Positions 1 to 64,000 of a DNA stretch of 64,000 nt are shown here, one piece after another. The notes beneath the pieces were generated by a model. It saw only the letters and a list, made by a program, of their open reading frames with translations. It was not told where the DNA came from and did not search any database. The stretch covers positions 390,009 to 454,008 of the forward strand of contig KL197724.1 of assembly GCA_000697665.1 (NCBI GenBank). The letters run 5' to 3'. How positions within the stretch are numbered: position 1 is the stretch's first letter; each line of letters begins with the position of its first letter. This stretch comes from Jaapia argillacea MUCL 33604 (lineage: Eukaryota; Basidiomycota; Agaricomycetes; Jaapiales; Jaapiaceae). Position numbers and translations under genes: made by a program.

Positions 1-269
1 GTGTTGCCTACCCTTTATAGAAGTTCCACGCGATGTGGCTGAGATTATGTCAGAAGTTAGTGGGGGAGACGTAGGTGCGTTGTGATCAGGGGGTACTCAG
101 TCTAGTGCTGACCATAATACATATGTCGATTCGCATGATCGGTCCGACTTAGCTCTTCGGACTTCTCTCTAAAAGATCTCCAATATTCCACCACAGGAGT
201 CGTGTCGGTGTACTTCTGCTCGGACGTTCTTGCAGTTGGCCAGCTGGCAATACCCGCCATGAGTACTAG

Positions 270-2160
270 AGGCTAGTGACTATCATCTTGATCACTGGTC
301 ATCGCCTGACTCCATGTCCAGATTGCCAACCCCACCCAACATCTTCATCACCCTCGTCTCCAGATACCTCCCACCTGAAGTTTTTCTCGAGAGCTTCGTG
401 GCGTTGGCCCGAGGTCAGACGACGCATCGTAGCCGTTATTCGCTCTTGCGACCAGATAGAAGTTGTCTGAGGGGGAAAACACTTGTTCTCAATGAGAGAC
501 CATCATCGCGTGAGTCTTTCGTTGAGGTCCTTCTCACCATTTCGTGTTTTGGAGCGTTCGTTGTCTTTATTCCTACCCTCGCGCGTTCGGAAGGACGCCC
601 CCCACTAATATTGTCTCAATGATACGGTTCAGCGACGTGTGATGTTCTGATGCTCGACGCCATATTCACGCGGGTGTCTCCCTCCCTCCACTCATTATGC
701 CCTCCTTCACCCAAACAGACTCAACTTTCCGAACCCAAGATCTTCTCCCCTACTGGCCCACAACCTCACAAACCCTGTCACAAGCTTATATCACCGATTC
801 CCCTTTCCGAACCCAAGATCACCTCCTCTTCTTGAGGGCGTGAGGAGTTCGAACTTGATCTTCAGATTTCGGCGTGGTTTTGCGTTCAACACCGCCTCGG
901 GGTTTCGATCTTCTCGTTACCGGTCCGAAACCTCACAAACCCATTGCAGGCTTACATACGTGTTCCCTCAGTGACATAGCAGTCATAAGGAAGTCCAGTG
1001 ATAGGACAACTTCGTCTAGAGTACGTCCCGCCCTTTATCCCTTCTGCCCTCCTTGTGTTCGTACCCCACGCGATGAGGTCCTTTTTGTTTCGTACGGAGA
1101 TTGTGATGACGCGTGTTTGAGAAAGGGGTTGACTACTAGGAGATCCTAGAACGATGATGATGTACCTTCTCAGGCAACCGCGACGTGCACACCTTTCGAG
1201 GCTGCACAATATGAGCTTAAAGAGAATCGCGCTGAGCTCTCGTGCACCTCCATTCAATTCGTATTCCTCCACCCCTTCACTCACCCCTGCATTGCCGAAT
1301 TTACTCATACCTATCCTATTGTAAACACGGTCATGCTGACACATGTCCGCCCGACAGGAATCTTCCTCGTTCTAGAGAAAGCAGATATACTGGCACTTCC
1401 TCCAAGCCGGCTAGGTATTGCAATCGTGTGTAGGGATTAGCAAGTCTCGGAGTGATGTGCGTCTTTCTCCCTCCCTCTCACCACCTCCTCCGCTAATATG
1501 GTCGTTGTAGGTTATCATAGAGTGCGCATTCCCCTCCCTCGTCCCCCGCAGAGTTGGCACCCAAGACCTCCTGCTAAGCGGTTGATGAGAGCGCGCAGAG
1601 GGTATAGGTCAGATGAGCCTTAACATTGGAGATCGTTGAGAGTTTTGGAAGTATTGGTTTGGCCCGTTTGGTTTTGGGGTTCGGTTGGTGACTTGGAGGG
1701 GGTGCTTAAGGGTATATGCGTTCTCCACGACATCTGGAAGCCTTGAGGGGGAGCTCCTCGTGGGATTGATATCTGGTAGTCAGGGATGGTGATCATCATA
1801 TGATATGTGCTCTTTTGAAATGCCCCTTCGTCGGCGTCCACCCACCATCTTTCATTCTCGGTCTTCACTCCGTGTCAGGCAAGGGCGCTGATGAACTTCT
1901 TGATTAGTGAGAAGCGAAAGGTTAATACTTTGACGGCCTCACATATGTATGTCTACTCCCTGTACCTCATCGACCTCCCCTCCAGACAGGGTAGAAATGC
2001 CACCGATCTCCTTCTGTTAGCTCCAGTGTTCTACTTGGTCTCCAGGCCTGTTACTAAAGTCTTAAGTCGTGTTGTCGATTCTTGTCTCTCCTTTCCTTCT
2101 CTCTCTCCTTCCATTCCGACTCCACTTTTTACCATCCCTTCACCTCCTATTTCCCCACCC
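270..2160 (+). pseudogene. Decayed partial copy of the glycerol-3-phosphate acyltransferase gene
   Basis: This stretch aligns by eye, exon and intron in the same order, with the intact acyltransferase gene at 11548-15053. Matches include the exon 1/intron 1 border (about 480-515 against 11650-11690), the catalytic HxxxxD exon (about 640-665 against 11874-11917), the exon 3 end and start of intron 3 (about 985-1040 against 12080-12130), a very similar block of intron 3 (about 1140-1245 against 12290-12400), the 11-nt micro-exon with flanks (about 1510-1560 against 12821-12890) and the exon 8/intron 8 border (about 1905-1975 against 13530-13600). Most of the exon 5 equivalent is missing, exon 7 is shortened, and the frame is broken many times; no long open frame remains. 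A short segment is repeated near 725-760 and 800-830. It is a host-gene relic, not a working enzyme gene. Both ends are approximate. Confidence 0.75.
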
Positions 2161-2399
2161 ATGTTTTATCTCTCGTCTAAAGGGGGTGACCTTCCTGCTG
2201 AGCACCGTTCGTCGGGCCAGGCCTATTTTTCTGTTCCGTCTTACTCCTTGGACTGTAAAAATTTGTCGTACAATGCGTTGGACTTGGGTAGTCGGATAGA
2301 TCTCTCGGACCAAATATTCCGTAGTCAATGTAAAGGCGTGAACCATAGTCTCAGAGTAACATGCAACTCTTCAACTACTTGTAAATGGGAGCGATAAGA

Positions 2400-2860
2400 T
2401 TGGCCGGATAGTTCAAGTTCCTGTATGTACGAATCGGAAATTCCGAAAGTGGGACTTTCGTCGCATTCGCTTTCGGAACATCAAACGACAAAGGATGCCC
2501 TGGGTATAAAACCGAAAGGTGATATTTGCATGGAAGGGATCGTATATGCTGGGAGAAGGGTGACATGTCCGAGAAGCAAAGCGATACATGTAAGAAAGCA
2601 CGCATGAAATCAAGACGTACGATAATCCTCGTCGTGATTCAGTTAACGTTGGGGAGTGCCAAACGCCAACTCGTTCCTATTCCGTTCCGGAGACCTAAGG
2701 ATAGGAGAAGAGACTATGGGAGGTTCGTCAGTAAGGAAGAGATAATGACAGATATGCCGTTACTCGAAAGGTCATCGACGGCGATGACAGAGTGTTTGGT
2801 TTCGTCTCCGTCTCAGTGTGTCGTGCAGTGTTTGTTACCTACGACGAGTGCTAGTTGATT
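2400..2860 (-). pseudogene. Second, truncated FHA copy of the Cds1-like pseudogene
   Basis: Directly after the broken kinase DFG region, the minus strand (about 2860 to 2400) repeats the second half of the FHA region. VVGNKHCTTH and DLSSNG are readable (about 2850-2760), followed after an intron-like stretch by NHDEDYR (about 2650-2625). The nucleotide sequence matches the first copy closely: 2759-2855 resembles 4439-4540 and 2575-2690 resembles 4145-4260, including non-coding parts. The simplest reading is a tandem duplication of the 5' part of the kinase gene, followed by truncation and decay. No kinase domain is visible after this copy. Confidence 0.6.
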
Positions 2861-2989
2861 GTCCAGGCAAATAGACAGAAGAGAATTGAGAAACAAACCG
2901 GGAGGGGTCAGATCGAAACTGCATTGCTTTGCAAACAAGAGGGATGGGTTCGTAACCAGTTCAAAGGCAGCTATGATGTCAACCAAAGT

Positions 2990-4940
2990 CCACAGCTCCG
3001 ACAATACTTAGGAGGCTCGTCAGTTGTCAAGACAATGTTTTCGGGTTTGAGATCTCGGCGAGCAATTCAGCCGGCATGTATGTACTCTTTACAAAACGAA
3101 CGGTCAGATCCGGGATAAGAGACATCGTGAAGGGAGGGCGGGATAAGGAATGTATGAGAAAGGAAGTATGGAACGTACCGCTAGAGCAGCGCATATTTGA
3201 TACGTGATATGCTGTGCGTACGGTTCCCCTATCCAAACGGAAGTCGGTTAGCGCCGCAACGTTACGGAACGAGGGAGGTAGGTGTGGAGATGAGAGAGCA
3301 GGCAGCAAATATGATCGACGATAATCGGAGAAGTGTTATAGAGACGGAACACAGGCACTCACCTACTCCTCCACGCTTGAGGGCGAAATCTAAAAATCCC
3401 CTACTTCTATCAACTCAAGCACGAGATCTAAAAAAATGATGACGAAGAAGAGTCAGTATACGCGTATACTTGCCTGCCAAACTGCCAAAGAATCACTTAC
3501 GGATATTCTTATTGTCCTTATCGAGAAACGCCTCCTTCAACCCACATATATCACCGTACTTCAAACCGTCCAAAATCGTAATCTCGCGTGTGAAGGCGGA
3601 GGATTTGGAGCGTTCGTAGGTTTGGGACTCTGTTGGGTTCACCTCTATTAACCGAGAGGTTAGTGGGTGGCGAGAGAGCGGAGAGGGAGAGGAAACGAAA
3701 GGGAGGCATAGGAGAGATAGAAGGAAGGGAGGGAGAGGGACAAAAGACATCAAGTCGACACATACCTTCTTCAGCTCAATGGTCTTAACGGCATACCAAC
3801 TCCGGTCCTCGACGAATAGCTTTCATGACACTCGCAAACGATCCCTTCCAAGCTCCGCGCCTATTGTTGCGTGTTCAAATTAGCCGGTCATAGATAGCGG
3901 TCGGATGAGGGGGAAGCTGAGGGAAGGGCAGAGAATGACAGACGCACTGAGCTCGTAGTGTTTGTGGAGCGTGCTAGAGGGGGTCCTGGGTTGGTCAACG
4001 GAAAATGAAGGCTGGCGAAGGAGGAAAGGGGTCAGTCAATGGTCAGGAGTGGCGGAGCGTTGACAGGAAGGGTTGAAGTGGGAGCGATGTACAAGCACGG
4101 AAAAAGTGGGCATATGCGTGAAGGGATGGAGTGTATGCATGGATAAAGGTGACATATGCAAGAAAGATAAAGCACATGGAAACGATACGCACTGTAATCT
4201 TCGTCGTGATTGAGTTGAGGCCGGGAAGCCTTCCCTAACGCTAACTCGTTCAAGTCGTCGTCTCCATGGAGGGCTGCTTGACCGTCGCCCATTCTATGGC
4301 CGGAAATCCCAAGGAGGGGAGAAAGGGTAAGTTTCAGCAGTGCGCGGGGGAGGCAGGGTAAGTGAGAGTGAGAGTGAGAGTGAGGTTGACCGATGAAGGA
4401 AGGGTGAAGAGAGATAGATAGATACGCACGAAAGTGCCATTACTCGAATGGCCGTAGACGAGGATGCATTGATGACCGAGTTTTTGGTTTCCTTTCCGTC
4501 GCAGTGGATTGTGCAGTGAGGTGCAGTGGTTGTTGCCTCTGGGTCATATAGACCCGGACAGTTCGAGTTGAAAGCTTGAAGGCAGGAGGCTTCGATGATC
4601 TAGGGTGCGTCTCAACTTCGCGTCTGTCGATCACCACTCATCAAGTACTCACAGACCAAGCTCAGACTCTGCCAATCTCCATTCCAGTCCTCTCTATCAC
4701 ACTTTCATGTCAACAAGGAAAGTATTCAATTACTCACTTCAATCCGGGCAAGATCACGTCGCTCCCCACGAGTACTCCAGCCACTCGGTGCGTCAACTGA
4801 ACCTTCCACAAATCTACTCTGCTGACATTCATTCCGCGAGCAGGGTTATAGATACCCCCACAGGTGAATCAAGAGTTGTACCTGGGACGGACAGCCGGAG
4901 CCCTGATGGGTTGACTGGGTTGCTTCGCCATCCATGTCGT
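2990..4940 (-). pseudogene. Decayed Chk2/Cds1/Rad53-type FHA-domain protein kinase
   Basis: Reading the minus strand from about 4935, fragments of a checkpoint kinase appear in correct order but in changing frames. They are an N-terminus MDGEATQST (4935 on) resembling the TQ-rich start of this family, LWGYL (about 4870-4850), FHA strand SDVILPGLK (about 4770-4741), the FHA signature HSSNGTF (about 4455-4430) and NHDEDY (about 4200). The kinase domain follows: glycine-rich loop GSFASVMKAI (about 3843-3814), YAVKTIELKK with the ATP lysine (about 3796-3767), helix C region with REITILDGL and LKEAFLDKDN (about 3600-3500), and the catalytic loop RRDLKPENIVLT (about 3070-3020). A stop lies just before the catalytic loop, the first position of HRD is Arg, and the DFG motif reads SCG. 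Nothing recognisable follows for the kinase C-lobe. No intact copy is in the window. Confidence 0.75.
4361..4424 (+). repeat. Simple repeats (GTGAGA)n and (GATA)n
   Basis: About four GTGAGA-like hexamers lie at 4361-4385 and a short run of GATA tetramers at 4412-4424. Both sit inside a non-coding stretch of the decayed Cds1-like gene, between its two FHA-derived exons. Confidence 0.7.
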
Positions 4941-4944
4941 CTTG

Positions 4945-6777
4945 GCGTGTTGGCGCAGGTGGTGCTGGAGGTTGCAGATGATTGTCGTTGAGGATGGGCC
5001 AGGAACGCGCTGCGCCGTCATATTTCAATGCACGAGCGACGAAGAGATGCGTGGCTCGCCACCTACAAGGGTCAGTTTACCAGTTCTGGCGCCTGTGCAG
5101 CCACGAAGCCTCCCGCTTCGTCGTCTTTGCTAACTGCTGTACTTTCTCCAGCACTCCCTCTCCAGAAACCTCGTCTGTCGAGCGCCACGGTTAGCCTTCG
5201 AGTGGGAAGGGCAAGGGTTTGTGAGCGATGACCTCCAGGAGGTCGATCCAAAGGTAATATATCTCTGTTTCTGAAGTCCAATTGTCAACTTATCCGATTC
5301 TTTTCCTTCCAGTACCATCCAATTGACCGAGTCGCCTGGGGAAGGCATCACGCCTCCCTTATCGCTCTGCCAGTGCTCGGATCTGGCCCAAGTATGATTC
5401 ACCGATACCCAAGAACTCCCCGCGTCCCCTCTCCCTGAGAATCCCGAATATAACATCTCAAGTTATCCGCATCGTCTATGCTGTGGTGCCTCGCAGATGA
5501 TTCTCGTCACGAAACCTTGTCCGCGAGTCCTCCTAAATTCTACCTCTGATTTCTGTTCGTCGAAAACGAAAACGAAAACATCGACAATCTTTTGCGTCCG
5601 TATCTCATCTCTGATAACTCTAGGGCTCTGGGTACGTCCTTCCTCTGCACCAAACAGGCGTTGCAGGGTGTTTTGCGTTCGGTGACTTCCTTGACTAATG
5701 CCTACGATTTCAAGATGTCGAATACTTAGATCTCAACATCGGCTTTCACATCGACGAAACGATAATGCGACATCCACCGAGGTGACCGAATCAGTCACCC
5801 GACGACGACGGTCTATCTCCTGCTCAAAATCCTTCCTTAGTTCCCCAACTAACGAAAGCTCAAATACTGTGAACACACCTGCCCTGCGTGTATCCTTCCG
5901 AGAATATAGTATTGTCATCCACGCCTCGGTGTATGGGATTTTCGAACGGAGTTCGTAAGCCAACTTCCTGGATATTCTCTCTGGCGCTTTCTTTTGATCG
6001 AAGGTGGATCCTGTGTTGCAGTCCGACAGTACGGAGTCAATCTCCACCTTCCTCCATTCTCCCCCCTCTTCCCTCCCCATTTTGTTGTCCCATCCGCGGA
6101 GACATTCTGCAGCCATGTTACGAGGCGTGTGCGACTTGCATCGTCGGCTCGGAATGTGTATTTTTCATTCACCCACGTCTTCATCTCTTCCTCTCCCTTC
6201 CGAATCGTCGGTTTTCATTCCTTCATCTCCACCTTCCACATCCACCATCTCTCATCCAGAGCGGTGCCTTCTTACCGAGAACAGTTTATTGTACTAGGCC
6301 GCCTACCTCTTCTGTTCTCATTTACACATTTATTGAATGACCTTTGCGATGTCCAATTACGCCGCGCCTTTTGTTGGGCTTGGATGGTCGGATACATCTC
6401 GTGTGCTCCCTATTCAGGATTTCGTTGGGTTAATGGGGGTGAGTGAACTCCACTCCAAGGGTATGGTGCACCGTTAAAGTGCTAGTTCGATAATATTTGG
6501 AAGTACTTATACAACTGGTTTGAGTCACCTAGTATACAGATTTGGAACACAAAGTATGTGATATGGGTGAGCCCGAGTCGCAAGATCAAGCAAGAAAATT
6601 TCTCATAGTCATAGTCGGTGTTTACTGGCAGAACATCAGAGGTCAATGGAGGCGATGTGGAACAAATCTACAACGTGAGATGTAAGATCCAGAGATTAGC
6701 GATCACGAAAGAGGAAACGACCGGGCAAAATGAGGAGGCAACTTACAATGAACAAGGTAGAGCCAGGTGACATTCAC
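4945..6777. other. No recognisable gene; possible further gene relics
   Basis: This stretch lies between the decayed kinase and the 3' end of the WW-repeat gene. Overlapping open frames of up to 150 codons occur at 5888-6446 on the plus strand and 5733-6184 on the minus strand. None shows a domain I recognise and the competing frames overlap one another. Its composition and setting fit degraded genic sequence, but I cannot name a parent gene. About 300 nt just downstream of the WW gene (6450-6777) look like ordinary 3' flank. Confidence 0.4.
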
Positions 6778-9700
6778 CTACTTGGTAGGGACTTCGGGAC
6801 CGACCCGAGGATCTTGGAAGGTGGAAACTCCAGTGGCGAGATTGATGAAATACAGCGTGTCGTCGGGCGAGACTCGCATTCGCCACCTAGCAGGGAGTGG
6901 TTCTGGATCAAGAACATCCGGGTGGGCTCGTGGATCCTTGAAGGTGGAAAATTGAGTCTTGGGATCAATGAAATATGGAGTACATTTAGCTGAGATGCGC
7001 ATTTCCCACGCAGCGGGTAGTGGTTCGGTATCGAGAGGTGGGGGATGGATGCGTGGATCCTCGAATGTGGCAATTCGTGTCTTCCAGTCGAAGAAATACA
7101 GCATGTCATTATCTGAAATCCTCATTCCCCATCCAGGAGGTAGTGTTTGTACATTGAGGAGTTCAGGGTGAGCGCGGCGCGGATCCTCGAAGGTGTGAAC
7201 TTGAGTTTTGGAGTCAAAGAAATATGGCTTCTCTTGAGGCGAGAGGTGCACCTCCCATCCAGAAGGCAAGGGAGGCATTTTAAAAATCTCAGGGTAACGC
7301 CGCGGGTCTACCCTGGTCCGACTCTGGGTGGTGTTGTCCACAAATTGCAACAAGTGTGATGCTTCGATCTGAAATCTCCACCCTACTGGCAATGTAGAGG
7401 ACTCAAGGGATATAGAACAAATGCGTGGGTCGTTCTTTGTTTGGAAATAGTGGATGTGATTAAAGAACAAGGGATCGCCCTCATCCGTCGAAGGGGAAAT
7501 TCCCCAACCAATAGGAAGATGGCCCGCGTCATATGCCTCCCATATTTCAGACAGTATGGGGGAGCTGTAGAGGGATGTGGAACCGGTGGATGGATCGAGG
7601 AAGACGATGTGTGCAGTATGACGGAAGCACATCTCTAAATTGGGGGGCAGCGCACCGAGGGTGTATGCCTGATGCAGCAAGGGATAGCGACTGGGAGGAA
7701 GGACGGTTGTTGTTTCGGAAGCCGGAGGCTCATTGTTAGGCAGAGAATGATTTTGATGGAGTAGCGTGGATATTGCACCATCAATCACTTTCAAACTGCT
7801 GAGAATATCCTCCGTGAATTGACTTTGCTCCCCAGTCGTCAATTGGGCGGTGATATTATTTCGACGGGATTCGATGTTGAAAGAGATTCTAAGGAGGTCT
7901 CCAATGATATCGTAGAAGACATTACCTCTGGCAATGATTGTGTATGAAGTAAGTATTGAAGCAACCTGCCAGGCTGCAGTCCCGGCAGAATCGATGCTAG
8001 GGTCATCTATGCCGAATAGACGGCGATCGTCGATGAAAGACTGCAACGTCTCGTCACATTGAAGGCCGACGAAAATTGACTTGAAATCAGGCCGGAAGCA
8101 GAGGAGCAGGGAGATGTAATACAAAGCAGCCGTCCAGGTGGATGGATGGACGGCAATCCGCCTGGATGTCATACTTGTGCTGAGCTAGAGCCATACATGA
8201 GATTGACCATGAAGCTCACCTGAGATATCCGACAAGTTTCTCGCAATCCTCCACGACCGACGTGTCGTCCTCCACACGGTACATGAAATGAAGATACCGG
8301 CACAGCCCACAGTTGGAGCAAGCCAGAAGATGGGCACCAAGGTGGGGGATTAAAGATGTGAGGATCAGCGGTTTGGTGGGGTGGTTCAAGTATTCATCAA
8401 CTAGTCTCCTGAGAGGACCACTGCATCGGGCACAGAAGGCTTCGGATACGGTACGTAAGATACGGAGGAGGAGTCGATCGGGGGTGAGGGTGCTACGCTG
8501 GACGACCTTGCTCAAGGATCTTTCCACCCACCCCCCTACTCGGGAAAGGAGATTATCAAGGGTGCGCTCAATGCCCGGCAAGAAGTTGGAGATGGTCGAA
8601 CTGGTGCCCGTTACAAATGAAAGCATGTCGTGGTATAGTCGCGGGTCGTTGAATGTTCCAACTTGAGTCTTGGAGTTAAAGAAATACAGAGAGTCATTAT
8701 CTGAAAACCTCATTTCCCACCCCACTGGTAGTGGTTGCATATCGAGAAGTTCGGGGTGTGTGCGCGGATCCTCGAACGAGGAAACTCGAGTCTTGGAGTC
8801 GAAGAATACCAGGGCATCCCTAGGCGAAAATAGCATTTCCCACCCCGCAGGAAGTGGTTGTAAATGGAGAAGTTCGGGGTGTGTGCGCGGATCCTCGAAC
8901 GTGGAAACTCGAGTCTTGGAGTCGAAGAATACCAGGGCATCCCTAGGCGAAAGTAACATTTCCCACCCCGCAGGAAGTGGTTGTATATGGAGAAGTTCGG
9001 GGTGTATACGTGGATCCTCGAATGTGCGAACTCGAGTCTTGGGGTCAAAGAAATATGACTTCTCTTGAGGTGAGAGGTGCACCTCCCATCCAATAGGCAA
9101 GGGTGTCATATTAAAAATTTCGGGGTAACGACGCGGGTCTACCCTGGTCCGACTCTGGGTGGTGTTGTCCACAAAATGCAACAAGTGTGACGCTTCAATC
9201 TGAAATTTCCACCCTGCTGGCAATGTAGAGGACTCAAGGGACACAGGACGAATGCGTGGGTCATTCCGTGTTTGGAAATAGTGGATGTGATTAAAGAATA
9301 AGGGATGGCCCTTATCCGTCGAAGGGGAAATTCCCCAACCACTGGGGAGATGATCTGCGTCATACGCTGCCCATATTTCGGACTGTACGCGGGGGTCATA
9401 TGGGGACGTGGAACTGGTGGACACATCGTGGAAGAAGATGTGCGCATCATGACGGAAGCAAATCTCTACATCGGGGGGCAGTGCACCGAGGGTGTATGCC
9501 TGGTGCAGCAAAGGATAGCGACTGCCAGGAAGGACGGTTGTTGTCTCGGAAGCCGAAGCCTCGTCATTAGCCAGAGAATGATTTAGATGGAGCAGCGTGG
9601 ATATTGCATCGTCGAACACTTTCAAACTACGGAGTATATTCTCAGTGAGTCGACTTTGCTCATCGGTCGTCGATTGGGCGGTGATATTTTTTCGACGAGA

Positions 9701-10544
9701 TTCAATGCTGGAAGAGACTCGAAGGAGGTCTCCCATATGGTCGAAAATGTTATCCCTGGAGATGGCTGACGATGAATTCAATATTGACAAGGCTTGTCGG
9801 GCTGCGGTGACGGCAGAATTGATTCTGGGGTCATCTCGAATGAATAGGGGGTTATCCTTGATGAAAGTCTGCAACGCCTCGGTGCATCGAAGGCTGACGA
9901 AGATTGACTTCAAATCAGGCCTGAAACAGAGGAGCACGGAGGTGTAATTCAAAGCTGCTGTGCGATTGGATGGACGGATGGCAGTCTGCCTTAACATCGT
10001 TCTTGTGATGAGTGAGAGCCACTGATGAGAGTGACCATGAAGCTCACCTGAGATATCCAGCGAGTCTCTTGCAATCCTCAACAACCGACTTGTCGTGATC
10101 CGCATGGTACATGAAATGAAGATACCGGCACAGCCCACAGTTGGAGCAAGCCAGCAGATGGGCACCGAGTTGGGGTATCAGAGATGTAAGGTCTGGGGGT
10201 TCGCCGGGGCGCCTCAAGCATTCGTCAACTAGTTTCCTGAGGGGATCACTGCATCGGGTACAGAAGGCTTCAGATATGGTGCGTAAGATACGGAGGAGGA
10301 GTCGATCGGGGGTGAGGATGATGCGCTGGGCGACCTTGCTCATGGATCTGTCCGCCCACCCCCCAACTCGGGAAAGGAAACCATCGAGAGTGCGCCCGAC
10401 GCCTGTCAAGTTGGAAACAGTTGAATCGGTGCCCGTTACAACTGAAAGATCATCAAGACTCCTGACTGGCAGCCACTTCCTGAATCGTCCACCCGGAAGT
10501 TCTGGCACTTCATCATCATATTCGGGTGGGTAGTGACGGTCCAT
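6778..10544 (-). CDS. Two-module protein with 14 WW-like repeats, function unknown
   Basis: Three exons, 10544-10048, 10001-8220 and 8173-6778, join in frame to 1,225 codons including the stop. Both introns are 46 nt and interrupt the same codon of two homologous modules (ATCTCAG before GTGAGC). Each module has a Ser/Thr-rich start with the motif GxGRTLD or similar, a conserved segment with LTPDRLLLRILRT, a cysteine cluster (FCxRCS, then ACSNCGLC), a helical linker of about 170 residues and seven 41-residue WW-like units, at about 339-630 and 933-1222. Units begin LPxGWE and end TFEDPR; the second signature Trp is mostly Phe, and the first unit of each array lacks the first Trp. WW domains bind proline-rich peptides, so a scaffold role is possible but is inference. 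No signal peptide or membrane segment is seen. The C-terminal module might instead be a separate gene, but the frame runs through without a stop. Confidence 0.8.
8766..9011 (-). repeat. Two nearly identical 123-nt WW-unit repeats
   Basis: Two successive 123-nt units (8766-8888 and 8889-9011) within the N-terminal WW array differ at only a handful of positions, while the neighbouring units are clearly more diverged. Each encodes one 41-residue WW-like unit. This points to recent unit duplication or gene conversion inside the array. Confidence 0.8.
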
Positions 10545-11547
10545 TGAGCGATAGCTGAAGAACGATACCGGTTCAATGGATGGGTTTTAGTCGGTTACCG
10601 CGATTGAGCACCACACTCACCGTTATGTGGAACAAGGATATCTGTATGCACCAACCACTGCCACATGCCCGAAAACGCAATCGAAGTGAAACGTTTTCGC
10701 AGCATGCTGTGTAGGTTTAACTTCTGTCAGAACCCATGATGATATCGATGCCGTTGAGAAACTTCGACAGGCGAATGAGTCACTGATAGTGTGAGTGTCG
10801 GGTTGCTGTATTGGAATATGCGACTCGCCGAATCATTGGAGAGCCAGAAAACTTCAGCTGTTCAGAGCGTTGAATGTTTTGTTGGGTCCAATCTGGTCCA
10901 ACTCAGGCTTTTCGTCACAAAGTCTCTGACTCGGAACCATTCCCGGCTCTCCGCACTTCACTCAATCTATCTATCTATCTCTGAAAGACTTTCAACCCTC
11001 CACCACAGGAGTGTCACTTGATGGAATGGTGAAGAAGTTGTGTAAAGGTGTCCTTGTATTCAGAGGTTCCTGGAGTAGGCTGCCCTTCAGTACATCTCGC
11101 TGGTCACCCCACTGGCGCAACAGTCGTAAGGCCTCGTCAGGTAGCTCAAGACCTAATGCCTGGATGTTTCGATTTTCGTGACAGAATGGGCGCTGCTGTA
11201 GGCTGGCGTGAGAGTGGGCTGTCACCTATACGTACCACCACATTCTTGGTCCTGAGCATTCTGAGCCTTTGAAAGTTTGAGTTCGCGATGAGCCACCGCC
11301 AAAAAGGGATTGGTAGGGCAGGGATGCTGAGGACAAGTAAATTGCACACTGCCACCGCTTCACTCATCTGCATCAACACAGCGCTGAGCTGGCAGCCTCC
11401 TCTCACCCTACGTCCTCCATCTTGCAATTTTCGTAGCCCCCGTCGGCTTCTACTCCGCAATCCACAGTCGCGGATCGCGTGCCCCAACTCCACCCCTCGC
11501 AACATCGACTCGACCCGAGGAGCAGGCGATCAGCCAGGCACACGACA
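10545..11547. other. Divergent intergenic region with (CTAT)n
   Basis: This is shared upstream sequence between the minus-strand WW-repeat gene and the plus-strand acyltransferase. It has a short CTAT tetramer run at about 10965-10980. The stretch about 10975-11015, ending in CCACCACAGGAGT, resembles 165-205 upstream of the acyltransferase pseudogene, so the duplication may include some 5' flank. I see no gene here. Confidence 0.5.
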
Positions 11548-14500
11548 ATGCCAGACGCCTACGTCTTGCACAGGATCCTTCGCCGAATAGCAGGCGCAGC
11601 TGTCGTTTCGTTCTATAACCAGATACACGTTATCGGAGGGGAGAACGTCCCAGAGGATGGGCCTATCATCGTGTGCGTCTTTTTTCGTTGCCCGCCCCTC
11701 TTTTGCGTTGCGCTGCTTTCTTTTATCGTGTTTTCTCTTGTCAAGTTTTATTTACCTTGCTGGATATTCCTCTTTCACCGCCCACTGGCCCGGTGTTATC
11801 GTTCTATACTTCGCCCCTCTCTTCACGTGTTTGTAAGAAAAGGCGTCTACTAACGTTTCTTCTAATGATACAGTGCAGCCACGCATCACAACATGATGCT
11901 CGACCCCGCCGTCCTTTGTGCGTCCCTCGTCCCGGTTCCCTCTCCACTTATTTACTCAACTCGCCCTATCCCCAACAGCCTCAGCATTCCCAACCCAACG
12001 TATCCTCCACTACTGGTCCAAAGCATCTCTCTTCGCAAACCCAGTCGCCGCCTACATCCTCCTCTCATCGGGTAATATTCCTGTTGCGAGGAAATCGAGT
12101 GATAGGAGAGTTTTGTTCCAGGGTGCGTTCTGTTTCTTCCTGTTCCTTTACCCCCACGCTCCTCATGTTCCTCAACCTTACCTCCTCGTTCCTTGACTCC
12201 CTTCCTCTGTTCCCTATTTCCTTCCCTCGCCCCTATTCCTCCCTTGTTGCGTCATCCAACGTGATTTGGGAGAGAAACCAAGGGGAGGAAACCCTAGAAC
12301 GATGATGATAACCATCTCAGGCAACCGCGACGCGTTCTCACCCTCGAGGTGGGACGCAATATGAGCTTGCAGAGAATCGCGTTGAGTTCTAGTGGACCCC
12401 TCTCTTCTTCGTTCCCATCTCCTCTATCTCCGTTCTCTCTCCTGGATACGAATGACTAACGCGCTCGACCAAATTACAGGCACGTTTGATGCGTTGGAGA
12501 AGGGGGAGATAGTAGCGCTTTTCCCGGAGGGGACGAGTTATACCGAGCCTAGGATCATGCAGGTCTGTCTCCCCCTCCTCTCTTCCTCCCTCATTCCAAT
12601 CTGAAACCCCGTTCGAACAGGTGAAAGACGGAGCAGCGTGGGCGGCACTCGAATATACCAAATACATGATGGAGAAATCTTCCGCTTCAAATGGGAAAGG
12701 GACGAAGAAGGACGTGAAGATTATACCCGTTGCTATTACCTATACCAACAAGAGCAAGTATCGGAGTGATGTACGTCTCCTCCCACTCCCTCCTCATCCC
12801 ATGTAACTCAACCCATCTTCTAGGTTATCATGGAGTACGTCCCTATCCCCGTCCCCGCAACAAACACTAACCAACCTTTCTACAGAGTCGGCAAACCCCT
12901 GGCTCTGACACCGTACCTCCCACAATTCCTAGCTGAGCCTAGTGAAGGTGGTGATCCGAGAGCTGCTGTGAAGCGATTGACGAGGGACGTTGAGAGAGGG
13001 TTGGTGCAAGGGACTATCAATGCTGGGGATTGGTGAGTTTTTTTTCTATTTTTGTGGGCGGTGTGCGTCGCTTTGGATGGGTGTATGCGAATTTTGGATG
13101 GGTGTATGCGCTGGTTTGGATGGGTATATGCGTTGGTGTGGATGGATATGCGTCGGTTTGAATTGGTACATGCGCTGTCTTGGATGGGTATATGCGCCCT
13201 TTTGCATGGGTGTGCGTCGCTTCGGATGGTTGCATGCGTTGTTTTGGTGGGGTATGTGTCGCTTCGGAGGGGGGTGGGTGTATGCCTTACTTGGGAAGAG
13301 ATATGCGCCCTTTGCCCCATGTTCCCCGCCCTACAGAACTGGGCGCTGTTCGCGGTGATAGTCGGCGGCGGTCGATGGGCGTGGCTATTATTGATTCATT
13401 CAATGGCCGCCTGACCCGTACCTTGTTCATTTCCCTATCTTTAACTCGATTGTCAAGTGTATTAATCAACGTTATATCATGATAGGGATACCCTGTATGC
13501 AGCACGAATGGCCAGGGATATGTTGTGGGATAAGGAAAGGTCTATCAATTTGGACGACTTCGTTGCTATATCGCAAACGTACGTCCATCTCACTCCATCT
13601 CTAATCTCCCAGGTCATCTAAGCCATGACCTTCACAGCCTAGTAGACCTCCTCAGCACCCCTCTCCCCTCCCTTTCCTCCACAAAACGTCACCTCCTGGC
13701 CTACCACTCCCTCCTCTCCTCAACAAACCTCTCTCATTCATCCCTCTCCTCCCTCCCACTCCCTCACACTCTCTCACCAAACTCGCCTGCTCCACTCCCG
13801 TCAAGGCTTTACGCGTTGATGGTGCTTGTGGGTGAGTTTTTGAAGGCTGCGGTGCGGTTCCCTTGGTTTGTGGGTCCTGTGTTGGTGCATGCTCCGGTTT
13901 ATATTATGGGGAGGCTTGGAGCTAGGTTGGTGGAAGAGGAGGAAGAGACGCAGGCGCAGAATAAGGTCGTATTCGGATTGGTGAGTACCGCGCTTGGCTT
14001 GCTCTGGAGATATGGTCTGATGCATTGTTTAGCTGCTGCTGTTGATGATATACCCTGCTGCGTTTGCGTTCTTGTGGGGTCTGTTTTGGTATACGAGGGT
14101 CGGAGCACTTGTGGCTGCCGTTATCGTTTGGGGATTTGCGAATTATCATAACAAGTTGATCAATGGTGAGAGTGTTTGCTTTCCTTCCCTCCTAAGCCTC
14201 CAGCTCATCAGTTGCTTGTGTGAATTTGGATAGATAATTACGAGCAGTGAGTGTCCCTGTCATTGACCTCTTTCCCGAAAACTAAGGAATTCTTTCCCTC
14301 AACAGCGCCAAACGAGTGGTAGCTGCTTGGCGAGTTCTAGTGGGTGTATGGGTGCCAAAGAAATGGGATCTATCCCTCAGTGCCTTGACGCAGTACACCA
14401 CTCCCCGCATACCACCCGAAAATCCATGGATCGACAGACCGAAGAAATCGGACTCAGGGACTTCGTCTAGTAGCCCTACTCCTAACGGAACGGCCAACGC

Positions 14501-15053
14501 TACTGCGTCTGGTTCGGGCGCATCGGGTCCAGCGAAACCAGCGTCAGCCTCAGGCTCAGGACAGAAGAGACGTCGACCCCCTTCTCGACGACTTATCCGA
14601 CACGTCCTCCGAGCACGAATCGAAGCTGCTCGGGCGTTGTCTTCGTTCTTCCAACAACTCGAAGCTTCAGCTTCTTCATCTCCATCTACGACTTCTAACG
14701 AAGGCTGGGTGCGCGCCTCTGCTCATCTGGTCAAAATCTACGGAGGTCGATTAGATAACCCCTCTCCTACCCCTTCTGCTTTCTCTTCAACCGTTCATCT
14801 CGGGAATGGTGGGCCGGTGGCTACCCCTGAAGGAGTGTTGACTGAGAAAGGAGCTACGGGGTGGAGGAGCACGAGAGAGGTTTTACAATTTTTGAGGAGT
14901 AGGGGTGCGAAGATTGGGGGGTTGGAGAAAGGATTTGAGGGGGAGTGGGCGGCTTTCAGCAGTGGGGAGTTGAGTTCGCCTGGGGAGGAGAGTGATTATG
15001 CGTTGGTGGAAGGTGAGGGTGATGTTAGTTGGGTGCCTAGTGGGGCGGATTAG
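11548..15053 (+). CDS. Glycerol-3-phosphate acyltransferase (Gpt2/Sct1 type)
   Basis: This likely catalyses the first acylation of glycerol-3-phosphate (or dihydroxyacetone phosphate) in phospholipid and triacylglycerol synthesis at the ER. Twelve exons read in frame to 677 residues: 11548-11672, 11874-11917, 11979-12122, 12480-12562, 12621-12770, 12824-12834, 12886-13032, 13486-13578, 13638-13980, 14033-14165, 14234-14246 and 14306-15053. Acyltransferase motifs are clear: block I THHNMMLDPA (HxxxxD), RKSSDRR, and block III FPEGTSYTEP followed by KDGAAWAALEY. Hydrophobic segments near residues 370-440 (for example LLLLMIYPAAFAFLW) would anchor it in the membrane. The C-terminal quarter is Ser/Gly-rich and poorly structured. 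Two exons are tiny (11 and 13 nt), and intron 7 is long and carries a minisatellite. The family call is firm; the exact fungal GPAT subgroup is less so. Confidence 0.85.
13060..13310 (+). repeat. Minisatellite in intron 7 of the acyltransferase gene
   Basis: Imperfect tandem units of about 20-25 nt, each centred on TTGGATGGGT followed by TATGCG or a close variant, fill most of the 453-nt intron (13033-13485). The strand is strongly G/T-rich. About ten units can be counted, with drifting length. No comparable array is present in the matching part of the pseudogene at 1.6-1.9 kb, so the array probably grew in this copy or was lost in the other. Confidence 0.75.
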
Positions 15054-15406
15054 TTCAGCATCTAGCGGGGTGGATCAGCAGGGTTCTTCATGGCCCACTC
15101 TCGGGACGAGGTATCTCAGTGGGTGTGGTAATGGTCGTAGCGGTATGATTTGGGTTATAGGGATCTGAACTTGGATTTCTTTACATTGCTATGTATAGTG
15201 TCTTTAATGGTCTTGATTTGGGAGGGCGAGGACTCCATCTTCCTATTCTCTCCTCACTAGAGTTGATCTCCCCGCGCATTGCTACTTGCTTTAACATGAT
15301 TTATCTCCTTGTGCTCTCCTTCCTGGTCGTGATGTTTGGCTGTGCCTAGAGAGATCATCGACGGCGTATGGAAGCTTGAACCTGACTCTGATCGCCGTCC
15401 GCTTCA
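15054..15406. other. Intergenic region, nothing seen
   Basis: About 350 nt between the acyltransferase stop and the HIT-finger gene start. It must hold the 3' UTR of the first gene and the promoter of the second. I see no open frame or motif worth naming. Confidence 0.5.
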
Positions 15407-16298
15407 TGCCACTTCGTCCTCGAGCCCCATGCCAAGTCTGTAACAACGATGAGAGTAAGTATACTTGTTCAAAGTGTATGATCGTCTAGTGAGCTTGTCG
15501 TCGCGTCGGTCTTTCTACTCAAACTCATGCTACTGGAATTCGGGCATGAAGTTGTAGCGTTGGGTGCTTCAAGTCTCACAAGGGTACGCCTGCTTTACCT
15601 CCTGTCCTCGGTGGTGAATTGACATAGAGGTCCATCTTCGTATAGAGCGGATATGTGTTCAGCAAGTCGGAGTCTCCTCGTCCATATCTGATGCACCTGC
15701 CCCTCCGTTAGAAGTGCCTGTTGAAGGTCAGTGCGTTATCATTCCCCCATCCTCCGAATATCGAGCTGACCATCCAACAGAGAGTATTAAACCTACAGAC
15801 TCATCAGAGTTGCTTCCATCCACCTCAAATCCACCCCTCCGCCGTCTCACCTCCCTTAACTGGCCCTACGTGCCCGAAGAATCAGCCTATCCAGATCCAC
15901 TGAAACGGAACGACCCTAAACCCTTGCAACTTCGTCAATACGAAGCCATCGGTCAGTTTCTACCCTGCCACCTTCTCTTCGTTCTTTCCATCTGATATCA
16001 AGTGACGGCAGCGACTTCCCCAGCAATCCGCAAAGCCCTTCTCTCACACCCCTCCCTTCCGACTCTCCTACGCTCTATCGACTCTCTCCGCGGAGCAGAT
16101 CGTGAAGACGCTCTTCAACGCGCACTAGGAGTTTCGAACGCTGATGATCTGGTTGGAGGCAGGAAGAAGGAGATGAGCAGGGAAGAGGAAGAAGAGAGGG
16201 ATGCGTTGAGAGCTCTGGCGGAAGCTGTTGAAGGTGCCGTGCGAGGCGGGAAGGAGGGTTTAGGGTTAGATTGGGGGGACGGAGAACAAGAGGAGTAG
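15407..16298 (+). CDS. HIT1: HIT-type zinc-finger protein, Hit1/ZNHIT3-like
   Basis: Members of this family help assemble box C/D snoRNPs in the nucleus through a zf-HIT domain. The finger is encoded across the first intron. Exon 1 (15407-15488) gives CQVCNNDE, then KYTCSKC and MIV; a Tyr codon is split, and exon 2 (15552-15583) continues with CSVGCFKSHK. Together they form the C-x2-C, KYxCxxC, YCSxxCxxxH pattern of the family. Later exons begin near 15624, at about 15780 and at 16012. They encode a conserved-looking region LTSLNWPYVPEESAYPDPL, then PKPLQLRQYEAIATSPAIRK and a helical, Glu-rich C-terminus ending at 16298. Exons after the second were chosen by frame and AG sites and are probable, not certain. 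Confidence 0.75.
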
Positions 16299-16636
16299 GT
16301 CATTGGATTGCATCTGTTGTACTCCTGTGGTCTGCTCAACGCTTTCACGACATGCAATTCAAAGTGAGCAAAAAGCACATCAACTTCTATAGTCAAACAA
16401 CAAAGCGACACTTCCATATATTATCAATCAGTGTCCAGTCGAGATAGGATGTCCCGCACGTTAGGTGGGTAGTGAGGGAGAAACAGTAGTAAAGATGAGT
16501 AAAGGACCGTCCAGATAATTAGCGCGTGGCAAAAAAGGATTGTTCAAATGTATGCGTCTCCCTCCCCGACTCGTCAACCACGCATGACCATAGCTCAGAG
16601 CAAAAACATCGTCCAGTAACCAGTGCGAGCAGTGCA
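16299..16636. other. Convergent intergenic region
   Basis: These 338 nt lie between the 3' ends of the HIT-finger gene and the aspartic protease gene. Only 3' UTR sequence is expected, and I see no other feature. Confidence 0.5.
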
Positions 16637-18490
16637 TCAAAGCACGAGCCTCATCCCCAACAGCCCCGCCAAAGCAGACCCAAGCATCGCCCACGCAAAG
16701 TTTGGAACCTTAAGCCCCGCAGCGCCGCTTGCGAATGGGTTAGATCCACCGCTGCTACCGGTCGAAGATGGACGTGCACCAGTGCCGGAGATTGAGATAG
16801 CAACGGAGGATGGGATACTCGTTGATCCTGAGGACACATCACAGTTAAAATCACAGTCGATGTGATGGGAGGGGTGGGTGAAGGGGTGACGTACCAGGAC
16901 CGCTACCACCTGCCGCACTGCTCAATTGTGCGAAGCCAACACTAGGCGGGTTAGCTCTGAAGACGCTGTAGACGTTTTTCTGTAGCACGACAAACCGAAT
17001 TAGCATTGGTGCTCCCGCTAGTCGAAAGACGAACATACCAAGAAAGTATCCCCAACGACCCAACTAGGACCTCCTCCACTACCCGCACTCGATCCCAAAC
17101 TCAAATCGAAGATCCCGCCCATACACATGGTGCTGCTAACTTGGCCGAGGTTCATATCGGCTGATGAGACGGGCCAGGATTTACCGCCAAAGGAGATTGT
17201 GGTCGTTAGGGTGGTTGAGCAGGCTGATCGAAAGAAAATCGAGGAGGAAAGTTAGCGATGACGTCAAAAGCAAGAGCATATTATGTCGAAAGTAAGAGTG
17301 CACTCACGGAAAGCGTAGAACCCCTGGTACTGACCCGTCAATGCCTGGCTTCCAGGCACACCGGCCCAATAAGCCTGCACACCAGCGCTCGGTCCACCGA
17401 TCAACGTGGTTCCAGTATCGATTGCAGCAAGCGCACTATTCCCCGTCGGCACCGTAACCGCCTTCCCACCCACAGTCAACCCCGTAACAGGCAACACCCA
17501 AAAGCTCGGTGTCACGCCACTCGGGAAGTTCAAAAACTCTATATTTCCAGTATATAGCGAAGAGTTTGTGCCCCCCAAAGTGAATTCACCACCATAAGTC
17601 TCAACGGGTGCTGATGGGTCGTCCACGAGGCGTCTCAGGTAGAAAGAGAATTCGGGTGTTGTGAATTGGTTTGCGTTGAAAAGGGCTTGCCAGAATGGCA
17701 TCGCTCCACTTGAAGCAATAGTTTGCCAACCCAGACCCATGAGACCTGCGGCTGTGCCAGTGAGGAACTGGGAGCTGACTTGAGTGACGGAAACGAATTG
17801 TTGTTGGGATACGAGGAAACCGCCCATGTTTAATGCATCTTGGGTGAGCGTTCCGGCCACGGCGCCCGAACCGTATTTTATTGAGACGGGGGTGGTGGAG
17901 AGGGTTGAGGTGGAAGACTTTGACGAGGAGTATTCGGGAGTGCCGGATGGGCAGGTTGAGCAACCCGTCGAGGCGAGCCAGAAGTCGGCGGAGCCGGTGT
18001 CGAGGATGACGTTGAATGTTTGTGCTCTGAATGCGGAACAGGTCAGTTCCGGGAGTGTTTCGAAAGAAAAGGGGTGATGGAGTGCGATGAATGGAAGACA
18101 TTACTGATGGAATTAAAAGGAGAGAGACATACGGTGTACCAATGCTAATAGATCCCAGATAACTCGAATCCGAATTCTTGTTTTCTTCGTCAGTCCTCTG
18201 CCTCCCTACCTCATAAAAAACATGGCAACGGAACACACCTGATCAATAATGGGCACCTCAGCCGTGTTCTGTCTCTTCCTCTTGCTCGACAATGGATCAA
18301 AACCATACTTGAGCCTAACAAAGTCCGCAGCTTTGACAAAACGATCTAAAGGATTGACTTCGCCACCATCTCGCCGGGATAATTGGGGGGTACGACGAGT
18401 GATTGGAACATGAATAGGGGAGCCGACTGGCGTCGCTGACACCAGGGGCGCCCAAAGAAAGGCGAGGAGGATGAAGGCGGAGGGCAACAT
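16637..18490 (-). CDS. Secreted pepsin-like aspartic protease (A1), probably GPI-anchored
   Basis: This is an extracellular or cell-wall endopeptidase of the A1 family. The start at 18490 opens with a signal peptide (hydrophobic FILLAFLWAPLVSATP) and a propeptide with a KRKR site. The mature part shows ENKNSDSSYLGSISIGTP, the first catalytic motif DTGSADFWL, flap-region sequence VSIKYGSGAVAGTL and the second catalytic motif AIDTGTTLIGG (about 17435-17400). VVGDTFLKNVYSVF and VGFAQL follow near the end of the fold. After the fold come a Ser/Gly-rich spacer and a C-terminal hydrophobic tail (NFAWAMLGSALAGLLGMRLVL-like), which suggests GPI attachment. About five introns interrupt it: after 18239, near 18130-18035, near 17290-17220, near 17040-16980 and near 16900-16830. 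All catalytic residues are present. Confidence 0.9.
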
Positions 18491-21400
18491 CGTTGGAGGT
18501 CAGACCCAAGCTGTACCACGATGTCCCTTATGACGAACTTGGCGCCGAGACGAAAGCGCTTACCCAGTCCGCAGCCCTGGCCGGACCCCGGACACCAGCC
18601 CCTCCGATATTCTGCCCCTCGGCAGTCTTACCCCCGATTTTCATCAGTAAATTTCTGCGATTATTCTGGGACAAAACCTCTCCCCCCCTCTGCTCTCAGG
18701 CCTGCGACAGAAAAGGAGCTTAAAAAGACTGAATATCCGAGACATTGAGGACTATATATAACCCTAACCTCGAGGCGTTCAGTCTCTGGGGGATGAGGAC
18801 ACGAATAGCCACGGGTGCAGCATGTTTATCCCACAAGCGCAGCGATGAGGGAAAATAACACACTCCTATGGATCGACGGATAATCGTGCATCTTGTGGCG
18901 TGAGCAGACCCCCTGCAGGACGCCTCGATTTTTTCATGACGCACAGGGCGTTGGCATCGCACTGATGACCAATGACAAGACACTTGCAGGCCAAGAGTTT
19001 CAGGTACATGGCTTGAGGGATGTCATCGAGTACCAGGATAGAACGGGCGTCTAATAGCCAAGAATATTGATGAAAACATGACGAAGACTTTCCGACTCCG
19101 TTGAAGTCGTATCGGAGGGAAGCCGACCATATCAGATAAGGAGGGGAGCACGACCGACAGGGAATCATTGGTTCTCGTGTGGAAGAAGCGTCGAAGGAGA
19201 GAAGCTCTGTAGTGTTGGCCAAGATAATCCGTCAAAGGACCACAATTAGCGATGAAGCTTCTTCAAGAAATTGGTCGAACGCATAAAAGTCAAACACGAA
19301 TGATGAGAAGAAGGTGCAAGAATTCGAAACTTTACAGGTAAGTCAGAGGAGACACTGACAGTCTTTCGAGCCACATCATAGACCATAGGAGCCTACAACT
19401 TGACCAAGGACAACATCCATATGCCAGACAGGTGAGGCGACAGGCCTTGTGGTAGCGGTGGCCAAGAAAGGAACACTCGCAGGAGCGGGTGGGTCCGAAA
19501 ACTAGTACGTTATGACAAGCATCACCAACGGATTCCGATCGTCATCAGAAATAGCCTCTGAGGCTCTGTCTCCAAAGCCCAGATATCTCTACCGCAGCCA
19601 AGGTTGGACTACTAGAGGCTCGAGACCAAATACAAGGCTATGCGCGGATCATAAGCGAAGTCGAGGTGAAAGCGCAGATCAAAACGAGCACAGGTGTTAC
19701 TCGGTGATTGGATATGTCGTTTGTGGGGGACGTGGTCGGTTTGTTGACGAATGGACTGTGAAAGGGTTCATTCAATGAAGCCGTTTATGGGCAAACAACG
19801 ACGTGGACTAACCTTTGATTCGGAGCCATAGCTTGGATGACAAACGGCAAGCAGATCTTGGCGACACAGCACGGATAGTAAAACACGATTGTGAAGTGGA
19901 TCCAAGTGGATATGTTCCGGCCATGGCAAACGGCGACAACCAAGAGATCGAACGACACGGCATAGGACACGACACGAAGCACGAGCAGAACGAGAGGGGC
20001 TATAGGGAAGTCCCCATAGATAAGTCGCGACGTCAAAGCAAGCGTCAAGCCCTCCAGCGCCGACGAGACAAGCCACGTATGTTCCAAACGTGGTCGGCAA
20101 CGAAGAACCGGCCACGAGTGCAAATATAGGACAGCGTGACTGAAGACTACCTCGGAGCAGATCTTCTAAAGGGAGGAAGCTGTGTCTCGGTGTTCTGGGT
20201 TGAGTCCATATACGGCCAAGAGGTGGGTGGATAGGCGGGGGTTTATCGCATTGCGATCAGCGAGGAGGTGATGTGAAGAATCAGCGGAAAGAACCCGTGG
20301 TTGAGGGCGTGACTCAGTTGCGACCAATCTGTGCCGTTTCAGAGGTGGTCTGCCCTCAGTATTACGAGCCTTCATCTATCTTTGAGTCCAGATAAGGTTG
20401 GGGATACCGGGTGCCGGGGGCTATCTTGCTGCGATCAGCTAGAAGAACCACTGCGTAGAGTGTTTATTCGTAAGAAGCGAGGAAGGTTGGGGGTGGACTT
20501 GGTTATGGAGGTAGGTCCATTCGTGCTTTGATATGTCCGATGGAGTATCTATAGGTAGGCGCGTAAATAGAATGAATTATGGAGACCGTCGGTCGAAAGC
20601 AAATGGGGTCAGCAAACCAAAAGAATAGAACATCCTGACTGGCATCGCCTTAGGCCCCCCAAGAATTACCGGGGAGAGTCCGAATCGCCATTGTGATCAA
20701 TACACATTCGTATTTCCGACGGAATAAAAGTGGGCGTACGCGAGGTAAACGTGGAGGTACATTGTGGAGATGTGACATCCACGTCGTCGACACATTGAAT
20801 AGGGTATGAAAACGGCATCCTTCAAAGGTGTTGATGGAAGTTGCCAAGAGATAATATAGCATCCTATCGATGGCGTCACAGGCGTCAGGTCCGGCAGGCT
20901 CTAAAGCTGTGAACGAGCACCATCAACGAAGGGGGGATAATTAAGGGGAGTTGGGTCAACGAACCAACTGACCAACTGTCCTGTGAACTCTTGATCGATC
21001 AACACAAAAGAACTGATGTAATGGGACGCTCCTTGGGTTGCCCCGAACTTCTCTGCTGCGCTAAGACCATAATAGTGGGACCAAGACCCAAGAGGCGGGG
21101 AAAGTTCTTCGGAACCGTTCCCCAAAGGACACAGTGGGGAATAAATGTTGATGGAACGTAACCCCCCACTATTTTAAGAATTCCCCGGTGGCCTCGGAGT
21201 TGAGGTCGGCGTTCAGTCAAGTATCCTCGCAAGTAGTGAGAGGAGATTGTGAAACTTCGAACTTGGATGGTCGGCAGCTTCAGTTTCGTCGGAACCGATA
21301 ATTATTCTGGGCAAGTATAATGAAGAATCGAGGACATGTGGGAACATGGGCTCCATTTGATGGCGTACCGTTGCACCTGCGACGCGAAGGCATACTCGGA

Positions 21401-23349
21401 GGGAGTTGGGATCATCGCATGTGTACAAGTTGATAGTGTACAGAAATTGGTGGTAAATTTGGCTGAAAGTTTAGAGGTGTAAAACGAAGTGCCAAGACTT
21501 TTGACACGGTGGAGGCCAAGTGACGGTTACGAACCAACAACACAACTTGAAGTAGACACGCTGTTTCGTATTTGCACCCAAAATGATGGGCTGGATCCTT
21601 ATTCGCACTGCGTAGAAGACCGGTATCAAACGGAGGTTTGAAGGTACGTGGAAGCAGCTGGATAGCGACCAAAGTCGTGAAAGGAACATCAGAACAGTTC
21701 TGTGGGAGGGGGGGGCAGTGCTTGGGACTCAAGGTGAAGGCATGAGAACCACTTAATCCAATGCGCTTTCATGTAGTTGTCCGTGTGCCATGCGTTTCGT
21801 ACAATAGAAATTACTGGCGACGGGGGTTCCTGGAACGGGGGAATATGTGTTGTAATGAAACTTGTAAAGAGCAATGTTGGACGCTGGGGGAACTCGATGA
21901 TGACCTGAAGAAGAGAGTACCGCATGGCATATGAGAATGGAAGCAAGCGGCGATGGCAATATACGTACTACGTGCATCAGAAAGGTCGGGTTCAATGCGT
22001 TCAATCCATACGATGGGCACAGTTAACCTTCACTGATCGCTGCAGGGTAGGGCGCGGAAGATCAGACATCCTTATCCATTTTCGCGGAAGCGAGGGCAGT
22101 GCTGCACAATTCAGCACAAGGGAATGCCTCACGACCAGCTCACGAGATGACTTGGATTTCGGCATTTCCGGAGAGGGAAATGTTCCTATCCTTTGGCTAG
22201 TAGGAGAACTCTCGCCATGGCGTTGATTGACCGTGTGCAGATGGTGGCCTTAACCCCATCCCTGGTGTTGCTTTGGAAACAGAGCAGTAGTAGCGACGTA
22301 GTCCATACCGACTCGACTTGGCACGATGAAAGCGCGCCAAGCAAAATGCCGAGAGGCGAGAAAATCGTCGGGAATCAGATCAGAAAGGTTCTGAATGGAA
22401 CATCTGGAATTTGGAAGGTGATTGGACTCATTGGAGTCTCCGATATTTACCCACCAAGACAAAAGATCCTTCGCGGATGAGGTAGTCGTTATCAGATGAA
22501 AGATTGGTTGGGACTGGGGAAGGCGAGTCGGCTTGTTGATCGAGATGATTCTCCATTTGAGCGAGCGGAAAAAAATGAGTCCGACGGGGTGAGACACACA
22601 GAGTCCAGATGTTCCGCTTGTATTGTATGGAGGTTGTTGAAGAGGTCGCAAATAATGAGTCGGGTGCCCGGACGATGCAGGATGCAGCAGAAAGCGAGCA
22701 CGGGCAGAGATGACCGTGTTGGGACCATATCTACGGAACCGAAGTGTCTCACGTACCCCATGCTCTCCTCTAACCCCTTGTCGATTCCCGGTTTTCTTGC
22801 TACACCCCGTATCATTCTCTGGGATGGCTGCGCTGCTTCAGCTCGAGCGAGTACTTAATACATGACGCACAAGGAGAGTTTCATTCCAAAAGTGGCACCA
22901 GGCCGAGGTTAACGGAGGAAATACGCTGAGGTGAAATCGCGTGCCGTTGCCGTTGTCCAAATCATTGCCTGGCAAGCAACCGGCAAAAGATTCCATCTCT
23001 TCATGTGGGCCTCCCGAATGTGGTCGTCCAGGTCAGGGGCGTTCTTCTTTGCGACGAGCCTATGGTGTCTCGTGTCCGTCCCAGATCCGCCTCACAATGT
23101 TCGACCCTCCGAACTTTGGAGGCTGTGTCTCCCTCAACAAACCTAAATTTGCCTTCTTATAACAAGTCACCTCGACCGTTCCAAATTCCTCCATCTCCCT
23201 TCGTTCTTTGCCCTCCGCTTGATGTTTACTTTCCCCTTCCCTTGGTGTCTGGGCCTATAGATTGCCTTTGTTCCGAAACCCTCCTCTTGCCCCTGCGCAC
23301 CATTCATTATACTTTGTACTTGTCTTGAGAACTCTCTCTGTTCTCCTTA
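18491..23349. other. Gene-poor 4.9-kb region, no supportable gene
   Basis: Open frames here are short (at most about 130 codons), overlap in several frames, and match no domain I know. On the minus strand a hydrophobic, multi-helix-like frame at 19785-20123 (for example APLVLLVLRVVSYAVSFDLL) and a frame at 18866-19222 with SILVLDDIP could be remnants of a membrane protein gene, but nothing joins them convincingly. The first 300 nt are the protease promoter (a TATATATAA run lies near 18755) and the last few hundred nt are the promoter of the transcription factor gene. I see no terminal repeats, target-site duplications or transposase motifs. Confidence 0.4.
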
Positions 23350-25490
23350 ATGGCCACTTCAGAAAACCATGCCGGGCCGGGCACACTCCAAAGAGGCAAG
23401 GCTTGCTTGCGATGTAGGAAGCGGAAAATGGTGAGTACTGCTTTGGGGCGGTGGAGGATAGCCCTCACAGTGAATGTGTTTCAGAGATGTGATGGCGTCA
23501 AACCTGCTTGTCACCAATGTGTTCGCGCAAAGAAGGCGGATGCCTGCGAGTATGATGATGGCAAGGGAAAGACTCGGACCCAAATTCTTCGTGAACACAT
23601 CTCTCGGCTCGAGCAGCGCATTCGGGAACTCGAGGACCCGGAGTACACGTCTCCGTCGGTAACCTTACATGATCCCCATGCGCATCAGCCATCTCCGACC
23701 TCGTCCTCTTCTAGTGCTGGCTCCCCTAGTGGTATTAGTCTTGCATCCTCGTACTCATTAGGTGCGTCAGCTTTGATACCTACCACCTTCATCCGTCGCT
23801 CACTCGGATTGTAGATATCCCAAGTTCACCTCAGACCTCCTGGCTATCGTCAAACTCGGTGAGTTTGCACTCGTTCGTCCTCGAACCCGTAACTGACGGA
23901 CATCAAGCGGTTTTCTTCTCCAACAGTGAAGAGCGACTCGTTCTTGTCAGACGATCTGAGTCCCCCTGTCGAGCTTTCGCGGCTTTTGTACGTGCCCTCT
24001 CCACCGTCCTCTTATCTTGACTACTCATCGTAGAACAGGTTGGAGATATTTATTCCACATCGTCATCAATGCGGCTTGGAAGTTGACGTGGAGCGACTGC
24101 GGGAATCTCTCACCCTTCCACTCCAAGACCAGCCCCATCCCGCTCTTATGAATGCAATCTTCATGTGGGGTTGTTTCTTCTCACGACCTGGACCCATAAG
24201 CCAGAACGAATCCCTTTACTTGTCTCGAGCTCTTGATGGGATCTCTGATGCGCTCCACCATCCCACGAAAGTAATCGATATCATCCAGGCCTCTTGTCTT
24301 CTATCGCTTTACTTCCTCTCCAATGGTCGACTCTTGGAAGGGACTTATCACGGCAGCGCTGCCGCCTCCCTGGCGGTCCAATGGGGGCTTCATCGTCTAT
24401 CCCTGGATGAAGCTAACATCGTCGGGTGGGAGCCCATCGTACTATTCAAACTTGATCAGCCGAAAGATGCGACCCAAGAGGGGGAACGTATATTAACTTT
24501 TTGGCAGACGTTTGACCTTGACCGTTGTTGGTCAGTCGCACTCCAACGTCCTATATCCATACAAGATGAGAAGAATTCTCCAAATTCCATCAATCTTCCG
24601 TGGCCACAGTCGATTGAGGAATATGCATCTGTAAGTTCAACTCTAGTCATCCATTGCGTAGTGAACCCAACCATTTTAGTGCCAAATCGACGAGCCAAAT
24701 GGTCTACATACCATCCAGTCCTTCATCGAAGGGCGTGGTTCGACCCATCTCGGCGGATTTTCAGTCCGTGCTCAACGGGTCAAGGCTTCCGCCTTGTTGG
24801 AGACGGCAAACAGACTTTCATCCAACTGGGATTATCGTGCGCTTCCTTTTCCCAACCATTCCCCTACATATTAAACATTTGTATAGTTATGGCGACATCA
24901 CCGACTTACCAAGAGGACTTTCAGGCCGTTGAACAGACCATCTTACGCTTCCTTTCAACATTGGTCCCCGTGCATCAGCTAGATGGGTCAATACCAGATG
25001 TCAAACCCACGCTTCTCGTCGCACACACTCTCGCGCACGCCGCTTTGATTCACCTCCATTACCGATTCTCGCAGGACGATCCAACATCTCTTGATAAATG
25101 TTTGCGGGCAGCTCGTGCTTGTGTCGCCATCATCAGACACATATCCGAGAATGATTATGATTTCTTGGATCCTATAATTGGGGTAAGATAAATGTCTCCG
25201 TTTTGGCGGTTGAAGGTGCTGAGTTTTATTCTGTCGGTAGCCTTGTTGGATGGCAGCTGCAAACTCTTTGGGAAGCGAGCTCAACAGTATTGACGGCTCT
25301 TGGGCTCTTCTCAATCGAGTCGATATTCGTAACGAAATTGGTTTAATTCACTACGCTTTGACAAAACTCGGAACACGGTTTCCGTTACTCGGTTCGTCAA
25401 ACGCTTATGGGGTGTGTGGTGAACTGACATGGCATTTTTCCAGGTTTCCAAGCCGTGGAAGTACAAAAACTTCTTTCTAATGGCATTTGA
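23350..25490 (+). CDS. Zn(2)-Cys(6) fungal transcription factor
   Basis: This is a nuclear DNA-binding regulator. The N-terminal binuclear zinc cluster reads CLRCRKRKM, an intron, then RCDGVKPACHQC followed by a last Cys in KKADAC. This gives C-x2-C-x6-C-x6-C-x2-C-x8-C, with all six cysteines present. A short linker and a coiled-coil-like dimerisation stretch (ILREHISRLEQRIRELEDPE) follow, then a Ser/Pro-rich segment. The fungal-specific middle homology region starts near 24040 (EIFIPHRHQCGLEVDVERL) and includes ALMNAIFMWGCFFSRP and the typical TFWQTFDLDRCWSVALQRP. Small introns lie near 23764-23815, 23861-23926, 23988-24038, 24630-24679, 24838-24890, 25185-25240 and 25397-25442. The last exon ends at 25490 with a short tail. 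Target genes cannot be told from the sequence. Confidence 0.85.
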
Positions 25491-25609
25491 GATGCTTTGC
25501 ACTGCGTTGCATTTTTCGATCGATTGGGTAACGGGAATGGACGTTCATCTTTGTGGACTTTGAATAGTGGACTCTTTTCGAACTCTTTTCTCGCGGACAG
25601 CTGGTTACG

Positions 25610-25865
25610 GACCACCCCCTCACGAACTTTTGGACTTTTGGACGTTTAGGACTCTTTTTTACGACGAACTTTTTGCGTCGAAGACGTTCGCTGCGCTTAC
25701 CGCATAGGACACTTGGACTTGGACACTGTCCCGGACTGCTTCTGTACGAACTTTCCGTTTTACGCTCCTTACGATTAACGACACACGGACTCGGACTTGG
25801 ACTTGGACTCTACACGGACGGACGGTATATGGACGCTTTGCATACTAATTGTAGACGATTAGGAC
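25610..25865 (+). repeat. GGACTT/GGACGG-rich simple-sequence region
   Basis: Dispersed and partly tandem hexamers of the type GGACTT, CGGACT and GGACGG occur here, densest at about 25705-25730 and 25785-25820. The stretch lies downstream of the transcription factor stop codon and has no supportable gene. The rest up to 26250 is the promoter region of the next gene. Confidence 0.6.
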
Positions 25866-26250
25866 TTTGACGACATCAGTAACACACCTTGTAGCACTAT
25901 TTTATTTGCTTTTACTTTGGTAATGTTCGCAATTTTGTAGTGTAGGTGTTTAGCACTAGTGAAATGAACGTAACCAGTAATACCATCTGGCCATGGGATT
26001 CACCCTTCCATCTAATTATCTCCATCGCTTGTCGTCGCTCGTGTCGCTGAAGGAGTCTGACCGCAGTTCAGAGTCCGCGACGGGCCGATCTGAGCTGTCC
26101 CGAAATGGAAAATTACAATGTCCTTCGGGCAACACACACCATTCTTCGCACTGATCGAACTGAACGCACCCGCCGGGCGACTGGCCACCCATTCCACTTC
26201 GTCTGGCCGACGTATCTCGCGCTGATAGACGCCAACGGAAGATACGCCCG

Positions 26251-29200
26251 ATGGATGACTTCAGCTCACCACACAATGCTCCAAGGACTCATGTCGAGAG
26301 GCAGGTCGGTGAACGAGCAGAAGATGACGCATCTCAGTACATGAGCGAACTTTCGGAGGGAACAGGCACCCCGGCTCGTGTGCGCCCCAAACCTTCTCTT
26401 GACGGTCGAAATCTGAGGTCACCGACGCGACCCCAGTACATCCGGAGAGGCGCATCCTCTCCCATTCGCCACGAAAGCTCACGCTCTATACCCCGCCATA
26501 CCAGACAAACTCGGACTACTGCATCGCCTGGTCAGCGAGTGTCTTCTCGGTTGATACATCTTCCACAACCCGAGGATACAAACCCTCCCGAGTGGCTTCT
26601 ATTTGGGCAAGTGATGGATAGTGAGGGTCGCAGAATCGACTACGGTGGGAATCAGTCGACTCCTCGACCATCCAGAACACTCCCTGGACCTGAAACATTG
26701 CAGGAAGACGATGACGATTATTCCTTCGTTGAGACGACCGCGCAGTCACCTGTGGAAGACTCCGGGCTTCATGGCCATTCAAGTTTTGCTGGGATCCATC
26801 CCTCATCATCAAACCACTCAGGCACTGTGACTGACGCTGACAGCGACGACGAGTCTGTGACTTCTGAGACGTCAACCGCTGCTGTGCAGCCATCCACTCC
26901 GACGAATTCTCATCCATGGCTTTCTCGTTTTCGCTTGCCTCCTCTGTCGCCTCTACACCGAAATATCCTCAAATGCAGTATCGCTTACTTCATCGGCTCC
27001 CTCTTCACGTATTCGGACTTCCTTTCCGGCTTTATATCCGATATGACTGCTGTGGGTGAGGGGAAACCTTCTCCTTCGGCTCACATGGTGGCGACAGTGT
27101 GAGCACTCGTACAATATCAAGGTTTTACTCTTGTTTACTTGACATCCCCTCATTAGTGCCGTCTATTTCAACCCGGCCAAGACGGTTGGAGCCATGATCG
27201 AAGCAGATGGGTTCTGTTTAATGGGGTTGCTCTTCGCGGCTTTCGTCAGCCTGAGTAGCATGTCGATGTTCTGGTGGCTCGAAGTCAAGGAGGGTTGGGA
27301 ATGGCTGGCTGACGTGTTGGTCATTGTTTGGATTGGAGTCAGTATGAGTACAGTGGCGTGGATGAAGTTACGTATGGCAAAGCCCTCTTTTAATCCAGGT
27401 TTGTGGATTTCCTTCTCCCCCTTCTCTTTCAATTTCTGATAATGTACTCTTTAGCATGTAGTATGACAGCGATCATCCTCTTCGTAGTGTAAGGCCCAAC
27501 CCCCTCTTTTACATTTCTTGTCAGCTGACCCATCGCAGGATTGTAAAAGAAGGCGGCGCGCAAACTCTAGCGCAAGTTGCATTTATCGTCATCATCGGAT
27601 CCATTGTCTCCAATCTAGTTTGCTATTCTATATGGCCCCAAACCGCCACCGGTAACCTTCAAGATAACATGACGAAAACTCTCGATTCTTTTTCGACTCT
27701 TCTCAACATGCTCACAAACACATTTCTACTTGAAGAGCCTCTCCATCACCCGCGTGCGGAGAAGCTACAAAAGGCGATCGAGAATCATCAGGCAAGTTTC
27801 ACGAGTTTGAAGAAGAATCTTGAAGAAGCGCGCTCGGAATCACTTTGCGGCGGTCCTTCTCGACCTGTTGGTACAAGTCGTGGAAGTTCCGGACTGGCCT
27901 ATGAGGATGCTGTGGATAGTCTCAACAGGCTTGCGCAGCATCTTAACGGGCTGAGGAGTAGCATCAGCCTTCAATATGATCTGGCAAAGGCGCAGCGGGA
28001 TGGGAAATTGGTTCTCAAGAGTCTTTCGGGAGCGAGAAAGCGGAAAGACGGACAGGTCCCCGAGTCACTTGTCGAGGAAACCAGTAGTAAAGGGAAGGTG
28101 GTCGAGGGTGAGCCTCCCGCCGAAGATGAAGTTGTACTGGAACACGCTGCAGAGATGTTTGGTGACCTCGTCGATGATCTTGGTCCACCTCTCAAAGCTC
28201 TTACGGTACATCATCTCCCGTCGGAATTTCCGGACATGAGAAAATGACTTCTATTCAGGCAACATGCACGAGCAGTTTGAAGCGATTGCGAGAGACGTTT
28301 ATTCTTCGTCGTCTTGAAGGGCGTAAAGGGATGTTACAATCTCACGAGTTCCGCTCGCTCGCCGATGGGATCGATCGGGCGTTGTTCACTTTTGAAAGCA
28401 CGTCCAATCATGCGGTTTTGCGGCTCTATAGGAAGAGTGATGTTTCTATCACACAATCGCACATCTCGCTGGGTTCGTACATGGAGGACAACTCGATGTT
28501 ATCTGGGTCCGATAACGAAAGTGTGTTCTTGGTCTATTTGTGAGCCAAACATTTCTTTCTTCTGGCGTTTTGAGGCGTATCTCATGCGGACTCCAGTTTC
28601 ATCTTTACCTTACAGGAATTTGCCCGAGAGCTTCTCTCACTTGTCGATGCCATGTCGAGGATCTATACATCAGAACGGGAGATCCTTGACCGTGGTAGCT
28701 GGTGGAAGAGATTTATTGGTTGCATCGGCTCCAGAATGCGATCCAGACGCTCGACCTTCGAAAAGCGCAAGGGGACGGGTTTGAGGCGACGATTGTGTAC
28801 GTACTCGATTCTCTTCTTTGTTCAGAATGACTTACACTGTACATGTTCTCTCAGCAAATTATTTACTACCTAGGCGCCCGCACCACATCGGTTCTTTCCC
28901 AAAGGTACAACCGCACGCACCGAACACGATCCAAACACCTCCAAGATCCGACCTCCCGTTCATGGGTAAAGTCAAGCAATCCCTTTGGGCAATCGGCTCG
29001 AGGCTGCGGGAGCGAGATTTGAAGTTTGCCATTAAAGCTGGTATGGCAACGGCAATGTTGGCTGCACCGGCGTTCTTTGATGCTACTCGACCTGTTTTTA
29101 TGGAGTACCGAGGGGAGTGGGCGCTGATCTCGGTCTGTTTTTTTTCTTTGAATGAAAGAATTGGTGACTTACCGCTGGATTAGTTCTTCGTAGTGATATC

Positions 29201-30745
29201 TCCAACAATAGGAGCTGTGAGTTCCCTTCGATGTTGACATCCTTGTCGTTAAACCTGACAGCTGCTACTTGTAGACAAACTCCCTCAGCGTTCACCGAGT
29301 TCTTGGCACTTTGTCAGTTTCTGCCTCGATATCTCTGGGGATTGAATTGACTTTTTCCATAGGTTTGGGGCGTTATCAGCTTCTGGGATCTACAGCCTCT
29401 TCCCGGACAACCCTATCGTTTTATCAATCTTCGGGTTTTTCTACTCTATTCCCTGCTTCTACTATATCGTGGCTCTCCCACAGTACGCTACCACCGGCAG
29501 ATTCGTGCTCTTGACATACAATCTAACCTGCCTATACTGGTGAGTCGCTTTGCGTAGTCAGACGATCCTTTATACTCACTGGCAGTAGCTATAATCTTCG
29601 AGAAAAGGACGTGTCGGTGCTGGACGTGGCGCTTCACCGTTCAGTCGCTGTTACCGCTGGAGTCGTTTGGGCTGGGTTGGTTTCTCGCTTCTGGTGGCCG
29701 ACTCAAGCGAGGAGAGAGCTCAGTAGAGCACTCGGCGAGTTGAGTGTTTCTTTTCAGTGCTTCCGCTCGCCGTATCTGACCTCGGCAACCTTGACTAGGT
29801 TTTGCTTAAATATGGGATGGCTGTATACGCGACTGGCTGCTTCGAACTCTTATGCTCCTGAAGTTCAAGACGATGAAGATGAAAATGATAATACTTCATC
29901 TCCGACGGAGGAGCGCTCGTTACTCTCGCTGGTCGCACGCACTAAATTAAGCAATTCTATTCAAGAATTCATGGCTATGTAATATATCTTGCGCATTGAT
30001 ATGGTCTTTTTGCTAACGCTTGCACCAGGGAGCTACATCTGCAAATCAAGCTGATAGAATTGCAAGGACTTCTTGGCCAGACTCAGCATGAACCTCGCTT
30101 GAAGGGACCGTTCCCCGTGAAATTGTATCGGAATATCCTGACGAGCTTGCAGACGATCCTGGATAAGTTGCACAGTATGAGATGCGTTACTACGCGGGAA
30201 GAGTGGTGAGTGTCCCCTGACTTATCGGCCTTAGGGAGTATCGCTTATCCTAGGTTTTTTTAGGTTCACAGTGAGTCAATACATATGCTTTGCTGAAACT
30301 GCCCGCTGATTTGGCGTTTGTATAACAGACCGTCCGACAGGACTTCATCATCCCTGTGAATAAAGAGAGGCGTGAGATGGTCGGAAATGTTATTCTCTAC
30401 TTCTCCACCCTCTCGGCGGCATTCAGGCTCAAGGCTCCTTTGCCTCCATATTTGCCCCCTGCTGAAAAGTCGCGAGCAAACTTGGTAAGCCACCGTTTCT
30501 TGCCAGGTTTTGTCTGTTTTGACCTGCAAATTTAGGTGAATGCCATCAGGAGACTCGATGTCGTGAAGAACCGTGATATCAAAGGATCCAGGCAACTTCT
30601 GTTTTTTGCCTATGCCCTGACTATGAAGGGTGTTATCCAAGAGCTGGACTACCTTGGTCGTACGTTACAGGATGCCTTCGGTGTCATTGGACAAACCACG
30701 GAGGAGTTCGAAGCAATGTTTAGAGTAACGGCTCGCACGGTGTAG
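26251..30745 (+). CDS. ArAE-2 / DUF2421 family multi-pass membrane protein
   Basis: This is a large fungal membrane protein of the putative aromatic acid exporter type 2 family (ER transporter 6TM N-terminal domain plus DUF2421), related to proteins linked to brefeldin A sensitivity. The transported substrate is unknown. The first about 230 residues are polar and Ser/Pro-rich. The first membrane block starts at ILKCSIAYFIGSLFTY and runs through VYFNPAKTVGAMIEA, GLLFAAFVSLSSMSMFWW and IVIIGSIVSNLVCY. A long helical cytosolic region follows, then a second membrane block beginning KFAIKAGMATAMLAAPAFFD (about 29025 on), with FGFFYSIPCFYYIVALPQY and SVAVTAGVVWAGLVSRFWWP. The C-terminal DUF2421-like part ends TMKGVIQELDYLGRTLQDAF. 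At least ten small introns interrupt the gene; borders near 28210-28260, 28545-28620 and 29160-29600 are uncertain. An alternative start upstream of 26251 cannot be excluded. Confidence 0.8.
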
Positions 30746-31049
30746 CCCTTCGAGTTCGGTTGTAATGATAGTCAGACTTCTTTAAGCTCTTTGCCCCATT
30801 CCGATTCTGTTCTTTTGGAGGTGGGTCATCGAGTCAAAGCAACGCTGAAATTGCAAGCTGTTTGGGACCCACTTCGATAGCTTTCGGTTTGCGAGGTTGC
30901 AGTGAACGCGTTACGTAACGACCCCACCCGAGGATCCTTTTCGGAGTTGCTCTTCTCGCTCAGCTCAACTTTTTGTGCCACCACCCTTGTTTTCGAGTTC
31001 ACAGCTTCACTCATCGTCTCTCTCCCATCAGCCGTGTACTGGCGATATT

Positions 31050-33388
31050 ATGGAGAGAACACCCGAGCAGCAAGAACGGGAGATCAATGACCTCCTCCGA
31101 AAGAGTCTTCGAGCCTCTGACGATTCGGCCCTGGTGAGTAACACGTTGGTTCATGGTGGTTCAGGAGACGGCGCCCTGACACAACGCAGAAACGAGACGT
31201 CTTGAATCGCCTCATTGACCTGGCCCACTCGCCGTATTCAAGACTGAAGGCCATTGCTTCAAACCATTTGCCGAAATACATCAAGGCTTGCCCCGAGTTG
31301 GAGGATGATGGGATAAACGCTGTGTATGATTTGTGCGAAGACCCAGACCGAGAGGTAGTTTTACTTCACCCCTTTTTTCTGCCACTTTAATTCAATGACA
31401 ACTGTGTTCCAGATCCGCATCGCAGGCTATGAGGCAATCGCCAGGGTTTCAGACGAGGAGCCCAAATTCATAAAGCGGAACGCTGATGTTTTGGTTCAAT
31501 TACTTCAAAGCGGTACGTCCTTCTCTCCTTTTCGTCCGACGAGAGTTGGTCGTGGCGCGAGACTTCAACATCCTGACTCATTCCGCTTCAGATGAGCCTA
31601 CCGAGGTGAAGGTTGTGAAGAAAGCCTTGGTTCGACACCTGGAAGGGAATGCTCCTGTCACCTTGAACGTCTTGTGCGACCAGATTGCACCTCAAGATGA
31701 AGCGATGGATGCGGAGGAGCAGGCCACCCGGGATAATCTATTGTCTTTGGTTGTGGCTTTCATTGGTGGCGATGCGAAAAAGGCTGTGACAAGACACGCC
31801 GGCATTGCTGAATCAGTGCTGGCTGCTGGGCTCTTAGTCGTATGTCCTTCCCAAACCCTGTTGGTTGCGTGAGACTGAAGTTGGGTTTTCCAGGCAATTC
31901 CGAAACTCAATGCTAAAGAGGTCGATATCGTTGGAAGAGACATTTTAATGCTCTTTCCCTCTTACCAATCTGGCTCATCCCGCAACGGACAAGTTTTACT
32001 CCAGGCTGTTCTTGACCGGGCACAGCCAATTCTAACCGAGGAGCTACGCTCTACCGACAACTCAGCGACGATCCCCTCTACACTCATACTCCTCAAACTC
32101 GCTTTATACATATCCGTTGATCGCAAAGTCGCCCACCCTCTACCACTCGTCCGGTTCTATTGCTCCAAGCTCGTCAGTAAATTGACGATGTCGAAACTTG
32201 ACACGCCCACCCAACTCAATGTCATCAGTGGCCTTAGTCAAGGATTGACTGCGTGCGATGCTGATCGACGACAAGTGTCTGCTCCCTCAGATGAGGAGAT
32301 CATCGCTGTACGCAACCAAGTTGTTGACGCATGCCCCCTACTCTTTGAGGTGAACAAGTTTACTTCTAATTTGTGGATATATGCTAACTAGCGCTCAAAA
32401 TTAGCGGCTAGTGGAATCAGGTCTTACCGATGCGGAATCTTGGCAGACATGCCGCCTTCTGCTCAAGGCTTGTTCACAAGTCAGTCTGTTCGCCTTGTCT
32501 ATTGTCTTTATCCTAACGATTTCTACAGCGTCAGAAAACCTCCGCATGGACATCTCCATCACATATGGTCACATGGCTCAGGAAGATACAGAATATCGCC
32601 GATCAGCAGGCAAAGCAGACCAGGTTTGAATCAGTTCAAGAAGTTCAAAGCCTCATCAGGGTTCGCAATGGACCGTCTTTCGTTCTCCCCACCTATGATC
32701 AACAAACCTCTCTTCTCTCTTTGAGCAGTCACTACTACCGATAACCAAGGCGCCGATCTCGCAGCCTCCCCCCAATACTAACTTACAAGGTAAACCGCAT
32801 AGCAGGATAGATGGACCGATCAACCTCGCGAAGCGCAAGCTCGAAAGACCACCATCACCCCCAGCTCGACCGGTATCAGCTGGTCCAACGTTTGGGCTAC
32901 CACCACGACCGCGGACGGAGTTCGACATCCACCGGTCAGAATCCCCACGACTCCACCAGGCATCATCGTCATCAGGGCCAGGCACCACTTTTCCGTCGAA
33001 TCGATTTGACGACCCACCACGTGTACGAAAGAGGACCAGGACAGAAGAAGGAAATGGAGAGGGTTTGCCTACGTTGTTGAGTCGGATGAGCAGTTCGGCG
33101 TCTAATGGAACGGCTGGGCGTCCGAATATGGGCTTATCGGTAAAGGGCAGTGCCACGGCATCATCCAAGGCCCCGGTTATGCGAGGCAGGGTGCCTTCCC
33201 CTGAACCCAACAAGGATCCGGTGGGAGGATATAGTATCAAAGGGGCAGCGAAGGCAGCTTATCGCGACGAGCCTCCACCACCGGCACCTTCGACTCTGTT
33301 GCAGAGGTTGACGAGTTCTGACACGCTGGCGGAGAGGATTGATGGGAGCGATGGCAATCGAAGGAAGAAAAGGAAAGGGAAGCCGTAG
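31050..33388 (+). CDS. API5: API5-like HEAT-repeat protein
   Basis: This resembles apoptosis inhibitor 5, a nuclear all-helical HEAT/ARM-type adaptor that in animals affects survival and binds RNA- and chromatin-linked partners. Its role in fungi is little known. The start at 31050 is followed by an intron, then repeats with SRLKAIASNHLPKYIKACPE, DGINAVYDLCEDPDREIRI and KRNADVLVQLLQS, matching the spacing of the API5 N-terminal domain. More helices run to about 32630 (for example STLILLKLALYISVDRK). The C-terminal third (from about 32740) is disordered, rich in Pro, Ser and Arg, with a basic patch KRKLERPPSPP and a terminal RRKKRKGK that looks like a nuclear localisation signal. Introns lie near 31130-31190, 31355-31412, 31513-31592, 31840-31893, 32350-32403, 32480-32528 and 32660-32728. 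The family call rests on the N-terminal repeats. Confidence 0.75.
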
Positions 33389-33693
33389 TTGCAATGCGTT
33401 CCGTGATTCGTGTCGTTGATTGGATTTTGTGAATAGTTGCCAGCTGGAGAGGAGGGGCTGGGGAATGTGTATGTGCTTCGTGTACGTTTCGTTCTAAAAT
33501 TGGGAGTGAGTACCGCACAGGGCAGCGCAGTTTCATTTGAGGTGCCACGCCTTTACCGCAATGAGGCGTGCAGACTTGACAGCCTTTTGAAGGAGGCTGA
33601 TCAAATTGATCTCGGACTCTAACTGACGGGGTTCCGATCGTATAAGTACGGCCCCTTGCAAATGGGAGATACCTGATTCGCTCGCTGCTGACG

Positions 33694-35530
33694 ATGATCT
33701 TGCTACCACTCGTCGTCTATCTGTCGGCGGTCGCGCTTGTCGCAGCCAGCCCTCGAGTATGTCCCCCTCTTTTCCGTCGAGTGTAGGGCTGACGATGACT
33801 TTCTACTCTTGCTCCAGTATCCTGATGTCCCCCTCCAACAGAAAAGAGCCGGGAACTCAAATGTAACCGTGACAGGAGATACAACGTGCTTTTCTGTATG
33901 TCCAAACGATCTCCCTCGTCTTGGTGGATTTCTCTGAATCTGCTTATCGGGCAGCTCTTATGTGTTTCTGCAACAGTGAACGGAACCAATGTCGACTGTA
34001 CGGCTTTCCCCCCTCTTTTGAGCGTCTCTTTCTAACAAAATCATTCCAGATGTGGTGCAGAGCACTGGCATCCGAAAGCCTGGTTGGATGGCTCTGTAAG
34101 CTCATCTTGGGGCGTCTCCTATTGTTTCTGACTTTGCAATCTCGATTACAGAGGATTTGGAACCGAGATGTCCAACAGCGCCATGGTTATCATGTGGGCC
34201 AACTCGAATGGCAACATCACTCTTTCCCAGCGGTCGGTTGGCGGCCATGACGAGCCACAGGTAGTATCTAACCCCCCACGAGTCGCAGCCTTGACCACGG
34301 ATCTCAGCACGGTGGGTCTTATATTCTATCAATTCTTCGCTTATTCTAACATCGAGCACGGTACAGACAAACGGATCAGATGATAAATTTGTCTTTACCA
34401 TCCCGGTCAGTTTCACGCCACCTGGTATTCACTAGTGATATTTACGCCTACTGTTACAGGCCGATTCATCCAAGACACAAAATCTCATTTACGCTTTCGG
34501 TGACCAAAACCCAGGGTCCTCAGCAGTTGACGCCCATATAGAACAACATTTGTCCTTTGGTTCCTTCACGCTGAACCTCGCGAACACCAACACCAACATC
34601 ACGCTCTTAGCTAACCCGGCACTGGGATACAAAGGAACGGGCGCCTTCCTGACTGTTATAACCATCCATGCGATCCTTTGCTCCGTCGGATTCTTGATTT
34701 TACTTCCGAGTGGGGCCCTCCTGGCACGGTATTTGAGAACTTTCAATGTGATCTGGTTCAAGGGACATTGGATTATCCAGTTTTATCTCGGTAAGTACGA
34801 TTTGTTTAAAATGTCCTGACTTGATATTGACGCCCGGTCGTTTAGCGGGACCGGCCATCATTGTTGGCATCGTATTTGGATTCCTCGCTACCGGCAAAGC
34901 CGGCCGCACTCATTTTTACGACAATCACCAGGTTAGTCCGTCTCATTGTATCCACTGCGAACCGTTCATTGTTCCTAACCACGATCTCATCTAGCAAGTT
35001 GGCTATGGCATCCTAGTCCTCTACTTACTCCAATGTGGACTTGGTGCATTCATCCATTGGGTCAAATTCAAGCGATTCAAGGGCCGCCCGCCTCAGAACT
35101 ATCTTCATGCCATTCTTGGTCTTATCGTCATTGGTGCCGCTCTTATGCAAGTCCGATCAGGATATAGCGAGGAATGGCCGAGCCTTACTGGGGAGACGCT
35201 TACTGGGATCAACATCCTCTGGTGGATCTGGGTTGTCGTACGTCCACTTCGCCCCCGTATCGCCTGTCCTTTCTTGACTAGTTTGCTTTGCTTGTTTGTA
35301 TATGATAGGCTCTCCCCGTCGCTTACCTCGGTGGTCTCGTCTTCCTACGAAAACAGTATCGACAAGAAGCTGCCAATCGAGCTAAAGCGGTTGGTGGGTC
35401 TGGTTCGAACGCTTCGTATGTGGGGTTGATGAATGTGGGGAGTTCGGTTAACGTTGGGGATATTCATGATGATCCGCACTTTGGACAGTATGCGGATGAG
35501 GGGTATGATGAGCCGATACGGAAGTTGTGA
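33694..35530 (+). CDS. DOMON plus cytochrome b561 transmembrane protein
   Basis: This is a likely extracellular haem-domain electron carrier linked to a membrane b561 module (iron-reductase or cellobiose-dehydrogenase cytochrome-like). Such proteins move electrons across the membrane, possibly to reduce iron or serve extracellular oxidoreductases. The signal peptide MILLPLVVYLSAVALVAASP starts at 33694. The DOMON part contains KPGWMAL, MSNSAMVIMWANSNGNITL and FVFTIP. From about 34650, membrane helices follow: AFLTVITIHAILCSVGFLIL, IIVGIVFGFLATGKAG, VGYGILVLYLLQCGLGAFIHW and YLHAILGLIVIGAALMQVRSG. His residues at TIHAIL, HWII, IHW and LHAIL are placed as b561 haem ligands usually are. The tail is short and acidic. 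Introns of about 50-70 nt split the gene near 33756-33818, 33899-33945, 34000-34050, 34095-34150, 34266, 34410-34460, 34791-34845, 34932-34993 and 35236-35310. The gene ends at 35530. Confidence 0.85.
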
Positions 35531-35834
35531 AGGGTGAAAGGTTTGTGGGGAAGTTGGGATCGTGTTTTAAAGGGGCGGGGTCGTAATTTTGAGGGGGTGG
35601 TGAGGATTGCGGATTATCCCTCCATACTTACTTCAGGCCAGACGGACGATTGGCTGTATTGCTCCTGTATCGTAGTCATGTATGCATCATATTCACTTTC
35701 AAGCACGACATTTTTGGGGGTTCCTGCTCAGTTCCGAAACAGATGTCATGGATGAAATAGGTGAAGTTGATTCCTGACTCCTTCGCCCGTCGTCCCACCT
35801 CGTGCTATTGACCTATCCCCGCGCTGCTGACGGA
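35531..35834. other. Intergenic region, nothing seen
   Basis: About 300 nt of 3' UTR and promoter sequence between two plus-strand genes. I see no motif or open frame to support a gene. Confidence 0.5.
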
Positions 35835-37093
35835 ATGGATCAGTTATTCGGTCCAAAAAAACTGGTTATCCTTGACGGGGGATTCGTGCGTTCTCACCAA
35901 ATAATGTGGTTTGACATCAACCTCAAATCACTTGAAGGGAACGACACTCGAAGATGTCTTTCACTACGATATTTCACATACACCTCTCTGGTCAGCAAGA
36001 CCTATTGACCTTGATCCAGAGGTCATCATCAATACCCACCTTGCCTTCTTACGGACGGGTGCTAGAGTCATTCTCACTTCGACGTGCGTACTGAGATCGT
36101 TTGGGTGTCACGACTCGGACTCAGATTAATATTGATATGAAAAATGAAAACAGGTACCAATGTGCGTTTAGTACATTCGAACGAGCTGGGTACACCCTGA
36201 CCGACGCAAAGAGAATAATGCGCAAGTCCGTCTTACTAGCACAGGAAGCCCGAACTCGTTTCCTCCAAGAACGCAGTGACATCACGTCAGAAGATATCAA
36301 GATCGCATTATCACTCGGGCCTTTTGGAGCGACGCTTTCTCCCGCACAAGAGTTTGACGGATTTTATCCTCCACCTTATGGTCCACAAGGATTCGTCCCG
36401 GATTCAGGAGAGAACCGAAACGCTTTCAACCATTTGGAGCAAGGCGGGGAGGGGGAGGCGATCGATGCACTGGCTATTTTCCATGAAGAGAGGTTGAAGG
36501 TGTTTCTAGAGGATGATGAGGTATGGAGTAAAGTGGATTGTGTGGCGTTCGAGACTGTCCCATTACGACGAGAGATAAGTGCCATTAGGAAAGCGATGGC
36601 AGCCGTAGCTCTCAACGCCAAGGATGGGATGAAACCCTGGTGGATCAGTACGGTTTTCCCAGATGGAAACTTCCCGGCGGAAAAGACACCAGGAGGGGAC
36701 CGATTCTCCATCCAGGAGGTTATCCAGAACGTCTTCCAGGCTGGCGCCGACGAAGACGGCGCGATCCCAGATGGCTTCGGAATAAATTGCACAAGCCTCG
36801 AGTTCTTAGCTTCCTTGATAGCAGAGGCCGAAGCCGCACTCGCCAGGATCTCCTTGTCGAAAAGGCCATGGTTGGTCTTGTATCCAAACGGAGGAGATAC
36901 ATATGATCCCGCTTCACAAACTTGGAATAGGCAGAGGGAGGTGAAAGGGGTTACATGGGCGCATGACCTTGTGCGAATAGTCAATTCTGGTTCTCAGAGG
37001 GATGTGTGGGGAGGAAGGATCGTTGGAGGGTGTTGTAGGACAGGCCCAGCTGAGATAGAAGCTCTTGTACGGGGTTTTGAATTCGGTCTTTAA
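35835..37093 (+). CDS. Homocysteine S-methyltransferase
   Basis: This transfers a methyl group from S-methylmethionine or S-adenosylmethionine to homocysteine to make methionine (Mht1/Sam4 type, cytosolic). Exons 35835-35885, 35938-36083 and 36154-37093 join to 378 residues. Motifs in order are LVILDGGFGTTLED at the barrel start, ARVILTSTYQ, SLGPFGATL, CVAFETVPLRREI, GFGINCTS carrying the first zinc Cys, and GGRIVGGCCRTGPAEI carrying the paired zinc Cys near the C-terminus. All three zinc-binding cysteines are present, and the length is near the family norm with an insertion around residues 120-160. Confidence 0.9.
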
Positions 37094-37425
37094 CAAACAG
37101 CCTTGAAGCACCAGTCGAACCGCACCAGCCCTGAGCCAAAAGCCCAATCGTCCATTGCAAGTCCAACATTATCCTAACATACAATAAAAACATTTCCAAG
37201 CAAAGCAATCCAGAGATCTGTGTAGATATGTTCCATATCCAAGGGGTGGTAAGAAACGAGCGAGGGGAAGAACGGATTAACGAGGCGTAAGATCCAATGA
37301 TTAGGAGCCCATCGTAACCCGATAATGATAAATACGAGGATCTCCATCTTTCCGTGCAGGAGAAATGGAGATACGAGGCGCGCAAGGCCGATTTTGCGGA
37401 AAGGCGGGTATGGGGAGGGGGGGGA

Positions 37426-38633
37426 TTAGAGGTCGTCGGCGACGAGCTCGTGATGGCCCCTGATGTTCATGAAGGAGTACTGGAAGTGATGGCAAGTCAG
37501 CGACCGATGATCCTCGAGTGGGGAAGTAATATCGAACAAGACACCAAAATGCTGTGAAAACCATATCAAGGAAAGATAACTCACCTCAACCAAATCAGGT
37601 GCAACTCCCCTAATGAGATTCACATAAACCAAATTAGGCTCCGTCCAGAAAGGCCTCAACCCAGCCCGCTCAAGCTCCTCCCACCACTTCAAAAAGTTAT
37701 TGAACTGAGCATAAGTAGCATCCCTAGCATGAATCTCCAATTGTAATTGACCAATGGGTAACACGACTTGACCGTTATCTGGAGTGGCGGATGTGAAATG
37801 CCTGATGAAAGAGTTTAGGGACTCGAATTCTGCGCCTTCGATATCGACTTTGAGGATGTCGATGAAGGAGTGGCCGTTACGCTTCATGAGGGTTTGGAGA
37901 GTGAACATTGGGGGGTCGGAGGTGGGGGCGTCTGAGGGTCCGAGTGCGTATGGGTAGAAATGGGCACGGGAGTCGAGGTTGGGCACGGAGGTGATTTCAG
38001 GGCCGAACTGTCGATACCATGTCGGCGATTTGGTTGGACGGCAGAGAAGAGTGAGTGAGACTTACAGAGTTGACGCTAAAGTCGTATCCCCAGACTTCAC
38101 ATCCAGGGCCTCGTTCGAGGATACTAGATTCGAAGCTTGATTCGCCATTGACGCCAAAAGAGTAGATGACGCATTTGGGTTTCTTGACTACGCGATCAAG
38201 ACCGCACATCCATTTACCACCATCGCCCAAAGTCCCGATGCGTTGGACGCGATGGGGGCATTGGAATGCTGGGATGAAGAAGTCCCCTGTGACGCAACGC
38301 GTCAGTTAATGTGGAAGATTGGTATGTTATGGACTTACAGAGGGTGTAGAACTCTCCATGGGAAGGGAAGGCATCTACATCCCTAGGAGTTGGTCCCCAC
38401 TTCCTGATCATCCTCTGCCTCTCCCTCAGGGCCTCCCTGTACGAACTCTCAGTCATATCAATGACTTCCTCCGTATGCAACGCCTTAGTCGGCGGTCGAC
38501 GCTGGAACGGGTACGCGCGCCCTGCACCTCCGTCCGGCCCTCCAGGGGAGGAGTTGAAGAACATGAGGAGGGTGATGAAAAGGCATACTATGAGGAATAT
38601 GGAGTAGCGAGGGTGACGAGCGTAGAAAGTCAT
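37426..38633 (-). CDS. Type II membrane FkbM/METTL24-like methyltransferase
   Basis: This is a probable Golgi or ER lumenal methyltransferase-fold protein with unknown substrate. From the start at 38633 there is a short cytosolic tail and one membrane anchor (FLIVCLFITLLMFF), then a stem region with Pro-rich sequence. The catalytic-like domain has KWMCGLDRV, VIYSFGVNGESSFESSI, VWGYDFSV, FIDILKVDIEGAEFESL (the acidic Dxx(E/D)GxE motif of the FkbM/METTL24 group), and QLQLEIH. Introns lie at about 38340-38287, 38064-38012 and 37580-37500, the last placing YSFMNIRGHHELV in the final exon before the stop at 37426. The region 37094-37425 is the convergent 3' space with the homocysteine methyltransferase gene. 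Confidence 0.75.
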
Positions 38634-39854
38634 TGTGGTGGTGGGGTTGCAGTTGCAGTCGCTGGTGAGAGAGACTTTTACCGCGAGATAGGACGAGTTG
38701 AGTCGCCTTGGGGTGGTTCAAATTATTTTCGAGTGGTGGGAGAGTAACTGATGCTTCTTGGGCAATAAATGGATGGGAGTTTTGTTGGCAAGCGGGTGCT
38801 CTACTTTTGGACAGGAGGGAACTTGCCGAGAAGCTGATGGCGCCAAGCCGGCTCCATGCCATGGACTGATGGGACTTGCGGGACCAGTGAGACCTACCGT
38901 CTCGGGAGAAGTGGCGGATGTCCACTTACCATGATCATGCAAATGTTACAATCCGTGGCCACCTCGACCCTTTTGGCAGTAAACAGTGCACCAGGGGCGC
39001 CAGATTAAATATCTGCATCGGCTGAGAAGTCCTTGTCTTTGCTATTCCGAGACCCACTCTCCATCGGCTCAATGACGCGTGCAGTAGAATGCAGGAGAAT
39101 GCAGTAACTGAGTAAGCCCTTGATCGCGGTTTTACGACCAATCCACTTTCGCACCGCTCGGTGCAATATTCGACACGCTTTTCATTCCGAAACATCCTTT
39201 CCTTGATGTTCTGACAGGCCTCGGAACGCGACTCGTCTCGGAAGTGCCGATCGACAAGACCACCCTTGTCTTCGGGGTATTTTAGCACTACACCGTTTTA
39301 AGGTGGGCTGTTTTTGCCTCAAGATTACCTCAGTACTTGGAGGAAACCTGACCTGTGCGGTCAATCCATGTATGGTGTCGGACGCATATGTACCGGTGCC
39401 TTGCGCTGCTCACGTGCTTCCGACCCGCGACACCTTCGATGTCCCTTCGATGTCCCATCGCCTCAACGTTAACCATGACCCATTTTGTTACTAAAATATT
39501 CCTCACATAATTGCATCTCCCAACCAGCTCAATGTATACTCAAAAGCCGTTGTACTTGTATCGGGACTAAGCAGCATCATTTCTTTTCTTGAAACTCTTG
39601 CTCTTGAACAGTTTCTTGGTGTTACCCATGCAATTTAACCCCCATCCAATGATCCGCTACCAACCCTGTTCACGCTGCTCGTTCGTCCTGTCCGCATGGA
39701 CATTCCGAGAAAGTTGAGACGAGGCAGGACTCGGCCAATCTCTGGGGGCATCATGACGTCACGTGCCCCAGATATCTTTCACCACGGGAAGACTTGGATC
39801 AGTCAGTCCCTTTCCTCCCTCAACGGTACGCTTCTGTACCCCGTATCCTAGAAA
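38634..39854. other. Divergent intergenic region, 1.2 kb
   Basis: This is shared upstream sequence of the membrane methyltransferase (minus) and phosphoglycerate mutase (plus). A 12-nt direct repeat (CCTTCGATGTCC) sits near 39432-39455. No open frame here has a recognisable domain or coding character. Confidence 0.5.
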
Positions 39855-41980
39855 ATGGTTGAAGTGAAGAACAAAGTCTGCTTGATGTAAGCCTCTCTCA
39901 TTCTCATCGTTGTTATACTCTGATTCCTTTGTGTAGTGTTCACGATGGCTGGGGTATTGCACCTGAGAAGGGGATGAAGGGAGATGCCATCGACGCTGCC
40001 GATACGACTAACATGGATACCATTGCCAAGACTCATAGTTATCGTACACTCAACGCTCACGGCTTGGCTGTTGGATTGAACGATGGTCTCATGGGTAACT
40101 CGGAAGTAGGGTAAGTTGATGAATCTGTGGGTCCTTACATCGTCAATATACTGAGATAATCGTTGTGGCTGGTCAGACATCTCAATATCGGCGCTGGTCG
40201 CATTGTTTGGCAAGATATCGTTAGGATCGACGTCTCCATCAAGAAACGTCAGTTCCATAAATTGCCTACCATCGTTGAGAGTTTCAAGAGAGCGAAGGAA
40301 GGGAACGGGAGACTTCACTTGATTGGTTTGGTGAGTCCTAGAATCCAACCGAATAATGCGACGAGGGCGATCCGATCTTACCTCTCCGTTAACCAACAAG
40401 TTGCTGATCCGCGATGTTTACAACAGGTCTCAGACGGAGGCGTCCACTCCCACATCAACCACCTCTTCGCTCTCATCGAAGCCGCAAAGGAAATCGGCGT
40501 CCCTCATTGTTACATCCACTTCCTGGGCGACGGACGAGACACCGCCCCTCGCTCATCCGTAATCTACGCAAAACAGCTCCAAGAATTCATAAAGAAGGAA
40601 GGGTATGGAGAGATCGCGACTGTTATTGGTAGGTATTATGCTATGGATCGTGATAAACGTTGGGAGAGGGTTAAGATTGCTGTTGATGGGTTGGTAAAGG
40701 GTGTGGGTGAGAAGGCTGAAGATCCTGTTGCTGCTATTGAGGAGAGGTATAAGAAGGATGAGACTGATGAGTTCTTGAAACCTATTATTATTAATGGAGA
40801 TGAGGGGAGGATCAAGGGTGAGTTGTATTACCATTGTCGAATGTTTCCTTCCCGTTGGGTTTCTGAACGAGAACGTTCAGATGGCGATACCATTTTCTTC
40901 TTCAACTATCGTGCTGATCGTATGCGCGAGATCGTCTCTGTTTTCGGGCTTCCCGACAAGCCTATGGAAGTTGACATTCCCAAGAATTTGGTTAGTCGAT
41001 CCTTCTTCTAGACGCTCCTATTATGCTGATATGTCGTCGTAGAGCATCGCTACTATGTCTCGATACAACGCAGAATTCCCCTTCCACGTCGCTTTCCCTC
41101 CTCAGGCTATGACCAACGTCCTCGCAGAGTGGTTAGCGAAGCAAGGCGTCAAACAAGCCCACGTCGCCGGTAAGTCCCTCTCTCACCTCCCATCAACCTC
41201 TGCTCATAACTCACGAATCGTTGTAGAGACGGAGAAGTACGCTCATGTCACTTTCTTCTTCAATGGTGGCGTCGAGAAACAATTCGAGAAGGAAGAGCGA
41301 TTCATGATCCCTTCGCCTAAAGTTGCGACGTACGATAAGCAACCTGAGATGAGCGCTCAGGGTGTGGCTGATAAAGTCGCTGAGCTCGTCAAGAAGAAGG
41401 AATATGAATTTGTGATGTGTAATTTCGCTCCTCCCGATATGGTTCGTCATTCCCATCTCCCATCTCTCTCAAACCTCGAGCTCATGTCGTGGTTTGATAG
41501 GTTGGACACACTGGTGTATTCGACGCAGCAGTCGAAGCTATCGGAGCTACCGACAAGGCAGTAGGCACCGTTTACGAAGCATGTGAAGAAGCAGGTTACA
41601 TACTCCTCATCACCGCCGATCATGGAAACGCGGAGGAGATGATCAACCCAGAGACTGGTGCTCCTCATACTGCGCATACCACTAATGCAGTACCGTTCAT
41701 TATGACTGGGGATGTCAAGACTTTGAAGTTTTCTGAGGATAAGAAGGAGGGGGATGAGGAGCCTGGGGCGCTCTGTGATGTTGCTCCTACTGTTTTGGAT
41801 ATCATGGTGAGTTTGAAGTCTTTTGGATACACGGGTGGGATGGGGCTGATGAGATTGTGCGTTCTTGTAGGGCCTTCTTCAACCTGAAGGTGTGTATTTT
41901 GGAACTTGGGTTTGGCTGACGTTGCTTATAATGATGTTATTGTAGAAATGACTGGACGTTCGTTATTGGAGAAGGAGTAG
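39855..41980 (+). CDS. gpmI: 2,3-bisphosphoglycerate-independent phosphoglycerate mutase
   Basis: This converts 3-phosphoglycerate to 2-phosphoglycerate in glycolysis in the cytosol. It is the Mn-dependent alkaline-phosphatase-fold enzyme, unrelated to the cofactor-dependent type. The start at 39855 reads [11 protein letters not shown], a split Ile codon, then [10 protein letters not shown]. Catalytic motifs follow: [17 protein letters not shown] with the nucleophilic Ser, [49 protein letters not shown] and [11 protein letters not shown]; the PHTAHTTN stretch precedes a barrel strand VPFIMTG. Seven or more introns of 50-90 nt split the gene, including those near 39889-39937, 40111-40177, 40332-40434, 40816-40882, 40990-41041, 41170-41226 and 41440-41510. 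The C-terminus ends at 41980 after two short exons. All metal-binding motifs seem intact. Confidence 0.92.
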
Positions 41981-42984
41981 ACGAATAGAGGGTCGTAGAA
42001 GAATAAATCGGTGTATGTAAAGACGATTAGAGGAAACTAGATTCGGGGTTGCTGTATGATTGGGTGAATAGACCCGTCTCGGGAGACAACTGTCACGAGC
42101 ATCGAGTCGGGAACGTCGGCTGTGCTCCAGAGATTCTCCAGCACTCTTATAAGACGGGGAAGAGAGATAGCGGACATCGATGTGGGGTGTTGGGCAGCGG
42201 GATGTCATCACTCCGAAGCAGACGACGTCCCAATGGCTAAAATACATCGACGGAGGAAGATGGAAGGCTGGTTCGCGGAGATTGGTCGAAAGACCTGAGG
42301 TATCCAGACGTACCCCGAGATGAGAAGGGTAAAACCTTGGCGATGATCTCATAACAAGCAATACATTGTGACGTTGTCGACATGGTCTGTCCGCAGAAAT
42401 CAACTGAGCAGATTGGGATGACGGCTACCACGGTCGCGTCCCATGCCAAATGGTGATCATAAGCTGAGTCGTCATAGGCGTAGAGTGTGAAGAACCTCTT
42501 TCTAAGATTCACTTGCCACGTCCCTTCAAACACGAAATGCAGGAGCGGCAAGTTCATTCCGCCAAGGAAAAGTCGAGGAAAAGTACAGTATTGCCGATCA
42601 TCCCGATCTGGTAAGCTCACGCTAACCCACGGCGAGCCCGAGAAAGCTAGAATCAAGATCCATGACACACCCTCTGACGCGAGTTCAACGGACAGTCAGC
42701 CTCGTGGCAAACTCTACGACCGCGAATTCTCCGCAAGGCAAAAGTTTGATTGGGAGAGGACAATTACTGGCAGGTCAACAGGTGCATTCATGGCCTCGAA
42801 CACTGAGCAAAGACAAGCAGCAACCAACCGACAAGCCGACGCCATGGAAGTCGAAAGAAAGAGGCTACAGGGTCGTTGCAAGTACACAAGGCGGAGTTTG
42901 TGATTTGAAACTCCGCCAAACGCGTGACGCTGATGGATCAACGCGCCTGGGCACGTGAACTTACGCTCTTATCTGTTTACCGCC
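41981..42984. other. 1-kb intergenic region, no supportable gene
   Basis: The minus strand has open frames of 143 and 146 codons (42237-42668 and 41963-42403) and the plus strand one of 138 codons (42487-42903). They overlap in different frames, and none has a domain or a plausible gene model. I take it as the promoter and 5' region of the gene starting at 42985, plus the 3' UTR of phosphoglycerate mutase. Confidence 0.45.
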
Positions 42985-45703
42985 ATGTCTTCGCCTGAAC
43001 CCTCGGTGTCGCTCCCATACAGGTTTCGCAGAAAGAGTCTCTCCGCAGACGACTTTGACGATTTATCAATGCCTTTCTCTTCGTCCCCCATAAAATCGGC
43101 CTCTAGCTATTCCTCGTCCCCCTACTCAGAAACTGCTCATCGCACCGTGACCCCATCGCGTGCAACCTTGTCCCCCTTGGCTTTACCTCGCATCCAGTCT
43201 AGTCCTCGCTACGGCTCTGAAGTCGGCGCTTGTGACATGGAATACGACGATGATCATTCTCCGTCTTGGTCCTATGCTCCCCACCCACATTCATCCTCGT
43301 CTACATCCGCAAAACGAGTGCCCGCCATATTATCGACCTACAGACGTAGTTTCTCAAGTGACGACGAACCCCCACTTACCTCCGATTTTGACGCGTCAGA
43401 GTTCTCAGAAGACATGTCAGTCGATCTCATCGATTCGCCCCTTCGGGAAGAACCCAAGGACCGGCACGATGTCGAAATCGTACATGAACACGAACCTGAA
43501 AATGGGTCGTTATTTGGCCCATCAACAGACCGGAACCATATCTACGCTAAATCCGACCCGATTGACATCAATATCGCCGCTGCCCTCCTGGACTTGCATC
43601 GTCAACCTCGCCTACTATCTACATCGGCGTCTTCGTATTCCTCGTCCATCTCGGCACACCTTTCCGTCAGTATTAGCACCTTACCTCCTCAAGTGGAATC
43701 CCCGAAACCGAAACTCGAGTCGATTCAACAGGAACAACCTCAAGAACGTCATATCCACATCCCCATCTCGAGTTTATTATGCTCACCGCTTTCTCCGGCC
43801 GTTCAACTCTCACGTCCCCCTCTGCATTCACGACCGTCTGGTCTCACACTCACGATGCCGTCCTCCTCTCCCACTCTCCCACCTGTGTCTTCCCCGATTC
43901 CTCCTCGGGAAGAATCGATCCCTGCTCCAGAAGAAAAGAATGTTGAGGTTACTAGCCAGAATGTGGACGAGGAACCTCTGGCTAGTCCATTATCTCCTCT
44001 ACCCCCTTCATCACCTATACCCTCCGACGCCGAGAATGACATGGAAGTGGACCAGATCCAAATGGAACATCCTTCAACCGACGTAAGTCGCATTTTCTCC
44101 TTGTTGACATCGACGATCTTTTGGACTAAAGAACTCGGTCTTTAGCCTTCATCCGAAGAACACGGGATCTCAACAGTGAAATCTGAGCCATCTGACCCAG
44201 AGTCGATACCATCCGACTCGACGCCTCCCCTACCGACAATTAAATTCGAAGCTCAATTAAATTTGAATATCACCTTACATCCTACTCCTACTCACCTATC
44301 CGAACCCACACCCGATCCTTTGCCCCGTCTTCCCTCCCCTGACGCTCACCAGTCACACTCCCCCTCCCCGAAACCTAAAGTTGAGACCGAGGAGCATGAT
44401 CATGCGGAAACGAGTCCGGTTGATACGGAGGTTGCAAATTCACCCCTCCTTCCCGAAAATCAAGAGCAGACAGAGGAAGAAGTGTTGGATGTGAAGTCCG
44501 TGCGGTCGACGCCCCTCCCGGTTTCTCCCGATGCCGAGCAAGTCAAGTGCCAGGCTCCCGTTGAAGAGGAAGAGGTTGGTGACAGTGATGAGGTTAAGGT
44601 TACCGCTCTTGAGGAGATGGTGAAGGATGAAAAGATCGTCGTTCTTGCCGTATCGGACATCAAGATTGAAGTGGATTCTGATATGGAGTTGGAGTCGGAT
44701 GTGGAGCTTGGGGAGAGCAGTCGGAGGAGTGAAAGTCGGGGTTTGGTGGTGAAGAAGGTGGGGAGGGAGAAACGTAAGAAGTTGGTGGGCGGGAATGGGG
44801 TTGAGCGAGAAGGTCCTGCTAGGAAGAGGGTCAAGTTGGAGAGTGAGGAGAGGGAGAACCTGTCGCAGGAGAAGGAGATCACGCCGTCGAATGAGGAGGA
44901 GATCGCACCGTCGAAGGGGAAGGCGAAGAAGGCTGTGAAGAGAGTTGTGAAGAAAGGCGCTGCCGATAGGAGTCAAAGAGATAGTAAAAGCGCTGATCGG
45001 CCTATACGAGATGGCACGAGTCCCGAAATGGAGAAGTGCGGTGTTGATGAGAAGTCTTCTGGCTCCAAACCTCGATCAAAAGGCAAAAACAAGAAACGTT
45101 GTCGAGTCACGTCGGATGATAATTCTGAGGATGGTGGCGTTGGGGTTGAGAGGAGATCGGTTGATCCCGCGGAGAAGAAATCATCTGCTGTATGCACGAC
45201 CCCGCGGTTGGAGAACCGACATGCCGAGTTGGAAGGTTTGTTGATTGAAACGTTTGCGACATCTCGGGCGTCATCCATGCCTCCATCTTCACTTTACCGT
45301 ACGGTCGTTGCTTCTCGACCGGCGCTAAAGTCACAAAGGGATAAGAACGAATGGATCGAGGTGATTGGTGATGTACTTGAGGAGGCGAGAAAGAGGTGTG
45401 GTGTTTTTGAGAGGGTTGAGAGTAGTGGCAAGGCGAGTCGGGTTTTTCACGCCCCTTTTGACTTGTTGTGATAGGGGTCGAGAGCTAATCGGTCTTTTTT
45501 TGTTGTTGCAGGATGACTCTGACCGCCCTCTGGAATCACGTTGGTTCTACGTCCCGGAAAAGGATGAAGACCAAGAGAGAGCGGAGTTGATTAGGAGTAT
45601 GATGCCACGGTTGGATAAGAGGAGTGAGACGAAAAAGTATAAGCAGTATTATTGGCGGCCGTTGGATAAGATATCGAGGTGGGATGCGGAGGATGAGATG
45701 TGA
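42985..45703 (+). CDS. Acidic, Ser/Pro-rich protein with conserved C-terminal domain
   Basis: I do not recognise a characterised family. Exons 42985-44082, 44146-45432 and 45512-45703 join in frame to 858 residues. The first about 640 residues are low in complexity, rich in Ser, Pro, Glu and Asp with many SP and TP sites. Lys/Arg-rich patches follow (KKVGREKRKK, RKRVKLE, SKGKAKKAVKRVVKK) that look like nuclear localisation signals. The last about 150 residues are compact and probably folded, with HAELEGLLIETF, SSLYRTVVASRPALK, DVLEEARKRCGVFERV, ESRWFYVPEKDED and KQYYWRPLDKISRWD. The pattern of helices followed by a basic-aromatic strand pair suggests a winged-helix-like fold, which is inference. 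The second intron has a GC donor (AAG before GCGAGT) and an ordinary TTGCAG acceptor. A chromatin or transcription role is likely but unproven. Confidence 0.75.
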
Positions 45704-46339
45704 ATGGCTGGTGGAGGAGGGATGGTTTGGGGAGGTTTGACTTTTGTTCTCGGTTCCCTTTTATATTTTGCAATTGTGTCATGTCTCTCGTTTTCAGTTA
45801 GTGGTTTGGGCAGACGATCTTCGATTTTTCCCTTTTTGAATTCGCCCATTGTTTCTTCGTTGATCCTTTTATTCTATTTTTTTTTTTGATAATGACTTAT
45901 TGATTCATCCTTCACATTGTAGCCTCAACTTTGTTTTGTCAAGATTCGACTCGTTCGATTTGTCTTGTTATACGATGTATGCGCATGTAGCCGTAAGGTG
46001 ACCATGATTTGTCAACCCTCTCTCCTCTTCGATCTGAGTACCACTCCTCCACTCTTCCAACTTGAACTTGCAATGATGATTGCTCTCCTTCCGAGAGATT
46101 TCCAACGGAATTCGGAAGAATCTTCATCCGCGTGTTCAATTTGCCCTTTTGATTCCATGTCCGATGATTTTTGGCTGAGCTGCTGATCCCTTATCTTACA
46201 ATCCAAGTCCCCACCCCCACTATAAATGGATGACTTCATATACCATCTGATCGCTCTGTGCACACGGTCCGAGGTTGCTTATATAGCACTGAACCATTTC
46301 TCCTCCCCCCCACCCATCCCGTCCACTAAGTAACTCATC
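45704..46339. other. Intergenic region with promoter of glyoxalase gene
   Basis: About 640 nt. A poly-T run at 45875-45887 probably belongs to the 3' end of the upstream gene. A TATATAG box at about 46279-46285 lies 55 nt before the glyoxalase start and could be its TATA element. A second A/T-rich TATAAAT lies at about 46221. No gene is seen. Confidence 0.5.
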
Positions 46340-47146
46340 ATGGCTCCTCCTCCCGAAACCCAAGGATTCAAAGTGCGTATCTTCCTCTCCCTCTGTGTAT
46401 TTGGTTGCTTACGGTTGACTAATTGTGCAGTTCAACCACACCATGATCCGAATCAAGGATCCACAGGTGTCGCTGAAGTTCTACACGGAGGTGAGTTCCT
46501 TCTCCGTTGCTAACCGTGATTTATCGGCTTCTGACCGCTAGCATCCATGAGCTAGGTGTTGGGGTTGGAGCTCATCTCCGGTGCGTTGATGTCATTCCCG
46601 ACGAGGTCATCGCAAGAGATAACATGCCTGCTTACTCTCGGTCTCCCCAGAGGCCAAATTCGCTAGCTTCACACTCTACTTCCTTGCTTACGACCATTCC
46701 GGCGGTAAGTTAACCGCCGAGGAGAAGAGTCAATCCCGATTCAACCGCGAAGGTGGGTGCTACCCCGAGCTCTCCCTTATTCTACATCTTACCTGTGGAA
46801 CTATCGTCGACCCCTCCCAGGTGTTCTCGAACTCACGCACAATCACGGAACGGAATCAGATCCCGATTTCCAGGGCTACGCTTCAGGGAACTCTGATCCT
46901 GGTCGTGGATTCGGTCACATCGCTATCACCGTGCCGGATATCGAGAAGGCTTGTGCACGCTTTGAGGAGTTGGGTGTGAATTTCAAGAAGAGACTGACTG
47001 ATGGTTCAATGAAGCACATTGCGTTCATCTTGGATCCTGACGGGTAAGTGTTGATCGATGTCATTCTGCCCCCACTACCCCCTAACAATCGCCCATTACT
47101 CTATAGTTATTGGATCGAGGTTGTTCCAGGTGCCATTAACTTGTAG
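46340..47146 (+). CDS. GLO1: Glyoxalase I (lactoylglutathione lyase)
   Basis: This isomerises the hemithioacetal of methylglyoxal and glutathione to S-lactoylglutathione, the first step of methylglyoxal detoxification in the cytosol. Short exons encode [31 protein letters not shown] with the first metal His, [39 protein letters not shown] with the metal Glu region, [18 protein letters not shown] with the second His, and [19 protein letters not shown] with the last metal Glu. One glyoxalase unit is present (about 165-170 residues), the eukaryotic single-domain size, unlike the two-domain yeast enzyme. Introns are at 46373-46431, 46492-46555, near 46581-46650, 46754-46820 and 47045-47106. The gene converges on adenylate cyclase with about 255 nt between stops. 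Confidence 0.9.
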
Positions 47147-47401
47147 TCCTTGATTGTCGGAGTGTATGTATGCAAGAAGTGAATCCAATATCTTAGTCCA
47201 CGCCAAGATGTTGAGCTCCAATATTATCCTCTTCACACGTCCTTTAAGGACCGAAGCAACCGATTGCTAGAAAAGACATCGTTGCAAGGGAACAAGTCTA
47301 CTAATGCCATGTATGATACAGCTATGAATATGTGGGAAATACATCTATCGAACAACGACTAGCAAGTGAAAAACATCAACGCAGATTGTCCAATGAAAAA
47401 A

Positions 47402-50400
47402 TTAGCCTCCTTGCAAAAGAGAAAGTATTTGCTGTAATGTCCGCTGGTCACATCCACCCTGGCGTTGAAATACTGCAAGAAGCTCCGTCGTCCCATCAAG
47501 CTTGTTCGTATATTTCATCGAGATGGACGCCAACGCATTTTCGATCCTTACCGAGAATGAATCCAAGAGAAGCATGAGTTCCGACTCAGAAGCTTTGTCG
47601 TGCAGGGGAGGCAAAAGGACGTTTGGATCGCCGTACATATATCGGGAGTCTTGTTCAGTATCATCAGGAGGTTGACCGGGGAGACTGCATCTGCGTTCTT
47701 GAACTGGGCGGAAGATCCGCGACGAGGCAAGGCTCTCCAGACGGATAGTCAACATTCCCAAAGCTCGTATTTGTTCCACGCTGAACTGTATTCGGGAGGT
47801 CGAACCGCTGGGATCCTCCCCTGAGTCCTCAAGATCCTTGCGTCCAATCAGGCTAGCAGGATAAACAGCCGATAGAACTTCCGGGACCTCCAACCCCTTT
47901 AGCTTGACTTCGCCTACTGGGACTACAATCGGACGCATAAGTCGAATGGCCTCGATGGCTTGGATCGGTTGAAGATAGGAGTAGTCCGTCTCGGGTTCCG
48001 TTTCGTAGATTCGAGCATTGATCTCGCGAATGACGTCCGCACTACACATGATTTGACCTCCAGCGGCTCGACTATTAATGCGAGCGGAACGATTGACCAT
48101 AGATCCAAAGTAATCCATGCGATGGGTGACAGGGTCTCGCTCACAAGCAGGCATGCCGCAATGGATACCCATTCGGACGGACAAACCGCGTTGAATGAGG
48201 TTGCCAGCTTCATCAAATACCTGTTTCCCATCTTCACATTCCAGAATCTCCAAAGGCCACGCTTCTTTCTGTAATTGCTCCTGAACAGTGAGACTCCACC
48301 ACAACGCGGAAAGCGTAGTGGGGAATGAACACATGAATGCGTCACCTTCAGTCTTGACTTCATAACCCCCACATAGTCGCAGCTGTCGCCGAAGTAAACT
48401 GTTGTGGAGACGCATCGCAGTAGCCATCCCCGGATTGACCTCCCAAAGGTGCGTGGAATTGCGAATATCGGTGAAAACCAGCGCGATGTGGCCGACGGGT
48501 GCCCTGACTTCATCATCCAGCCGTGAGATGTTCCGGTCAATGATTTCATCGCCTCTGCGCCTGCGTCGAAGAGAGGACAGGTTCTCCGTGCCATCAGAGA
48601 AGAGGTCTGCAACACAGATCACCATGATCATAGTGCTTCCATCCGCGCCATAGCTGATTGCAAAGTCTCGAAGTTTTTGAGCGGCAATCATAGGGTCATG
48701 GCGCTCGCTCCGTGCGATGTCAACCGCGGTCTGGAAGGAGACGTAGTTCCATAGTTCGCGATTCCCGATGATCACGAATTCATCTAGAGCTGTCAAGTCG
48801 TAGGTCTGGACATATGGACAAGAGTTCACCACGGGGAGGGCAGGGTAGAATCCGAAGGAGCGGGATACGTCGATTTCATCATTCACGAAACCCTTCGGGG
48901 ACACCCATCCTTCTGCAGTCCTGATCCTGGAGGTCTCGTCACGATTAAAAGGATCGTGTTTTCTGGACAGTGGTACGGCGGATCCTTGTCGTGAAACAAC
49001 AGCTAGGGCGTCGCCAGCGTTTGCCGCATACAACTTCTTGTCAACAAGATATAAGACGACGCCTGAGGCACCGCATCTCGTGGACACGTCCTGAAGAACC
49101 ACGCCATTCGTAGATCCGCTGACTTGGGACATTTTGCGGTCCACCGAATTGTAGAGGAAGTTGTACATCAGCTTGTTGAGTTCCAGGAACGTACGGCGCA
49201 TGGCGATGGGAATATCTTCATCGACTCCTGGATCAAGGGCGGCAAGCTTTTGGGAGAAGATCGATACGAAGTTATCGTGGAGATACTTGGAAAGTCGATT
49301 GCTACTTCCAAACGGTTGCGCTCTCCCGAACATAGCGAAGATCGCCTCGTCCTTTCGGTCGCGGAACTCCGGTTGAACGAGGTCAAACATGTGCAAGGTA
49401 TCAGATTTCCCGAGGGTATCTGCAATACCGTATGCCATCCTATTGACCTCGGATACGGATGTCCGGACTCGACGATCTTCATGCTCATCCGGGATGTTTG
49501 GTAAGAATGTTGTGGTCACATCCATCAAACCCAAGACTCGCAGCTGATGGAGTCCAGAGAAGTCAGCGAGCATCTTAGCATTGTGCTGATCCTTGCCCCC
49601 TTTCGGGTGAGCATCTGGCTTGATTTCGAGTCGCTTGTTCCCGGATAAATTGAGGTACTTGAGATTCTTATTGAAATTCCTAAAAGTGGGGTGAGAGGAG
49701 AAGTAAAGTTGTTCAGACCAGAACGCACCAATTCCAATCAAACTCCCAATTATTGATGTTGTACTTCAAAATATTGCTCCCAACATCCAACACTTCCAAC
49801 GACTTGATCTTCCCAAGTTCACGGGGCAACGTCTGGAGTTTATTACCGTTTAGGAAGAGGACGGTAAGCTTCATCAATCGGTGTAGATCTTCAGTGGGCA
49901 AAGCCGATAAATTATTCCCACTGAGGTACAACTCAACGAGCTTGTTAAGACTCCTGAAGAAGTGCGGAGGGATCTCCTGTATGTCGTTGAACGACAGGTT
50001 CAGGATGCGCAGTTGCTTAAGATGAGTCAAGGGGTGGAGGACATCATCAATCAAACGATTTTCGCCGATATACAGTCGTTCCAGCGAATGGGCCAGTGGA
50101 GGAGCATAACGATGATTGTGGCTGACGGTCAAACTTGTCGTAGATGACTTCCTATCCGGGTATGCGGTTTCGGCGATGGAGATGTATGAATTGGCCGACG
50201 GTAACGACGACATCGCCGGTGGATCGTGCCAAGTAACAAGGAGATTTGACGTGACGTTGATCTCTGTCAGCGACGCGCAGTTCCATATTGTCGCCGGCAG
50301 CTCTGTGAGACTGTTATTGTGGGCATCAAGTCTCTCCAGTTTCTGCAGTTGCCCAAGACTCGACGGAAGCGCGGTCAACTCGTTATCTGAGCATGACAGG

Positions 50401-52979
50401 TAAGTCAACCTGCTCAGCTTTCCGAGAGAATCGGGAATTGACTTGAATGAGTTGCAGTCGAGTCGCAGGGTAGTCAGTGATGATAATTGACCGAGCGAAA
50501 CGTCGGCGAGGGAGGAGAGCTTGGCATGGGAGATGTCGAGGGAGGTGAGACCGCAACCCATAGGTCCGGGCACAAGGGTGAGCTGAGTGATGTCGTTCCA
50601 CGAAGCGTCAAGGAAGGTGAGGGACTCGCCCAGCGAGAGGTCGAGAGCGTGAATGGTGTTATGATCTGACAACATCTCCTGTAGGTACGGTAACAAGGAC
50701 ACGGAAGAAAGGTCGGAGATATTATTTCTTCGGCAGTCCAAAATCTTCAGGTTCTGCAACTGCCTGCATGAGTCAGGCAGGCAGGAAACTTGGTTACCCA
50801 GGATGATGAGCCTCTCCAATTTCCTCAGATTTCCAATCTCCTCCGGGAGTTCCGTCAGCATATTGAACGATATATCCAAGTCTATAAGGCCAGGCATTTT
50901 GCAGACGGCATCCGGGACTCGGCGGAACTTGTTATTCGAGATATTCAAGAACCGTAGGGATCGCAAGCGGGGGAAATGCCAGGGAAGATCTTCCAGTCGA
51001 TTGTTTTGAACTTTCAGATCCTTGAGTTCTGGGACATTCTCCAGGTACGCTTCGTCTAGGTTGACAATGCGATTGCAAGAAATGTCCAGTCGGTGGAGAG
51101 TCGTACAGTGCCGAACGCTTTGAGGGACTTTCTTCATCGCCATATACGACATACGCAACTCGCGGAGAGTAGTACATGACTGGATGAAGTCGCGGGGAAT
51201 CTCGAGCATGGGGTTTCGCGATAGGTTTAGTGAAATGATCGAGTCGGTATGCGAGTAAAGAGCGATGGGAACGGTCTTGAGACTACGGTTCTGAAGGTCA
51301 ACATACTCGAAGGAGTCGAGATTAAGGTCATCATCCTACCCCCAAACATTAGCCAAAATGAGGAAGCTTGGACCGGTCAACGTACCGCAGGGCCAAGAAG
51401 GTTGCTTTTGTATACAAATTTGAGAAGGAAGGTAAGATCTTCAGCGCCCAAATGATCGAGATTGTCTTGGGTTGAGTAACCGGCTTGCTCCAGTCGACGT
51501 CGGAGGATGTCCGCAGGGCGCTCCGTCTGCGCGAGGACTCGCTCTACAAAACTTGATGAGCCACCCATCACACAAGGCTATGAATTCGACTCACCTCTTC
51601 CCCTCTCCTTGAGATAGAGTCGATGCGTCTCCCTCTCCGGATCCAACAACAGCTTGTGGTTAAGAACTGGCACCAACTCCTGCACCGTGACAGAAAGTGC
51701 GATGTGCACGACGTGGTAAGTGTTGTTTTGTCGATACACCCGAAGTTTGTAGTTCTTGTAGGACGGTAGTGACTTGGGTATCTTCGTCGCGGTCTTCCTG
51801 CGAGACTTTCGCTTCGCAGCTGCGGAAGGGAAGGATGGTAGCTTGTTCACCACACTCTCTTCCGAGCTTGAATAATCGGGTTCTCCAAGACTCCCCATCA
51901 CACCTTCCTTCTCTACAGCCCAGCTCTCCGGCGCAGTCCAAGATGGACTCCCTGGCCTTTCAATCTCATTCCCATTATCCGTCTTTGGCGGCTCCGGCAA
52001 TGTGGTTTTTGGCGAAACCTTCCGTTGATCGAGGCGGTTTGGTGGGTTTTGGTCCCGCATGGCCTCGGGCGAAAAGGGATGAGGGTTGGTAAAGATAGGA
52101 TCGATGGTTTGGTTGGAGGAGGATCGAAGATGGAAGCTACCATTGGAGTGGCTGAAAGTGCTGGACTTGTAACTGGAAATGGTACCCAGCGTTCCTATAG
52201 TTCCCACTGATCCGAACTCTGGAGTGGGGTCGAGGCTCTGAAGAGCATCCAGGTTGACAATACCGTCCATCTCGTCGAGATTAGTATCCAAGGTGATCTC
52301 CTGTTGGTGAGGGTTGGCGTGATAGTCGATGGGAGGTTGCAATGATTTCTTCCTCGTCTTCTTATCCTTCTTCGGTAGTATGATGGGGGGAGAGGGCGCG
52401 AATGGAAGGAATGAGGTCTGGTCGAAGAAAGGAGGGAGTTGTTGACTGAGGAACGAGGCTGCATCGTCTGCATCGTCGAATTCATCGTGTTCATGGCGCT
52501 CTTCACGGCGGTCCCGATACTCGGTAAACGAACGAGGTTTGCTTCGCCCACGCTTCATCATACTGCTGAGAACGCTCAGCGACGACTTCGGCTTGCTCAA
52601 CTCTCGGAACCTGGATTCGCTGGAGCTGGTAGTGTCGATCGACCAATGCGAATCGCTGCCCCTCGAGCGGTCCGGGAGGTGGGTGTGACTGGTCTGCTTC
52701 GTCAATGTGAAGTTGGAGAAAGAAGCTTTGTGTGGAAAGCCAAACGAGCGTGAGGGCTTCGGCGGAGGTGTAGGCTTTGTTTGACCGTATAATCAGTATA
52801 ATGATAAGGCATGGTATATGAAGACATTGGAGACTGACCGGTTCATCTGAAGCAAGCCAAGGGGCAATGACCGCAGCATTATCTGAGGAGGAGGGGGCAG
52901 CCTGAACAAGGGCATTCGGGTTTAGGAATTCATGGCTCCTGGAGGTATAATCGATATTGGGCAGCTCAAGCCTGGCCAT
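47402..52979 (-). CDS. CYR1: Adenylate cyclase (RA, LRR, PP2C-like, cyclase)
   Basis: This makes cAMP for the protein kinase A pathway and is probably Ras-regulated at the membrane. The start at 52979 reads MARLELPNIDYTS. Domains in order: a disordered Ser-rich N-terminus; a Ras-association-like domain (NYKLRVYRQNNTYHVVHIAL, then ETHRLYLKERGRGERVLAQ; about 51750-51390); about 20 leucine-rich repeats (51340-49620, for example LRFLNISNNKFRRVPDAV); a PP2C-like region (STRCGASGVVLYLVDKKLYA, FVIIGNRELWNYVS); and the class III cyclase domain starting HIALVFTDIRNSTHLWEV with the metal-binding Asp, GGYEVKTEGDAFMCSF, MGIHCGMPACE and DYFGSMVNRSARI. A C-terminal regulatory tail follows to 47402. Exons 52979-52839, 52774 to about 51596, about 51550-51387, about 51338-49730 and about 49690-47402 give roughly 1,790 residues. 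It looks intact. Confidence 0.93.
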
Positions 52980-53736
52980 TGAATAAAGAGCAAAGATGGA
53001 GAGAACAAGCAATCATTTACAAGAGGCCGTACAAACCCTCCCAAGCCAAAATGGCAGCGTCGGTTGATCGGGACGCTGACTGAACCAACGTCCGTCCTTC
53101 CCTTTTTGGTGTTTAGTTCTCACGCTCCGGCGGCGTCACTCCGCGCATTGCACAAGTACTGCCTTATGATATATAGGGAAAGCATCGTATAGACGACCTC
53201 CATACATTGGAATTGAGCAGCACAGAGGGGATTCAGGAATTGTTCCAACCAAACGCACCCTCAGCTCAACGGGCGCTCAGGAAGAATGGACTCTTCAGGC
53301 CATGGAAACCGCCAATATAAGCATCCTCCCAATGGACGATATCTTCTGATTGCTATTCGTCGTTGTTCGAATAGCAGCGTGCGACAAGAACAAATCACAA
53401 ATTCATCGGTAGAGTGTGCCGCGGTTATTCATAGCACCAAAGAAGGATGGAATGTACAAGAAGTCCTCGAGAATACCCGTGGTGAGCCGTCGCCGCAGCC
53501 GGCTCAATTTAAGCCTGGTGGCGACAGCAAACTGAGGGTGCACCACTCGCCCCACTTGATGTAGGGGGATATATTCAGGGATACACGAGGATAGGTCTGG
53601 AAAAGTGTCCAGGACACGCATTCAAAATGGTACCATTGGACAAACAGAGACAATGGAAACAAGATGAATGTCACCGCCCTCACTGCTTTCAGACCCTACA
53701 AGTCGCCAATTAGACCTTAGATTGCACCAAATTTTG
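52980..53736. other. Intergenic region, no supportable gene
   Basis: This is the upstream region of adenylate cyclase and downstream of the mini-gene at 53737-53924. A 92-codon plus-strand frame (53286-53564) has an ATG near its start but no recognisable domain or flanking gene structure. I leave it unassigned. Confidence 0.45.
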
Positions 53737-53924
53737 CTATAAGAAGGGCGGGTCAGATACGGCAGCTCCAACTGAATGATTAAAACGAACTTAACGACAC
53801 AATAACCGAAGGTCTTTACACCCCTACCACCATCCGTCTTCGTCGGAATCCGCCCAACAGCCGGTGCTGCGTTGGCAGCCTGCATAGACGCGATCACCTT
53901 CTCCCGAACAGAAGAAGTTGCCAT
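53737..53924 (-). CDS. Predicted 45-residue protein, function unknown
   Basis: Two exons, 53924-53822 and 53771-53737, separated by a 50-nt intron with GTGTAA donor and TTCAG acceptor, join in frame. The protein starts MATSSVREKVIASMQAANA, continues with PAVGRIPTKTDGGR and ends VGAAVSDPPFL. It has an N-terminal amphipathic helix and a polar, Gly-rich tail ending in a short hydrophobic motif. The neat splice and the non-random composition argue for a real small gene. I do not recognise the family and no neighbour suggests a role. It could instead be a chance frame. Confidence 0.4.
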
Positions 53925-55001
53925 ACCCGGTGACATCGGACGTTGGTGTATAGCATGGATGCCGTAGTCTCATGGAGCGACAATCTTCCAAATAAGTAAG
54001 AAATAGGATGATTGCTTGTCTTCACGGAAGGGAGGAGGGATAAGCATGTTTGTCGGGGGTGCCGGAGATGAATGATAATGTCCAAAATGGGGCGTAGTGC
54101 CACAGACGCCGTAAGACAGTCCGTAACGACTCAACTCGGCTGAGATGTCAGGGCGCTGGCTGCCTGAGAGAAAATGGAGTGAAAGGACTGAGAGGACCTG
54201 CAGTAAAGAGGCTGAGAGGGGCTGGAACGAAGGGACTTCGGGGAGAATGAACTGATGGGTGTGGTAAGGCCTGTCAAAGAAGAAGATGGAGAGGAAAAAC
54301 GTACCATCACACAGGACAATATACTTCGGGGAGCAAAAATTAACCCAAATAATTTATAACCAGCTGGTTGCTGCTTGACATCCCTGTACACACGAATCCA
54401 GCCTCTAGACTTCGGGGACAAACGGTCGTCGACAATTTGTGCACTAAAGCTTGATAGATTTTGCGAGTGAGATGGCGCACGGTAAAATCGAACAACGTTA
54501 CACCAGATAATCCAGGTCGTTAAGAACAGACGAAGGAACGAAAGTCGGGTGAGGAAATAGATTGAGAGCACCCAGAGACAGCTTTCGCCAAGGCCATCAG
54601 TAGGCGAAGATGCAATGGCGTCTGGAGTCGTCTCACCGCTCAGAATGTCCCAGACGATGTCAGGCAACGAGGGAAAACTGCAGTGACTATAGAAGGTTCC
54701 GAACAGTGAGGGTAAAAGGCTACAATTTCTTTCGACAATATAAGGAGTGGTGGCTATCATCAGGCCCGGCCGGCCATGGTCTAAGATCGGTCCAACAGGC
54801 GATGGAAGATGTTTCGAAATCTATGGCACTCAAAGGTGCATACGAGCGCCAGCCCAATCCAATCCATGGCCGGCCAAATAGCGCTATAGGCTATGCGCTG
54901 ATTGTCTGTCCATCCTGTTGTTGCAACTTTGATTACTCCCTTCTAGTGCTTACCACAAGCTCAGAGTTATTGGTGCTATATAGGCCTTGGCTCACATCTT
55001 T
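53925..55001. other. Intergenic region with an unconvincing minus-strand frame
   Basis: A 209-codon minus-strand frame (54131-54760) contains a hydrophobic segment (VLSIYFLTRLSFLRLFLTTW) but no recognisable domain, and its C-terminal part is Ser-rich low-complexity sequence. I keep it as a possible relic only. The last about 200 nt before 55002 should hold the promoter of the next gene. Confidence 0.4.
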
Positions 55002-57721
55002 ATGCCTTCCGACCCTACCCCCGTCTACTTTGAATTCGATGATCCCTCTGCCGTCTTGAGCAATCTTGGACCAGCACACTCCGTCAGAGAGGGCAGTGCG
55101 AGCACGGCCTCGGGCCTTCCTGGACCGGGACACACGCTAGACAAGGTTATATCGAAGGTTGGGAAGCGGTTGGAGAGGTTTTTGAAAGTTGGGCCCAAGC
55201 ACATCCCGACTACCGTCTACTACGAGTTTGATGATCCGTCCAGCTTGTTGCGCGATCTTGGGTCGACGTACACAGTCGATCGGGATAGCAACAGTACGGC
55301 GTCGGATCTCCCTGGGCCAGGACGTACTGTGGGCAGGGTGTTATCGAACGCCGGAAAAGGGGTACGAAAGTTTTTGAGCGTCTCTTTTGAACGAATGGGG
55401 CGGGGACCTACGGCTATAGCAGATAGTCTCATCGTGGCCGCAGATGATCTCGTCATGGTCGAAGGTTGGCCCCTTGTAGTACGCGGTAAGAACAGGTCTT
55501 GGTCACGAAGGCTTCTCCGGACTCCTCCAACGTTTGGACTACTTCTGGAGGACATCATCAAAATGCGTTGGGGGATATCAAAAGTCGATCCTATGCACGA
55601 TCGGCAATTCGTTAACCGTTGTCGCAAGTTGGTTGATTTCCTCAGGTATGCTACCTCCACTCAGTCGTCAGCACAATACGAACCTTTGTTTCCATCCAGG
55701 GATGAGAATATCAATAAAAGATATCTCGCGGCCTCTTATATTACCGCCCTCTTACTCATACCGAACATGAAGTCAGTTTTCGAACAATTAAGAGCTGAGG
55801 ATGCCATCAAATATTCCCTTTCGCTGTCATCATTCTCTCCTCGGAGCCATGAAGACTTGCTTGCACCATCAAGACGAGCACTTGTCATGCTCTCAGAATC
55901 ACAGGCTCTTGCCCACATCAAAGAATTCAATGCTGTGACATCCAAGGAAGATGGTCCCATCTGGGTGTTCCACAATTTCATGTCGAATATTCTACCATAC
56001 TCCTTGTGCGTGTTTTGTGTGTTTTGTGTGTTTTGAAGCGATGCCTGGATTGGTTGACGTCGATTTCCCAGACTCTCCGAAACTCAAGTATTGGTAGCGT
56101 ATGGTCTCGATGACGCGTGGGGGACCTACAACCACTGGTTCAATCACGCGAGTTCTGGGTTGTCAGATGGTACCTCTCCGCAGGGCATGTTCTCGCCGAG
56201 ATTATTGGGAGGTTGGCTGGATACCCTTCTTTCAGCAGATCGGCTCTCTGCAGCTGTGTTTCGGACTCTTCTTAAGAGCCTTATCGGGCAGCCTCCGGAT
56301 TTTGGTACCAACATCGACTTTATTTTGAATCTCTCTGCATGTCTGATGCAAAGAAGCGTTTGGGACGCATACAGTGAGTCTCTTCATTTTTTCCGTCGAC
56401 TGGGCGGCCTCTCAGTCATTCTATCAAGTGCCTGATATCGACGACTTTTTCAAGACACTTGAAAGGTTTTTTTTCGTTAGATACCCAAACTGGGATGCGT
56501 TGCCTGCTAGTAAAACTGCGGTGGAACATCTGGCAGTGATGTTGTCCCGCCCTCTAAACAATATTCCATCTCCTCCGGCAGTAATCCAAACCCTCAGTTA
56601 TTGTGTCTCTCCATGCCGAGGAATTTGGTGTTCATTCAGCCGACATTGGTACTTTGAAGGCGGCTATCAATTCTGTGACCCTCGAAGCCGACTTCCTCTC
56701 CGAGTCATTCAACCAAGGATACGAACTCGACTTTGTTGCCGTTTGATTGATCACGTCGTCGGGTGAGTCTCACAGTTAAAGGCGGTGAAAGTCCCTTCAT
56801 CATTCCTAACATGGGCCCCGTACGGACTGGCTGTGTTGCTCGGGATGACCTGCGAGTGGCAATACAAGACATTGATTGTCACGCGGAGATTTCCCGTCTT
56901 CTGAGGCGTGGAACGTGGGCTCCTAAGGAGAAGGTTCATGATACTTCCATCATTGCTGCCCTTCTTCATTCCCTGGACTCGGAATTAGGTTGTCCACCAG
57001 AATCACTATTCAGGGGAGGCAACTTTCATAATTGGTGCACTGGGATCTACAAGCAGAGGACCACTTCCCCATTGGATGGCGATGCAGAAGGCTCACATGG
57101 CTCTTACGAAGTACACCCCTTTTTTGATGACATACATCAGGATCTCATGGTCGTCGCAGATAGCAGGTAGTCACAGGATATATGGCGGCATGCGTGCGGA
57201 TCCTAGGAACCCAATACTCCTGGCACACCATGAATTGTTTGGTCCGGATCCCACAAGTGAAGTACTACTGGCGCAGTCCGACTGTCTCCGATGGATTTCT
57301 GCTTCCGAATTATCATCGTACGGCGATAGCTACAGCGCCGTTACTGTGAACACCCAATGTGACCAGAAGGATTTCATTGGGTGCCTCCCTGATCGTTTTT
57401 CGATGGAAATGAAGGTTTTCTCGGTATCCAACACTTTCTCAATACCTGATACACTGTTATCTCTGGGTAGGAGGGACAAACTTCACATCTTGGCATGCAG
57501 AGTTCACGTTGAAGTGTACTGGTATCATCAGTAGGTGCGCCGTTCTTTCAAGCACCAACAATTTACTGACCATCAACCTTGATATCCTTCCTTTTGGCAT
57601 TGTCAGACAAACAAATAGATTGACCCATGCTATCACCGCAGGGGAGAGCGTTGCTCCAGATTGGCTTGAGCGCAGTCATTGTAATGAGTGTGATGGTGCT
57701 TGTTGGGGAGGGGATGAGTGA
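55002..57721 (+). CDS. Uncharacterised relative of the WW-module protein
   Basis: No WW repeats, but the N-terminus is homologous to the modules of the 6778-10544 gene. It has two copies of a unit of about 75 residues (VYFEFDDPS and VYYEFDDPS starts, then GPGHTLD and GPGRTVG motifs). It also has the segment CRKLVDFLR followed by an intron at 55646-55699 that splits the same Arg codon in the same phase as in the WW gene, then YITALLLIPNMKSVFEQL, matching YTSVLLCFRPDLKSIF there. The cysteine cluster of the WW modules is absent. The C-terminal part differs (SACLMQRSVWDAY, SLHAEEFGVHSADIGTLKAA, RRGTWAPKEK, then a Cys-containing end HCNECDGACW). Introns also lie near 56006-56072 and 57165. Frame usage is awkward around 56.57-56.8 kb, so the model there is uncertain and the gene may be damaged. 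Confidence 0.55.
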
Positions 57722-58464
57722 TTCGGAGCGTTATATAAAGTCCATCACGACAGTAAGTTATATCTCGCGACATTCAACCAAACCATCTCCTTTGTAACCT
57801 CCGCCCTCGTCGGTCGTCGTAACGAACCTACGAGTTGATGGTGGATCCTCGGTGAGCGCTTGAGCTTGAGGACCTTGGATGCGGGACCCCGGACCGATAG
57901 GCAATGGAACGGACCCCGTGACATGTGACGGTAGGATTCGATCGGTTACCTGCCTGCTTGCAATCCGTGGTCTTGTGTCTCTGGCCAAAGGAGTCCTTTG
58001 TGCGTTTCATAGCAGTCCTTCTCTCTCCGACCCAACCGGAAACAGTTATCCCGGAGAGCTATTGCTCACAACAAAGCTATAGAACGATCGGTTTCCTAGA
58101 TGTCTCGTATAACTGCCCCAAAGGCCTTCTTATAATCGATGGGTAATTAGTTGAGTCAACCACGAGAACATCACAAGCATTGGCCCAAGGGGATACTGAT
58201 CAGTTCAATAGGGACAATGATGGTGAGAACACTGGCATTACTTTTATTGTTCGGTTTTTTGAAAAACTTCGGGTACTTACACAATTATGCACAACAAAAG
58301 GCGACGCCACTTATGATGAATCAAGCCTGTCCGTGACGAAGAGTAACTTACCAAAATCTACTTCATTCATCACCATACCTCGACGACAAGCTCATGGACG
58401 TATCACAGAAGCTGCAGTATATCGAAAGTAAGCGGTCACGTCTTCACGTCCTTGCCATGAATAC

Positions 58465-59074
58465 ATGTCTGATGTTATTGGTGGGGTATTCCTAGGTACG
58501 GAACCCGTGGTGAATTCATCAAACTGGTCCCAATTTCCGAACCAAAGTTATGACGAAGAGATAGTAGCAACGGTTCAAGACCCAGCGGGTCAAAGCCCCG
58601 GATGTAAGCGTAGTCGTCTTGAAGGTGAGTACTTACGAAGACACCCTCAAACGTCCAACACTCACCGTCATCTCGTCCAGAGGAGTCCGATGCTCTCCAA
58701 AGCCATAAACGTGCCAGGTTCTTGCACTACGCCGCCAAAGCCTCCCAAAAGCTTCGTCCTATTCATGCCGCGGCATCCAAGTTGGCCTTACATATCTTCG
58801 ACCATAATCGAAAAACATTAGTTCGCATCGATGGTGCGACACATTGCCCCTCGTTTCGATCTTGTGTATACTGAAACCATATCTGGATCATGTTATAACA
58901 GTGGGGAAACAAGTGCTTCGACGACATAGCAGGAAGGGTTCAACCGATTCTGGCTCCTCGACCGAGCCTGAAGTGTCATCACCGCTCAACATGGCCGAAA
59001 TGGCGAGTGGCCAAGATGAATGGATGGAACAAACTTTATGTACGCCTTTCTTGGAGCGTTCCCGCGAGGTCTAG
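58465..59074 (+). CDS. Predicted 171-residue protein, function unknown
   Basis: Exons 58465-58624, 58681-58863 and 58902-59074 join in frame. The protein has an acidic N-terminus (SYDEEIVATVQDPAG), a basic patch CKRSRLE, a helical stretch FLHYAAKASQKLRPIHAAAS, then HCPSFRS and a Ser-rich basic-to-acidic tail (RRHSRKGSTDSGSS). The second intron is only 38 nt. Upstream exons are possible: a frame ending RITEAAVYRK (58180-58431) can splice to YGTRGEFIKLVP near 58497, in a different frame from the one used here. I do not recognise the family. The model is a guess based on splice sites and frame. Confidence 0.35.
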
Positions 59075-59421
59075 TAAGTTAAGCGAACAATCTCAAGAGA
59101 CCAAGTGTTCACGCCATGCTCTTTCACCTAGCCATCTGCAAGCTTGAGTATCTGGACGCCCAGATTCGGACGAACGGTCGGACAGTCGCTTCGAGGCCTT
59201 TATCTTGGTTGCTGCTGGTATTCCAAGCGTGGGTTTTCGACTTATAACCCTTACAACATAACCCTTGCCTTACATTCCTTACATTCCTTTCGCTCCTTCC
59301 TCTTCATACGACCTTCCCCTGATGATACATACCGGACATACTATCTTAATACAGACAGTTACTAGTACATCCTCACGTAAAACAACTGCTGATAATACTA
59401 AAACCCCCTTTATCCAAAAGC

Positions 59422-61043
<1,622 letters not shown>

Positions 61044-62880
61044 TTTCAAACTGGTGGAGACGGTGTGTACTGTTCTAGCGATCAGTTTCCCGGAGAGATT
61101 CAATCCGACAGTCGACGAGGGGGGAAGAGGGAACGCTCGGAGGCCCCGTTTTAACATAGTTCAACTATTGCGCAATGATCAATCTGAGTGATCACGCCAA
61201 AGGAATAACGAATGCTCGAGCTCTTCGCGATTGGACAGCAGTATGGAAATCTCACAAGTTTGTGAGAGGTTTTACTCCCGCGAACCGTCTCCCACCTGCT
61301 GGAAGCCACAAGACCGTCTCTGCGCGAGGAGGTGGGAAGTTTTGGGCGGCAATGTCGAACAGGGCACGAATTCTTTGGCAAGTACTTGAGCCGCCTTGTG
61401 CCTACTCGTTGCGCTGAAAGTGCCCATGACCAGCCCATGAATAGATCTAACGTGATCAATTAGCTGAGACTCGCGCTCTAGGTCAAACTTGAAGGCCTGA
61501 CCTTACGAAACACTCACTGTGGAAACAGATGTGAATGATGGATTGAACGGAGTCACGGGCTATCCATCTGTTCAACCGTGATGCGGAGAGTTGGCGTCGA
61601 GCACATGTCCGAGGCAGCAGAACTGCTGTCGGAACGGGGGAAGCCGAGACGTTTAAGGACTCCCAAGCCCCAGCATCGTGACGGGCCGCCTCCAGAACGC
61701 CTCATTGTCTCTCCTTTTGCCAGGCTTCCTCCACATGGGGGTACTAGACATATATGGGTGTGTCCACTTCGACAGGCGGCCTTGACATTCCTCCAAGGTC
61801 GAAGTGATAACCATTCGCTGATCGTACGTGACAAGTTGGCTCTGCCCTCCATTCCACCTTTGATTCAACGATTTCATCGGTGCATACATGCAGTAGCAAC
61901 TCCTTATTGGATTTGAGGTGGGCAAGCCCTTCGAGACAATAGGCCTGGGAATACAGTCTTGCCAGTGTACATTCGACGCCAGACATCGTTACGATGTTCT
62001 TTGTGCAACTCACAATAGATTCGTTTGTGGATCTACTGGAGAAGGTGGCCTCCAAACAAATGACACCCTCACCATAAAAGAGCCAGGGATATGCGACCAA
62101 TAATCAATCTCCTTGACGAACGAAACCCCAACCATGCAAAGACTCAATAAAAGTGAGCCACCTTGTGATTTCCAGCGTTACACCCCCTGATAGTTGACAA
62201 CCCACTGCCATGTGGTGAAATCAGTCGCAATCACCCCAGAACGCGCAGGATGGCTCTCCCGACCCACCCCTCCCGCCCAGCCTGACGACATGGTCAGCCG
62301 AAAACGCCCACTAGAAGGTGGGCACTTATGGATTCGTCTGAACAATCAACGAGTATTCATCGCCTTTGCTGCTTTGAAGCAGACTCTCAAGACACCGGAA
62401 TGAACCCGCAAGCCAAACGTGCCAGATACGAGCGTCTATTCGAAGACGTGGTGCGGTTCCTCCGTCTCCATTTTCTCAACCAGGACGGAGTGGAAGTCGG
62501 CAGTGCACTGGGTACGAATCTTTCTATTATTATTTTCGCTTCTCCCGAGGTGCTGAAGCTCCTCCTGCTCCCAGTCGGAGAACCTGTCGTTCGGGCGAAT
62601 CTGAGAAAGGATACGGCTGACTCGAAGACTTCAATTGAGCCAGAGCCTTATGGCCCATCACGACGGAATACGTCCTTCTCGCAGTAGTCAACAAGTCGGG
62701 AGCTTCAGAAGTAGAATATGTATACCCCGTCACACCATTATTAATCCTTATTCCCAGCCATAGAAGAAATAGTTTCCGATCGGAATGGTTCGGAGTGACC
62801 GAGTTTGCGAACAAAATCAAGATACAACATGAAGACTTCACCCTACAGGAACAACCATCAAGATGAACACCTCGTGGTCA
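61044..62880. other. Gene-poor 1.8-kb region
   Basis: Open frames are short and overlap on both strands. A plus-strand frame at 62401-62687 (RYERLFEDVVRFLRLHFL) might be an exon of a small unknown gene, with an intron possible at about 62512-62550, but nothing else supports it. The left part is the promoter of the Nudix gene and the right end is 3' flank of TSR1. Confidence 0.4.
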
Positions 62881-64000
62881 TCATTCCTCCATCGCGTCCG
62901 AAACTTGCCCTGTTGACGTTTCTTTCCAAAGCTCACTCCACTTTGGATAGATACGCTTGTACAAAGACATGCAAACTGTGTCCATCTGGCTCATAGGACC
63001 ATCAAAGTGGGCCTTGAAGTACCCATGTGTGCCAAGCGACTCGCGGATATGACCCGATCGGCCGTACTTCGTGTGCAATTGGATTGGAGCAAAGTACTTG
63101 ACATCGTCTGGGGAGGGTCAAGTATCAGTCAAGCATTTCAAAGTAACGGAAAGATCAAGACTCGCCAGGGTTGAAGAACATGTATCGGACGGTAGCAGTT
63201 TTCTTGTGAATTTTGAATGGATGTCCAGTTAAAATGATGCGCTTGGCAACCACACGGGTTGGGTCGGGATTCAGGAAAGAACCCATGGCCACAAGTTCTG
63301 GCGCTAAAAAAAAAAATATATGATTCGTGCGAATCTCGTAGCATGTCGAGCTAACCTTGGGAATTGGACGTCTCTCGTAGCAGCAAGCAGGGCTGCTTCC
63401 CAAAGACCACGGGTCCATAAGTTGTAGCCACGCAGGTGACCCCATGATGTAGGTAACGTTCAAATTTATGAACATTGTTGGAGCCTTTCCCGCCACCTCG
63501 CGTGTGCTGACTGTACACGGGATTTGTACGGAGTCGTCGAGGGCCCACACACAAAATGAGAGGATCCTGTGATATACGATGTGAGTAAGTAGATAGGAAG
63601 GCGGTGAAGAGATCTATACCTTTGAACGCACAGATCCTTCGTACTCGGTGTTTCGTTGGACTGTGAAGTTCAGGACAGTCTTCTTGTGTTCGTGCTGCCA
63701 GAGACCGAACAGGACAACAGGATGCTGGGCATCTTGTTGAGCAGCTTCTTGCGGTACGCCACGGAGATAAATTGTGACTTTTGTTCCAGGCTAAAGTTGA
63801 ACAGGATGAGTATATCTCCAGACGCGATGAATGCACTGAGCGACAACGATATACCTCAACGCTGACTACCTCTTCATCAGCCCTCCGCCTGACACTGCGC
63901 TCCGTCCGCTTGAAATCCTCAAACTGGAAGATCCGAGCATAATCTCTGGGGAGATTCTCATATGGGTCCCACGGACTTGTGCGGAATGACCTGAGACCAC
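62881..64000 (-). CDS. TSR1: Ribosome biogenesis factor TSR1, C-terminal part (runs off window)
   Basis: TSR1 is a GTPase-like but catalytically inactive factor in late 40S maturation. Only the C-terminal part is present; the gene continues beyond 64000. From right to left on the minus strand: [39 protein letters not shown], a strand-rich piece with [20 protein letters not shown], then a block with [39 protein letters not shown], and [20 protein letters not shown] with [20 protein letters not shown]. The order and sequence fit TSR1 rather than its relative BMS1. Introns lie near 63850-63795, 63625-63570, 63358-63300 (its 3' end carries a long T-run read on this strand) and 63165-63105. The stop is at 62881. 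Confidence 0.9.

Follow-up and report, generated by a model that had tools for sequence, protein, structure and literature searches.

Introduction

WW domains, singly or in pairs, are normally viewed as adaptors that recognise proline-rich motifs. Here we consider a gene of the basidiomycete Jaapia argillacea whose predicted protein carries fourteen WW-like units in two series of seven, and ask how such a gene was assembled, whether its units are WW domains, and what a chain of them might do. The gene lies in a stretch of 64,000 nucleotides, hereafter the window, that corresponds to C16:390009-454008 of a 43.7 Mb genome.

Results

A gene apparently fused from two tandem paralogues

When the three exons listed in Table 1 are joined they give 1,224 codons with a single terminal stop, and the encoded protein runs from a leader through a helical module and seven WW-like units to a second module followed by seven more. 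Both introns measure 46 nt, read GTGAGC...CACAAG and interrupt the frame in identical phase, so that the one open frame over three exons described in an earlier note on this DNA is borne out. The same note had reasoned that a start codon between the modules would point to two separate genes. An in-frame ATG is indeed located at the joint, and a shorter product starting at module 2 may be possible from it, but the frame stays open there, crossed by a stop-to-stop frame of 653 aa, and as no stop lies between the two parts the upstream frame must read through the joint.

Table 1. Features of the fused gene, in window coordinates
Feature	Position	Strand	Content or basis
Whole fused gene	6778..10544	(-)	three exons, 1,224 codons
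Exon 1: leader, module 1 (first part)	10048..10544	(-)	splicing, paralogue comparison
Intron 1, 46 nt	10002..10047	(-)	splicing; homologous intron in L010 and L011
Exon 2: module 1 (second part), array 1, module 2 (first part)	8220..10001	(-)	
WW-like array 1, seven units	8639..9478	(-)	N1 N2 N3, three middle units, first C-cap unit
Fusion joint	8630..8632	(-)	passage from L011 array C-cap similarity to L011 exon 1 similarity
Intron 2, 46 nt	8174..8219	(-)	homologous to intron 1
Exon 3: module 2 (second part), array 2	6778..8173	(-)	
WW-like array 2, seven units	6805..7647	(-)	N1 N2 N3, one middle unit, three C-cap units

The origin of this arrangement becomes clearer from two paralogues, L011 and L010, that lie directly before the window on the same strand. 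Each has a single module followed by 26 WW-like units, with an intron at the homologous place that is likewise 46 nt long and starts GTGAGCTTCA; even within this cluster, then, fourteen units are exceeded. One WW unit of L011 is interrupted by an in-frame stop (L011:1619) and the array of L010 by frame breaks (about 2200-2560), all of which were left as read with none restored; these could mark the two genes as pseudogenes or stem from errors of assembly. The common plan of the arrays in the cluster is three units at the N-terminal end, a variable middle and three cap units at the C-terminal end. Along the window gene, similarity to the L011 cap stops at 8632 and similarity to L011 exon 1 begins only at 8630, which is why module 2 has no leader; the joint has removed this leader together with the two C-terminal repeats of array 1.

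Module 1 shares 83% and 74% amino acid identity (in its two parts) with L011 and only 74% and 68% with module 2, and as module 1 is nearer to L011 than to its partner in the same gene, we read the window gene as an in-frame fusion of two diverged tandem paralogues, brought about, we infer, by deletion or unequal exchange. The N-cap units of the two window-gene copies are nearest each other (78%), which suggests that exchange between them has occurred. When parts of the module and N-cap units are compared in pairs, dN/dS lies between 0.35 and 0.72 in all 18 comparisons.

These comparisons do not support the earlier picture of one module duplicated in frame with its repeat number kept, nor that of selection on the whole architecture. 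Duplication of a single module is rejected on the identities just given. The equal count of seven and seven is coincidental rather than inherited because the two arrays are made of non-equivalent units (Table 1), and selection for seven units is rejected on the same ground and because the paralogues carry 26. As for the whole architecture, the intron and its phase are common to the paralogues, and module 2 lacks both the leader and a conserved Gly.

The units have a WW fold and have lost the second tryptophan

The whole protein matches the Pfam WW family (PF00397) with 168.8 bits against a cut-off of 26.9 (E 2.1e-50). Within it seven stretches pass individually at E<=1 in the protein scan, and a genome-wide WW search recovers 6 of the 14 window units as separate matches at E<=0.001, so the expected agreement with PF00397 is clear for the protein and for these units; the assignment of the others, units 1-3 of each array in particular, depends on where they lie and how they are spaced. 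The spacing is mostly 41 residues, in arrays of 7 or 26 units. The residue pattern noted earlier was found again, with the first Trp in 12/14 window units, a DPR ending in 13/14 and Phe at the second-Trp position in 8/14; Trp occurs at the latter in 0/14. Across the whole cluster the first Trp is present in 61 of 66 units (it is missing from unit 1 in all four arrays) and the second in none, and the two-tryptophan signature is therefore absent. As a control, 11 of the 13 other WW matches read in this genome, from 14 such matches listed, do have Trp at the second position.

Two further Pfam families match inside the WW arrays, namely GxGYxYP_C (E 1e-7; 32.5 bits, above the cut-off of 27; best stretch residues 968-1040, which are units 2-3 of array 2) and an Imm33-like family (24.1 bits, below its cut-off), and we interpret the two as cross-matches caused by the WW-like repeats. 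At E<=1 the Pfam scan of all 1,224 aa turned up no HECT, C2 or PDZ domain, and hence not the HECT domain that marks an Rsp5/NEDD4 ligase.

Four units of array 1 modelled with AlphaFold (pLDDT 90.7, pTM 0.79) each have three strands, as in the WW fold, and every linker contains a helix. Single modelled units superpose on ITCH WW3 (4rof) at 0.7-1.1 A, the former value over 35 columns. Taken together, the Pfam match and this model support the view that the 14 units have a WW fold, although units 1-3 of array 1 are modelled nearly entirely below pLDDT 50. The array is predicted to be rigid; VIA-align returned no match spanning the whole of it.

Among known proteins, array 1 matches ITCH by sequence (E 3.9e-17). 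The matched stretches of ITCH and WWP1 contain units in which Tyr or Phe stands in for the second Trp, the one in ITCH being WW4, so replacement of this residue alone is not new. What sets the present genes apart from the NEDD4 family and from KIBRA and MAGI is the number of units (7 or 26), the loss of the second Trp in all 66, and, for the window gene, the negative search for HECT, C2 and PDZ domains noted above. According to PMC6744271, the WW tandems of KIBRA and MAGI are also made rigid by linker and helix.

As to the origin of the repeat within the genome, the highest mean similarity to the array repeat among seven units compared belongs to a WW unit of an Rsp5-like protein on contig C42, and by consensus score a unit on C7 leads over it. 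The Rsp5-like locus L014 (C42:3000-12500) has Phe at the second-Trp position of its third listed WW unit. At L013 (C7:366500-375500) an Rsp5-like gene is followed by two shorter WW-containing frames that resemble partial copies, the last of which is absent from the matches of the WW search, showing that this search missed at least one unit.

Variation between units concentrates on the ligand face

Codon counts were made over 49 of the 66 units, after dropping twelve N-cap units, three others for length or start and two with an internal stop codon. In these 49 units the positions where pN is clearly above local pS are 16, 20, 21, 23 and 25; at position 8 the excess is minimal (0.646 vs 0.643), and no other position shows one. 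Measured against global pS with bootstrap intervals, the ratio is 1.42 (1.25-1.62) at position 8, 1.25 (1.03-1.46) at 14 and 1.33 (1.18-1.51) at 25; for positions 16 and 3 the interval is not above 1, and position 3, which is off the ligand face, is as variable as position 16.

We take positions 16, 18, 20, 23, 25 and 27 to correspond to Tyr28, Leu30, His32, Gln35, Thr37 and Trp39 of YAP, and so to make up the ligand face. This set of six includes four of the five clear positions (chance 0.002, or 0.006 counting position 8). For all six canonical contact positions together local pN/pS is 1.07 (0.88-1.33), and their pN ranks only modestly above that of the remaining positions (p 0.04); two of them, 18 and 27, are conserved. 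The set 16, 20, 23 and 25, which was picked after the per-position result had been seen, has 44 non-synonymous to 16 synonymous differences, compared with 144 to 134 at the other 27 positions (24 disjoint nearest pairs, Fisher p 0.0016). Position 27, that of the second Trp, is Phe in 45/49 units, with pN of 0.06 vs local pS of 0.98.

There are 40 distinct combinations of the six variable positions in the 49 units, and the six core positions are identical in 48. The nearest unit lies within the same gene for 26.2 of the 49 units, vs 17.8 expected, which we count as support for some homogenisation among the units of one gene. The ligand face is thus more variable than the rest of the unit, and this suggests diversifying selection on it, in a pairwise pN/pS method that ignores shared ancestry and is further violated by exchange between units.

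The helical module belongs to a large family

The module, recognised by its GxGRT motif, occurs whole or in part at no fewer than 65 loci on 29 contigs, where matches within 2 kb were merged and some are fragments. In 13 aligned family sequences the second Gly of the motif is kept in 12 and missing only in module 2 of the window gene. Among the loci found, with places compared by eye, WW matches stand beside the module only in the three C16 genes; at 11 other module loci that were read (a set from which L034-L036 are excluded), the module continues into other multi-exon sequence. The window itself holds a further multi-exon family member at 54984-57534 (+), in which the motif region is present twice and WW gives no match. 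Members L029, L030, L031 and L033 likewise contain two GxGRT motif regions close to their N-termini.

Sequence searches of the module against Pfam, NCBIfam and the PDB gave nothing credible, and in Pfam no signalling domain was recognised in it. Neither NACHT nor NB-ARC was found, at E<=1 in the protein and E<=10 in the module, so that the domain that defines a NOD-like receptor was not recovered. AlphaFold models the module as helical, and since block means of pLDDT are 60 or less we make no claim for its fold.

Discussion

The multivalent binder of proline-rich partners that was guessed at for this protein can be judged from the residues of its ligand face. Val, Leu or Ile occupies position 18 in 5/49 units and Thr position 25 in none, and the His for the tyrosine of PPxY is present in 3/49 and lost in 46. 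According to PMC6744271 the Tyr of a PxY-type motif cannot be engaged without this second-hairpin His, and PMC4301871 assigns the second Trp to the proline pocket of WW domains. With the second Trp in 0/66 units and the His in so few, plain PPxY binding is unlikely as far as sequence can tell, and the guess does not stand in its original form. Binding through Tyr16 and Phe27 with altered specificity is another matter: a modified proline or peptide binder is possible because the Phe at the second-Trp position is strongly conserved, and such a groove may exist in the 30 of 49 units that keep Tyr or Phe at 16 together with an aromatic residue at 27. The Tyr and Phe at this place in the matched Itch and WWP1 sequences would agree with it, as would the Phe of the C42 Rsp5-like protein, and ITCH WW4 has been solved in complex with a TXNIP peptide (5dzd). 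Set against the residues lost at positions 18 and 25 and the missing His, we nonetheless regard proline-rich binding as distinctly unlikely. The main rival to selection on the face is relaxed constraint, which also fits ratios near or slightly above 1. In this account the chain would be a structural spacer, a stiff rod of variable length that has kept the WW fold, lost ligand binding and let its face drift neutrally. It draws on the missing Trp and His and on face ratios that are mostly near 1, but the Phe at position 27 is under strong purifying selection, which speaks against simple relaxation, and positions 8, 14 and 25 exceed global pS with intervals above 1; we hold the spacer to be rather unlikely.

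It may also be that the cluster family is decaying, given that two of its three genes have a stop or frame breaks in the array, and a stronger version would make the window gene a chance, non-functional fusion in a cluster becoming pseudogenes. The broken arrays of L011 and L010 fit this, as does a module 2 without its leader and without the second Gly of GxGRT. On the other side, 1,224 codons run without an internal stop, the introns match in ends and length, dN/dS stays below 1 throughout the 18 comparisons (though much of that divergence may predate the fusion), and single-base assembly errors could account for the breaks in the neighbours. We consider a non-functional locus very unlikely.

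The reading that we prefer, at a probability of roughly one half, is that of a multi-site recognition array, attached to a helical module, that diversifies in the way the WD repeats of Podospora hnwd genes do. Proteins of this family would join the module to a chain of WW-fold repeats, the window gene being two such proteins fused. We propose that the chain is a stiff scaffold that holds successive units at fixed spacing, because each keeps its WW core and a short helical linker. Every unit would then present a ligand-type face in which a conserved Phe is ringed by positions that differ from unit to unit, so that the array would most likely form an extended multi-site recognition surface. Its specificity could shift through exchange, gain and loss of units and through substitutions on the face, as in the hnwd WD repeats, and the helical module might transmit or anchor the recognition event.

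Support for the comparison comes from studies of Podospora NACHT/WD genes, for which PMC1805685 describes concerted evolution, four selected codons on the WD interaction face and inactivated copies; PMC4986451 extends the same mode of evolution to the ANK and TPR repeats of fungal NOD-like receptors. The hnwd genes of Podospora anserina (PMC1805685) thus resemble the present cluster in arrays of variable length, exchange between units, variation on the interaction face and broken copies. They differ in that here the repeats are WW rather than WD, no NACHT is recognised, and the helical module has no assigned fold. As no NOD domain is recognised, we claim only a similar mode of evolution and not membership of the NOD-like receptor family. 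Going further, the WW chain could be the recognition repeat of a NOD-less fungal family of non-self or immune receptors, with the Phe as anchor, a hypervariable pocket and a new helical read-out module at 65 or more loci, of which the window gene would be a two-headed fusion, but we think this extension unlikely.

A scan of prokaryote and viral contigs with a three-unit piece of the array confirmed no relative, and in the titles and abstract openings returned by a literature search there is no paper on long WW arrays in fungi. In this cluster the WW fold occurs as a long regular array in which one signature residue is missing from every one of the 66 units and the binding face is variable. Should it prove to be a recognition array, it would be a new repeat type beside the WD, ANK and TPR repeats that diversify in fungal recognition genes, and a large uncharacterised family of fungal modules would become linked to a possible role in sensing.
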